A stretch of DNA of 54,469 bases from contig JAPPJI010000002.1 of the NCBI GenBank assembly GCA_028820405.1, positions 1 through 54,469 on the forward strand, in the 5' to 3' direction. This stretch comes from Candidatus Kaiserbacteria bacterium. GTDB lineage: Bacteria > Patescibacteriota > Minisyncoccia > Phycocordibacterales > JABAAK01. A program made the translations under genes and the position numbers. Below the pieces are notes generated by a model. That model was not told the origin of the DNA. It saw nothing but the letters and a program-made list of their open reading frames with translations, and made no database searches. Of the stretch, positions 1 through 54,469 are shown piece by piece. Each line of letters starts with the position of its first letter. Positions within the stretch are counted from its first letter, which is position 1.

Positions 1-342
1 ACCCGTGGCATACTCAAAAATGACCGGTGTTGCGTTAGGAGGTTGAATGTAGGGGCTGTTTCTGAAACCGCCCCACAACACACAGACTCTCCCCTGTCAA
101 AGCACCTTCTTGACCTGTAATTCGCACATCCACTTACACACACTTGCACAAACAATATGACTACGGACTTAATCCTGATGAACTTGATGAAGACCAGGAG
201 TGACAACACTGTCATCACCTTCCTGTCCGCAGATACTTGTGGAGATGAGCAGGACTCTTCTAGACGTTACATCACACGAACCCCCTTACCAACACTTTAA
301 GACCTTACTTAGATGATTTCTTGGATGTGATATAATGACATT

Positions 343-513
343 ATGGCTAACGAAAAATACGATATTACGTATTCAAACGGGGCATTGAAGGAAATTGACC
401 GACTAACAAAAGATCTCAACCTCAAAAACAGAGAGGAGACGCTTAATTTTGCATTACTTGTTTTGAAGAGATTGCAAGAAAACGGAAATGTCTCATTGAA
501 AGATGACATATGA
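343..513 (+). CDS. small ribbon-helix-helix-like regulator (56 aa, MANEKYDITYSNGALKEIDRLTKDLNLKNREETLNFALLVLKRLQENG...)
   Basis: ORF below the track cutoff; a beta segment then two helices; ATGA overlap with the next gene; resembles the product at 54150-54371. Confidence 0.65.
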   Translation: MANEKYDITYSNGALKEIDRLTKDLNLKNREETLNFALLVLKRLQENGNVSLKDDI

Positions 514-797
514 GCAAACAACCTGAATTGGAAAAAATAGATACAGTGATGGATGCAAAGATAAACTCAGAGGATGTAAGAACAAGAATAATAGACGTTG
601 TGGCTACATCAGCAGAAATTGATGAAAGGAATGATGAAAGAATTGACAGAAAACTGGATGATTTCAAAAAGGATTTGAAGGTGGAAACACTGACAAAAGA
701 GGTCAATTTGAAGCAGTGGTTACTCACTGGTGCAGCGGTGTTAGGTTCTGTTGGTTCTATTGTTGGATGGATCGCATTTTTTGTCAGTAGAACTTGA
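510..797 (+). CDS. small protein with charged/coiled N-terminus and one C-terminal TM helix
   Basis: ORF 95 aa; C-terminal LLTGAAVLGSVGSIVGWIAFFV; translationally coupled to the upstream ORF. Confidence 0.65.
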   Translation: MSKQPELEKIDTVMDAKINSEDVRTRIIDVVATSAEIDERNDERIDRKLDDFKKDLKVETLTKEVNLKQWLLTGAAVLGSVGSIVGWIAFFVSRT

Positions 798-847
798 CTT
801 TTCTTCTGCACAATCTTCACCGACATCAGTGTTTTATGCAAGGAGTT

Positions 848-2134
848 TTAGGAACTTTTGTTTAGCCACACATTGTCCATGTAATCAGGATTCATATATC
901 CTAACTCTTTCAATCTTGCATGTAGATATGACATATCTCTGTTACCTTTTATGCTGTTACATGTTCCGCAAAGAAGTTGTATGTTATCTGGAACGTCTTG
1001 TCCGCCGTGAGAGGTGGGTGTCTTATGATCATCGTTTAGTATGTGTAACGGTATATTCCAAAAACACCCATTGCACATTTTGTCTTGTTCTATGTATAAG
1101 CGTTGTCGAGTCTCTCCTTTCGTTTCTTTAGCGTCCTTTTGTACATCTGTTCGTATAGGTGGGTCTATTCTTGATATTGGATTGTACGTGTCAAGTAGGT
1201 TTGTTTCCCTCCTCATTCTATTTCTAATTAAAAAACGAGCAACAGGAGAAAGGTCAATTCCTATCCATTTCCTATTTTCCTTCTCAGCAGCAATCAGTGC
1301 CGTTGCACATCCACAAAATGGATCAAGTACAAGATCGTCCTCATCACTACTGGCTTTAATTATTCTTTCTAGAAGTTTTAATGGTTTTTGTGTGGGATAG
1401 CCAGTTCTTTCTCCCCTCCATGCCGACACATTAGTTAAATGGTCATCAGCCCACCAATCTTCAGGAACCTTGCCACGTTTCAATAATTCTTCGACCCTTT
1501 TCTCGTCATCACCATCTGAAAAAATAGAATCGCCTTTACCAATGCCAATCATTTTATACGGAACCGTGACATCATTTTTGTTAAACTTTGAATTCTTTCC
1601 CTTTGAATAAAACAATATGGTATCATGTTTTCTTGGAAACCATTTTCTTGTGTTTGAAGGACCAGTGTAACACCAAATAATTTCATTTCTGAAATTACTT
1701 TTATCAAAAATACAATCCATTATTATTTTCAAGTAGTGCCCTGCATGATGATCACAGTGTAAATAAATACTTCCCGTTTCTTTTAATATTCTGTGCATTT
1801 CAAAAAGACGTGCAGTCATGTAAATCAAATATGACTTCATGTCATCTCCAAATGAATACCCACTTGCTTCTATCACTTCATACAAACACCGGTCATCCTC
1901 TTTTAGGGATTTGTGCCACTCTTCATCTTGTGGTCGCATCTTCCACATGTCATCAAACTCCGCTTTTACAACTCCGTCACCACCAAAATCAGTTGGAAGT
2001 CCGCGGTACTTAACGTCACTCTTAAAAGGGGGATCAAGATAAATTAAATCAACACACTCACTGTTCATTCCCCGCATTATGTGCAAATTGTCGCGAACCC
2101 ATATGGTTCCCGTTTTAAAATTGGCAGTATTCAT
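848..2134 (-). CDS. beta-class DNA methyltransferase fused to C-terminal HNH nuclease domain
   Basis: DLIYLDPPF (motif IV) before DPFCGCATALIAAE (motif I); C-terminal CNGC...DDHKTPTSHGG...NIQLLCGTCNSIKG HNH signature. Confidence 0.9.
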   Translation of the reverse strand: MNTANFKTGTIWVRDNLHIMRGMNSECVDLIYLDPPFKSDVKYRGLPTDFGGDGVVKAEFDDMWKMRPQDEEWHKSLKEDDRCLYEVIEASGYSFGDDMKSYLIYMTARLFEMHRILKETGSIYLHCDHHAGHYLKIIMDCIFDKSNFRNEIIWCYTGPSNTRKWFPRKHDTILFYSKGKNSKFNKNDVTVPYKMIGIGKGDSIFSDGDDEKRVEELLKRGKVPEDWWADDHLTNVSAWRGERTGYPTQKPLKLLERIIKASSDEDDLVLDPFCGCATALIAAEKENRKWIGIDLSPVARFLIRNRMRRETNLLDTYNPISRIDPPIRTDVQKDAKETKGETRQRLYIEQDKMCNGCFWNIPLHILNDDHKTPTSHGGQDVPDNIQLLCGTCNSIKGNRDMSYLHARLKELGYMNPDYMDNVWLNKSS

Positions 2135-2184
2135 TCATATTATTTTACCAAATCAATCTTGCATCATGTACAATACCTCTATCT

Positions 2185-2559
2185 ATGAACGGGTTCGCAC
2201 AGATTCTCCGTCTTCTCGGTATCGTCATCACCGCTCTTGCAATCCCCGTCTCTCTTCTGACCCTCTTCGGACTCTCCGGACTGCCGGAATCAGATCCGCT
2301 TTGGATAAAGATTCTCTGTGTTGTGTGGGCTTTTGTCAACTTCGTTGCACTCCCCTTTATCCTTGCCGGCTTTGCAATGCGGTACACCTTTGACCTTTCC
2401 GTGCATTTTGCGGCAGTGCTCTTTGGTCTCATCTCCCTTGTCTTCATCCTCGTCCTCACCGAAATGGTGCCCGGATCACTTCCTTCGGTCGCCTTCCTCG
2501 CTCTCCCGCCAAGCCTCTACTTGATAGGGTGCGTGTTTAATAAGCAGTCGAAATCGTGA
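2185..2559 (+). CDS. hypothetical polytopic membrane protein
   Basis: 124-aa ORF with about four hydrophobic helices. Confidence 0.6.
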   Translation: MNGFAQILRLLGIVITALAIPVSLLTLFGLSGLPESDPLWIKILCVVWAFVNFVALPFILAGFAMRYTFDLSVHFAAVLFGLISLVFILVLTEMVPGSLPSVAFLALPPSLYLIGCVFNKQSKS

Positions 2560-2563
2560 ACGT

Positions 2564-3970
2564 CTACAACGTCACCTTCTTAAACACCGTCCCTTCCCCC
2601 TCGGGACATACCGATCGATCCCCGGCAATGATAATGGTATCTCCCGCCATGCCGATACCCCGACTCGAGAGTGTCTTTCGTGCGGTTTCTTCCATGTTCT
2701 CAAGCGAGCATGAGACCGGCGGAGTGACATCCACTTCCACCCCTCGAAGAAGGGCAAGTCGGCGTGCAACAGCAGTATCCGGAGTGAGACAGACAATCGG
2801 ACATGAGAGCCTGCACAAGGACCCTTCCTCTACTTCATCACCCGTCGACGAAAAGAGTGCCAGAGCCGCCGCCTTCGCCTGCCGTGCCTCTTCGCACACC
2901 GAAGCAATGACCGGACTTGCCCGCCGTTTTCCCTCAAAATCTACTGACACCTGCACGGAAATACGGGGAAGATCCTGTTCCGCCTTATCAATAACTCGTC
3001 GCATGATTTCGACGGCCTCATCAGGATATTTTCCGCTTGCCGTCTCACCGGAGAGCATACACACGTCGGCTCCGTCATAGACAGCATTTGCAACATCGGA
3101 GATCTCTGCACGGGTCGGCATTGGCTGCCGGATCATAGAGTCAAGGAGCTGCGTTGCGACGATGGCCGGTTTCTTCGCCTGATTGCACTTTGCAATGAGC
3201 GTCTTTTGCAGGTACGGCACCTCTTCAGCCGGCACCTCAACTCCTAAATCACCTCTCGCTATCATAATGGCGTCGGACGCGTCAATGATGGCATCAATGC
3301 TCTCAATAGCCGACGGTGTCTCTATCTTTGCGATCACCCGGGCACAGTCTTTGATAACATCACGGGCTCGCATAACATCATCAGGTGTCTGGACAAAAGA
3401 AAGTGCTATCCAATCAACCCCCGCCTCGCACGCGAACGCAATGTCACGACGATCTTTCGGTATAATCTCGTCAATTGGCAGCAGTACACCAGGCACATTC
3501 ACCCCTTTCCGATCCTGCAATGTGCCGCCGACGAGCACCTTGGTCACCAATTTGTCACTGCCCACCTTAGTAACAGAAAACCGAAGTAATCCGTCATCAA
3601 CAGCAAGCACGTCCCCTTTTTGTATGGATGAAAAAATCTCCGGGTGCGGGAGTGAGACCTTTTTTTGATCTCCCGCTACCTCTTTCTGAAAAAACGAAAA
3701 GGTATCCCCTTTTTCAACGGTAACCGGTCCGTCAGCAAAGGTTCCGACGCGAAATTTCGCCCCTTGCATATCAGCAACAACACTAATTAACGTACCGGTT
3801 TCCTGTTCAAGTTCGCGAATCGTTTGAATCCGTGCAAGGTGATCTTCGTGTGATCCGTGGCTAAAATTGAGGCGAAATGCATTTGCACCAACACGCAAAA
3901 GGGTTCGAATATCTTCTTTCGTATCCGACGTCGGACCAAGTGTTGATAAAATTTTGCAGGGCACTTTCAT
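2564..3970 (-). CDS. pyk: pyruvate kinase
   Basis: KILSTLGPTSDTKEDIRTLLRVGANAFRLNFSHG, IAKIETPSAIESID, MIARGDLGVEVP, ATQLLDSMI. Confidence 0.95.
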   Translation of the reverse strand: MKVPCKILSTLGPTSDTKEDIRTLLRVGANAFRLNFSHGSHEDHLARIQTIRELEQETGTLISVVADMQGAKFRVGTFADGPVTVEKGDTFSFFQKEVAGDQKKVSLPHPEIFSSIQKGDVLAVDDGLLRFSVTKVGSDKLVTKVLVGGTLQDRKGVNVPGVLLPIDEIIPKDRRDIAFACEAGVDWIALSFVQTPDDVMRARDVIKDCARVIAKIETPSAIESIDAIIDASDAIMIARGDLGVEVPAEEVPYLQKTLIAKCNQAKKPAIVATQLLDSMIRQPMPTRAEISDVANAVYDGADVCMLSGETASGKYPDEAVEIMRRVIDKAEQDLPRISVQVSVDFEGKRRASPVIASVCEEARQAKAAALALFSSTGDEVEEGSLCRLSCPIVCLTPDTAVARRLALLRGVEVDVTPPVSCSLENMEETARKTLSSRGIGMAGDTIIIAGDRSVCPEGEGTVFKKVTL

Positions 3971-4041
3971 CAGAGTACCACGAGTTTTTGCAAAAAAAGT
4001 ACCCGCCAAGATTTCTCTTGACGGGTACTGAGTACTACTCC

Positions 4042-4833
4042 CTATGTTGTTGTCGGTTCTTCTTGTTGTTGCTCTGCCTTCTTGACGATCTTGTACCCAG
4101 ACAGGTCAACAGGATCATCGTTATCGGACCGCATCATCGTGGAGATGAGACCACTGACCTTATGCACCTCTTCGAGGTCGTCAGCGACATTCAGACATTT
4201 CTGCTGTGCGTCTCGCATCTGCCGCTTCGCCATATTCGCCTCACGGATCGTGGTGGAAAACAGACCCAGAACAATATCACTCACTCCTGTGGGCTGCTGA
4301 GGCTGAGCAGGGGCAGGTGGCGCATCGGCAGCGGTTGGTGCAGCTGTCGGATCCGCAGCGGGAACATCCGGTGCCGGGGCGAGATCAGGCTCCGGAGAAC
4401 CTGTGTCTGCTGCCGGGGCAGTCTGCGTTCCTGGCGGCCTATGCTCCCAGGTCGACACGAGTGCCTCCAGCCTCTTATTCTCCTTCTTCGTATTCTTCCT
4501 TGCTACAAGGACGAAGATGATAAGGAGAAGTGCGAGAAGAGCATCGATGATACCGAGAAAAAGGATATCGCTCACCTCGCCTGAGATGGCTTGAAGGAGG
4601 GCTGAGTTCTCGATCAGAGACCTTTTCACGGTCAACTGCGAGGACCCAAACTCCTTCATGGCGGAATCGACGGTCTTCTTGAGGCTTTCGTGACCCTCAA
4701 TGACAAATCCGATGCCGCGGCTGAGACCACTCTGGCGATCTGCGTCGGTTGCGGGAGCAATGCCACCGCCACCGCCAGCAAATGACGAGGTGACCATGAA
4801 CATTGTCATAGCCACCACAATGATTCTTTTCAT
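4042..4833 (-). CDS. hypothetical secreted/membrane protein with Pro/Ala-rich linker
   Basis: signal peptide MKRIIVVAMTMFMVTSSFA, internal TM, PAPDVPAADPTAAPTAADAPPAPAQP linker. Confidence 0.7.
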   Translation of the reverse strand: MKRIIVVAMTMFMVTSSFAGGGGGIAPATDADRQSGLSRGIGFVIEGHESLKKTVDSAMKEFGSSQLTVKRSLIENSALLQAISGEVSDILFLGIIDALLALLLIIFVLVARKNTKKENKRLEALVSTWEHRPPGTQTAPAADTGSPEPDLAPAPDVPAADPTAAPTAADAPPAPAQPQQPTGVSDIVLGLFSTTIREANMAKRQMRDAQQKCLNVADDLEEVHKVSGLISTMMRSDNDDPVDLSGYKIVKKAEQQQEEPTTT

Positions 4834-5157
4834 TTCATGCTCCTTTCAATACGTATGAGAAGGGTATCTTGTACGGGTTTGGATGGGAAGGGAGTAGTGT
4901 GTAAAAGAAACAATACTGCCATAGATAATACAGGTAACTTGTAAAAAAGTCAATTTTATTCTTATTTTTTAAGGGTTTTTTCCGTTTTTCAGGATGCTGT
5001 CTTCTGCCTGACACTCCAATTTTAAGGGTTTTTTGCTCTATGAGCCGTTCATAGACACTTTATACATAAAATACTAAAATATGTCAAATATTGGCTTTTT
5101 TGAGTTTTCCACTATTTTTTCATTACTTCCCCACCCTCTCCTGATACTATAAACACC

Positions 5158-5829
5158 ATGAATACTCGGTATCGGCAATCGGATTTCTGGAATGCTATTG
5201 TCTACCCATACCGACGAAAACAGGGTCTTTTAAACATACTCTGGCTCTTTATCCCTATTGTTGGATGGCTCTTTCTCATCGGATATGTGACCCGTATTGT
5301 CCAATCATTCTGCGAGGGAAAGGTTAAAGAGCTGCCTGAAGCCAAGGCAGTTGACCATATTGGTACCGGATTCTTTATACTGATCAAGTCACTCCCCTTC
5401 ACCATTATCTACGGTCTTGTCGCCCTCTCTCTCGCCGCGACCCCTGCCGTCTTCCTTGTCTACCTCTTCGGATACGTTGCTGCCCCGTTCCTCGGGATTC
5501 ACTTCCTCTACCACGAACGGGCAGGGGCTTATTTTGAATGGGGAATCTTTCGACACGCCTATAATCACGCAGCCGAATACTTCCTTGCTGTCGGAAAGAC
5601 CTATCTTCTCATGGCGGTATACACGGGCATCCACTTCATGATTATGGTACCGGTCATTGGGATTCTTCTCATTAAAAACAGTCCCGAATCACTCCTTTCC
5701 GCAGGTGAACTCATCCTTCCGATCTTCTTCTTTGCAGTTGTTTTTCTTGCCGCACTTGCAGCAAATATGTTTACCCCGAATATATTCATTGCCACCTTCT
5801 ATCGACGCCGTATTTTACGAAAACGGTAG
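5158..5829 (+). CDS. DUF4013-like membrane protein
   Basis: 223-aa polytopic protein with DUF4013-like N-terminus (WLFLIGYVTRIVQSFCEGK). Confidence 0.7.
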   Translation: MNTRYRQSDFWNAIVYPYRRKQGLLNILWLFIPIVGWLFLIGYVTRIVQSFCEGKVKELPEAKAVDHIGTGFFILIKSLPFTIIYGLVALSLAATPAVFLVYLFGYVAAPFLGIHFLYHERAGAYFEWGIFRHAYNHAAEYFLAVGKTYLLMAVYTGIHFMIMVPVIGILLIKNSPESLLSAGELILPIFFFAVVFLAALAANMFTPNIFIATFYRRRILRKR

Positions 5830-5877
5830 CGGCAACATTGTTGCCTTTTTACACGGTTTCCCATATGGTAACGATGC

Positions 5878-6567
5878 ATGCGGTACTACATACAAAACCT
5901 TATCGTCTTCACGGCAATAGCACTTACCATTATTTTTTCATACCTCTCTGTCTCCTTCACTCCGCAAGACACCCAACCGCTTGATCCTATCACCACAGCG
6001 TGCGACAGCAATCTCCTGCTTTTGGAGACAGGCGGTGTTGCGTCCATTGAAAACCGATACCTCCGCACCGTGGTACGGGAAAAAATGCAAACCGCTGCGA
6101 ATCTGGTATGTGCAAGTGCACAGCTGTTTGCCGCTGACCCTGAATCACAAGGATCTGCCCTGCTTCCCTTCCGTTTCTCAGCACACGCCGAATACCACAC
6201 CCACAAACGAACCCGCAGTGTCCGGGTACAATTCTATGAAGAGACCGGCGGTGCACACGGCAACATCGACTACTACACGCAAACCGTCACGACACGAAAC
6301 GATCCGGTCACCCTCACTGACCTGCTCAGCAGCCATGCCATATCTGAAGATGACTTCATTCGTATGGTGACTGAAGATCTGACAGTATCAGGTGACATAC
6401 CGTTCCTCACCCCGTTCTCATCAATCGATCAGGCACAACACTGGCACATCACCGACCGCGGCGTCCTCACCGTCACCTTCCCGCCCTACGCACTTGCCCC
6501 CTACTCATACGGCACGCTTGAGGCGACCGTCGACCTCACCTCACAAAGCGCAGCGAACGGGACTTGA
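5878..6567 (+). CDS. DUF3298/RsiV-like extracytoplasmic protein
   Basis: N-terminal TM; GAHGNIDYYTQTV and LTVTFPPYALAPYSYG motifs. Confidence 0.7.
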   Translation: MRYYIQNLIVFTAIALTIIFSYLSVSFTPQDTQPLDPITTACDSNLLLLETGGVASIENRYLRTVVREKMQTAANLVCASAQLFAADPESQGSALLPFRFSAHAEYHTHKRTRSVRVQFYEETGGAHGNIDYYTQTVTTRNDPVTLTDLLSSHAISEDDFIRMVTEDLTVSGDIPFLTPFSSIDQAQHWHITDRGVLTVTFPPYALAPYSYGTLEATVDLTSQSAANGT

Positions 6568-6623
6568 ACCCGCGACCTCCTGCGTGACAGGCAGGCGCTC
6601 TAACCAAGCTGAGCTACCGCTGC
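6549..6623 (-). tRNA. tRNA-Asp(GTC)
   Basis: cloverleaf on minus strand; acceptor GCAGCGG/TCGCTGC, anticodon arm CCTGC-CTGTCAC-GCAGG. Confidence 0.93.
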
Positions 6624-6661
6624 AATAGGTGCAGTGTACCACAAAGGGCTGTTGAAACCAC

Positions 6662-7474
6662 CTAGAGGATACCGCTAAGACCGGAGAAAAGAGAGAAATC
6701 AGTAACGAGGGTGAAGAAAAAGGCAATGGCGATAGAGGGAACAAACGGGACGTGCAGTCCTCGTGATATCCCGTGCGGCTGTCCGCGAAGCACTCGTTGC
6801 AGGGCAACAGCAGCAATGCCAAGAGTTCCGATCCAGAACGAGAGGAAGAATGCTGATATTGCCAGTATCGGATCGGCAAGGAGAAATCCGAGAGAGATCG
6901 CCACCTTAGCATCACCGAGCCCCATCGCACGACCGCCGGAACCCCACCACAGCAGTGCAAACGGTGCAGCAAACACAAGACCGCTGAGTATCGGTGCACC
7001 GCTGCCAATATGCAGTGACAAGATGGCGGCGAAACCGAGGGTGATGAATGAAAACGGCACGGAGAGGTGTTCCGGCACCTCCATTGCCTCAATATCAGCG
7101 GTAATAATCGGGATGACGAATATCGCAGAGAGCAGAACCGCACCCATGACCCAGGGTGAGGCGGTGCCAAACACTGCGAGAGCGAACAGAATCCCGGTTG
7201 CAATCTCCGCAAAAAGATGTGCCCGCGGTATCTGTTCTGAACAGAACGCACACCGTCCCTGACTGGTGAGATAGGAAAATACAGGGATAAGTTGCTGCCA
7301 TGAAAGTGTTTTCGAGCAGGAAAGACACTGTGACCGCCCGGTCAGAGAATGACGCCACGACTGACGACTTCGCACGACATCCATATAACTGCCGAAAACG
7401 GTACCGAGTATAAAGAGGAATGCGGCGAGGACAACTGCAGAGAGCGGCGAAAGTGTGGCAACAAGTGTGATCAT
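6662..7474 (-). CDS. pilD: prepilin peptidase (A24 family)
   Basis: GSYMDVV, CxxC pairs (CLSC, CAFC), GLGDAKVAISLGFLL. Confidence 0.85.
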   Translation of the reverse strand: MITLVATLSPLSAVVLAAFLFILGTVFGSYMDVVRSRQSWRHSLTGRSQCLSCSKTLSWQQLIPVFSYLTSQGRCAFCSEQIPRAHLFAEIATGILFALAVFGTASPWVMGAVLLSAIFVIPIITADIEAMEVPEHLSVPFSFITLGFAAILSLHIGSGAPILSGLVFAAPFALLWWGSGGRAMGLGDAKVAISLGFLLADPILAISAFFLSFWIGTLGIAAVALQRVLRGQPHGISRGLHVPFVPSIAIAFFFTLVTDFSLFSGLSGIL

Positions 7475-7479
7475 ACCTT

Positions 7480-9564
7480 CTACGGAGTCGGTGCCTTATC
7501 GACAAGCTGCAATCCGGTGAGACGAAGGATGTCGTAGGATAACCCGCTCGCGGGTATTCTGTATCGTTCAACATGATCACTGCCGCAGAGTGTTCCTGTT
7601 GTGCCGTACGCATACCCCGCACGATTGCTACCTGACTCTGTCAGCAGGTACACTTCCGATATTGACCCGCTGCTCTGATTGATTGACCTCCCCAGCAGCA
7701 CAAGAGCCTTGTCAAGATTATTGATAGACGGCGGCTGTTTCGACAGGAAGAAGAGTTGTGCCTGCTGCTTCACGCTGCCGACATCCCGCACCGTTGTGCC
7801 GCAGAGGAGCCGCTTATTTTTTTCATACACCGTTGCAACAGGTCTGTTTGCTCCGCCCCTGGTCAGTGCGAAAAAAACCATCCGCCCCCGGTCAGAAAGT
7901 CCGATTGCGTTTATGTCGTAGGCATACCTTCCCTTTTCTCCCACAAGGTATGAGAAGCGAATTAAACTGTCTTCATTGTTCACCCCGCCGCCTTTTTTGG
8001 TAACTGTCTTTTCAATTGCAAACGTCAGAGCCCGCGGTACGATTGGATATTTGAACACTGAACAAAACTTTTTACCGTCCTTGCAGGGGAAATAGATGAA
8101 CTGCTTACTCAAACCCGCTGTTCCTTGCGGCCGCGCCTCAGCCAACCCTTTTACTATATCTCTCGCTATGCTCTGTGTTGACCGCTCTGCACCGGTAAAC
8201 TCATACTCCCACGACACCCTGTCCCCTATGACAAATAGTCGCATCGCACTACCCGTCTGGTACCAGATAAGCGTGTAGTCGGCACTGAGCTGTATGCGAC
8301 TGATCTGTGACAGCGATAAGTTATTAAGTCCTGACAGTCCGTGTCTGTATGTGCCTGAAGCGGGAATAATCTGCCTGCATCGATCATTCCGACGGGGAGC
8401 AAAGGCTGAACAGGACCCTGACAGATCTGACGCACCGATGTCTTCTGTGTTAAAAATCCGCAACTTCTTTGAGCCCCCCTGCGTGTATAAAGCAAAAACA
8501 GATCCGTCACCATTGTTACTGTCAAACTGATGAATCTGATTATCACCACTGTTGCTATTCAGGATAACTTCGGCACTGGTGCCGTCCACTTTGTATAAAC
8601 TGCCGTCCCGATCAACTGCATAGAGACGGGATCCGGCCGGATATATTGTCTCAATGTTCACGGGATCATTGAGACAACCGCGACAGGTGTCGCTATTTTT
8701 TTTGCCGACAACACGGGTGACAGAGCTCTGTATTGTTGATATCGGCACCAACTTCTCTGTTATTGACCCTGAAGCCGCTGTTGCGGAAAAAATTGTTCTC
8801 ACTGTCGAAATCGGAAGATGATACAGCAGACCATTTTCAGCGAGTATGTAGAGACCTTGGTTTGTGATCTCAGCGGCAATCGGATTGGCGGTGTTCTGAC
8901 ACTGCTTTGCACGCACCGTCGCACCCGAATCATCCACACAGTTACCGGAATCATTGTAGATAAAATAGGAGAGTGACGCTCCTCCCTGGTCATCACCGGA
9001 TCCGACGCGAAGCAGTGAGAGCACGCCCTCATCAGGCCGAAAGACGCGACGGGTCACCTGTGTCGGAAACTCAATACTTTTCTTTTTGCCGTCTACGGTG
9101 TACGACGCACGGACCGTCATCTTAACATGCGACGGATCAGCACTGCTGTTTATGACAAACGAAAGACCGGCAATATCAACTGCCGTGTCGGTGAGCGGTG
9201 TCCATGGGTCACCGCTCAGACACCTGCTTGGATTTGCGTCAACCACCTGCACTGACTTCTCAACCCGATTCTCCACACCGTTATACCGTATCTTCACCCG
9301 ACGATTCAGCTGGTCGGTGAGTGTAATACATACACACGTATTCCCGGTCTTTCCGCCGCACGCATAATCCGTACCGAATGATATGTCCCGCGACATATCA
9401 GCGATGAGAAACCGAATTGAGTTTAACGCATTCCGCTCACTTTGTGAAAAAATCTGCTGCTGGATAAACGAGGTAAATATGGTAAGGAGTGAGATGATGA
9501 CAACACTGACAAGCGACACCGCCACCATTAGTTCAATGAGGGTAAACCCGCCAGTTTGTCGCAT
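7480..9564 (-). CDS. minor pilin-like protein with very large C-terminal ectodomain
   Basis: GFTLIELMVAVSLVSVVIISLL class III leader; 694 aa. Confidence 0.8.
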   Translation of the reverse strand: MRQTGGFTLIELMVAVSLVSVVIISLLTIFTSFIQQQIFSQSERNALNSIRFLIADMSRDISFGTDYACGGKTGNTCVCITLTDQLNRRVKIRYNGVENRVEKSVQVVDANPSRCLSGDPWTPLTDTAVDIAGLSFVINSSADPSHVKMTVRASYTVDGKKKSIEFPTQVTRRVFRPDEGVLSLLRVGSGDDQGGASLSYFIYNDSGNCVDDSGATVRAKQCQNTANPIAAEITNQGLYILAENGLLYHLPISTVRTIFSATAASGSITEKLVPISTIQSSVTRVVGKKNSDTCRGCLNDPVNIETIYPAGSRLYAVDRDGSLYKVDGTSAEVILNSNSGDNQIHQFDSNNGDGSVFALYTQGGSKKLRIFNTEDIGASDLSGSCSAFAPRRNDRCRQIIPASGTYRHGLSGLNNLSLSQISRIQLSADYTLIWYQTGSAMRLFVIGDRVSWEYEFTGAERSTQSIARDIVKGLAEARPQGTAGLSKQFIYFPCKDGKKFCSVFKYPIVPRALTFAIEKTVTKKGGGVNNEDSLIRFSYLVGEKGRYAYDINAIGLSDRGRMVFFALTRGGANRPVATVYEKNKRLLCGTTVRDVGSVKQQAQLFFLSKQPPSINNLDKALVLLGRSINQSSGSISEVYLLTESGSNRAGYAYGTTGTLCGSDHVERYRIPASGLSYDILRLTGLQLVDKAPTP

Positions 9565-9579
9565 AACTTTACTGTACCA

Positions 9580-10404
9580 CTACCTACAACCGCTACCGCT
9601 GTCATCTGCCTGCATGCTGACGAGTCCTGTTTTGTACACATCAACACTTTTTTTATTCCCCTCAGGGTTAATGAAGACAATACGAACTCCTTCGTAGGTA
9701 CTTGATGTCAATGAACTCGGTCCGTTCGGCTCGGTGTATTGATAGCGATGTGTTCCGTCGGCAGCGACACCGACCACATTTGCCGACACCTCACGTGTCG
9801 GCTGCTCAATAGTCAAAAGAATATCAAAATTATTCTTTGCAACGACAGAGGTGCGGTACCCTGCACTGGTCGGGTCAGGCTCAGAACAGAGGATTGCGGT
9901 GGTACAGCTTGTGTCATCACCTCCCTGCCCGGAAAGACCGATTTTTTTCCTCGTGTATCGAGGGGTGGTGGTAACGTCAATGAAGCAGACATCAGTGAGG
10001 AACCGCTCATTCACCGGAGACAGTGTCTCCACGTTGCCGGGGACCGGTCGCTTCCTTGCAAAGTCAAAGTTGTTTGACGCATCTGCAGTGTCACTCGCAA
10101 ACCCGGCAAATGCTCCCGGCACCTTTTCAAGACGGATAGAGCGGAACAGACCGTCTCGCACACGGATGCGAACTACCTGAAAACCTCTTGTCGGCAAAAT
10201 GCTGTCTGATGAAAGAACTTCGGAAGACTGAGAAAAATCCTGTGCGAGCTGCACGTACTCAAGCACCTCAGCCGCCCGAAGATGGAGTGCCGACTGACTG
10301 GTAAATGCCCGGTGGCTGAGCACCGAGGCTGATGCAAGAACGGCAACAATTGCGATGGTGATAACCATCTCAACAAGGGAAAACCCGCGAATTAATGAGG
10401 GCAT
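9580..10404 (-). CDS. type IV pilin-like protein
   Basis: RGFSLVEMVITIAIVAVLASASVL leader. Confidence 0.85.
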   Translation of the reverse strand: MPSLIRGFSLVEMVITIAIVAVLASASVLSHRAFTSQSALHLRAAEVLEYVQLAQDFSQSSEVLSSDSILPTRGFQVVRIRVRDGLFRSIRLEKVPGAFAGFASDTADASNNFDFARKRPVPGNVETLSPVNERFLTDVCFIDVTTTPRYTRKKIGLSGQGGDDTSCTTAILCSEPDPTSAGYRTSVVAKNNFDILLTIEQPTREVSANVVGVAADGTHRYQYTEPNGPSSLTSSTYEGVRIVFINPEGNKKSVDVYKTGLVSMQADDSGSGCR

Positions 10405-10425
10405 ATACCATCAGTATGGCACGCC

Positions 10426-10950
10426 CTAGTTATCGCACTTGTAATTTGACCCGGTGAGAGAAAACCCGGTACCGCCGCCGCCGGTCGCACTTGGCGCGGA
10501 GGTAAAGTCAACACGACCGAGATAGCCGTCATCATCAGTACAGAAAATGTCACCGGTTGTTGCGTTCGCACTTACGTTATTATACGTACTCAACACTCCC
10601 CACACGACCCACTCCGCCCCGCTTGATGCACAGCAAAGCTTATTATCATTGTCCGAATCATACTCGTTACCCCCACACGTAGCTGAACCGTTCCATTTTT
10701 TGAGATAGTCACTTCCGCCGCGGATTTTTCCATGCAGGTGGTTGCACAACGCACTTCCTGAAAGTGATCCTTCAAGCATCTTTGACACTGCAGGTGCCCG
10801 CAGTGAAGCGACGCTGAGTTTAATACTTGCATCTGCAGCCTTGTCAGTTTCGCCACCGAGCTGCACAAGAACCGTACCGGCAATAATACCGATAATGGCA
10901 ATAACGATGAGGAGTTCAATGAGGGTAAATCCTGAATGACCTGTGTTCAT
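10426..10950 (-). CDS. type IV pilin-like protein
   Basis: [26 protein letters not shown] leader. Confidence 0.88.
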
Positions 10951-11009
10951 TACTTTTCATAATACTATTCTTTCGTCAGTACGAACGATGTTCGTGGAAA
11001 ATGCCACGA

Positions 11010-13373
11010 TCACACGTAACTGATGATCTTGTTCGGAACAAATACACGAACCGTGCGTCCGGAAACTCGTTCTGACAGAGCATCATGCTTTGCAATTAAC
11101 GCAACCACTGCTTCCTGTGAGGCATCACGAGGTACCGACACAACACCGCGAACTTTCCCCTGCACCTGCACTGCAACTTCCACCTCACCTTGCTTTGCAA
11201 TATCTTGATCGCCGACAGGAAACGATTCGGTGTGTATGGATCCTTTCTTGCCAAGAAATGACCACACTTCTTCTGTGAGAAATGGGGCAAACGGAGCGAG
11301 AAGTCGGAGCAACACACAGTATGCCTCCTGCGGAATCTGTTTTTGCAGAGCATTTGAAAAAACCATAAGTGCCGACACCCCTGTGTTGTACTTCCCGGAC
11401 TCAATGGATTCGGTAACAGCGATTGCTGTCTGGTGTTGCACTTTCAGCAGACTGCCTTGCACCGGGTCGTCTGAAAGACGATCCTTCATTGCGTACACCC
11501 GTTCAAGAAACCGACGTGCACCGGCAATCTGATTGCCATCCCATGCGACCGTCTGGTTGAACGGTGCCATTTGCATAAGGTAGAGGCGGAGGGCATCAGA
11601 GCCGACGGTGTCAGCAATCTTGACCGGATCAACGACGTTACCTGCACGCTTACTCATCTTTCCGCCGCCTTCAGCCTGAACAATACCGACCGTTCGCAGC
11701 ACGCTATACGGCTCATCCGTGCCCACAACACCGAGGTCATACAGTACCTTTTGCCAGAACCGTGCGTAGATAAGGTGACGGGTTGCATGCTCCATCCCGC
11801 CGATATACCGGTCAACCGGCATCCAATAGCGCTCCTTCTCTTTATCAACAAGTGCGTGATCGTTATGCGGGTCAATGTACCGAAGATGATACCACGATGA
11901 CCCAGCCCACTGCGGCATCGTGTTCGTTTCCCGCTTCCCCGGTCCGCCACAGACCGGGCAGGTTGTGTTCACCCACGAATCAATAGCAGCAAGCGGAGAT
12001 TCTCCTGTACCGGACGGCTCATACGAGGCAACCTCAGGCAAGAGAACGGGCAAATCTTCGTCCGGCACCGGCACCACACCACACACGCTGCAGTGGATAA
12101 GCGGTATCGGCTCACCCCAGTATCGCTGCCTCGCAAAAACCCAATCCTGCAGTCGATAGGTCACCATACGCTCACCGCCGGCATCAGCCGCAATACCGTC
12201 CTTTGCTTCTTCGAACAGCACACCATCATATGATCCAGAGTGCATGAGGCGGGCATCATCTGCCACATCGACAATCGGAAGGTCGTCGTCACCTTCGATG
12301 ACCTGAACAACAGGTAATTTTTGCAGTGAGGCGAAGGCGAAGTCTCGATCATCATGCGCAGGGCAGCCAAAAATAGCCCCTGTCCCGTGTCCTGCCAACA
12401 CGTAATCGGCGATAAATATCGGCACCTCACTATTCGTTATCGGATGTTTTGCAACAATTCCTTCTAACCTGACACCGGTTATCTCTTTCTCCCGCTCGTG
12501 CACCTTCAACACCTCTGACTGCTTACAGTACGCCGCTACCGCATCCTTGTTCTCTGCATCCTTAAGAAGTGCTTGCAGGTGATCGCTTTCCGGCGAAATT
12601 GCGACAAAGGAACAACCGAACAGTGTTTCCGGTCTGGTGGTAAAGACAGAGATGGTGTAGTCACACGACGGCACGGCAAACGGGATGCGGTATCCTTCAC
12701 TGCGACCGATCCAGTTTCTTTGCACTTCCTTCGCGTACTCTGACCACCCGTCCAGCGTTTCCAAACCGTCAAGGAGACGATCCGCATAGTCAGTAATTTT
12801 TAACATCCATTGCCGAATCGGCTTTTTCTCAATCGCTGATCCGCACCGTTCACATCGACCACCTTCAAGATCTTCGTTCGCCAACCCCGTCTTACACGAC
12901 GGGCACCAATTAACCGGCTCATGTGACTCATAGGCGAGCCTTTTTTCAAACAGGCGGAGAAATATCCACTGTGTCCATTTGTAGTACGCAGGGTCTGTTG
13001 TGGCAATTTCCCTATCCCAGTCGTAGGAGAGTCCGAGTCGCATGCACTGTTCTTTGAACACGGCAATGTTTTCTTCTGTCGTCTCTTTCGGATGTTTCTT
13101 GTTCTTCAGTGCATACCCTTCCGCCGGCAGTCCAAACGCGTCCCATCCCATCGGGTGCAGGGTGTGAAATCCCTGCATACGCTTCATGCGTGCGTAAATA
13201 TCGGCACCAACATAGGTGCGTGCATGACCGATATGCAAACCGGACCCTGACGGATACGGAAACATAGCAAGGACGTAACACTTGCTCCCGTCTGTCTGGT
13301 CCTCAGTCCGATAGGTATTGTCTTTCTCCCACTGCAATGACCACCGACGCTCAATATCCTTGTGATCATACAT
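11010..13373 (-). CDS. leuS: leucyl-tRNA synthetase
   Basis: FPYPSGSGLHIGHARTY (HIGH), GKMSKRAGNVVDP (KMSKR), CP1 editing domain. Confidence 0.95.
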   Translation of the reverse strand: MYDHKDIERRWSLQWEKDNTYRTEDQTDGSKCYVLAMFPYPSGSGLHIGHARTYVGADIYARMKRMQGFHTLHPMGWDAFGLPAEGYALKNKKHPKETTEENIAVFKEQCMRLGLSYDWDREIATTDPAYYKWTQWIFLRLFEKRLAYESHEPVNWCPSCKTGLANEDLEGGRCERCGSAIEKKPIRQWMLKITDYADRLLDGLETLDGWSEYAKEVQRNWIGRSEGYRIPFAVPSCDYTISVFTTRPETLFGCSFVAISPESDHLQALLKDAENKDAVAAYCKQSEVLKVHEREKEITGVRLEGIVAKHPITNSEVPIFIADYVLAGHGTGAIFGCPAHDDRDFAFASLQKLPVVQVIEGDDDLPIVDVADDARLMHSGSYDGVLFEEAKDGIAADAGGERMVTYRLQDWVFARQRYWGEPIPLIHCSVCGVVPVPDEDLPVLLPEVASYEPSGTGESPLAAIDSWVNTTCPVCGGPGKRETNTMPQWAGSSWYHLRYIDPHNDHALVDKEKERYWMPVDRYIGGMEHATRHLIYARFWQKVLYDLGVVGTDEPYSVLRTVGIVQAEGGGKMSKRAGNVVDPVKIADTVGSDALRLYLMQMAPFNQTVAWDGNQIAGARRFLERVYAMKDRLSDDPVQGSLLKVQHQTAIAVTESIESGKYNTGVSALMVFSNALQKQIPQEAYCVLLRLLAPFAPFLTEEVWSFLGKKGSIHTESFPVGDQDIAKQGEVEVAVQVQGKVRGVVSVPRDASQEAVVALIAKHDALSERVSGRTVRVFVPNKIISYV

Positions 13374-13388
13374 ATCGCCAGTATATCA

Positions 13389-14474
13389 CTACCCCACTCG
13401 AAACGTGATGACATCGCCGTCCTGCACAACGTAGGTTTTCCCTTCAACACGAAGTACTCCCTCTTCACGAGCCTTCGCGTAGGAACCGGTGCGGGACAGG
13501 TCATCATACGAGACAACTTCGGCACGGATAAAATTTGTTTCAAAGTCCGAATGGATGGCTCTCCCTGCACGCGGTGCATATGAGTCTTTCGGAATCGTCC
13601 ATGCCCGTGTCTCTTTTTCGCCGGTGGTAAAGAAAGATATGAGACCGAGTGTTTGGTATGCCGCCTTAATAACAGCAGTGAGACCGTCCCCTTCTACCGA
13701 CAGCTCGCCCCGCAACGTGTCAGACTCTTCAATTGAAACGTGAGCAAGTTCCTGTTCGGCGAGGACTGATACAGCAATGGCAACACGCTTTTTTTCTGCC
13801 GCATACGCCTGGACCGATGCAACCGACTCCTTGTCGTAGTTGTCCCCGATATTACACGCATAGAGTACCGGCTTGTTGGTAAGAAAGGTGCATGATCGAA
13901 GGAGGTCTTCCTCTTCGTGCCGAAATGTTTGCAGTGAAAGCGGCACTCCCTCTTTAATCTGTTGCACAACACGATCGAGAAGCACGACCCGATCCTTTGC
14001 CTCCGGATCCTGTTTCTTCGCTTCCTGCACTGCCCGCTCATGGTGTGCTTCCGCTGTTTTTAAATCTGCGAGCAGGAGCTCGGTCTCAATAACATCAATG
14101 TCACGAATCGGATCAACATCGCCGTCAACATGCACAACATTATCATCTTTGAAACAACGAACGAGATGCATGATCGCGTCAACACCACGAATGTGCTCAA
14201 GGAACTCATTTCCGAGTCCTTCACCTTTTGACGCTCCCTTCACTAAACCGGCGATGTCGACAAACTCAACCGTTGCCGGAATTGTTTGCTTTGACCTGCT
14301 CATCGTTGCAAGGGCGAACAGCCGATCGTCCGGCACCGGAACCACACCGACTGACGGATCAATGGTGCAGAACGGAAAGTTTTCTGACGGTACCGCTTTT
14401 TTTGTCAGTGCATTGAATAACGTGCTCTTCCCAACATTCGGCAGTCCGACAATACCAATCCCGATACTCATCAC
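13389..14474 (-). CDS. ychF: Obg-like ATPase YchF
   Basis: GIVGLPNVGKSTLFNALT, DIAGLVKGASKGEGLGNEFL, C-terminal TGS domain. Confidence 0.95.
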   Translation of the reverse strand: MMSIGIGIVGLPNVGKSTLFNALTKKAVPSENFPFCTIDPSVGVVPVPDDRLFALATMSRSKQTIPATVEFVDIAGLVKGASKGEGLGNEFLEHIRGVDAIMHLVRCFKDDNVVHVDGDVDPIRDIDVIETELLLADLKTAEAHHERAVQEAKKQDPEAKDRVVLLDRVVQQIKEGVPLSLQTFRHEEEDLLRSCTFLTNKPVLYACNIGDNYDKESVASVQAYAAEKKRVAIAVSVLAEQELAHVSIEESDTLRGELSVEGDGLTAVIKAAYQTLGLISFFTTGEKETRAWTIPKDSYAPRAGRAIHSDFETNFIRAEVVSYDDLSRTGSYAKAREEGVLRVEGKTYVVQDGDVITFRVG

Positions 14475-14480
14475 CTTCTG

Positions 14481-15068
14481 TTACCGTACCTCACGAGCCG
14501 CAATTGCCCGCACTTTCTGCAACCATCGCTTCCGCATCTTCTCTGTTGATGAACGGGACGGACCAAAACACTGTGTCCGAACCGGCCGCACACCGCAGAT
14601 CCGAAGGACACCGTGAGAGAGCTCGTTCGTGTATGAACCGATGAGAAGCCGAAGGACGAGCGGATGGGTCGATCCGACAACATTAATTACCCGTGCACTC
14701 TTCCCCTTCAAGAGCGGGGTAAATCGATTATTGACGAATTTGAACGCAAACCCGGGGAGAAACGATCGGTCAAACACACCTTTCATCTTTGCCGGCATTG
14801 TGTTCCACCAGTTCGGGTATATGAAAACAAGATGGTCTGCCCAGGTAACCGCTTCTTGAAATGCAACGAGGTCCGGCTCTAATTCTTGAATCACATCGTA
14901 GCCTTGGTGCAGTGCGGGATCAAAATCCATCTCATCAATATTAAATCGACGGACCGCAGCACCGGACGCACGGGCAGATTCTTCGTATGCATCACCGCAC
15001 GCATAGGAAAACGATGTTTTTACCGGATTTGCAACGAGGATAACAATTTTTTTCGTCTGTTTTTCCAT
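14481..15068 (-). CDS. NAD(P)H-quinone oxidoreductase, flavodoxin-like fold
   Basis: VANPVKTSFSYACGDAYEESA, WADHLVFIYPNWWNTMPAKMKGVFDRSFLPGFAF. Confidence 0.85.
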   Translation of the reverse strand: MEKQTKKIVILVANPVKTSFSYACGDAYEESARASGAAVRRFNIDEMDFDPALHQGYDVIQELEPDLVAFQEAVTWADHLVFIYPNWWNTMPAKMKGVFDRSFLPGFAFKFVNNRFTPLLKGKSARVINVVGSTHPLVLRLLIGSYTNELSHGVLRICGVRPVRTQCFGPSRSSTEKMRKRWLQKVRAIAAREVR

Positions 15069-15071
15069 AGG

Positions 15072-15590
15072 TTATTCCGGAAGCGGTCGCACCGAGGACC
15101 GGAGCATCACAAAGACCGCCTGCATCAGTGCAACGGTCGCAACGTACCAAAGTATCGGCTCAACAACGGTAACCGGCGGTATGTACGATGCGTAGATATG
15201 GTACCCGGCAAAGAAGTACCAACCTGCAACCGTGACCGGTGCCGCATAGACAACGGGAAATTGTTTCTTGTGCATGCCGTACGCCACCACCGCATTGATT
15301 GCGAGAATGAGTGCCTTGATACCGTACTCAACATTCGCTTCCATAACACCGTCTAAGACACCGGAGATAAGGAGTGAGAGGGCGACAAAGATGATGGCAA
15401 AGATGTGAAAGAGACGGATAACGGTGTAGAAGAGCTTGGTAACCGCACTTGCACCTTCGTCCCACCGCCTCTTGTACCGAAGATTCACGGCGTAGAGGAG
15501 CACCGCAACGGTGGAAGACCCGAGCAACACGCTGACGATAATGTGCTCAATGACGGTGGTGAGGAGTGTTACAGTTACCTCCATACTCAA
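15072..15590 (-). CDS. hypothetical membrane protein
   Basis: 172-aa polytopic ORF; 4-nt overlap with upstream ORF. Confidence 0.65.
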   Translation of the reverse strand: MSMEVTVTLLTTVIEHIIVSVLLGSSTVAVLLYAVNLRYKRRWDEGASAVTKLFYTVIRLFHIFAIIFVALSLLISGVLDGVMEANVEYGIKALILAINAVVAYGMHKKQFPVVYAAPVTVAGWYFFAGYHIYASYIPPVTVVEPILWYVATVALMQAVFVMLRSSVRPLPE

Positions 15591-15826
15591 CGCTGTATTT
15601 TCTGAACAAGAGCCTGCATTTCTGACTGGTACTTCTTCATAACAGACATGGTCGCCAGCATTTCATCCTGCCCTCCCTTTTTCTTCTCCTGCACCTCCTT
15701 GGCTATTTTTTCGAACAATTCAGGGTTTTCCTCAAACATCTGCATGAACACTTCCCGCTGCTGTGCAGGAACCTGCTTCATCTGGCGTTCAATAGCCTTT
15801 CGGACAAGAAAACTTTTAACTCCCAT
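15587..15826 (-). CDS. small coiled-coil protein
   Basis: 79-aa helical ORF coupled to the downstream membrane gene. Confidence 0.6.
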   Translation of the reverse strand: MGVKSFLVRKAIERQMKQVPAQQREVFMQMFEENPELFEKIAKEVQEKKKGGQDEMLATMSVMKKYQSEMQALVQKIQR

Positions 15827-15890
15827 ACTTTCTTGCGTTTTAGTATACCATGTTCCTTTTCCCTTTTTGACTTGATATACTGTTTCCGTT

Positions 15891-15968
15891 GGGCCCGTAG
15901 CTCAGTTGGCTTAGAGCACCGGTTTTGCACTCCGGAGGTCGCAGGTTCGAGCCCTGTCGGGTCCACCA
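15891..15968 (+). tRNA. tRNA-Ala(TGC) with encoded CCA
   Basis: acceptor GGGCCCG/CGGGTCC contains a G3-U70 pair (Ala identity); 3' ACCA encoded. Confidence 0.9.
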
Positions 15969-16005
15969 GATAGTACAAGAGGGACACACTCGCTATCGCT
16001 CGTGT

Positions 16006-16036
16006 GTGGTCTCAAGCGATTGCGTTGGAACTCAAA
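16006..16036 (+). repeat. left copy of imperfect 31-bp inverted repeat (GTGGTCTCAAGCGATTGCGTTGGAACTCAAA)
   Basis: 27/31 identity to the reverse complement of 20211-20241. Confidence 0.7.
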
Positions 16037-16089
16037 AGTACAACAAGGAGCAAGCGGAGCCAGTGAAGGAGATATAGGAGATTGTAGAG

Positions 16090-16308
16090 GTGTGCGAAGA
16101 TCACAACCCTGATGGTGTGTGTGACGTAGACAGCTGTACCTCGTGTAGTTTGTTCGACAAGAGTTCTGACGTCGGTGAGTGTGGGGGAAGGTACGAACAT
16201 TTTGGGAAGAATGTGTGGGCTGAAACGAATTATATTTGCTTGCCACATACTGTGAGAGAGGAGTTAGAGGAACTGATCGTACCGGAGAGTTACAAAACGG
16301 AGGAGTGA
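16090..16308 (+). CDS. small Cys-rich hypothetical protein
   Basis: 72-aa ORF (GTG start) with six Cys; GGAG upstream. Confidence 0.4.
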   Translation: MCEDHNPDGVCDVDSCTSCSLFDKSSDVGECGGRYEHFGKNVWAETNYICLPHTVREELEELIVPESYKTEE

Positions 16309-16351
16309 AACCTTCAGATTGTCCACAGAATTAATCTTGAAACTATCTATC

Positions 16352-17524
16352 TCACCGATTACCCTTTGCCCGATTGTGTGTTTTACAGAGCATCTGACAG
16401 TTACCAATTGATGTTGGCCCACCCTTAGCCCACGCCGATACATGATCTGCTTCCATGTCAGAAAAATTCCAAATTTTTCTTTTATTAGCCTCATGTCCGA
16501 TAGCGCAGTGTGGACAATTTGATTCATCCTCCGTCTTTGCATTCTCTGTTTGTTTTTTATAAATTGATTTCTTGGTTGCATCATCAAACACACGAATATT
16601 AAGTAACCTTGTATCCGCTGATCCGCCAAGAATATACTCAAAAATACCCTTGCGACTTTCAATGCGGGGATCAGCATATAATTTTTGAACCTCCTTTGAT
16701 ACTTTATCAGGATTATAGGACTTATCATGATACTCTTCATACAGCCGACCCCACTCTAATCCACGCATCTCATCCTCTACATCACTGAATACACTTGATA
16801 CCCAATCAATCACACTGTTAAAATAATTTTTTAATTCATCAATATTTTCGTCATAGCGGTGACTACTCATGTAGTTGTCAATATTTCCTTTACTCACCCA
16901 CTCTAAGGCTTTTTCTAAGAATGCTTGCCGTCCCACTTCGCCCCTTATATACGCACTCCATTTTTTGACGTTGGCATTTTGGCTGTTACTGAACTCCTCC
17001 TTGCATCTTGTAACAAACGGTCCAGAATAAATTGCATTTAGCAACTCTTGTTCATTTAGTGGCACACCGGCGATGTTTATAGTTTTGAACCATTCCTTTA
17101 CCTCACCCTCCTCGCCTTCACACTCATAAATGGTCAAAGGTGTCTTTAAGATTTTATTCTGCTTTTCTTCTGTCATGCTGGTGAAATACTGTTCCATTCC
17201 GTTTTCGTCTTTTACGGCAAACTTATCAGTTATAAATCGACCAAGACTGGTAATTCTCTGCTGCCCATCCAGTACCTCAAATTCATTCTCAGAAATCTTG
17301 TTAAAGTAAATCAACCCTATCGGGTAACCTTTTAGGATTGAATCAATAACAGCAATTTCTTTTTTACCATCATCAATGAAAGCGTAAATATAGTTACGTT
17401 GATATTCCGGTTGAATCGTTAGTTTGCCATCAAGACCAAATAGCCCTTTTTCTTCAAGCTCGTTGTAAACAAACCCTTCGCAAACATCTTCAATAGTGAT
17501 ATTAGTTTTCAATATTGTTTCCAT
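16352..17524 (-). CDS. DUF262-HNH endonuclease-like protein (GmrSD-like/restriction partner)
   Basis: [15 protein letters not shown]...[14 protein letters not shown]...[12 protein letters not shown] (DUF262); C-terminal CPHC...[11 protein letters not shown]...[15 protein letters not shown] (HNH). Confidence 0.88.
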
Positions 17525-17525
17525 G

Positions 17526-18671
17526 TTATTTTTTCTTGTGTCTGATAAAAATTCTTTTGTACGCCATCTTTGCAATGCCATCTTCGTAGTAACCGGCTGT
17601 CGGATTGCCTTCCTTGTATGACCCCGTGCCGCCAGATTTATAATAATCATTAACAAATCTTTTTGTTAAACCTGGTGTTCTTTTGAATTTATCATCAACA
17701 AGACCATTATCACTTGTTCCTAAAATTTCAAACTGTTCAGGATTATATTTATCAAGAAAGGAAACTGGCACTCCCATCACACCCTTGTAATCACTAGGGA
17801 TATTTTTTACTGGGCATACTTCTATCGCATTGTAATTATCATATTCTATAAAAGGCTTTTGGGTTGCAAACTTTATAACATCAGCCTCAGTCATAAGTGG
17901 TAACGGCTGATGACGGCGTCCATGGTCAAGATTAGTAAACCATCCAGTGTTCCCCATTTTAGTATATCTCTTACCGTCTTCACCAACAAACACGTTTTCT
18001 TGTTCATAAGAATCAGGTACTTGATAGATTTTTTGACCGCTATCTGTACCAAGCCACATTTTATTTTCTTTAATTAGCGGAAATACTTCTTTATAGGTAA
18101 TTGCGTTCATGTTGCCAATGATCAAAAACTTCTTGCCGTGCTCAACAAGTTGTTTTATATATTCACTAAATAAACTAAATGGCGGGTTGGTGACTATCAC
18201 GTCCGACTGTTCTAATAATTCAATGCACTCATTGCTTCTAAAGTCACCGTCACCCTTAAGGAGTTCAGAGGTATTAGCATCATTCTTTAACAGCCACCCT
18301 ACATCTACCAAATTAACCGCACCGTCCTTATTTACATCTTTGACCTCACTTATTTTAAGTTTGAACGGTTTTCTATTTTCCGGCTTTAATCCTTCAATTT
18401 GTTTCAACGGTAATTGTTCCCCAGCAATAGGAGAACTCACGTAACAAGTGGTGATAATTTTCTTTAGTCCGAGCCTGTTGAAGTTTAAGGCGAAATACTT
18501 AAAGAAGTTACTCTCATATGGATCATCGCAGTTACAGTACACGATCTTGTTACGAAATACATCAGGGTTGTACTCCAGATATGCTTCAACCTCTTTCTGA
18601 ATATCACCATATTGGGTATAAAACTCATCATTTTTTACCCGTTTTGCGTTTATAAGGGTCTCGTTTGCCAT
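17526..18671 (-). CDS. EcoRI-type adenine-specific DNA methyltransferase
   Basis: [70 protein letters not shown]. Confidence 0.88.
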
Positions 18672-18850
18672 AACTACAAAATGTTACCCCCCTGTGACTG
18701 CCATACACATATAAGTATAAAGGTCGTTTTGCGATACGAGACTCTTCACAGGGAAAAGTGGTGGCCAACTGGTGACTTCTTCACCAAATAAATACTATAG
18801 ACAAATACTCAACGGAGTGGTGATATCCCTTTACACAGAAAAGTCATGCC

Positions 18851-19156
18851 TTGTATGATAAAGAAATGAAGCCAATACCTTTATTTGACAGAAAGGGCAT
18901 GGAAGATATGTGGCAGGAAATAGATAAACAGATGGACAAACAAGACATTGCTACCATTGATACAGAGGACTACATCACCCCAACAGGGCACCGTCATGCC
19001 GTTGAAAGAGAAAACAACTTGTTAGACATTTTCCAAGAAGAAGGGATAAGAGAAATTACTATCGAGCAAAAGGTTCAAGGAGGAATAGACGTTGAGATAC
19101 AACCTGAGTCATTCCCTCAAGAAAAAAGGTTCGGTTCAAATATGTGTCGAGGGTAG
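18851..19156 (+). CDS. small acidic hypothetical protein
   Basis: 101-aa ORF overlapping the next gene; divergent from the R-M genes; the start could be the internal ATG at 18866. Confidence 0.5.
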   Translation: MYDKEMKPIPLFDRKGMEDMWQEIDKQMDKQDIATIDTEDYITPTGHRHAVERENNLLDIFQEEGIREITIEQKVQGGIDVEIQPESFPQEKRFGSNMCRG

Positions 19157-19944
19157 ATTTTTCTTTGAAGCCAAAGAGAAAGATAGAGATTGCATCTTTG
19201 TCAATCTATTCAGATGCCCGACAAAACGACGAAGAGATGGTAATGTGTCTTGAAAACATGGTAATAGACTCCCTTACGTTTAGTGATCTTGTTGGGGGCG
19301 AAACAGTGATAAATTTTAGTGTTCTACTGAAGAACGTAGAGATAAAACAGGAATCCTTTATACAAGAAGGGACAGGAAAACTGAGAGGGAGGAGTCAAAT
19401 AAAGGCATGGGAAAACATAATAAAAAATATTAACAACATTAACATACAAGGAAACATCTCATTCTCGCACAACCTGGATACAGACTACGAAGTCTGTGAA
19501 TACCTGTATCGATATTTTAAAAAAGAAGGGCGATTACAACTAGCGGAAACGCTTCACAGGAATATGCTGGAAAAGTACAAAAAGATAAAATCAACCTCAT
19601 ACAGCGATAAGGTTATTTTGTGGAGTCGATACCATTTATCTGACCACCAAACAAGCATATTTCTCCCAATCCTCTGGATAGCCTTCATTTGGACCATGCT
19701 GCTTACTATTTCTTTTCACTGCTCAGAATACTTTCCATCAGGAGATCTGTTCGGATTAATGCTTCCATGGTCTATTGTCGCTGATCCAGTACCAACACCG
19801 AAGCAATTCCAAGACAGCACTCTAATTTCATTTTCAATTGAAACAATATACTTGCTAATAAGGATTTTCTCAGCGGTGTGTTATTTCCAAATCCTAATGA
19901 TGTTAAAAAAGTTTGCATTCAAAGAGCAACATGCTCGTGTGTGA
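19144..19944 (+). CDS. hypothetical protein with C-terminal membrane helices
   Basis: N-terminal soluble region, charged helix (YLYRYFKKEGRLQLAETLHRNMLEKYKK), two or more TM segments. Confidence 0.6.
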   Translation: MSRVDFSLKPKRKIEIASLSIYSDARQNDEEMVMCLENMVIDSLTFSDLVGGETVINFSVLLKNVEIKQESFIQEGTGKLRGRSQIKAWENIIKNINNINIQGNISFSHNLDTDYEVCEYLYRYFKKEGRLQLAETLHRNMLEKYKKIKSTSYSDKVILWSRYHLSDHQTSIFLPILWIAFIWTMLLTISFHCSEYFPSGDLFGLMLPWSIVADPVPTPKQFQDSTLISFSIETIYLLIRIFSAVCYFQILMMLKKFAFKEQHARV

Positions 19945-20210
19945 GAACCGACAACAAATCTGCAATTTGGATAGACATCAAAATAAGTACTGTACTTCTG
20001 TTTTGCTTCACACCCTTCACCGCCAAAAGATTCTTTTCCTTTCCCCCGTACGAGCCAACGACGAGCACGCGGGTTCAGGCGGAGGAGGAATTGAAAAAGA
20101 ATCTGCAGGCGGTGATTGAAACTGCAGAGGGTTTACTGGGGTCTCGGGGCGGATTATGTTGTTTTGAGTTGTCATGTGGGTCGAGCGTGGGAAAGGTCTT
20201 CAAATTGTCG

Positions 20211-20241
20211 TTTGAGTTCAGATGCAATCACTTGAGACCAC
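20211..20241 (-). repeat. right copy of imperfect 31-bp inverted repeat
   Basis: reverse complement GTGGTCTCAAGTGATTGCATCTGAACTCAAA matches 16006-16036 at 27/31. Confidence 0.7.
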
Positions 20242-20290
20242 CTTACAAAACAACGTAGTTATACATTTGTTCACCACCCTCACCTCAAGA

Positions 20291-20326
20291 AAAAACTCCC
20301 CTTGGAAATATATTACCAAGGGGAGT
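20291..20326 (-). terminator. intrinsic terminator
   Basis: ACTCCCCTTGG-N10-CCAAGGGGAGT followed by TTTTT on the minus strand. Confidence 0.85.
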
Positions 20327-20331
20327 CACGC

Positions 20332-20721
20332 CTAGTTCTTGTCTGAACTGGTTGCTGTAGATATAACCCTGGTTATCAATCGAGGAAAGATCCACAGGGC
20401 AACCACATGAAGGAACGGGGATATCATACTGACAAGGAAAATCTTAGAGAGGACTTTCTCTTGCTCTGTGGGATTATCCTCATAGGTAGAGGATGTTATG
20501 ATATCGATAGTTCTGTCAATTTCCTCAACAAGAGTAACCGCCAAGACAAACTGATGCGCCATAAGAGGAAGCCACACAAACAGCAGTGCACGGCGGAAAG
20601 TTTTTGCCATTTTCTCTTCTATCGGCCCATTACTTGATGCCAAAATTGAGAAAAAAGCAACAGCAATTGCCAAAGTAACATACAGTGGCATGGGTGCATA
20701 TGGCAAATCTAGCAGATCCAC
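20332..20721 (-). CDS. hypothetical membrane protein
   Basis: 129-aa ORF with TM helices followed by a terminator. Confidence 0.6.
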   Translation of the reverse strand: MDLLDLPYAPMPLYVTLAIAVAFFSILASSNGPIEEKMAKTFRRALLFVWLPLMAHQFVLAVTLVEEIDRTIDIITSSTYEDNPTEQEKVLSKIFLVSMISPFLHVVALWIFPRLITRVISTATSSDKN

Positions 20722-20764
20722 TTCCTTATTCCTCCCTGTTTTTAAAGGTGGTCATCGATTGAGA

Positions 20765-20935
20765 TTACCCCTCTTCTTCGGTTTTTGCCCCACCCCAATC
20801 CCAAAAACGAAGATAGGGCTGGCGGAAAAAAGGTTTGTGAGGATCTCCCTTCACGATATCAATAGCTACGAGGATAGTAACACCACCTCCAATAACTATA
20901 AAGGTGTAATAAATGACGGAACCCCAAAATGACAT
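20765..20935 (-). CDS. small membrane protein (56 aa; MSFWGSVIYYTFIVIGGGVTILVAIDIVKGDPHKPFFRQPYLRFWDWGGAKTEEEG)
   Basis: read directly on the minus strand; AAGGAGGTG upstream of ATG; below the ORF-track cutoff. Confidence 0.6.
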   Translation of the reverse strand: MSFWGSVIYYTFIVIGGGVTILVAIDIVKGDPHKPFFRQPYLRFWDWGGAKTEEEG

Positions 20936-21329
20936 GAGGCACCTCCTTCGTCAGGTTAAGTGTGGTAGACAGGAATGAACATACTCAAAACATCATACAA
21001 TTTTCCATGATTTCCATCAAGTTACTTACTGCCATGATCGTGAGGAGAGCGATAACAATTGCTGACATGGCATACGTCTGACCCGGTGCATAAGACACCT
21101 CCCCTACCTCTCCCTCTTATTCAAAATCCTCCATTCTTTTTTCTATAATTTGAACAAGATTTCCGCAAGCATCATCAAAAACAGCCGCTACTATAGCATT
21201 CTCTATTCGTGCTGGTTCCGTGGTGAACACAGTACCGATCGATGCAAGATGCTTATATTCTTTGGTAATGTAATGCTTAATATAACACTTTTTCAGCCCC
21301 CCACCTTTTCACCACCAATTGTGGAAAAG

Positions 21330-21358
21330 TGGACAAAATTAATATTTTATTATATAAT
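21330..21358 (+). promoter_or_regulatory. sigma70-like promoter
   Basis: TGGACA-17 nt-TATAAT. Confidence 0.7.
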
Positions 21359-21399
21359 AACACCATACTGATCATTACCCTATTCAAGGAGACTCCAAA

Positions 21400-21627
21400 A
21401 TGAAGGACTCAATTGCCTTACTACTTATTTTCTTCGTGTGCGGGCGGTTCCTCCTGTGGACCCTCACGTACGACGAATGGGCCGACGCAGGAAAGAACAT
21501 TCGTACATTCCTGTTTTGCCCTGCCACAGTTACGGGTCAGAAGACCCAAATGGTTGAAACGGTGATCTTCGCGATCGCTGTCGTGGCACTGTCAGTAGCT
21601 GAGGAACTTGGCTACTGGTCTCTGTAA
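21400..21627 (+). CDS. small membrane protein
   Basis: 75-aa ORF, AAGGAG upstream, own promoter and terminator. Confidence 0.65.
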   Translation: MKDSIALLLIFFVCGRFLLWTLTYDEWADAGKNIRTFLFCPATVTGQKTQMVETVIFAIAVVALSVAEELGYWSL

Positions 21628-21632
21628 TCACA

Positions 21633-21669
21633 AACCCGGACATCCTTACGGTGTCCGGGTTATTTTTTT
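21633..21669 (+). terminator. intrinsic terminator
   Basis: AACCCGGACA-loop-TGTCCGGGTT followed by ATTTTTTT. Confidence 0.85.
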
Positions 21670-21705
21670 AACAGAATAGTAGGGTTGTGTAATATACTGC
21701 TAACA

Positions 21706-21779
21706 CTCCTCGTAGCTCAGTCGGATAGAGCAACTCCCTTCTAAGGAGGAGGTCGCAGGTTCGAATCCTGCCGAGGAGG
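21706..21779 (+). tRNA. tRNA-Arg(TCT)
   Basis: acceptor CTCCTCG/CGAGGAG; anticodon loop TTCTAAG. Confidence 0.88.
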
Positions 21780-21856
21780 CTTTGATACTTGGTGTGTGTC
21801 ACCTCTTACGATAAGTGGTTATATCTGTGTAATTTTATGGATATAGTACTGATCCA

Positions 21857-22771
21857 TCATCTGTTCCCAATAACCGCTTTTTGTATATATGCAAGTTCGT
21901 TATGATTTTCTACAATTTTTACTGCGGTGGTGTTCTCTAATGTGTGCATCATTGCGTGGTGAACAGAAAGAACTGCGTCTTGAAGTATTTGATTGTCCTC
22001 TAACAAACCAATTGTCAGCCCTATTTCGACACACCTCTTGCGAGAAAGGTGGCGTGTGTGGGATAAACTGACTGAATGATCTCCGATTTCTTTTATTATT
22101 TCTCTAACTTTTTTATCCCTCTCTTCTCTATCCTCAATACCAGAGAGCATGCGATCAGAAAGTCTTTCACGAACAATAGATTCTGCCCAATTCATAGCTT
22201 TTTTACACTCACCAATAAGGGTCGGTGTATACTTTGCTATTATTGGTTGCCAAACAAAGACTTTATTTTGATCAGATTTAATCTCTTTATACGCCTGTTC
22301 AAATTCTTCCAAAACACCGTGTGCGGCAACATGCCCGTAAGATGTCATAAATTGTGGGTCAATCGGTCCGAGACTTGAGTGCTTACCCATTAGTATTTCA
22401 TTTGCTGCACACGCAATCATGGTCCCGCCTGACATCGCCAACTGGGGAACAACTACACGTATATCATCAAACATTGTTATCAGATAATCAATAATTGACT
22501 CGGTCGCCGCTATGTCACCACCCGGTGTATGTAATAACAGATCAAGACCAATCTTACGATCAAGTCCACGAATGGTCGTCATGAAAGCGTTTTTATCAAG
22601 ATCATTGATTCCAAGATTCGACGCACCCTGCTTCTGCAGCCAGCCACTGTAATAAGCGATAACATTTCTCCCGGTGTTTTTATGTAAGAACTTTAAGTGT
22701 TTCCTACGAACAGTATCAAAATTACCGCCACTGTTTTGTATTTCGACTAAGATTTCTGACCAGTCTGCCAT
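21857..22771 (-). CDS. SDH-family Clp-fold serine protease (SppA/ClpP-like)
   Basis: LLLHTPGGDIAATESIIDYL, VPQLAMSGGTMIACAANEILMGKHSSLGPIDPQ. Confidence 0.88.
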   Translation of the reverse strand: MADWSEILVEIQNSGGNFDTVRRKHLKFLHKNTGRNVIAYYSGWLQKQGASNLGINDLDKNAFMTTIRGLDRKIGLDLLLHTPGGDIAATESIIDYLITMFDDIRVVVPQLAMSGGTMIACAANEILMGKHSSLGPIDPQFMTSYGHVAAHGVLEEFEQAYKEIKSDQNKVFVWQPIIAKYTPTLIGECKKAMNWAESIVRERLSDRMLSGIEDREERDKKVREIIKEIGDHSVSLSHTRHLSRKRCVEIGLTIGLLEDNQILQDAVLSVHHAMMHTLENTTAVKIVENHNELAYIQKAVIGNR

Positions 22772-22956
22772 GCTGATACTGTAACAAGCCTGCCACTTCC
22801 CTTTGAAGAGTTATCGGTGGTTATCCAATCAGAAGTAATATCACGATCTGAGGTTGGAGCTGGGATAAAATTCCCCCTTCGGTCCATTTTCTCAAAAAAG
22901 TCTTCAATTTCTTTCTGAGAAATCTCATTTTGTTTTTGCGGAGACTTTTTTACCAT
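22747..22956 (-). CDS. small hydrophilic protein coupled to the SDH-family protease
   Basis: MVKKSPQKQNEISQKEIEDFFEKMDRRGNF...; overlaps the protease start by about 25 nt. Confidence 0.6.
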   Translation of the reverse strand: MVKKSPQKQNEISQKEIEDFFEKMDRRGNFIPAPTSDRDITSDWITTDNSSKGSGRLVTVSAWQTGQKS

Positions 22957-23090
22957 ATGCAAAGTATATACTACAGTAGAGCACTTTGGGACAACCCCTC
23001 CTGCCAAGATTAGCAAGATGTTAAAAACCTCACTCGACGTCACATATTCTATGTATAGTGCAAGTGTTTACGTAGGTAAACATATGTCAT

Positions 23091-23450
23091 ATGTATATTT
23101 CAAATAAAACATTAGGAATTCTATTATTCATTACTGCAATTCTTGTGACATGGAACTGGAGCATCGCACTCGTACCGAACGAAATCCTCTGGATCGTTGT
23201 TAACGTACTGTTTGTTGCCTTCCCCATCTTCTACCTCATCAATTGCAGCTGTTCAAGCGATAAGCCTTCGGAGAAAAATGTTGACCCATTCTTCTTCTCA
23301 GCACTCATTTTGATCGCTGTTGGTACTATCTACCAACTTCTCAGCGGAAACTTCGGTGCTGTTGGCGATGTTCTTTGGAGCTACCTTCACGGCTTTAGCG
23401 TACTACTCTACGCGTTTCTCGCCGGAAAGATGCTCGGTTCAAGGAAATAA
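23091..23450 (+). CDS. hypothetical membrane protein
   Basis: 119-aa polytopic ORF. Confidence 0.6.
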   Translation: MYISNKTLGILLFITAILVTWNWSIALVPNEILWIVVNVLFVAFPIFYLINCSCSSDKPSEKNVDPFFFSALILIAVGTIYQLLSGNFGAVGDVLWSYLHGFSVLLYAFLAGKMLGSRK

Positions 23451-23459
23451 TCCTTCAAC

Positions 23460-24047
23460 ATGGACACATACGAGCCAAAGACATTCTCTGTTCCTGCCAT
23501 TGACGGCATATCAGAGAAAACCATCACGACACATCTTGGCTTGTATGAAGGGTATGTCACCAATCTCAATGCACACTACAAACAACTTGAAGTACTTGGG
23601 ACTGGTGGCGACCCTCTTGTCACCTCCGCCATCAGACGCCGCATTCAATTTGAACTCAGCGGGGTGATAAATCATGAGCAGTATTTCGGAGCCCTTGAGC
23701 ACGGTTCGTCAGATTGCACTGACGGATCTTCTTTTCATACCGCCGTATCGAAACAGTTCGGATCATTTGAATCATTTATTAATCACATCAAGGCAGTCGG
23801 CACATCAATGCGTGGTATCGGCTGGATCATCGCCGTCTATGACAGTAGCCGGTCAACGGTACACACTCTCTGGGTCACCGATCACGAGCTAAGCAATGTC
23901 AATCTTCCCGCATTCCTTGCCGTTGATATGTGGGAACACTCGTACATGATTGACTACGCCCCGAAGGATAAAGGAAAGTACCTTGACGCATACCTTGCGG
24001 CAGTCAACTGGAAATTTGTTGAAGAGCGATTTGCATCTATTCAGTAG
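23460..24047 (+). CDS. Fe/Mn-type superoxide dismutase, divergent
   Basis: NHEQYFGAL, GIGWIIAVYD, LAVDMWEHSYMIDY. Confidence 0.85.
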   Translation: MDTYEPKTFSVPAIDGISEKTITTHLGLYEGYVTNLNAHYKQLEVLGTGGDPLVTSAIRRRIQFELSGVINHEQYFGALEHGSSDCTDGSSFHTAVSKQFGSFESFINHIKAVGTSMRGIGWIIAVYDSSRSTVHTLWVTDHELSNVNLPAFLAVDMWEHSYMIDYAPKDKGKYLDAYLAAVNWKFVEERFASIQ

Positions 24048-24695
24048 CTACGAGGCAGGAAAGATGGTTGTAGCCGGTGTTTCGAGAGCACGAACACTCG
24101 TCAGTTTTGTTTTTTTCAAGTACATGTCGACGAGAGAAAATCCGACCGCATGAATTGTGTGGGACGGTATTCCTTCCTCTCTGCTCCCGCGAAACCATTT
24201 CTCATATGAAACATCCTTTGCCGCATCATGTCGCATTGCCTGAAGAAAGGTTTGCACTTCTTCCTCGTGAAGGTGCGTATAGTATGGTTTTGGTTTCCGC
24301 CGCGTCATTTCACAGACAAAGTGTGCGGACAGTCCTTCCCCGATCACCTCTTCCCGCAATCCGCAGTCTGCGTCAAGATTCATACACCGAACACGTGCTG
24401 TCGCATAGAGACCGTTGTATAGGTGTTCGGTAAGGTTTGCTGTAATTTCTTTTTTTCCCGCACGACTAAGTGCATCCAGGTTAACAAAAACATAAAATGA
24501 GGATTCATCACAGAGAAATGACTGGAATATCTCACCCGGTTGCACCTTATGGGCATTTGCGGAAAACAGAATTGCACACTCTTCCATACTGAGCACATCC
24601 TGCATAGCCTTATACACCCCCTCAACGACCGACTCTATATACACCCGGTCTTTCTCCGATATCCCGCTGTCTTGCAGAACATGCACAACATACAT
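24048..24695 (-). CDS. hypothetical protein, weak DUF2268-like (putative Zn-protease fold) resemblance
   Basis: 215-aa ORF; LTEHLYNGLY...EEVIGEGLSAHFVCEM. Confidence 0.55.
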   Translation of the reverse strand: MYVVHVLQDSGISEKDRVYIESVVEGVYKAMQDVLSMEECAILFSANAHKVQPGEIFQSFLCDESSFYVFVNLDALSRAGKKEITANLTEHLYNGLYATARVRCMNLDADCGLREEVIGEGLSAHFVCEMTRRKPKPYYTHLHEEEVQTFLQAMRHDAAKDVSYEKWFRGSREEGIPSHTIHAVGFSLVDMYLKKTKLTSVRALETPATTIFPAS

Positions 24696-24740
24696 TGCAG
24701 GTCATCATACACGAGATCACTGCCCTAACCAAAAACCTCT

Positions 24741-27017
24741 CTACTGGTTTTCCGTACCACCATCTTTTTGAGCAGAGTTGTTGTTAGATGACTCATCAGT
24801 ACCCTGACTATCTTCTTCAGGTTCTTCAGATTCTTCCGCCGGTTTCTCTGCCGTATTGTCCGAGCCTCCTGTGTCACCAGACGGTGCTGAAGAGTCGTTC
24901 TGTTCCTGTTCTTTTCCTGCACTCTCATTGGCTGATTCAGATTTCTTGGATTCCTCCTCGGATTTCTCTGTTGCACTGCCTGACTCTTCCGTGTCGCCAG
25001 AAGGTGTTGGGGGGCTGTCTTGACCCTCCTTCTCTTGTTCTGGCTTTGCACCTTCTTCACTGACCGGCTTTGACTTCTCCTTATCAGCACCCTGCCCGCC
25101 CCCTGCAGATTCTTCCGCTGTATTGCTTGAGGTATCTGTACTTTCACCACCTTTTTGTTGATTAGACCCCTTTCCTTTCTCTGACTCAGGCTGTTCTCTG
25201 TCGGTGTTTTGATTGCCTGTTCCGTCAGCACCTTCTCCCTCAACAAAAGATGTTTCATTATTGATATCCTTAAACTCCGCAGTGAAGGCACTTGCGTTGG
25301 CTTCTTTCATAGCGTTATAGATTGTTTCCGCTTCCTTCTCTTGCTGCTCAATCACACGCTTAACAGCCTCGGGGTTATCAAGATTTTTAGCCCTGTTGAG
25401 AGATCCTCTCACACTCTTCAGTCCTCCCTGCCAACCCCCCTTACCGTATTGAGGAGGAAGATTCGCCCTGTTCAGAGTGCCTCCCGTGTTTTTATAGTAC
25501 TCCGCCATCTGCTCTACCGCATGAATTTTTGAAAGCAGGACACTGACAGAATCTTTCGTTTGCTTGAGATCTTCTTTCCTCCGGTCTTCAAATACCTCCT
25601 GAACCGGTCTCCCTTCATATATCGCTTTGGAAAAATCCCGAGTGTCCTTGATAACCTGTGCGGATCCTCTTGCGGTTCTCGCAGATGTATCGGCAACTGT
25701 TTTTGCAACTTCTGTCGTCCTGCTCCCCAGGTCCCCAACCTTGTTCAAAACCTTAAACCCTGCAGTTTTCAGTGTCCCTGAACCGGGAGACGGAGCAGCG
25801 GAGCTCAGCCTGCTCAAACCGGACTCCAGCCGAGACCCCAACGTGCCCGATCCGGACCGGAGAGACGGCAAAAGGGACTTCGTTACCCCCTTTGCAACAT
25901 TCAGGGTTTTCTTTGTCACCGGTGCACCGGCTTTGTACACATACGTGTTTTTCGCCATTGCATACACTTTGAAAAAACCATAGATGAGAAGACTGTTCGC
26001 AATGGTGGTCCCGACCAACATCTTTACGACACCCGGGTCAGTGCTCCCCGACGATCCGGAAGCGGAAGCAACGCTATTAATAAGTGCTTCATTCACACCG
26101 CTGCTCTCCATCACTGATCGGAATACCGCTTCATAGATATAAATGATGATTGCAAGACCAAAGATGATGATAATGGGAACAATGGTTATGTGAGAAAACC
26201 GATTCAGCCACTCACTATACCCACGGGCAATAAAGGAACCGGGCGAGCTTGAACCCATCCCTGACTTTTTTACAAAAAACCCGAGAAACGCTATCGGAGA
26301 AGTGAGGATGAGGACAATGGCAAAAAGAAACCGTTCGATGAGGAGGAGGGAGAAAGCGAGAAAACCGACAGAAAGGAAGGTATATACGATCATCTTTGAG
26401 AAAGAGTAGAGGAGGGGAAAAGCATTTTGTGTTGAAAGCGAAGAGAGACCGATGGCCAGGTTGATCTCCTCCTCAAAAACATCCATTTTTGCAAACGTAT
26501 TCGCGTCAAACACCTGATCACCAAAGATGATGAGGATGACATGCGAAAGGTCAACCAGAAAGAAGGCGATAAATCCGCTGAAGTTCACAAAAACAGCGGC
26601 GCCGACGAGTGCGAGAAGGGTCTTGGTCCGATTAATACCGAAAGCACTTTCAGAAAGTATCGTCAGGATTGATGAGAAGATGAAGAGGATGACAATGACG
26701 ATGTTCACCAGATCACGAAAAATTCCCCAGATTCCGCTCAAACCGGAAAACGGTCCGTCACTTGACCAATACGAACCGAAATCAATGATGGTAAAGTTAA
26801 AGGTTGAGAGGAAAATCGTCCGGCAAATATCAAATAGCGGATTCAGGATGGAGTCGGCAAACCAGCCAAACAGCTTGCCGGCAACCTCAAACATTGTTTC
26901 AGTGAAATCATCCGAAGCACTTTGTGCCCAAACGTCAGTTGTTGCGGTAAAAAGAACAATACCGAGCAGTGCTATTGAGAGGAGGAGAGGCCAATGCTTC
27001 CCGATAAAACGCATCAT
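24741..27017 (-). CDS. TrbL/VirB6-like polytopic membrane protein with long acidic Ser/Glu/Pro-rich tail
   Basis: about six to eight TM segments in the N-terminal half, signal peptide, low-complexity C-terminus. Confidence 0.7.
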   Translation of the reverse strand: MMRFIGKHWPLLLSIALLGIVLFTATTDVWAQSASDDFTETMFEVAGKLFGWFADSILNPLFDICRTIFLSTFNFTIIDFGSYWSSDGPFSGLSGIWGIFRDLVNIVIVILFIFSSILTILSESAFGINRTKTLLALVGAAVFVNFSGFIAFFLVDLSHVILIIFGDQVFDANTFAKMDVFEEEINLAIGLSSLSTQNAFPLLYSFSKMIVYTFLSVGFLAFSLLLIERFLFAIVLILTSPIAFLGFFVKKSGMGSSSPGSFIARGYSEWLNRFSHITIVPIIIIFGLAIIIYIYEAVFRSVMESSGVNEALINSVASASGSSGSTDPGVVKMLVGTTIANSLLIYGFFKVYAMAKNTYVYKAGAPVTKKTLNVAKGVTKSLLPSLRSGSGTLGSRLESGLSRLSSAAPSPGSGTLKTAGFKVLNKVGDLGSRTTEVAKTVADTSARTARGSAQVIKDTRDFSKAIYEGRPVQEVFEDRRKEDLKQTKDSVSVLLSKIHAVEQMAEYYKNTGGTLNRANLPPQYGKGGWQGGLKSVRGSLNRAKNLDNPEAVKRVIEQQEKEAETIYNAMKEANASAFTAEFKDINNETSFVEGEGADGTGNQNTDREQPESEKGKGSNQQKGGESTDTSSNTAEESAGGGQGADKEKSKPVSEEGAKPEQEKEGQDSPPTPSGDTEESGSATEKSEEESKKSESANESAGKEQEQNDSSAPSGDTGGSDNTAEKPAEESEEPEEDSQGTDESSNNNSAQKDGGTENQ

Positions 27018-27058
27018 ATACCACCTTAGTATACCACCCGAGCTTTCCTAACAGCACG

Positions 27059-30000
27059 CTACGGACGGTACTCATGATTACATTCTTCGGTAACTTTTGC
27101 GACGGTTCTTTGCTTTTGCATCTCTTCTACACAGTTACGCAATATTGCGGCGTTGCGGTAGTACTGGAACTCCTCCTTGTCTTTCCGATACTTCTCATAC
27201 TTTGCCGCAGCAGCTTCATGATCGCCGACCAATTCGTCAAACTTGTTACCGAGGTAGAAGCTGACACTTGTTCCCTCCGTACCTACCGCAGGAGGCGGAA
27301 CAATGGTGAAGATGTCTTCTATCCGCTTCTGCTCAGAACTGCTGTCAGTGGCAGGAAGTTCGACTATCTTTGGATTTTCCGTACTTGAGTAGAGAAAACG
27401 GACAAGATTTTTAATGTCCAGTGCAGTCTGCACCAGAACACGATCAATGTATTCTCCGAATTCTTTAACGGTACATCCGATTGAGGTGTACCGGAGCACG
27501 GACCCTTGTGTGGAGAACGTATATCTCTCACCTCCGGCAGCCGGCACATCACAGCCGTGACCCGGTACGAGATATCTGGTGTAGCCCCTGTTTCCTTCGC
27601 TCACAAGAACCGGGGCCTCTCCTGTTTCAAGGAGCCGGTACGCCGTTGCAGAGACGCTTTCGTCAAATCCGTCCCGACATATTTCCTGATCATCTTCAAA
27701 CACCTTACTACAGTCACCTGCCAGCTTGTTATCATAGTCACCAAGAATTGACAGGTCGTGATTCTCCGCAACGTGGAGATGGAACTTTACCGTATCTTCA
27801 TACATACGACGGTACGCATTGATTCGGGACCGTAAACTACGCAGATACCTTCTCTCAGCTGACCCTGCAAAAGATCCTTCCCGCACATCGTCATACCAAA
27901 CATACTCTGTTTGATCACCTCGTTGACGCAGTCTCCATCCGTTGATAATGCTGTTTCGTATAAACTGATCGAGGCCTGATGCACTTCCGATCGACCGATC
28001 GTTAGCCACATCAACACCTTTCACCGTTGAGATAAATGCATGCAGACTTCCTGAACCGCCGGTCCCCAATTTAATTTTCAGATCACCTATTTGCCTCGGA
28101 TCCCTCGGATTAAACCAATCAAAAGCAGATCTGTTCGTCTGAATCTGCGTGTTGTCAGCAATTATGTTGTCGTCCAGGTATTGAAGGATCAGGTACGCAT
28201 CACGAACTACTATCTGTGCTTTTGCTAATTGATAGTACGGGCTTAAGAAGGTGTCTTTGGACGTGCTCACCTGTTCCGGAGTGAACAGTTCATCGTTTAT
28301 ACCGGCAAAGTTTCTCAGGCTCGCCACATAACCTGCATCTCTGAGTTCTGATCGTGTTGCGTGATGTATGCCGACCATTGAATTGTACTCACCGAGCCCG
28401 TTCTGCACCTTTTTAACAAGACCGACGATGGTGTTTTTGAAGATGGCGGAAAAGAGCTCTCCGAATTCATCAATCTGGTTCACGCCGTCAAGATTTCTGT
28501 TGTCATTTCTTCGTATTTGCTCATTGATGTCATCAGCATTCGCCAACTTTTCAATACACAACTCTTTGTCCTCAACGTTATTCTCTTCCTCACACTCCTT
28601 CCATATGTTAACCGTGTTGTCATCATTCCCTTTGCCGACTTTTTCATCCAACTCCTCTTTAGCATCCCTTACCTCATCCTCGAGCATACCCTCAACACTC
28701 GCCACGGTCGGTGCATTAGCGCCTTTCACTGCTTCAGAAACAGCTTCTTCTTCAGCCTTTTCGGTTGAACGATCCCTGCGGCGCTCGCCGGGAAATCCGA
28801 GGTGACTACTGAGGTCAAAGTATGCGGTTCTTCCCCGACGATCAAACCCGTAGTCATCACGGGCATCACGACTGATTCTGAAAACGGGAGGGGTGATTCT
28901 GAGCACCGTCTGCACATACATACCGTCAATCGGTATGGGAGACCGCCTGCAAAGAGAGGTAAAATGATCGGGATCGGAACCTCCTCCGACCTCCACGGCA
29001 GAGAATCCGACCTCTTTTTCAAGAAGAACTGATGCGTGTGAACCCTGCTCGGGGTTGAAACGATGACTCCACTCCCTGCTGTCTGTAGACAGCACTTCAC
29101 TGCCTGAGAGTGCGTCACCGACCGCAACAGTAGCACACCACCGACTGCTATCAAACGCGGTGAGACAGTCCTCTATACGCTGACAACCCCAACCGGACAC
29201 CCCTCGCAACTTGTCAGCAATAGACGGATCCGCAAGGGTCCTGCCGCCCACATGATGTTTCAAATAGAGGCGAAGGACGACAGCAAACCCCGTACTGCTG
29301 TTTTCTAAGTTATAGAGCGGCCGCTCTGCAACGACGGAATGGATTGTCGTATCCGCAGCCCATTGAGGCAATTGATTCTCTATTTCGTCAAGAGAATATG
29401 AGAGACGATTTCCTTGTGACGGATTCCATGCAAGATTTGGCTCATCTCGCACCGCCTTTCTTGAAATAAAGACAGACCAGTCACCTGCGGCAAGATCATC
29501 AACGGTCACTACACTCGCACTATCAGAACTCACCGGAGACACGGCCTCAACAAATGCTATTGCCTCCCGTCGTGCTTTCTCCAAGTCAATAGTATACGTA
29601 GAACCCGGATCCGTTATGTACAAATCCCGTTCTCTCACCAAACCAACAGAGAGAATCTCTGTTTTCTTCAAAACATCGGTCGGGTCTTCAATAAACCCTT
29701 CCACTTTGTTATAGATACCGGTTACATTCTTTAACGCCTGAGACCCGGTACATCGAGGCGGTCTCCTTTTAATATTGCGGTACTTGAGGTAGAGGTGTTG
29801 TGATATATCTATGTTAAAACCATTGACATCACACAGGAATCCGAGGTTGTTTCTGTCGATAATTCTTCCCGTTGCGTCATCAAGCAAATCTTTCAAATAG
29901 CGCTCCTTGTTGGTAAAGAATGGATTTTTCCCGTTAAAACCACTGAGAGCATATTCGGAATAATCCGCCGCCATCTTTGCCGCTATATCAAACGCAATTT

Positions 30001-33000
30001 CCTTGGCAATCGGATCAAGCATGCACTCTTTCACCGCCTGTACCGGGTCAATCCGCAGTCCTGTGTCAATCTTGGTTCCCAAAACCGAACCACCAATGGC
30101 AATAAGAGAGTTGACACCACAGGCAACGAAACTTCCTAAAATAGTGGCAAAGACGCCGGTGACCGCCTGCTCAAAGAAACTGTCAACATCAATATCACCG
30201 CCTCCTTCAGAGAGGTATGGTGCAGCTGCGCCATATTCTCCGGTATACACAGAACTATACTCCCCGGTCTCCGGCAACGTGGTCACCTCCAGACATCCGT
30301 GTCCCGTACTGTCATCGGCATCAGAGACGGTACCGTCACTAAATAGAAGAGAGAAGACAACCTTGAAGGAATACGTCTGGTTAGACGTCAGTCCGCCAAC
30401 AACCATGTCATAGAATGGTGCATTAATCGTGAAGTACTGATTATCATCCCGTACATCTCCCGGATTAAGGAACCTTCTCTCTCGCTGTTTCTGCCCTGCA
30501 ACACACCCCCTCCCAAGGTACGGCACGACGGTAAACTGCTGCACTTGGTAGTCACCCGACCGGCTGCTGTAACAGATTGAATCTTCAATAACAGAAAGAG
30601 TGACCGCGTTTTGAGATACACCGCCTTCCCGAACAATAAATGATACCGGATCAATACAGTCCAGAGGCTCAACCGGCGGCGTATCCGTGCCAAAATCAAT
30701 GACCGGCGGTGTGGCAGGGTCAAATACCTGACCAGAAGCGGTAAGAGTTATCGCAAAACAGTCCGAGAGATCGCCAAAACCGATATCGTTTCTTGCACGA
30801 ACACGAAATGAGTAAGTCCCGTTTAGATCACCGGGCAGTACCCGCTGCGTACTTGTTGTCGAGTAGATTCTTTGATTGGTAAAGGTAACACCACAACTGC
30901 CGCCACGGAATTGAAAAACTTCGTACCCTCTAACAGGAGACCCGTTACTGTCAGGAGCATCCCATACTAAGCTGATCCGTGCTCCCTCCGACTCATCTCG
31001 GACATTTTCCGGTGCACCAGGACGACCCGACCGTGTCGGGTCACGGGGAGAAGGTTCGTCGCCTCCGTCATCTTCACCCTCATCCCTATCATCATCTTCA
31101 GGAACCTCGGGAATCGTTGTATCGTCACCCGGTCCGCGGAAAAAGAGTGATGTTTCGTCCGGTTCCCGGTCACCGTCAAAATCAATCTCTGTTTCACCAT
31201 CCCCTCCGTCATCTGAAATATCATCCGGATCAATACCATCACCACTATCTGTTGCGATGAGGAGGTTGATGTACTCCCTCCGGGTACCGGGATCACTGAG
31301 AATAGTATAGGACTCAAATGCGTTTCGGAAGGATCGGAACAGAAAGAAGAAATTCGGCAACGGCGGGAAAGTAAACTCTGGAACAGTGAAGTCAAACTCC
31401 GGAGTGACAAATCTGAAATTTGAGTTCGTGAGATCAAGCTCAGGAGGAACAAAACTGAACTCTGGATCAACAGGGTCAAAACCCGGAGGGATGAAATTGA
31501 ATTCGGGGTTGGTGGGGTCAAAACCGGGATTGGTAAATCTGAAGTTCGGGTTGTTGAAATTAAATGTCGGAGAGGTGAACGCGAACAAAAAGCGTGGCAG
31601 CGGCGGGATAAGAGGTCCGAACGTGTCTCCGGAACTGTCATCGGTATCATCATCAGATACCCTCGTTGTGGTGGAAAGACATGGTGAATACTCACTGGCA
31701 CCCGCAGCATTTCTTGCCCGAATCCTGAATGAATAATCTGTTTCCGGCCGGGCACTCACACGAACAGCGGTGTCCTCAGGTTCAATAAACCGCTCATAGG
31801 GCTGACCCTGACACTCATTCCCGTTATGCTGTCGCAGTTCATACCGAATGATCGGAGTGGCACTCTCCGGTCTGTTCCATCTCAAGGCAACAAAGAAAGA
31901 ACTTGTCAGTTGAACTTGAAGATTTGGTGTACCGGGAGATCCCGGATCTGACGGTGGTGTGTCAGAATCGTTTTCTGTTTTTACCGAAATACAGTCTGAA
32001 AGCTCACTCACTCCAAAGTAGTTTCCGGAACGAATCTGAAACGAATACTCAGTATCCATAGTACCGGAGATGATTTTTTCTGTTTCATCGGCATCAACAC
32101 GATACGTCGCGACACGGTCGGTACAATCGATTCCTCGATATTGAATGATATCGTAGTATTCAATACCAAATCCGTTGTCCTCTACCGGATCCCACACAAC
32201 TTTGATAAAACCCATCCCGAATCCGTCAAACCGAAAATTTTCCGGCGTGCCCGGAGCCCGTGGATCTTGTCCGGGAAGCGGTCCATCCCCCGACAGACAC
32301 TCTGAAAAGACACTTGCCCCGTCATTGGTAACGACACGAATCCTGAACGAGTACGATACATCTTCTTCAATGCCGGTTACTCGCGTTGCTGTTTCATCTC
32401 CCGCAACTCTTAATTCCCTCTCCGGTGTCCCGGCACAGGAGTCGCCGCGAAATACCTGTATGTGGTAGTAGGAGATGTTGTCCGGATTGATACCGGTTGG
32501 TATGTCCCATGCAAGGTCAATGTATCCCGATCCTCTTGATACAACCCTGAAGTTTTGTGGCGTTGACGGTGGTGTGTCGGTTTTTTCAAAATGCGGAAAA
32601 GTAATTGACGGAATATTATTGTCACGCTGCACAAAAACAGCGAAAGGAGAGACACGAACGCCGTCTCTGAAAAAGAGGGTGCTGCCGTCATATTCTAATG
32701 ACAAACGGTCATCAGTGATTGGCTGTGCCACTGTCAGGACAATGACTCCGTCGGAGAGTTGTGCATGGGTCACCTGCACTGAAGGGTCTGAAAACTGAAA
32801 GTCGGCAGGACTGACCTTTCCGCTGAATCCGCCTCTTGTCATGAGGTAGACAGATGTTCCGTCTGCATATGCAACGATCCCCGGCAATCCAAGCGTGTCG
32901 AACGCACTGGAAAAACGGCGGCTGGCGAGAGAAAAGGCATTTTCTATTTCTTCTTGTGTTGCGTCTCTCTCAAGTCCGAGGACATCAAAGTACCCTTCAT

Positions 33001-33424
33001 CACCTGACAAAAGATTGTCATAGATGCGGCGCTGATCCTGGTCAAGAAGGAGGAAGCAGGCCTGTCGTATGAGAGCAAGTAGTTCAGGAACGTCTCGATA
33101 GAGGTTGGATTGACGATCACAGGCTTCCCGAATTTCACCTTCTGACGCACCCCGATCAACACCCAGCACCTCATATAGTGTCAGGACACCCTGATCATCA
33201 TCGGAAATTCCCTGAAGAAGCAGGTCAGATGACTCCTCTCCCACCCTATCACTACCGCCAATAATGTCGGCAGAGTCTGTTTTTTCTCCCACTTCCAGCG
33301 GTCCCGGAACGTCATCACCGGAGAACAAGAACCATGATCCGACACCGACCACCGTTGTTGCCGCGATACCGCTTATGATAACAGCTGGTGCAATACCCCG
33401 AGCAACATTTTTAAGCGGAAACAT
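27059..33424 (-). CDS. giant (2121 aa) membrane-anchored extracytoplasmic protein: degenerate J-domain-like segments, multiple FN3 domains, PxFxF heptapeptide repeat
   Basis: N-terminal TM; YEVLGVDRGASEGEIREA...; FN3 units (TPQNFRVVSRGSGYIDLAWD..., GTPENFRFDGFGMGFIKVVWD...); repeat tract at 31361-31570. Confidence 0.85.
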   Translation of the reverse strand: MFPLKNVARGIAPAVIISGIAATTVVGVGSWFLFSGDDVPGPLEVGEKTDSADIIGGSDRVGEESSDLLLQGISDDDQGVLTLYEVLGVDRGASEGEIREACDRQSNLYRDVPELLALIRQACFLLLDQDQRRIYDNLLSGDEGYFDVLGLERDATQEEIENAFSLASRRFSSAFDTLGLPGIVAYADGTSVYLMTRGGFSGKVSPADFQFSDPSVQVTHAQLSDGVIVLTVAQPITDDRLSLEYDGSTLFFRDGVRVSPFAVFVQRDNNIPSITFPHFEKTDTPPSTPQNFRVVSRGSGYIDLAWDIPTGINPDNISYYHIQVFRGDSCAGTPERELRVAGDETATRVTGIEEDVSYSFRIRVVTNDGASVFSECLSGDGPLPGQDPRAPGTPENFRFDGFGMGFIKVVWDPVEDNGFGIEYYDIIQYRGIDCTDRVATYRVDADETEKIISGTMDTEYSFQIRSGNYFGVSELSDCISVKTENDSDTPPSDPGSPGTPNLQVQLTSSFFVALRWNRPESATPIIRYELRQHNGNECQGQPYERFIEPEDTAVRVSARPETDYSFRIRARNAAGASEYSPCLSTTTRVSDDDTDDSSGDTFGPLIPPLPRFLFAFTSPTFNFNNPNFRFTNPGFDPTNPEFNFIPPGFDPVDPEFSFVPPELDLTNSNFRFVTPEFDFTVPEFTFPPLPNFFFLFRSFRNAFESYTILSDPGTRREYINLLIATDSGDGIDPDDISDDGGDGETEIDFDGDREPDETSLFFRGPGDDTTIPEVPEDDDRDEGEDDGGDEPSPRDPTRSGRPGAPENVRDESEGARISLVWDAPDSNGSPVRGYEVFQFRGGSCGVTFTNQRIYSTTSTQRVLPGDLNGTYSFRVRARNDIGFGDLSDCFAITLTASGQVFDPATPPVIDFGTDTPPVEPLDCIDPVSFIVREGGVSQNAVTLSVIEDSICYSSRSGDYQVQQFTVVPYLGRGCVAGQKQRERRFLNPGDVRDDNQYFTINAPFYDMVVGGLTSNQTYSFKVVFSLLFSDGTVSDADDSTGHGCLEVTTLPETGEYSSVYTGEYGAAAPYLSEGGGDIDVDSFFEQAVTGVFATILGSFVACGVNSLIAIGGSVLGTKIDTGLRIDPVQAVKECMLDPIAKEIAFDIAAKMAADYSEYALSGFNGKNPFFTNKERYLKDLLDDATGRIIDRNNLGFLCDVNGFNIDISQHLYLKYRNIKRRPPRCTGSQALKNVTGIYNKVEGFIEDPTDVLKKTEILSVGLVRERDLYITDPGSTYTIDLEKARREAIAFVEAVSPVSSDSASVVTVDDLAAGDWSVFISRKAVRDEPNLAWNPSQGNRLSYSLDEIENQLPQWAADTTIHSVVAERPLYNLENSSTGFAVVLRLYLKHHVGGRTLADPSIADKLRGVSGWGCQRIEDCLTAFDSSRWCATVAVGDALSGSEVLSTDSREWSHRFNPEQGSHASVLLEKEVGFSAVEVGGGSDPDHFTSLCRRSPIPIDGMYVQTVLRITPPVFRISRDARDDYGFDRRGRTAYFDLSSHLGFPGERRRDRSTEKAEEEAVSEAVKGANAPTVASVEGMLEDEVRDAKEELDEKVGKGNDDNTVNIWKECEEENNVEDKELCIEKLANADDINEQIRRNDNRNLDGVNQIDEFGELFSAIFKNTIVGLVKKVQNGLGEYNSMVGIHHATRSELRDAGYVASLRNFAGINDELFTPEQVSTSKDTFLSPYYQLAKAQIVVRDAYLILQYLDDNIIADNTQIQTNRSAFDWFNPRDPRQIGDLKIKLGTGGSGSLHAFISTVKGVDVANDRSIGSASGLDQFIRNSIINGWRLRQRGDQTEYVWYDDVREGSFAGSAERRYLRSLRSRINAYRRMYEDTVKFHLHVAENHDLSILGDYDNKLAGDCSKVFEDDQEICRDGFDESVSATAYRLLETGEAPVLVSEGNRGYTRYLVPGHGCDVPAAGGERYTFSTQGSVLRYTSIGCTVKEFGEYIDRVLVQTALDIKNLVRFLYSSTENPKIVELPATDSSSEQKRIEDIFTIVPPPAVGTEGTSVSFYLGNKFDELVGDHEAAAAKYEKYRKDKEEFQYYRNAAILRNCVEEMQKQRTVAKVTEECNHEYRP
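31361..31570 (-). repeat. 21-bp (heptapeptide) imperfect tandem repeat, 10 units, consensus P-x-F-x-F-x-x
   Basis: PTFNFNN PNFRFTN PGFDPTN PEFNFIP PGFDPVD PEFSFVP PELDLTN SNFRFVT PEFDFTV PEFTFPP. Confidence 0.9.
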
Positions 33425-33458
33425 AGTAACAGTATATCGGGAAAACCAACCTATTTAC

Positions 33459-34346
33459 CTACTCTTCCTGTTGCAAAAGGTAGTATGTTTCCTTCACCGC
33501 ACGCTTCAAACGATCGTTCACTTCAGCAATCTGTTCTTCGGTCGTTTCTCCTTCCGGAAACGGCACATACAATGCACCGGTGTTCATGAGAAAGAGAACA
33601 AAGAAGTAATCTTCGGAACGATTTGAAGTAATTGCAACTGAAAGTGCCTCACAGATGTAAACAAATCGCTCAAGAACGACAAAGTAGTATGAAAATATGT
33701 CAGCGGGAACAGCTCGCGGGAACAGCTCAAGTGCCCGGGTACAGTGTGCCTGTGCCTGAGAAGCCTCACGAAGCACATTTTTGTTTTGCGAAAACAGTTC
33801 AGCAATGTACTCGTTCAGCGGACGCTTAAATTTCGCTGTTTCCTGAAGTGCCTGCATAAACCTGCTTAACACATCGGTGCGTGACACCCCGTCGTCAACA
33901 CGAAGCACAACTTCGGGCAGTGATCGTTCACCGATTTCATTGAGAAAATAATCAGTCGAATCAGAGACAAACCGATTCTGTTCTTCTTTTGTGAGAGAAT
34001 CCACATCATCAATACCGAGCAACAGCCGACGGGAAATGTCTTTGGTAAACTCACCCGGTCCTTCGTAGATAAGGTCTTCTGCAAGCACGTCATCGGGAAT
34101 CATCACATCACTATGCTTCGGGAAAGAGGTCGGGTCATCAACATCAGACCCTGCGATCTCTTCCAGCCAGTCAGGAATGTCATCTCCGTCGCGGTCAAAC
34201 ATTTCTGCTGACTCTCGGTATGATTTAATTTGGACGAGGGAGACTTCCTCCACTCCTCCGGGACTGCGGAGTGCAGCGTACAGTATTGCCGAAAGAGCGA
34301 CAGCAAACACAATCACGATCACCAACCCTCGGCTTGTAAACGGCAT
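33459..34346 (-). CDS. membrane-anchored protein with Ca-binding loop-like motif
   Basis: N-terminal TM; DRDGDDIPDWLEEIAGSDVDDP thrombospondin-3/EF-hand-like loop. Confidence 0.7.
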   Translation of the reverse strand: MPFTSRGLVIVIVFAVALSAILYAALRSPGGVEEVSLVQIKSYRESAEMFDRDGDDIPDWLEEIAGSDVDDPTSFPKHSDVMIPDDVLAEDLIYEGPGEFTKDISRRLLLGIDDVDSLTKEEQNRFVSDSTDYFLNEIGERSLPEVVLRVDDGVSRTDVLSRFMQALQETAKFKRPLNEYIAELFSQNKNVLREASQAQAHCTRALELFPRAVPADIFSYYFVVLERFVYICEALSVAITSNRSEDYFFVLFLMNTGALYVPFPEGETTEEQIAEVNDRLKRAVKETYYLLQQEE

Positions 34347-34348
34347 TT

Positions 34349-35137
34349 TCACAACCCTATGGTACCACGACCCTCTGTCCTGCTCATGTGCTCCGCAATC
34401 GCATACCAAACAGAAAACGGTATGTCTTCTGCACGACTTGCTGCACTGATATGGTGCTGACGAAGGAGATCAAGAACTTTTGTATCACCGGCAAACTTCT
34501 TCCCTATCTGCTTTCGCTTCTCCCGAAACGCAGTTTTGATAAGAGGGAAAAAGGCATCCCGGACATGTTGCGGCGGTGCATGAATGTCGGTGATGGTCAG
34601 AATCGCCGAAGCAACAGACGGTTGCGGAGAAAAAGCGGTCTTCGGAACTGTTTGCAGGAGTTTTGGTTTGCCGAACAGGTGAACCGAAAGCGAAAGCAGA
34701 GACGCCTTCCCATCACGCATCACAACACGTTCAGCAATCTCTTTTTGAACCATGAGTGCAACCGCCTGCGGCTGCTTCTCTGATGAGAGGAGGTGGCGAA
34801 GGAGCGAGCTGGTGAGGTAGTACGGTATGTTGGCAACGATGACATAGGGCGGTGTGAGGTGTTTCATCCACTCCTGATCGCGAACATCTCCTGCAACAAT
34901 GCGAACCTGACCGCTTGCAACTTCTTCCGCAAATCGGTTTTGTAATCCGTCAATAAGCGTTTTGTCCCGCTCAATTGCAAGCACGGAAGCTCCGGTGCGA
35001 AGCAGGTACGCCGTCAGTGCACCTTTCCCCGGACCAACCTCCACAACAAACACTTCCTTTGAAAGAGGGATTGCCTGCGAGAGAGACCGAAGTGCCGACG
35101 GTGATTTGAGAAAATGTTGTCCGAGTGGTGCACGCAT
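34349..35137 (-). CDS. rsmA: 16S rRNA (A1518/A1519) dimethyltransferase
   Basis: PLGQHFLKS, VVEVGPGKGALTAYLL, VANIPYYLTS. Confidence 0.94.
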   Translation of the reverse strand: MRAPLGQHFLKSPSALRSLSQAIPLSKEVFVVEVGPGKGALTAYLLRTGASVLAIERDKTLIDGLQNRFAEEVASGQVRIVAGDVRDQEWMKHLTPPYVIVANIPYYLTSSLLRHLLSSEKQPQAVALMVQKEIAERVVMRDGKASLLSLSVHLFGKPKLLQTVPKTAFSPQPSVASAILTITDIHAPPQHVRDAFFPLIKTAFREKRKQIGKKFAGDTKVLDLLRQHHISAASRAEDIPFSVWYAIAEHMSRTEGRGTIGL

Positions 35138-35145
35138 ACCGAATG

Positions 35146-37011
35146 TCACCACACTATATCATTCTCCGCCGTCGTAGCGTGTGAATGTTTCACGAGAAGC
35201 GGGTCAGGGATATCTGCGAGGAATGATGACGGCACCCGATTTTGGTACGAGCCGAATATACCGCGACGAGCGGTGTGAGAGAGGTAGAGGTGGTCCTTCG
35301 CTCTCGTCATTGCAACATAGAAGAGCCGCCGCTCTTCTTCAGGATCACCGGACCCGTCATCGTCACGCTGAAACGGAAACAACCCTTCCTCCATCCCTGA
35401 GACGAAGACACAGGGAAATTCAAGACCTTTCGCGGCATGCACCGTCATGAGCCGAACAGCATTTCTTTCCTGAATCCGCAAAGAGTCCTGTTCACCACTT
35501 AACGCAACCTCGGCGAGAAGTTCTGCGACCCCCTCTGTTCCGGAAAGATGAGAGAATCTATCGGCAAAAACGAGGAGTTCGCGAACTTCCCGCTGACGAT
35601 CTTCGTAATCATCAAAGGTTTTCTTCAAATATGATTCATAGTCAAGCACCTCATTGATCAGGAAATGCAGTGTTTCTGCAACAGTGTTCTTTTGTAAATG
35701 GTCAGATGTCCGTTCAATATCATTCCGCAGCCTTGCAACGAGCGATGCGGATCGTGAGGTAAGTTGATCTTCTTCACCATGAAACAGCCGCTCGAGTGTC
35801 TTGGCACCGATCCCCCGACGCGGTGCCCCTGCGGCACGGGTAAGTGCATCCTGTGAAGACGGGTTTTGTGTTAAGGTGAGGTACGCAAGCAGATCTTTGA
35901 CTTCACGACGATCAAAAAATCGGACACCGAGCACGGTGTACGGAACCTTCGCATGCAACATACCTGTCTCAAGTGCTCGCGACTGAAAATTAGCACGATA
36001 GAGAACGGCAATATCCTGATACAGCACACCGCTCCCGTGCAAACCGGTAATTGCCTGTGCAACCTGTGCCGCCTCATCCTCCTCACTGCCGCTGACTTCA
36101 AGAAGGGTAATCCGGTCTCCGCCGCCCCGGTGAGAGACAAGCTTCTTCTCCTGACGAAAATTATTTTTTGCAATAACCGCATTTGCCGCAGAGAGAATGG
36201 TGTCAGTTGACCGATAGTTTCTGGTGAGAAAAACTGTCTTCACAGGGCGATACTGCTCAGCAAATGAGAGCATGGTGTGAATACTCGCACCACGCCATGA
36301 ATAGATTGTCTGATCCGTGTCACCAACCGCAATGATGTAGGCATTATCCCCCTTCACCATTTTAACGAGGGTGTTTTGTATGCGATCCGTGTCCTGAAAC
36401 TCGTCAACGAGGATGTATGCATACCGCGACGATACCATCTCCCGAACAGCCGGCTGCTCTCGCAGAAGACGGATGGTATGAAGGATAAGGTCATCAAAAT
36501 CAACCGCTTTCTCCCGGTGAAGTGCTTCGGCATATTGAGGGAGGAGCTGCTGCACATATTCATGAATCGGGTCTGATTCAGAAGGCTCAATAAGCCCTGT
36601 CTTTATCTTCCCTATCATATTCTGCATGACACTCGGTGTGTACTCCCGCACCGCCCGGTCACGCATAAGCTGCCTTACGATCGTTCGGCAGGCACTCCGG
36701 TCAAGAACAACAAACGTTGGTGACAGACCGGCTTCTGTCGGAAATTCTTTTAGAAGTGAGAAACAAAAAGCATGGAACGTACCGATAAAAGGGGGCTTGG
36801 TGTCGCACCGGGATCGAATACGGTCACGCATTTCATCTGCCGCCTTGTTGGTAAAGGTAAGAGCAAGAATATTCTGAGCAGGAACACCACTTTTGAGTAA
36901 GTGGGCTATTTTTTCGATAAGCACATGAGTCTTCCCCGTTCCTGCACCTGCAACGATGAGCATTGATGTGTTCAATGCCTGCACTGCTTCTGCCTGCTCA
37001 TCGTTTAACAT
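35146..37011 (-). CDS. UvrD/PcrA/Rep-like superfamily 1 helicase
   Basis: LNDEQAEAV, VAGAGTGKT, LVDEFQDTD, GDTDQTIYSWRGA, TVHAAKGLEF, VAMTRAK. Confidence 0.95.
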   Translation of the reverse strand: MLNDEQAEAVQALNTSMLIVAGAGTGKTHVLIEKIAHLLKSGVPAQNILALTFTNKAADEMRDRIRSRCDTKPPFIGTFHAFCFSLLKEFPTEAGLSPTFVVLDRSACRTIVRQLMRDRAVREYTPSVMQNMIGKIKTGLIEPSESDPIHEYVQQLLPQYAEALHREKAVDFDDLILHTIRLLREQPAVREMVSSRYAYILVDEFQDTDRIQNTLVKMVKGDNAYIIAVGDTDQTIYSWRGASIHTMLSFAEQYRPVKTVFLTRNYRSTDTILSAANAVIAKNNFRQEKKLVSHRGGGDRITLLEVSGSEEDEAAQVAQAITGLHGSGVLYQDIAVLYRANFQSRALETGMLHAKVPYTVLGVRFFDRREVKDLLAYLTLTQNPSSQDALTRAAGAPRRGIGAKTLERLFHGEEDQLTSRSASLVARLRNDIERTSDHLQKNTVAETLHFLINEVLDYESYLKKTFDDYEDRQREVRELLVFADRFSHLSGTEGVAELLAEVALSGEQDSLRIQERNAVRLMTVHAAKGLEFPCVFVSGMEEGLFPFQRDDDGSGDPEEERRLFYVAMTRAKDHLYLSHTARRGIFGSYQNRVPSSFLADIPDPLLVKHSHATTAENDIVW

Positions 37012-37080
37012 GTCTCAAATTATACGCACACTTGTGGATTACACAACGTGTTTGTTATTACCACGGTACAATACATAACT

Positions 37081-37251
37081 ATGGTAGGCAATGTGAAAGA
37101 GAAACACCTGACACCACTGCAAGTTGTCACCCTCTCACTCCTTGCACTCGTCGCGTTCGGTGTTGGTATCAGTGCAATAGGTACCGACAGTGAAATTCGT
37201 CAACCGAGCAGCACCCTGTTTGATAACTCACAAACCGTTTCCATTCTATAG
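37081..37251 (+). CDS. small membrane protein
   Basis: 56 aa with one TM; MVGNVKEKHLTPLQVVTLSLLALVAFGVGISAIG. Confidence 0.5.
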   Translation: MVGNVKEKHLTPLQVVTLSLLALVAFGVGISAIGTDSEIRQPSSTLFDNSQTVSIL

Positions 37252-38760
37252 CCCGATAGTGTTTGACTGCCTGATGCGCTCATTCACCCGCTCAACGAGA
37301 GTGATATCGCCGACAATGAAGACAAGAGTTGATCGATCAAAGAAATAGTAGATCACATCAGTGCGGCTGCTTTCGTGTCGCAACACCCGAACATCCTTGT
37401 TGTCAACGACAAGAGGCTGTACCGACACGTTCACCGGATTTGCTTCACTGATCATGCCCGGGAACAGGTTCTGGAATGCACTCATTATCTGCGACTCCCA
37501 ATTTAATATCCAGACAAGCGTATCGCTATAGTTTTTAACGGGGACGACAAAAATACCGTTCGCTTCGTTCCGATCAGTGTAGTTTCCGATAAAATAGTAG
37601 TTGCCTAACGTATTTTGCAATCCTCTCGGCATTGATACGGAAAACGTCTGAAGAAGTCCGGAAAGATCAATCTGTGTTCGTTCTGACTCTTGTGTGACAT
37701 ACGGCACATACTTCGTCACCAGATCATTGCGACTCCGCTTGCGGGCAATGCTTTCCCAGCTTTCAGTTGACAGAGAAACATCAATCGGCAGTAACTCGTC
37801 ACGAACAAGAATATCAGGTACCGCTGAAGATGCTTCCGGCAGGGTGATAACCGGCGGTTCCTCACCACTGAACGTCACTGACGCGACGATGAAAACCATG
37901 AACCCGAGCACAACTGCAACAAAAACAATGGCGATGAGATTCTGCTTCTTTATCAACGGACTCGCCGGCGTGTTCGGATCATAGGATCGCACATCCCGCG
38001 CTTCAAGTCCGAGCTGCTGAAGTGATACTTTCTTTTTTGAAAAATCTTTCCATGCCTTTCGGATAGACTCTTTCTCAACAACTTCTTCCTGTTTTTGCTG
38101 CAGTTCACTCCGACGCTCTTCACTGACAGGATTCTGTTTTTCTTTACGAAGACGGCTAAAAATCCCCTGCTTCGGCTCCTGCTGCTTTGCCACACCGACA
38201 ATATCTTCAGTCGGATCAACCTCCGGCGGTCCTTCAACAGCACCCGCCCCAAGGTTTTCGCGATCCCTTTTTTGATCGGGAATGTCGGCAACCGGCACCG
38301 GCGGTGAACCTGACACCTCTTCCGGCTTCTCCTTTTCCGCACTGTCTGCTACCTGCTGTGGAAACATTGCGGTTTGTGGCGGTTTGCCTTCAGTACCTTC
38401 CTTCTGCTCTTCAGGAACAGGCGGTGCATGCGGATCAAGGTATGCAAGAGCACCGGAGACCGTGTTATCAATTTGCTGACGGTCAAAATCACGAGCCACT
38501 GACTCGGTATTGTCCTTTTTTCTCCGAAACCCCTGCAAGAATGAGCGCTTTCGATCTTTCAGGACGAGAGACTCTTTCATCAGATCCTGCATCTTTCGCC
38601 GATACTCCTCCTGTGCCTTTTTCTTTTCCTCCATCTCTTTGACAAGGATCTGTCTCAAATCTCCCCCGCCTTTTGTTTGTGCGACAGAGTACACGTCACC
38701 TTCATAGGTACGAAGAATAGGAATGGAAACAGGGGCTCCGTCTTTGTTGTCGGCCGCCAT
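37246..38760 (-). CDS. hypothetical membrane protein, long charged cytoplasmic N-terminus and extracytoplasmic C-domain
   Basis: 504-aa ORF; single TM NLIAIVFVAVVLGFMVFIVASV. Confidence 0.7.
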   Translation of the reverse strand: MAADNKDGAPVSIPILRTYEGDVYSVAQTKGGGDLRQILVKEMEEKKKAQEEYRRKMQDLMKESLVLKDRKRSFLQGFRRKKDNTESVARDFDRQQIDNTVSGALAYLDPHAPPVPEEQKEGTEGKPPQTAMFPQQVADSAEKEKPEEVSGSPPVPVADIPDQKRDRENLGAGAVEGPPEVDPTEDIVGVAKQQEPKQGIFSRLRKEKQNPVSEERRSELQQKQEEVVEKESIRKAWKDFSKKKVSLQQLGLEARDVRSYDPNTPASPLIKKQNLIAIVFVAVVLGFMVFIVASVTFSGEEPPVITLPEASSAVPDILVRDELLPIDVSLSTESWESIARKRSRNDLVTKYVPYVTQESERTQIDLSGLLQTFSVSMPRGLQNTLGNYYFIGNYTDRNEANGIFVVPVKNYSDTLVWILNWESQIMSAFQNLFPGMISEANPVNVSVQPLVVDNKDVRVLRHESSRTDVIYYFFDRSTLVFIVGDITLVERVNERIRQSNTIGL

Positions 38761-38792
38761 CTTTCATATGATACCCCACAACGACACCTCCG

Positions 38793-40967
38793 TTACCGAT
38801 TCCCTCGCCGTCCGCGACGACTTGATCGCTTTTTGGTGTGATTGGTAGGTGCAGCATGCTTGTTCGACTCTTTCGGAACAACATTGTCAAAGAATGTCGG
38901 ATCACGATCCTTGACGCTCAAGGCAATGCGACCGTCAGGCCGCACCTCTTTGACAACAACCGGCACAACATCCCCGACAGAGAGAACGCTTTCAACAGTA
39001 TCAATGTGCGTGGGAGAGAGTTCCGAAACGTGCACCATACCGTCCTTCGTCGGTGTCAGTTCAACAAAGGCACCAAAATCTCTCACCGTCTTTACCGCTC
39101 CGTCGAAGGTGTCCCCCACTTCAACCGGACTCGTAATTTCCTGTATTCTCTGTTTCGCGACAGATACCGCTTCCTGAGAACCGGCTATCGTCACCGTACC
39201 GTCGTCTTCAACATCAATACTGTCGACACCAGAATCAGTACGAATGGTGTTAATTGTTTTCCCGCCGGTGCCGATGATCATGCCTATCATGTCAGGGTTG
39301 ATTGAAAGTGTTGCAAGGTGCGGTGCATGTTGTGAGAGAGAATCCCGCGGCACCGCTATTTCATTAGTAATTGTTTCAAGAATGGCATGCCGTGCCGACT
39401 TTGCCCGATCAAGTGCCTCCGTGAGTATCGGGATAGTGATGCCGTTAATTTTGACATCCATCTGAATAGCGGTGATACCGCTCCTCGTACCCGCAACTTT
39501 GAAATCCATGTCACCGTGATGATCCTCCGGTCCCTGAATGTCGGTGAGAACAACAGACTTGTCGCCCCGCTGCATCAGTCCAATCGCAATACCGGCAACC
39601 GGCTCTTTGATCGGAACACCGCCATCCATCAGTGCAAGGGTTGAGGCACAGACCGATCCCATAGAAGTTGATCCGTTTGACGCAAAACATTCCGAGACAA
39701 GCCGCATTGTGTACGGAAACTCATCTTGCGACGGCAGAACACCGCGCAGTGCCTTCTCAGCGAGCGCACCGTGACCAATCTCCCGACGTTTCGGACTGCC
39801 AACACGACCGGTCTCACCGCTTGAGTACGGCGGGAAGTTGTAGTGATGCATGAATCGCTCATCCCGGTCCGGATCTTCAACGGTATTGAGCATGAGGGCA
39901 TCTCCGGGACTGCCGAGGGTGAGGGCGGTGAAAACATGGGTGCCGCCGCGATAGAAGATGCCGCTTCCGTGCAGTCGAGAAGAGACGCCTCCCGCCTGAG
40001 CATAGAGCGGACGAACCTCGTCGACACCGCGCCCGTCAGCACGACGCCCGTTGTCAATCGCTTCGTCGTGAATGATCGTATCAGCAACGTTTTCAAAATG
40101 TTCAAGTGCAACAGAGAGGTCATCACTGCAGTCGGATTCGGTAAACTTCTTAACCCACGATTCCCGAACTGACGACATCTTCTGGTCAGGAGAAAACAGT
40201 GCGTTGTGCAGGTTTGGGCGAATCGATGACTCAAAAATCCGTTCCGCTTCGTCAGAGAGTTTCGGCGGCTCAACCGCCATTTTTTCTTTTCCAATCTCAC
40301 GAATAATCTCTTCCTGGAATGTCTGCAGTGTTTTAATGTGCGAGAGTGCTGATTCACCTACGGTAACAACTGATTCTTCGGAAATACCGACTCCTTCAGC
40401 TTCAATCATGGTAATGACATCACCGGTTCCGCAGAGGAGAATATGGCTGTCCATACGTTTTGCACGGTCAAACGGTGTAAAGAGGGTCCAATCGTTACCG
40501 CTTCCTGAGAGACGAACACCGCCCACCGGACCGTTCCACGGGATGCGGGAGATACCGAGAGCGAGTGAGGTGCCGAGCAGTGCAAGGGTGTCCGGATTGT
40601 ACGTACCGAATGAAAGCACCGTTGCAATGATCTGCACTTCACGACGAAGCCCCTTCGGAAAGAGCGGACGAATGGTTCGATCAATAATACGGGCATTGAG
40701 CACCGCTTCCTGTGACGGACGACCCTCACGACGAACAAAACGGCTCCCAAGAATTGCACCGACAGAATAGAAGCGTTCTTCAAAGTCGACAGAGAGCGGG
40801 AAATAATCCTGTGTTGCCTCATGGTCTGACATCATTGCGGTGACAAAGACAACCGTGTCCCCTGCCTCAACAAGCACTGCACCATCGGCTTGGTCGGCAA
40901 GATCGGTTATGGTTGCAGTTATGGTTGTTCCGTCAATATCAACGGTATATGTTTTTTTCTCTTGCAT
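38793..40967 (-). CDS. pnp: polyribonucleotide nucleotidyltransferase
   Basis: SRFVRREGRPSQEAVLNARIIDRTIRPLFPKG, TSMGSVCASTLALMDGGVP, KH (MIGMIIGTGGKTI) and S1 domains. Confidence 0.95.
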   Translation of the reverse strand: MQEKKTYTVDIDGTTITATITDLADQADGAVLVEAGDTVVFVTAMMSDHEATQDYFPLSVDFEERFYSVGAILGSRFVRREGRPSQEAVLNARIIDRTIRPLFPKGLRREVQIIATVLSFGTYNPDTLALLGTSLALGISRIPWNGPVGGVRLSGSGNDWTLFTPFDRAKRMDSHILLCGTGDVITMIEAEGVGISEESVVTVGESALSHIKTLQTFQEEIIREIGKEKMAVEPPKLSDEAERIFESSIRPNLHNALFSPDQKMSSVRESWVKKFTESDCSDDLSVALEHFENVADTIIHDEAIDNGRRADGRGVDEVRPLYAQAGGVSSRLHGSGIFYRGGTHVFTALTLGSPGDALMLNTVEDPDRDERFMHHYNFPPYSSGETGRVGSPKRREIGHGALAEKALRGVLPSQDEFPYTMRLVSECFASNGSTSMGSVCASTLALMDGGVPIKEPVAGIAIGLMQRGDKSVVLTDIQGPEDHHGDMDFKVAGTRSGITAIQMDVKINGITIPILTEALDRAKSARHAILETITNEIAVPRDSLSQHAPHLATLSINPDMIGMIIGTGGKTINTIRTDSGVDSIDVEDDGTVTIAGSQEAVSVAKQRIQEITSPVEVGDTFDGAVKTVRDFGAFVELTPTKDGMVHVSELSPTHIDTVESVLSVGDVVPVVVKEVRPDGRIALSVKDRDPTFFDNVVPKESNKHAAPTNHTKKRSSRRGRRGNR

Positions 40968-40975
40968 GGTTATGG

Positions 40976-41482
40976 CTATATGCGGATAAGGTACTTTCGT
41001 GCTGACGAGCAGAGATCAGTGAAATCGTCTGCAACGCCGACAAGGCGTTGTGAACACGTTTTTCCAAACGCAACCACTTCAACCTGACACCCGAATTTTT
41101 TTACATACTCAAGTGCCGGAACAAAATCACCGTCGCCGGAGACAAGGGCAATCACATCAAGTTTCGGTGCAAGGCTCACTATGTCGACAGCAAGACCGAC
41201 ATCCCAGTCAGCTTTCTTTGCATTGTCACTGAAAATCTGCAGATCCTTACTCTTCGTCTCAATCCCCATGTTAACGAGTGCATCGAGAAATGCAGTTTCA
41301 TCTCCTGACTCGGTGCGGATAACATATGCAATCGCCCGGATGAGGGTTCGTTCAGAAACGATGTTTTTTACCACCGATTCAAAGTTTACCCGTGCGTCAT
41401 ACAGATTTTTTGCACTGTGATAAAGGTTTTGTACGTCCAAAAAGACTCCAACGCGCTGATTCGCGTGTTTAATAACAGTCAT
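40976..41482 (-). CDS. NYN/PIN-like (DUF88/LabA) putative RNase
   Basis: VGVFLDVQNLYHSAK, KKADWDVGLAVDIVSL, VIALVSGDGDFVPALEYVKKFG. Confidence 0.9.
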   Translation of the reverse strand: MTVIKHANQRVGVFLDVQNLYHSAKNLYDARVNFESVVKNIVSERTLIRAIAYVIRTESGDETAFLDALVNMGIETKSKDLQIFSDNAKKADWDVGLAVDIVSLAPKLDVIALVSGDGDFVPALEYVKKFGCQVEVVAFGKTCSQRLVGVADDFTDLCSSARKYLIRI

Positions 41483-41539
41483 ACGTTATATAAAAATGTA
41501 TAGAAATAATGTACAAATAGTCAAAACAGTTGTTCTTCA

Positions 41540-41806
41540 CTATCCTCGCAATGCCAACTTTTTCACAATTGTGTCATACGCCTCCTGACTTACCTGCTTC
41601 AGGTATGACAAGTGCTTACGTCGTTTTGAAACAAGACCGACAAGCCCACGCCGAGCGTGCAGATCTTTTCGATTCTGCTTCAGGTGATCATCAAGTTTTT
41701 TAATACGTGCCGTCAGGACAGAAACCTGCACAGCAGACGATCCGGTATCTTGCTCACTGTTTTGAACTGTTGCGATACTTGTTTGTTTTTCTTCTTTTGT
41801 AAGCAC
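41540..41806 (-). CDS. rpsO: 30S ribosomal protein S15 (GTG start)
   Basis: GSSAVQVSVLTARIKKLDDHLKQNRKDLHARRGLVGLVSKRRKHLSYLK. Confidence 0.95.
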   Translation of the reverse strand: MLTKEEKQTSIATVQNSEQDTGSSAVQVSVLTARIKKLDDHLKQNRKDLHARRGLVGLVSKRRKHLSYLKQVSQEAYDTIVKKLALRG

Positions 41807-41856
41807 AAGGGTAGTATAGCGGTTTACCAAAAAGATGTACAACCATTTTCTTCTGC

Positions 41857-42085
41857 AAAAAAAAACGGGCTGGCTCAACAAGATGTGAACCAGCCCTTTC
41901 TCACCACTAACCTATGAAGGAAATGTGAGGAAAGACGTGTCTCGCCCAACCTCCTTTGCACAATACCAGTAAAAAACCATTAGTAAAGGCGGGGGCTGGT
42001 CTAGTGGAGAGTCAGACCAGCCCCCTAAGTAAGGGAGACGGCATGGGGCAGGAACGGGAGTTTCCCATCATCCCCCACTACCTAC
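41857..42085 (-). ncRNA. candidate structured RNA / rpsO-leader attenuator
   Basis: TTGACT-18-TATTAT promoter at 42090-42119; hairpin at 41991-42025; terminal hairpin 41867-41896 followed by T9; no convincing ORF. Confidence 0.5.
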
Positions 42086-42182
42086 TGTCATAATACAACC
42101 ACCCATGGTCGTAAGTCAATATCCTGAAATCTAAGTTCAAGAAACTAACCCGCCTACATATTATAATGTAGACGGGTTCTTA

Positions 42183-42296
42183 CTACTGAACGACGTGTAC
42201 TGCGACCGGCATGCCCGCAAAAAGCAGGATGATTGTCGCGGCTGAGAGTACGAGTACGGTTTTCCCCGCCGTACTCAGTGTATGCCACCTCCTCAT
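42183..42296 (-). CDS. 37-aa membrane peptide MRRWHTLSTAGKTVLVLSAATIILLFAGMPVAVHVVQ
   Basis: AAGGAGGTGGCT-ATG; ATGACA-17-TATAAT promoter on minus strand (42333-42361). Confidence 0.55.
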   Translation of the reverse strand: MRRWHTLSTAGKTVLVLSAATIILLFAGMPVAVHVVQ

Positions 42297-42385
42297 AGCC
42301 ACCTCCTTGTATGGTGATAGGGGTCTGCTTGGATTATACAACGACTTATACACTTTGTCATCTTTCTCCTTGGTATACTTGATAT

Positions 42386-43276
42386 ATGAATTTCGCACAG
42401 GCGAAACAGCGGTTCCTTGAACATATTGAACTCGGACTCGGTCGGTCGGTCAGAACGGTGGAGAACTATGACCGCTATCTCACCTATTTTGCACACACCG
42501 CTGATATTAAGAACATTGCTGACATTACCATCCCCGCCGTCCACCAGTTCCGTCTCCGGATAAGCAGGGAAAAAGGAATAAAAAAGGTGACGCAAAACTA
42601 CTACCTCGTCGCCCTGCGAATGTTTTTGAAATTTCTTGAGTCACAGGGAGAAGTATGCCTCTCTCCCAGCTCAATTGACCTCGCTAAAACCGGTATGCGA
42701 GAAATTGATGTTATCACCACAAGCGAACTGAAGCGCATCCTCGACACACAGCCGAAGGAAAGTCTGAACGATATTCGTGACACTGCCATCATTCAAACCC
42801 TGTTTTCAACAGGAATGCGTGTTTCTGAACTGGTGTCACTTCAACGAGATCTTGATCTTCGGGAAAAAGAAGTCACGGTACGAGGAAAGGGGGAGAAGGT
42901 GCGCACTGTTTTCTTCTCGGACATCGCTATTCAAGCAATTCGAGACTATCGAAGCAGGCGACAGGATATGGAACAGGCACTCTTTGTGGGGAAAAAAGGA
43001 ACCTCACTGACCACACGGTCGGTTGAAAGAATTGTTGCCAAGCGGGCCCGCCAGGCCGGTATTGCAAAAAAGGTGACACCTCATGTTCTTCGCCACATGT
43101 TTGCCACTACCCTCCTGTCAAACGGTGCGGACATCCGTGCTGTCCAGGAAATGCTCGGACATGCACATATCGCAACAACACAAATCTACACACATGTTTC
43201 AAACAAACGACTCCGTGACATGCATCGGTCATTTCACGGACTGCAAAACCCAAAAACCCGAGGTCCCGAGATCTAA
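42386..43276 (+). CDS. tyrosine recombinase XerC/XerD-like
   Basis: TGMRVSELVSL, VTPHVLRHMFATTLLSNGADIRAVQEMLGHAHIATTQIYTHVS. Confidence 0.93.
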   Translation: MNFAQAKQRFLEHIELGLGRSVRTVENYDRYLTYFAHTADIKNIADITIPAVHQFRLRISREKGIKKVTQNYYLVALRMFLKFLESQGEVCLSPSSIDLAKTGMREIDVITTSELKRILDTQPKESLNDIRDTAIIQTLFSTGMRVSELVSLQRDLDLREKEVTVRGKGEKVRTVFFSDIAIQAIRDYRSRRQDMEQALFVGKKGTSLTTRSVERIVAKRARQAGIAKKVTPHVLRHMFATTLLSNGADIRAVQEMLGHAHIATTQIYTHVSNKRLRDMHRSFHGLQNPKTRGPEI

Positions 43277-43321
43277 GCACCTCCTATTTCTTTTTCAGCG
43301 AGAGACGATACAATACAAACG

Positions 43322-44122
43322 ATGAAAATCTATTCTTGGAATGTGAACGGTATTCGTGCAGTACAGAGAAAGGGGGCTCTTGAAGCCTGTATCAGGCAGG
43401 AAAATCCTGACATACTCCTTATTCAGGAGACCAAGGCTAAAGAGGAGCAACTCGACACCGAACTGACCGATGATTCATTCTTTCGCACCTATCATTCAGC
43501 AGAAAAGCCGGGCTACGCCGGCACTGCCATATTCGTTCATCCACGACACAAAGAGCGTGTTGTTTCTTTCTCAACCGGCATGCCAAACTGGAACGACACG
43601 GAGGGTCGGGTTGCACAATGTACCCTCTCTGACAACCTTGTTGTTATCACCGTCTACGTTCCGAATGGCGGTAAATCAGATGCGGCATACCAAGAAAAAC
43701 TCACCTTCCTCACAACACTCGCAGCCTATGCAGAGTCTTTGCAGAAAGATGGCAGCCGCGTCGTTATTGCGGGAGACTTCAATGTTGCAAGATCAGAACT
43801 TGACCTTGCAGAGCCTGAAAAACATCGAGAGCATACTCACTTCAACGAAGAGGTGCGAGCACACATGGAACAGCTCACGCAAGCAAATCTCGTCGATACG
43901 TACCGGTCACGAAACCCCGACCAGGCTGGTGCATACAGCTATTGGGACAACTTCAGCTTTTCTCTCCCCAAAGGAACGAAACCTCGTGACGTTAACCTTG
44001 GCTGGCGTCTTGACTACATATTTGCAGACAAAACACTTGATGCATCAGTGGCAAATGCGGCAATCCACCAGGATATTTTCGGCTCTGACCACTGCCCGGT
44101 TTCCATCACCCTCACTAACTAA
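43322..44122 (+). CDS. xth: exodeoxyribonuclease III
   Basis: KIYSWNVNGIRAV, LLIQETKA, VIAGDFNVARSELDL, GSDHCPVSI. Confidence 0.94.
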   Translation: MKIYSWNVNGIRAVQRKGALEACIRQENPDILLIQETKAKEEQLDTELTDDSFFRTYHSAEKPGYAGTAIFVHPRHKERVVSFSTGMPNWNDTEGRVAQCTLSDNLVVITVYVPNGGKSDAAYQEKLTFLTTLAAYAESLQKDGSRVVIAGDFNVARSELDLAEPEKHREHTHFNEEVRAHMEQLTQANLVDTYRSRNPDQAGAYSYWDNFSFSLPKGTKPRDVNLGWRLDYIFADKTLDASVANAAIHQDIFGSDHCPVSITLTN

Positions 44123-45602
44123 CGCCGTACTTTTTCCTAATAGCGGCACTCTGTTCTTCGTCTTCTTCAAACCTCCGCACCTTCCCTGCTTCACCGCGTG
44201 CGATAAGGTCTTTGTCAGAGAGTGCGGTGAGTTTCTTCGCCTGTTCAATAAGGTGTTCTTTTGTATTTTTTTTCGGATCATCAAGCACGTCACCGAGAAG
44301 TGCGTGCAGGATGTGACCGACCCGCGGACCCGGTTTCATTGCAAGTTCCCGCATCAGATCAGTTCCGTCCAGTGCAAGCACTCCCGGCGTCACCGGCTCA
44401 CGAAGCACCTCTTCTATCAACGAGATATACTTCCTCAGTCGATACGGCTGCTCTTTCGGTCTTCCGGTCCCGATACGATCACACATACGGAGGTCAATGA
44501 GGTCCCAAATGTGCTCTTCTCCAACTCGAGCAATCATACGACGAACACCTGACAGCGACACCTGGTCCGGGTCAGAGAAAAACATATGCCAGCGAACCAG
44601 AAGGGTCACCGTCTCAGTAATCGCTTTTGAAAAGGAGAGTCGTTTGAGAATCGTCCGCACCATCCGTGCCCCAACAACTTCATGTGCATGGAATGTCCAA
44701 TCTTTTTTGTTCTGCACCCATTCCCGCGTCGGCACCTTTCCGATATCGTGCAGCAGTGCGGCGATCCGGACCTCAAGACGAAATGAACGTGTGTGAGCGT
44801 GCTCAATAGTGCGAATTGAATGTTCAAATACGTCGTATGAGTGTGCCTGATTCTGTTCAATCCCAACACCTGCATGGAGTTCGGGAATAACCTGCTCAAG
44901 AAGACCGACATCACATAACATTTGTACGCCATCAGCCGGATGGTCAGACATGGTGATTTTAACCAGCTCATCCCGAATACGCTCAACAGCAACTGATGTG
45001 ATACGGGGTGCACACTGTTTCAATACACTTTCTGTTTTCTCCTCAATGTTCCCGCCAAGCTGAGCTGCAATACGAACAGCACGAAGGAGACGAAGTGCAT
45101 CCTCAGAAAATCGCTCTGACGGGTCACCAACGGTTCGAATACATCCTCGGTGCAGGTCGGCAATACCGCCATGCGGGTCAACAATAGTTTGCTGAATCGG
45201 ATCATACGCAAGTGCATTGATGGTAAAGTCTCGGCGTGCCAGGTCTTCTTCCAGTGAGGCACCGAAGGTAACGGAATCCGGTCGACGATTATCGCTATAT
45301 CCCGCTTCTTTCCGATACGGTGTCACTTCAATGACACGATGATTCGGATCCTCAACCGCATCACAGACAACACCAACGGTACCGTACTCATTTTCATAGA
45401 CCGTGTGTTCAAATATTTCCTGTATGCGATCAGGATGTGCATCAGTTGTCATGTCCCAATCAGTAACCGACCGTCCCATGATAAGGTCCCGAACACAGCC
45501 GCCGACAAGGTGAACGGAAAAACCCGCACCTGAAAGAGCTTGGGCGACATCGAGAACGTGTTTGGGGAGTGAGAATGAAACGGATCCGTGCTGCTTCTCC
45601 AT
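44115..45602 (-). CDS. cca: CCA tRNA nucleotidyltransferase with HD domain
   Basis: VHLVGGCVRDLIMGRSVTDWDMTTDA, RRDFTINALAYDP, ALLHDIGKVPT. Confidence 0.94.
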   Translation of the reverse strand: MEKQHGSVSFSLPKHVLDVAQALSGAGFSVHLVGGCVRDLIMGRSVTDWDMTTDAHPDRIQEIFEHTVYENEYGTVGVVCDAVEDPNHRVIEVTPYRKEAGYSDNRRPDSVTFGASLEEDLARRDFTINALAYDPIQQTIVDPHGGIADLHRGCIRTVGDPSERFSEDALRLLRAVRIAAQLGGNIEEKTESVLKQCAPRITSVAVERIRDELVKITMSDHPADGVQMLCDVGLLEQVIPELHAGVGIEQNQAHSYDVFEHSIRTIEHAHTRSFRLEVRIAALLHDIGKVPTREWVQNKKDWTFHAHEVVGARMVRTILKRLSFSKAITETVTLLVRWHMFFSDPDQVSLSGVRRMIARVGEEHIWDLIDLRMCDRIGTGRPKEQPYRLRKYISLIEEVLREPVTPGVLALDGTDLMRELAMKPGPRVGHILHALLGDVLDDPKKNTKEHLIEQAKKLTALSDKDLIARGEAGKVRRFEEDEEQSAAIRKKYGVS

Positions 45603-45657
45603 AAATAGATGTAGTATATACCCGTCTTCATGCAAACCTGCTACACTAGCGATGTAA

Positions 45658-45731
45658 GCGCCCGTAGCTCAGCTGGATAGAGCGCCCGGCTTCGGACCGG
45701 GAGGTCGTGGGTTCGAATCCTACCGGGCGTG
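45658..45731 (+). tRNA. tRNA-Arg(TCG)
   Basis: anticodon arm CCCGG-CTTCGGA-CCGGG, canonical T arm. Confidence 0.9.
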
Positions 45732-45735
45732 CAAT

Positions 45736-47394
45736 ATGGTGAGAATATCTGACAAGGACTACGGTCAGGAAGGACGATATTGGGCAGACGGCATCGCCGA
45801 CTACCTCATCCAAAAAGACCCGGAACGCACAACGTTCGTCTGCGCATCCGGCATCAGCCCCTCCGGACCGGTGCACTTCGGCAACCTTCGGGAGGTTATC
45901 ACCACCTATGCTGTCGCTGAAGCACTGGAGCGACGCGGGAAAAAGACTTCATTTATCTACTCATGGGATGATTTTGATCGTTTTAGAAAAATACCGTCCG
46001 GTCTTCCAAATACGTATGAAGAGCACATCGGGAAACCGCTCTCAGCTCTCCCCTCCCCCACGAACAGCAACCAATCGTACGCCGCCTTCTACGAACAAGG
46101 GTTTGAATCAGCACTACAGTCACTTAATATACGCCCAACCTATCGCTACCAAACACAGGAATATCAGTCCGGATCATACGACCAGGCAATTATCGAAGCC
46201 CTCCAAAAACGAGAGCAGATCGCTGACATTATGCTCTCATTCATGACCGAAAAAGGGAAAAAGCAGAAACAGATAGATGACAAAACATACAGAGACACCT
46301 ACTACCCCATTACCATTTACTCACGATTTTCTGGAAAAGATACAACGACGATCCTCTCATACGACGGAGAAAAAACCATTCGGTATCGGTGTAACAGTAC
46401 GAAAAAAGAGGATGAGGTAGATATTACAAAGCATCGAGTGGTGAAGTTGAAGTGGAAGGTTGATTGGGCAATGCGCTGGCGACATGAAGGGGTTTGCTTT
46501 GAGCCGGGAGGCAGTGATCACGCGGCACCCGGGAGCAGCTATGACACCGCCGCCGCAATTGCAAAGCAAGTATTTCACATCAACCCTCCTCTGTTTATTG
46601 AGTATGGTTTTGTCGGTCTCCAGGGAATCGGAACGAAGATGTCCGGATCATCAGGACAAACGGTCTCACCACATGACCTGCTCACCATATACGAACCATC
46701 GACACTGCTTCTCATGTACCTCCGCCGTCTCCCAACCCAAACATTTTCTCTCGCTTTTGATACAGAAGTATATCGACAATATGATGAGCGTGACTCACTT
46801 TCACCACCCAGTTTCTGGCACCGGATCCGATCCCTCTTCATGCAGCAAGAGGGGTCAATTGATCGTCGAATCATTGCGATCCTGCAAACTCTCTACCCTG
46901 ACGAACGATATGTAAATCCTGTACCCTTTCGACAGCTCGTCGGCTTTGCACAAACCGTGCAGTGGGATACGTCGAAGCTTACTGACCTGTTTAACACACT
47001 CCACCTCAACTACGACACAACCTCAATCTCTTCGCGCCTCAATCGAGCAAAGACATGGGTGACGACGTACAACAAAGATGCGGCACTGGTGATTCGAGAA
47101 CAACAAAACACTGATCACTGGGACGAAATGGATGAGGAAAACAAAGGATACATCCGAAACATCTGCTCGTACATAACAGAGCATGGCACCGACGACATCA
47201 CTGTTCTTGAGGAGTACCTCTACACTCTTCCGAAAGAGCAGCATACTGAAGAAAGATCTTTGAAGAAGGCACAACGAACACTCTTCGGACATGTGTACCT
47301 CCTCCTCCTCGGACAAAAGACCGGTCCTCGGCTAAGCACACTCCTCTGGTCACTCCCTCAGAAAAAAATTCTTTCCCTCCTCCGTTTCTCGTAA
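45736..47394 (+). CDS. lysS: class I lysyl-tRNA synthetase
   Basis: CASGISPSGPVHFGNLREV; GTKMSGSSGQTVSPHDLL; class I (archaeal-type) LysRS architecture. Confidence 0.92.
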   Translation: MVRISDKDYGQEGRYWADGIADYLIQKDPERTTFVCASGISPSGPVHFGNLREVITTYAVAEALERRGKKTSFIYSWDDFDRFRKIPSGLPNTYEEHIGKPLSALPSPTNSNQSYAAFYEQGFESALQSLNIRPTYRYQTQEYQSGSYDQAIIEALQKREQIADIMLSFMTEKGKKQKQIDDKTYRDTYYPITIYSRFSGKDTTTILSYDGEKTIRYRCNSTKKEDEVDITKHRVVKLKWKVDWAMRWRHEGVCFEPGGSDHAAPGSSYDTAAAIAKQVFHINPPLFIEYGFVGLQGIGTKMSGSSGQTVSPHDLLTIYEPSTLLLMYLRRLPTQTFSLAFDTEVYRQYDERDSLSPPSFWHRIRSLFMQQEGSIDRRIIAILQTLYPDERYVNPVPFRQLVGFAQTVQWDTSKLTDLFNTLHLNYDTTSISSRLNRAKTWVTTYNKDAALVIREQQNTDHWDEMDEENKGYIRNICSYITEHGTDDITVLEEYLYTLPKEQHTEERSLKKAQRTLFGHVYLLLLGQKTGPRLSTLLWSLPQKKILSLLRFS

Positions 47395-47395
47395 G

Positions 47396-47466
47396 TGCGG
47401 GTAGAGAGAATCGAACTCTCGTTTTCCGCTTGGAAGGCGGATGTTCTACCACTAAACTATACCCGC
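47396..47466 (-). tRNA. tRNA-Gly(TCC)
   Basis: cloverleaf GCGGGTA...TCCGC-CTTCCAA-GCGGA...TACCCGC. Confidence 0.93.
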
Positions 47467-47516
47467 AAACAAGGACAGTATAGCACCCAAGTCACGCTGA
47501 TCATTGCAAAACAAAA

Positions 47517-47550
47517 ACGGAGCCGTGAAGCTCCGTCTTTGTTTTTTCTG
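47517..47550. terminator. bidirectional intrinsic terminator
   Basis: ACGGAGC-cgtgaa-GCTCCGT with T-rich flank on both strands. Confidence 0.8.
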
Positions 47551-47563
47551 TAGGTCGAAATTA

Positions 47564-47650
47564 CTACTCCTGGTTTTCCTTCTCTTCCTCTTCCTCTTCG
47601 TTGTTACCTTGACCTCCCATCTCGTCGTTCATTTTGATGTCGTACATCAT
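47564..47650 (-). CDS. micro-ORF (28 aa, acidic tail) MMYDIKMNDEMGGQGNNEEEEEEKENQE
   Basis: read on minus strand; tandem TAG TAA stops, followed by a terminator. Confidence 0.35.
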   Translation of the reverse strand: MMYDIKMNDEMGGQGNNEEEEEEKENQE

Positions 47651-47792
47651 GCTATGTTCTTAGCGTTATATTTATAATTGTCGCCCACAGAGCGACTTGC
47701 ATATGATACCGCACCTTTGCAAAAAAGTGCAACCTGTATAAATCATTGACAAATAGTCCTATAAATTATATAAAAACTTACCTGACTTCTGG

Positions 47793-47864
47793 TCGGAGAG
47801 CCGGGAATCGAACCCGGAGTCACACGAACCCGAATCGTGTATGTTACCGTTACACCACTCTCCG
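47793..47864 (-). tRNA. tRNA-Pro(CGG)
   Basis: anticodon arm CACGA-TTCGGGT-TCGTG; acceptor CGGAGAG/CTCTCCG. Confidence 0.92.
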
Positions 47865-47896
47865 TTTCTGCACTGGCACACTACCACCCTTCCCTG

Positions 47897-47969
47897 TCGG
47901 AGAGCCGGGATTCGAACCCGGAATCACCCGCTCCCAAAGCGGGCATGTTAGCCGTTACACCACTCTCCG
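47897..47969 (-). tRNA. tRNA-Pro(TGG)
   Basis: anticodon arm CCCGC-TTTGGGA-GCGGG; acceptor CGGAGAG/CTCTCCG. Confidence 0.93.
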
Positions 47970-48511
47970 GAGAATCAAACCAAAGCACTCCCAATCTTGG
48001 TAGACGGACTCTGCCACCTACCTATTTTATAGTAGCATTTTGTACATGTGGTAAACAAAATTTCTCTCACCAAGAGGTGATGTTGAAGGGGACCACCTTC
48101 CCACCGTACCCTCAATTCTTTTCTTGGGATAGTCTCGAAAGAGCACTTTCCTACAAATACTGTTTTCACCATTTCACAGTATCCACTAATCCACATAATA
48201 AACCGCAGTATTGGATTTCCCCACCGACAGACGGAAATCAACCCTTCTGTTTCAAGAGTAATTTTCTTTTCTCCTTTACCACAAACAAATTATCCACCTT
48301 TTTTACACGTGAAATCAACATGCATAACCACATACGTGTAAGTACACGATCTACCCTTTTCACTGAGGAGTAAAGAATCTCCCGCTCATCACTACACCTG
48401 TTTTACCCTTTGAAATAAAGGTGATTAACAACAAGATGACCCTAAAATGATGTGTTACTCTGGTAGCAGAGGTGTTTTGTCTTTCCTAACTCTAACTACG
48501 GGGAGGCGGTC

Positions 48512-48850
48512 ATGACACTGACAGAATCTTTGTTCTCGCTTTTGATTCGAGCGGGTGGTCTTATTTACATAATTTTGCCACACCTCGGAGGTTTTATTGT
48601 GACAGCGGGTTTACTTTGGTTTTTTGCTGCCTCCATCTATACCCTCAACACCAGCTCATTATTTCTCAAAAGCCCGCCTTCTTTCACAAGGAGAAAACAC
48701 CTCCGGCAGGCTCTTTTGTCCTCATTTATCTGTTTTGCTATTGTTTCAATGATGTTTGCAAAAAACTTATCAATAGGAGTTGCAATAATTCCCTTCTGGC
48801 TGGTAATTGAACTTGTGTTTTGGGTACTCAGCAGACCAGAGAGATACTAA
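48512..48850 (+). CDS. hypothetical membrane protein
   Basis: 112-aa ORF, ACGGGGAGGCGGTC upstream, three or four TM helices. Confidence 0.6.
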   Translation: MTLTESLFSLLIRAGGLIYIILPHLGGFIVTAGLLWFFAASIYTLNTSSLFLKSPPSFTRRKHLRQALLSSFICFAIVSMMFAKNLSIGVAIIPFWLVIELVFWVLSRPERY

Positions 48851-48893
48851 CACCCCCCCCCCGCAAAAATCTTTTTTGTGGGTTTGTGGGGGG

Positions 48894-49081
48894 TGTTTCA
48901 TGTGAAATATGTCGGATTTCTGGAATAAATTTCATGTGAAACCCCCTGTTTATACTACAAACACGCCGTTTTCTTTACCTGTAGAATGTTTCACATGAAA
49001 CTTTTTCCGATCTTTCACGTGAAAGATGGCTATTTTTAACAAAATATTTCACGTGAAAACCGCATGTCCTTTCACGTGAAA
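48894..49081. promoter_or_regulatory. cluster of six parS-like palindromes (TTTCAYRTGAAA)
   Basis: sites at 48894-48909, 48930-48941, 48987-49002, 49011-49026, 49047-49058, 49070-49081; compare the ParB site TGTTNCACGTGAAACA. Confidence 0.7.
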
Positions 49082-49148
49082 ACACAATCTGCTGTTTTAA
49101 TCTTATATTCTAAGAATTTTCTCCAAAACCTTGTACTACTCACTATTT

Positions 49149-49177
49149 TTGACATAAATCTATTTATATTGTATAAT
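49149..49177 (+). promoter_or_regulatory. near-consensus sigma70 promoter
   Basis: TTGACA-17 nt-TATAAT. Confidence 0.85.
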
Positions 49178-49216
49178 ATATACCATATCACCCCCACCAC
49201 ATACGGGAGATGTTCT

Positions 49217-49384
49217 ATGAAATCCTTGCTTTTAAGCCTCCTCATACTCATCAGTCTTGGTGTTTGGGGAGCAACGCTCCTGCCGGCATGGAAACTCTGT
49301 GTGATCTGGCTCATCACCAGTGTCAGTTTCACCACGATGTTTCTCATCTTCGCGGCATCAAATCACAAAACACCTTGCCGGTAA
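49217..49384 (+). CDS. 55-aa membrane protein MKSLLLSLLILISLGVWGATLLPAWKLCVIWLITSVSFTTMFLIFAASNHKTPCR
   Basis: consensus promoter and GGGAGATG upstream; stop codon lies in the terminator loop. Confidence 0.6.
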   Translation: MKSLLLSLLILISLGVWGATLLPAWKLCVIWLITSVSFTTMFLIFAASNHKTPCR

Positions 49385-49399
49385 CGGCAGGGTGTTTTT
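49367..49399 (+). terminator. intrinsic terminator
   Basis: AAAACACCTTGCCG-gtaa-CGGCAGGGTGTTTTT. Confidence 0.85.
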
Positions 49400-49407
49400 C
49401 TCACTAC

Positions 49408-49423
49408 TGTTTCACATGAAACA
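49408..49423. promoter_or_regulatory. isolated parS-like site TGTTTCACATGAAACA
   Basis: perfect 16-bp agreement with parS apart from the central CG>CA. Confidence 0.75.
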
Positions 49424-49457
49424 ATATTGATACTATTAAGTCAACATACCACTGTTT

Positions 49458-49760
49458 TTACGTCGCAATGTAGTGAATACCACGTACTGTTTTCACCAGA
49501 ACACCTTCTGATATGAGTTTTTCTCTCTTTTTATCAGGACCGCCGCCGTTGTATGTGCCGATGGTACCATCTGACCGAACAACGCGATGGCAGGGAACAA
49601 GTGTATCCCGATTACCCGCCATTATTGTTCCTACAGCCCGGTGTGCGCGGGGTGCCCCCGCCGCTTTCGCAACGGCAGCGTAGGTCATGACGGTTCCGCG
49701 GGGTATTGCAGCAACAACAGCACGAACACGGCGGGAAAATGGTTGTTCTGACGATTTCAT
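49458..49760 (-). CDS. MGMT-like O6-alkylguanine-DNA alkyltransferase domain
   Basis: IPRGTVMTYAAVAKAAG, AVGTIMAGNRDTLVPCHRVVRSDGTIG (PCHRV). Confidence 0.92.
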   Translation of the reverse strand: MKSSEQPFSRRVRAVVAAIPRGTVMTYAAVAKAAGAPRAHRAVGTIMAGNRDTLVPCHRVVRSDGTIGTYNGGGPDKKREKLISEGVLVKTVRGIHYIAT

Positions 49761-49774
49761 GAAAGGGATGTTGG

Positions 49775-49845
49775 TGCGGGTAGGGAGAATCGAACTCCCG
49801 TCTTAGCCATGGCAAGGCCACGTTCTACCACTAAACTATACCCGC
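49775..49845 (-). tRNA. tRNA-Gly(GCC)
   Basis: anticodon arm TGGCC-TTGCCAT-GGCTA; acceptor GCGGGTA/TACCCGC. Confidence 0.92.
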
Positions 49846-49961
49846 AGTATGAAAGGAATACGTTTTCAGTATATACTGCAGAAACAGTAACAACACCAGA
49901 AAAGGTGTGATACAGTGGTGGGGAAGGTGAGTAAGCACACTCACCACCACTCATAACGAGT

Positions 49962-51224
49962 ATGTTTGATGTAAAAGAGATTAAAAAAACAATCCAACAA
50001 ATAGCAGAATCAAGACAGCTCCCTGAGGCATCACTCTGGGAAGCAATTGAATCGGCATTTGCTGCTGCATATAAACGTGAGTACGGGAAGAGTGATCATG
50101 TTGTTCGTGCCAGAATCAACCCAGAAACAGGCGAGACGAGCTTTTTTCAAGTGAAGCAAGTGCTTGCACCAGAAGAGGTACTTCCAGAGGAAGAAATGGC
50201 AAAAGAAGAGGATGAGGAACGTGTTCGCTTTAACCCCGAACGACACATTATGATTGACGATGCACAACTGGTCCGCCAGGGAGTCCAATCTGGGGAAGAG
50301 CTGCTCTTTCCTCTTGAGTCAAAAACTGATTTCGGAAGAATTGCCGCCCAATCAGCACGACAGGCGGTGACGCAGAAGATTCATGAACTGGAGCAGTCCG
50401 CCGTTGCACAGGAATTTCAAGAAAAAGTCGGATTATTAGTGCACGGAAGGGTACAACGCATTGAGCGAGGTAACGTGTATGTTGATCTCGGCAGAACCGT
50501 TGCAATGCTTCCCTACGCTGAGCAAATTCGCGGCGAACGCTTCAAGCAGGGGAGCAACCTCCGTGCATATATTCTCTCTGTTGATATGACTGCACGACGG
50601 AGCGGGGGGTTCGTCACTCTTTCACGGGCAAACAAAAACTTTGTCATCCGGCTCTTTGAAGCTGAAGTCCCTGAACTTGCCGAAGGAACGTTGACCATTA
50701 AGGAAATTGCGAGAAACCCGGGCACCCGCACCAAAATTGCTGTTGAAAGTTCAGATCCGGCTATCGATCCTGTCGGAGCATTTGTCGGACAGCGTGGCGT
50801 CCGTGTTATGGCGGTAAAGAGTGAACTCAGCGGGGAGCAGATTGATATTATCAACTGGTCAGAGTCTGTAACTGATTTCATCGGCGACTCACTCCTACCG
50901 GCAGAAGTTAATCGTGTCGCAACCGACGAAGAAAAGAAAACTGCTCGCGTTGAATTACCGGAAAATCAAATCCCGATTGCTATCGGTCGTGGCGGTCAAA
51001 ACATCAGTCTCGCGGCACAACTTACCGGTTGGGAAATCACTATTGTTGATATTGACGGGGAAGAAATTGCCCGGTCAACAGCGGAAGGGGAGGTAAGTAT
51101 CCTTTCAAGCAATGAAGATCAAAACGAGGAACGGGAAAAAGACACTGCCGAAGAAAAAGAAGGGGAAACAGCGGAAGACGGAGAGAAGACGGAGGACGAA
51201 GCATCTTCAGAGGAAAAAGCCTAG
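49962..51224 (+). CDS. nusA: transcription termination/antitermination factor NusA with acidic tail
   Basis: N-terminal NusA domain, S1, DPVGAFVGQRGVRVMAVKSELSGEQIDIINWSE, KH2; acidic C-terminal tail. Confidence 0.94.
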   Translation: MFDVKEIKKTIQQIAESRQLPEASLWEAIESAFAAAYKREYGKSDHVVRARINPETGETSFFQVKQVLAPEEVLPEEEMAKEEDEERVRFNPERHIMIDDAQLVRQGVQSGEELLFPLESKTDFGRIAAQSARQAVTQKIHELEQSAVAQEFQEKVGLLVHGRVQRIERGNVYVDLGRTVAMLPYAEQIRGERFKQGSNLRAYILSVDMTARRSGGFVTLSRANKNFVIRLFEAEVPELAEGTLTIKEIARNPGTRTKIAVESSDPAIDPVGAFVGQRGVRVMAVKSELSGEQIDIINWSESVTDFIGDSLLPAEVNRVATDEEKKTARVELPENQIPIAIGRGGQNISLAAQLTGWEITIVDIDGEEIARSTAEGEVSILSSNEDQNEEREKDTAEEKEGETAEDGEKTEDEASSEEKA

Positions 51225-51274
51225 GTTGTATCAACATATTGCAAAAAAGGCAAGGGGACGGTAGTATAGAGCAC

Positions 51275-51811
51275 ATGAGTTTGTGGCACGATATTGATCC
51301 GGGGGACAGTGGTGGGGTTATGCACGCTATTATTGAAATACCTCGAGGATCGAAAAATAAGTACGAGATCGACAAAGACACCGGTATTATCGCCCTGGAC
51401 CGTGCCATGCACACTGCCCAAGACTATCCGGTTGATTATGGATTTGTTCCGCAAACGCTGTGGGATGACAACGATGCACTTGATGTCTGTATCCTCACCA
51501 CCTACCCGCTACACCCCGGTATTTTGGTACCGTTTCGACCGGTCGGCATCCTTCACATGAACGACAGTGGTGAAAGTGACGACAAACTCCTCGGTGTCCC
51601 GGCGGATGACCCTCGTTTTGATGAGGTACAGGATCTCAAGGATGTAAATACCCACACCATCAAAGAGATTCAACACTTTTTTGAAACGTACAAGCAATTG
51701 CAAGACAAAGCGGTAACATTGACCGGATCGGGCGGTGCAAAAGAGGCTCGTGAAGCGTTTGATCGGGCCCGAGCAATGTATCAGGAGAAGTTTCCTCAAA
51801 AAGGATCATGA
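51275..51811 (+). CDS. ppa: inorganic pyrophosphatase
   Basis: IIEIPRGSKNKYEIDKDTG, QDYPVDYGFVPQTLWDDNDALDVCIL. Confidence 0.95.
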   Translation: MSLWHDIDPGDSGGVMHAIIEIPRGSKNKYEIDKDTGIIALDRAMHTAQDYPVDYGFVPQTLWDDNDALDVCILTTYPLHPGILVPFRPVGILHMNDSGESDDKLLGVPADDPRFDEVQDLKDVNTHTIKEIQHFFETYKQLQDKAVTLTGSGGAKEAREAFDRARAMYQEKFPQKGS

Positions 51812-52446
51812 TCCACATGCACGAATACCACACCCGTCTGTCAGACACCTTGGTACTCTGGGTAACAACAATACTTCTTGCCGGTATCTGTACAGTACCG
51901 GTGCTGCGAGCCCTTGCTGACTCGGTCCAGCAGTGGGATATGCACACAACCATCATTGTCCCGGACAGCGCAAACCGTGACTATACCGCACTGCTCTCAT
52001 ACATCTTTTCGGTGAGCGAAGATCAGATTGATCAGGAGGCATCAGCATACATTCGTGATGTTGATGACTACCGATCCCGCGTTGCACGCGGCATTGTTGA
52101 GAACAAAAACCTTATCATCGCACTGTACGCCCTGACAGACGGTCTCCCGGAAGACCTGCAGGAGACTTATCAAAAACGAGTCCGTGACTTTGAAGACATT
52201 GCCGACAAACACCTTGAGAACATCGTCCGATATGTCAACAACGATACATTTCTCATCAAATCTGTCAGTGACGAGTACCAACTAGAACAGTACACCTTTT
52301 TCGAACAACTGACGCAGCTGCTCGGACAGTCAACAACTGTTGAAACGCTGTCAGATCTTCGAAAAGATTCATATCAACTCAGAATCGCACTCGCAAAACT
52401 GTATGAAAAGATGCGGTCATTTCAGAATAATCTTTTAACAATCTAA
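51808..52446 (+). CDS. hypothetical protein with N-terminal TM/signal anchor
   Basis: 212-aa helical ORF overlapping the ppa stop. Confidence 0.6.
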   Translation: MIHMHEYHTRLSDTLVLWVTTILLAGICTVPVLRALADSVQQWDMHTTIIVPDSANRDYTALLSYIFSVSEDQIDQEASAYIRDVDDYRSRVARGIVENKNLIIALYALTDGLPEDLQETYQKRVRDFEDIADKHLENIVRYVNNDTFLIKSVSDEYQLEQYTFFEQLTQLLGQSTTVETLSDLRKDSYQLRIALAKLYEKMRSFQNNLLTI

Positions 52447-52468
52447 CACACAAATAGTAATTCTGGTC

Positions 52469-53824
52469 TTATTCGTGTTCTGGGTTCATGTATCCAAGTT
52501 CTTTTAGTCGTGTATGTAAATACGCCATGTCCCTACCACCTTTTATACTATTACATGTCCCACAAAGTAACTGTATGTTTTCGGGCACATCTGGACCACC
52601 CCCTGATTTCGGAGTGATGTGATCGTCATTCATTATGTGAAGTGGTATATTCCAAAAACAGCCGTTACATAATGCATCTTGCTCAACATATAACCTCTGC
52701 CTCATCTCTTGCCTTGTCTCTTTTGCCCTCTTTCCAACATCTGTTCTTACCGGCGGATCAGTTCTTGAAATTGGATCATATGTATCAAACAAATTGGTTT
52801 CTTTTCTCATTCTATTTCGTACAAGAAAACGAGCCACGGGAGAAATGTCTATACCAACCCACCTCCTATTCAATTGCTCAGCGGCCACGAGGGCAGTGGC
52901 ACAGCCACAAAGTGGGTCAAGGACTATATCTCCCTCACCACTACTCGCTTTTATTATTCTGTGCATTAATTCCAGGGGTTTTTGAGTAGGGTATCCTGTT
53001 CGCTCTCCCGCTGCTGTTTTAGTGCCAAAGCCAAGTATGTCAGTCCAAATATTACCAACAGTTGCCTCAGCCTCATCAAGGTAGTACTTCTTGTATTTTT
53101 TACCAGTACTTGATACATGTATCAAACCTTTCTCTTCCATTTCCGAGATAGACTTTTCCGAATAGTCACCAAGCTGCACAGCCTTGTATTTTCTACCACT
53201 CTTTTCTGTGTAACGATATGCTTTTTTTTGTTTTTCAGACAGTTCGGCTGTAATCTGGTTAAACAAATATTCTTTTCCTTTTGAATAAAACAAAATGGTG
53301 TCGTGTGTTCGTGGAAACTGTTTAGATCCCTTCTTTGCACCTTTTCCTGGGATATCCCTTTGCCACACAATCTCATTTCTGAAATTGCCATGCCCAAACA
53401 CGCAGTCTAATATTGTTTTCAAATAATGACCTGCATGGTAATCACAATGCAGGTATATACTACCAGTTTCTTTTAATACTCTATGCATTTCGAACAAACG
53501 GGCAGTCATATATATGAGATATGACTTCATATCTTTTCCGAATGAAAACTCACTTGCTTCTATGACCTCATAAATGCAACGATTGTCTTTCTCTAAAGAG
53601 TTATGCCATGTGACATCTGTATCTCTCAACTTCCACATGTCATTAAACTCCGCCTTAACAACACCATCTCCCCCAAAGTCTGTGGGCAAGCCTCTATACT
53701 TAACATCACTCTTGAAAGGAGGGTCAAGATAGATTAGATCGATGCAATTACTGTTCATCCCCCTAATTATGTGAAGGTTGTCACGTACCCAAATCGTACC
53801 TTCCTTAAAATTAAGGGGGCTCAT
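52469..53824 (-). CDS. beta-class DNA methyltransferase fused to HNH nuclease (paralog of 848-2134)
   Basis: DLIYLDPPFKSDVKYRGLPTDFGGDGVVKAEF shared; DPLCGCATALVAAE; CNGCFWNIPLHIMNDDHITPKSGGG...LLCGTCNSIKG. Confidence 0.9.
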   Translation of the reverse strand: MSPLNFKEGTIWVRDNLHIIRGMNSNCIDLIYLDPPFKSDVKYRGLPTDFGGDGVVKAEFNDMWKLRDTDVTWHNSLEKDNRCIYEVIEASEFSFGKDMKSYLIYMTARLFEMHRVLKETGSIYLHCDYHAGHYLKTILDCVFGHGNFRNEIVWQRDIPGKGAKKGSKQFPRTHDTILFYSKGKEYLFNQITAELSEKQKKAYRYTEKSGRKYKAVQLGDYSEKSISEMEEKGLIHVSSTGKKYKKYYLDEAEATVGNIWTDILGFGTKTAAGERTGYPTQKPLELMHRIIKASSGEGDIVLDPLCGCATALVAAEQLNRRWVGIDISPVARFLVRNRMRKETNLFDTYDPISRTDPPVRTDVGKRAKETRQEMRQRLYVEQDALCNGCFWNIPLHIMNDDHITPKSGGGPDVPENIQLLCGTCNSIKGGRDMAYLHTRLKELGYMNPEHE

Positions 53825-53854
53825 GTATTTAGTATAGTATGCAAGAAACTTGGT

Positions 53855-54163
53855 CTAGGTTATTTTTTGTCCAAATAATGCAACCATATCGATAACCTTT
53901 GATGTGGAAAGTATGGACAGGAGGACAAAAACTGTGACATAAAGCCAATTCTTGATGAGATAATTTTTGATAATTTTTTCAACATTCTCCTCATTTTTTA
54001 CAAAGTATTCGTCGATAAGCGTATCAACCTCTCTCCCATACTCCCTACTTTCTTTCACCATATGCAACACTTGCTCTCCAACTCTATCCTCAAATTCCTC
54101 ATGTGCAACAAACGTCTTTCGTTGCTCATCAGTAATTGCTTCCTTTATATTACTCTTTGGCAT
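53855..54163 (-). CDS. small protein with C-terminal TM helix (module partner)
   Basis: 102 aa; charged helical N-terminus, NWLYVTVFVLLSILSTSKVIDMVALF. Confidence 0.65.
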   Translation of the reverse strand: MPKSNIKEAITDEQRKTFVAHEEFEDRVGEQVLHMVKESREYGREVDTLIDEYFVKNEENVEKIIKNYLIKNWLYVTVFVLLSILSTSKVIDMVALFGQKIT

Positions 54164-54371
54164 ACTTCATTTCGTCAGAAGGTGTGTATCTTTTAGAACC
54201 TACAGATAGTCCCTCTCCCTTTGATTGCTCCGCAACATCCAACAAAAAGGCGATCGTGTGTACAGCTCCTTTCATTCCATACTCTTTTGTAATTTTGTGA
54301 AGTTTGTCAAGGTGTCCGTTAGTAAACTCCACCTTAATGCCACTGTCCATGTCTTCTGATTTTATAACCAT
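54150..54371 (-). CDS. small RHH-like regulator (MVIKSEDMDSGIKVEFTNGHLDKLHKITKEYGMKGAVHTIAFLLDVAEQ...)
   Basis: 14-nt overlap with the downstream TM gene; similar to 343-513. Confidence 0.6.
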   Translation of the reverse strand: MVIKSEDMDSGIKVEFTNGHLDKLHKITKEYGMKGAVHTIAFLLDVAEQSKGEGLSVGSKRYTPSDEMKYAKE

Positions 54372-54469
54372 GACCCCAACATACCACAAAGGATGGCACA
54401 AACCACTCCAAAACCTGCCTAGCACCCTTGCGTAAAAGGTGGTATTGTGTGGTTATATGGACCATCGGT

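Follow-up and report, generated by a model that had tools for sequence, protein, structure and literature searches.

The definition of a J-domain rests on its HPD tripeptide and on its joint work with Hsp70. The tripeptide has been described as essential for interaction with Hsp70, and mitochondria have J-like proteins that are believed to function independently of Hsp70 (PMC11349236). Pam16/Tim16 and the Pam18 of T. brucei, which carries HSD, are degenerate, HPD-less J-domains that are Hsp70-independent and membrane-linked (PMC11349236). A second described system of relevance here is the type IV secretion system (T4SS) of Patescibacteria, which is MPF-FATA-like, is encoded at a locus with VirB4, PrgI/VirB3 and VirB6, and has been reported as essential for one strain to grow epibiotically (PMC12102498). 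We describe a giant protein, P0001, that carries J-like units and the core of a protein family encoded at T4SS loci. Our main reading, to which we assign a probability of roughly 0.55, is that P0001 is an expanded and exported member of this family that would use HPD-less J-like folds as a scaffold.

The window, the whole stretch of 54,469 nucleotides that was analysed, belongs to one draft genome of the Patescibacteria near Ca. Kaiserbacteria. The gene is an uninterrupted open reading frame with no internal stop. Mis-assembly of the region was considered and is unlikely, as the flanks match a conserved gene order and the FN3 domains have paralogues elsewhere in the genome. Elsewhere in the window, DNA methylases with fused HNH nuclease domains lie near both ends, one at 848-2134 and another at 52469-53824, and in a low-GC stretch (16352-18671), likely a mobile restriction island, an EcoRI-type adenine methylase overlaps the gene of a GmrSD_N-HNH nuclease. 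The leader and the J-like parts of P0001 are as follows.

27059-33424, minus strand: P0001, giant, putatively exported protein of 2121 aa (reading of the open reading frame)
33320-33397, minus strand: N-terminal transmembrane segment, residues 10-35 (hydropathy peak 1.95)
33008-33184, minus strand: J-like unit 1, residues 81-139, complete helices I-IV with the HPD loop deleted (PF00226, J-domains in the PDB, AlphaFold2)
32909-32998, minus strand: J-like unit 2, helices I-II, residues 143-172 (PF00226, 18.4 bits; J profile)
31259-31336, minus strand: J-like unit 2, helices III-IV, residues 697-722 (helix III-IV profile, joins, shuffles)

The initial annotation had read residues ~81-138 as J-like without the HPD loop, and the profile comparison agrees. 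The Pfam DnaJ score of the whole protein is 33.6 bits, above the gathering cut-off of 27.8; the match in unit 1 extends over residues 83-136, that is, positions 2-63 of the 63 in the PF00226 model, with a gap at the HPD loop. Excised, unit 1 scores 26.9 bits, slightly below the cut-off, so P0001 passes PF00226 on two stretches together. Nearly all matches of unit 1 in the PDB are DnaJ J-domains (best E 0.007), as are all chains that align over its full length. AlphaFold2, with an input of one FN3 paralogue row and no DnaJ rows, predicted four helices at residues 77-87, 95-108, 113-127 and 129-139, with pLDDT values of about 50-69.

A half-unit had also been proposed to follow unit 1, and PF00226 matches it too, with residues 143-172 alone reaching 18.4 bits. 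Its counterpart was suspected about 550 residues downstream, in the segment encoded at 31258-31337. A helix III-IV profile based on the sequences of 39 canonical DnaJ proteins from the class finds its top match in P0001 in this segment, at about residues 697-722 (12.5 bits as a tile), which leaves a gap of 524 residues between the halves. The background maxima were 7.7 bits in 39,650 windows of other open reading frames and 5.0 bits on 8,340 shuffled tiles, and none of 2000 shuffles of residues 173-2121 reached the observed score. When residues 143-172 were joined to 697-722, the PF00226 score rose from 18.4 to 28.2-30.0 bits, compared to 17.7-20.4 bits for control joins to eight other P0001 windows and a reversed copy. 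It should be mentioned that joins scored with our own J profile were unusable as a control, with HMMER domain scores of shuffled joins up to 39.7; they were replaced by the half-profile shuffles and the Pfam control joins. The break lies where the HPD loop would be, and the halves stand in the correct J-domain order. Since the joined score exceeds those of the controls, no shuffle reached the observed score and the break falls at the HPD loop, the sequence comparisons support unit 2 as a single J-like domain split by a 524-residue insertion. Between a split fold and separate relics, the two options of the initial annotation, the join scores thus favour a split by a beta, FN3 and repeat insertion. 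Structure prediction, proposed there for the joined segments, was made on the unaltered sequence and gave the four helices of unit 1 and two helices in residues 143-172; the chain beyond residue 589 was disordered, including the distant half (pLDDT about 30), so that the packing of the two halves stays a prediction.

The inserted arm and the parts that follow it are listed below.

32600-32884, minus strand: beta-strand domain after helix II, residues ~181-275, Ig-like by eye (AlphaFold2 strands, low confidence)
31655-32572, minus strand: three FN3 domains, residues 285-590, one Cys pair each (Pfam, similarity)
31337-31615, minus strand: Pro/Phe-rich degenerate repeat tract, residues 604-696 (sequence)
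31040-31246, minus strand: acidic linker, residues 727-795 (sequence)
30740-31033, minus strand: fourth FN3 domain, residues 798-895 (similarity to the other FN3 domains of P0001)

Pfam recognizes FN3 in P0001 with an E value of 7.6e-28, and AlphaFold2 predicts these domains with fair to good confidence. The Cys pair in each of the three FN3 domains has a spacing of 44-46 residues. These domains are colinear, at 35% identity, with those of an FN3 protein on contig C11 of the same genome; the FN3 giants of that contig share the three FN3 domains and their Cys pairs with P0001 but have neither J-like units nor the core. No Pfam match was found for the beta-strand domain, and no DNA tandem repeat for the Pro/Phe-rich tract. 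A fold search with the model of the J and FN3 region lists only proteins bearing FN3-type beta domains.

The HPD tripeptide occurs nowhere in the 2121 residues of P0001, and neither unit contains a histidine. Because the tripeptide is absent, we describe the units by their sequence as J-like and P0001 not as a J-domain protein. The net charge of helix II is -2 and -1 in the two units, compared to 0 to +4 in the 39 canonical J-domains, so neither has the basic helix II of a J-domain. The fold-defining positions (LG, I..A, A..L.D..RR.Y) are kept in both units. An ordinary, HPD-bearing DnaJ is encoded beside DnaK in the same genome; a further DnaJ match in this genome, on contig C23, was rejected as a chance match to what looks by eye like a RecG-like helicase. 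Given that HPD is missing, that helix II has a reversed charge and that the units likely lie outside the cytoplasm, as described below, the earlier view that the units would not serve Hsp70 is well supported, and they were probably re-used as structural building blocks. Compared to DnaJ/Hsp40, P0001 is alike in sequence and helix order, with unit 1 aligned over model positions 2-63, and differs in that the HPD loop is deleted or replaced by the 524-residue insertion, helix II is acidic, the DnaJ C-terminal domains are absent and the protein would lie outside the cytoplasm. Pam16/Tim16 and the T. brucei Pam18 may be analogues in being degenerate, Hsp70-independent and membrane-linked, and differ in that they are mitochondrial and retain the loop.

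The N-terminal transmembrane segment claimed in the initial annotation is seen by hydropathy at about residues 10-35. It is preceded by positive and followed by acidic residues, and by the charge rule it would be an N-in/C-out anchor. This leader and the Cys pair in each FN3 domain agree in placing the J-like units outside the cytoplasm, so the description of P0001 as exported stands as a prediction from its leader, its cysteines and its relatives. A second hydrophobic stretch occurs further along the chain.

30095-30151, minus strand: hydrophobic stretch, residues 1092-1110 (hydropathy)

With this stretch, the core may lie on either side of the membrane, and the side of the J-like units is not affected. 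The stretch aligns with the signal peptide of relatives, and the former leader may survive here inside the protein.

The remaining features connect P0001 to the T4SS locus.

29705-30058, minus strand: N-terminal half of the core of the T4SS-locus family, residues 1123-1240 (leave-one-out profile)
28382-28621, minus strand: possible C-terminal half of the core, residues 1602-1681, displaced by ~360 aa (weak: 6.9 bits, domain E 0.12)
24741-27017, minus strand: VirB6-like polytopic membrane protein, next gene (homologues adjoin the core gene in most relatives)
33459-34409, minus strand: membrane-anchored protein of 316 aa, conserved upstream of the core gene (gene order)
34349-37011, minus strand: genes for RsmA and UvrD, a border upstream of the locus that is conserved in the taxonomic family (Pfam, gene order)

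A core profile made without P0001 scores 77.2 bits on the whole protein (E 4.8e-23) and 68.2 bits on residues 1123-1240. The weak second piece at 1602-1681 suggests that the core of P0001 is also interrupted. The first Cys pair of the core family is present (C1198, C1225), and the second conserved pair is not aligned. By a profile that included P0001, 159 of the 272 class genomes contain the family, which is uncharacterised, appears to bear signal peptides and is encoded beside VirB6 at the chromosomal T4SS locus of Patescibacteria. One VirB6-like homologue beside the core gene is PF04610 TrbL. A fold search with the core, for which the model is weak, gave nothing above noise and matched no solved fold. 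The order of small membrane protein, core and VirB6 is present at the P0001 locus, with UvrD and RsmA upstream. Two genomes of the same taxonomic family, G007 and G006, have a similar order with a VirB4-type gene after VirB6; G006 has PrgI between these two genes and G007 has one extra gene before VirB6. In P0001's own genome, PrgI and VirB4 are located on a separate contig, C26, and the nearest named relatives of VirB4 are from Ca. Kaiserbacteria and other Parcubacteria. This context was absent from the initial annotation, and it makes P0001 a much-expanded member of the VirB6-neighbour family, with which it shares core sequence, gene order and leader. It differs from the family in that its core is not N-terminal but begins at 1091, appears interrupted and has no aligned second Cys pair.

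The core is at the N-terminus in nearly all family members fetched, and most of these starts look by eye like AxA signal peptides. It begins at residue 178 in G007, near 390 in G001 and G002 and near 1091 in P0001. From these late starts, a slot between leader and core reads as a trait of this taxonomic family, with contents that differ from genus to genus. The passengers of the core family vary by lineage. Within the taxonomic family, J-like units occupy the slot only in P0001's genome, and none were found in 40 other core-family members examined. The class and phylum samples gave only isolated DnaJ-sized frames and no further J-like units of this kind. No relative of full-length P0001 was found among the GTDB contigs or in the phage collection. 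Separately, a 1023-aa protein of the same genus (G004, L267:4900-7971, plus strand) has a J-like segment with HPD around residues 354-386 (PF00226, 20.6 bits); by eye, hydrophobic stretches lie on both sides of it and a LysM-like segment follows. A core-family protein of 1795 aa at L151:1556-6943 (minus strand) has kelch repeats, and another at L056:2583-5306 (plus strand) carries, close to its C-terminus, a Hint-like segment that stays below the cut-off at 21.5 bits and may be a self-cleaving passenger.

The J-like segments could instead be what is left, after decay, of a DnaJ fragment that was picked up by recombination, with neither fold nor function of their own and with the half-units as linker. 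The loss of HPD, the degenerate units, the second of them in pieces, and their restriction to one genome would suit such decay, and the dnaK and dnaJ genes beside the FN3 giants on C11 would offer a route of capture. We regard this as unlikely, because both units retain the positions that define the fold and have lost the features that contact Hsp70, because AlphaFold2 gives unit 1 four helices with no DnaJ rows in the input, and because none of the three segments has the genome's own DnaJ among its top matches. As an observation in itself, contig C11 of this genome, G000 (L076, L077), has the FN3 giants directly beside grpE-dnaK-dnaJ, where FN3 and J sequences may have met.

Less probable still is a J origin of unit 1 and the half-unit alone, with the half-unit a stand-alone helical hairpin and residues 697-722 matched by chance. 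The match is indeed short and AlphaFold2 leaves the distant half unfolded, yet the shuffles, the 28-30 bits of the join against the lower controls, the correct order and the break at the HPD loop all argue against chance. That the units act as genuine co-chaperones, serving an extracellular Hsp70 or that of a partner cell, would accord with their J-domain homology and the T4SS neighbourhood. It is nevertheless highly improbable, considering that neither unit has HPD or a histidine, that the charge of helix II lies outside the canonical range and that, according to the literature, Hsp70 interaction requires HPD (PMC11349236).

We propose that P0001 is most likely a membrane-anchored surface component of the T4SS apparatus, with its J-like folds as a helical scaffold. 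The leader would export the chain and probably anchor it, and the two J-like helical units, together with FN3 domains, would form a passenger between leader and core. The units would have kept the J-domain fold, lost the Hsp70-stimulating HPD loop and become a rigid helical scaffold or modules for docking. In unit 2, the position of the HPD loop would be the insertion site of the 524-residue arm, composed of the beta domain, three FN3 domains and the Pro/Phe-rich tract, and its small helical base would hold both ends of the arm. The arm may reach outward from the cell, in contact with a partner cell or in assembly of the secretion machine at the surface. The full form of this proposal, in which the J fold has become an extracellular scaffold of a T4SS component and the place of the Hsp70 loop the insertion point of an adhesive arm of half a thousand residues, is offered tentatively.

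If true, exported J-like units used for their shape only would be a clear case of reuse of a chaperone fold, and tolerance of 524 inserted residues in the functional loop of a J fold would show what makes such reuse possible. The core family, with its lineage-specific passengers and its presence in more than half of the sampled class, is a candidate surface component of the patescibacterial T4SS, which is thought to serve epibiotic life.
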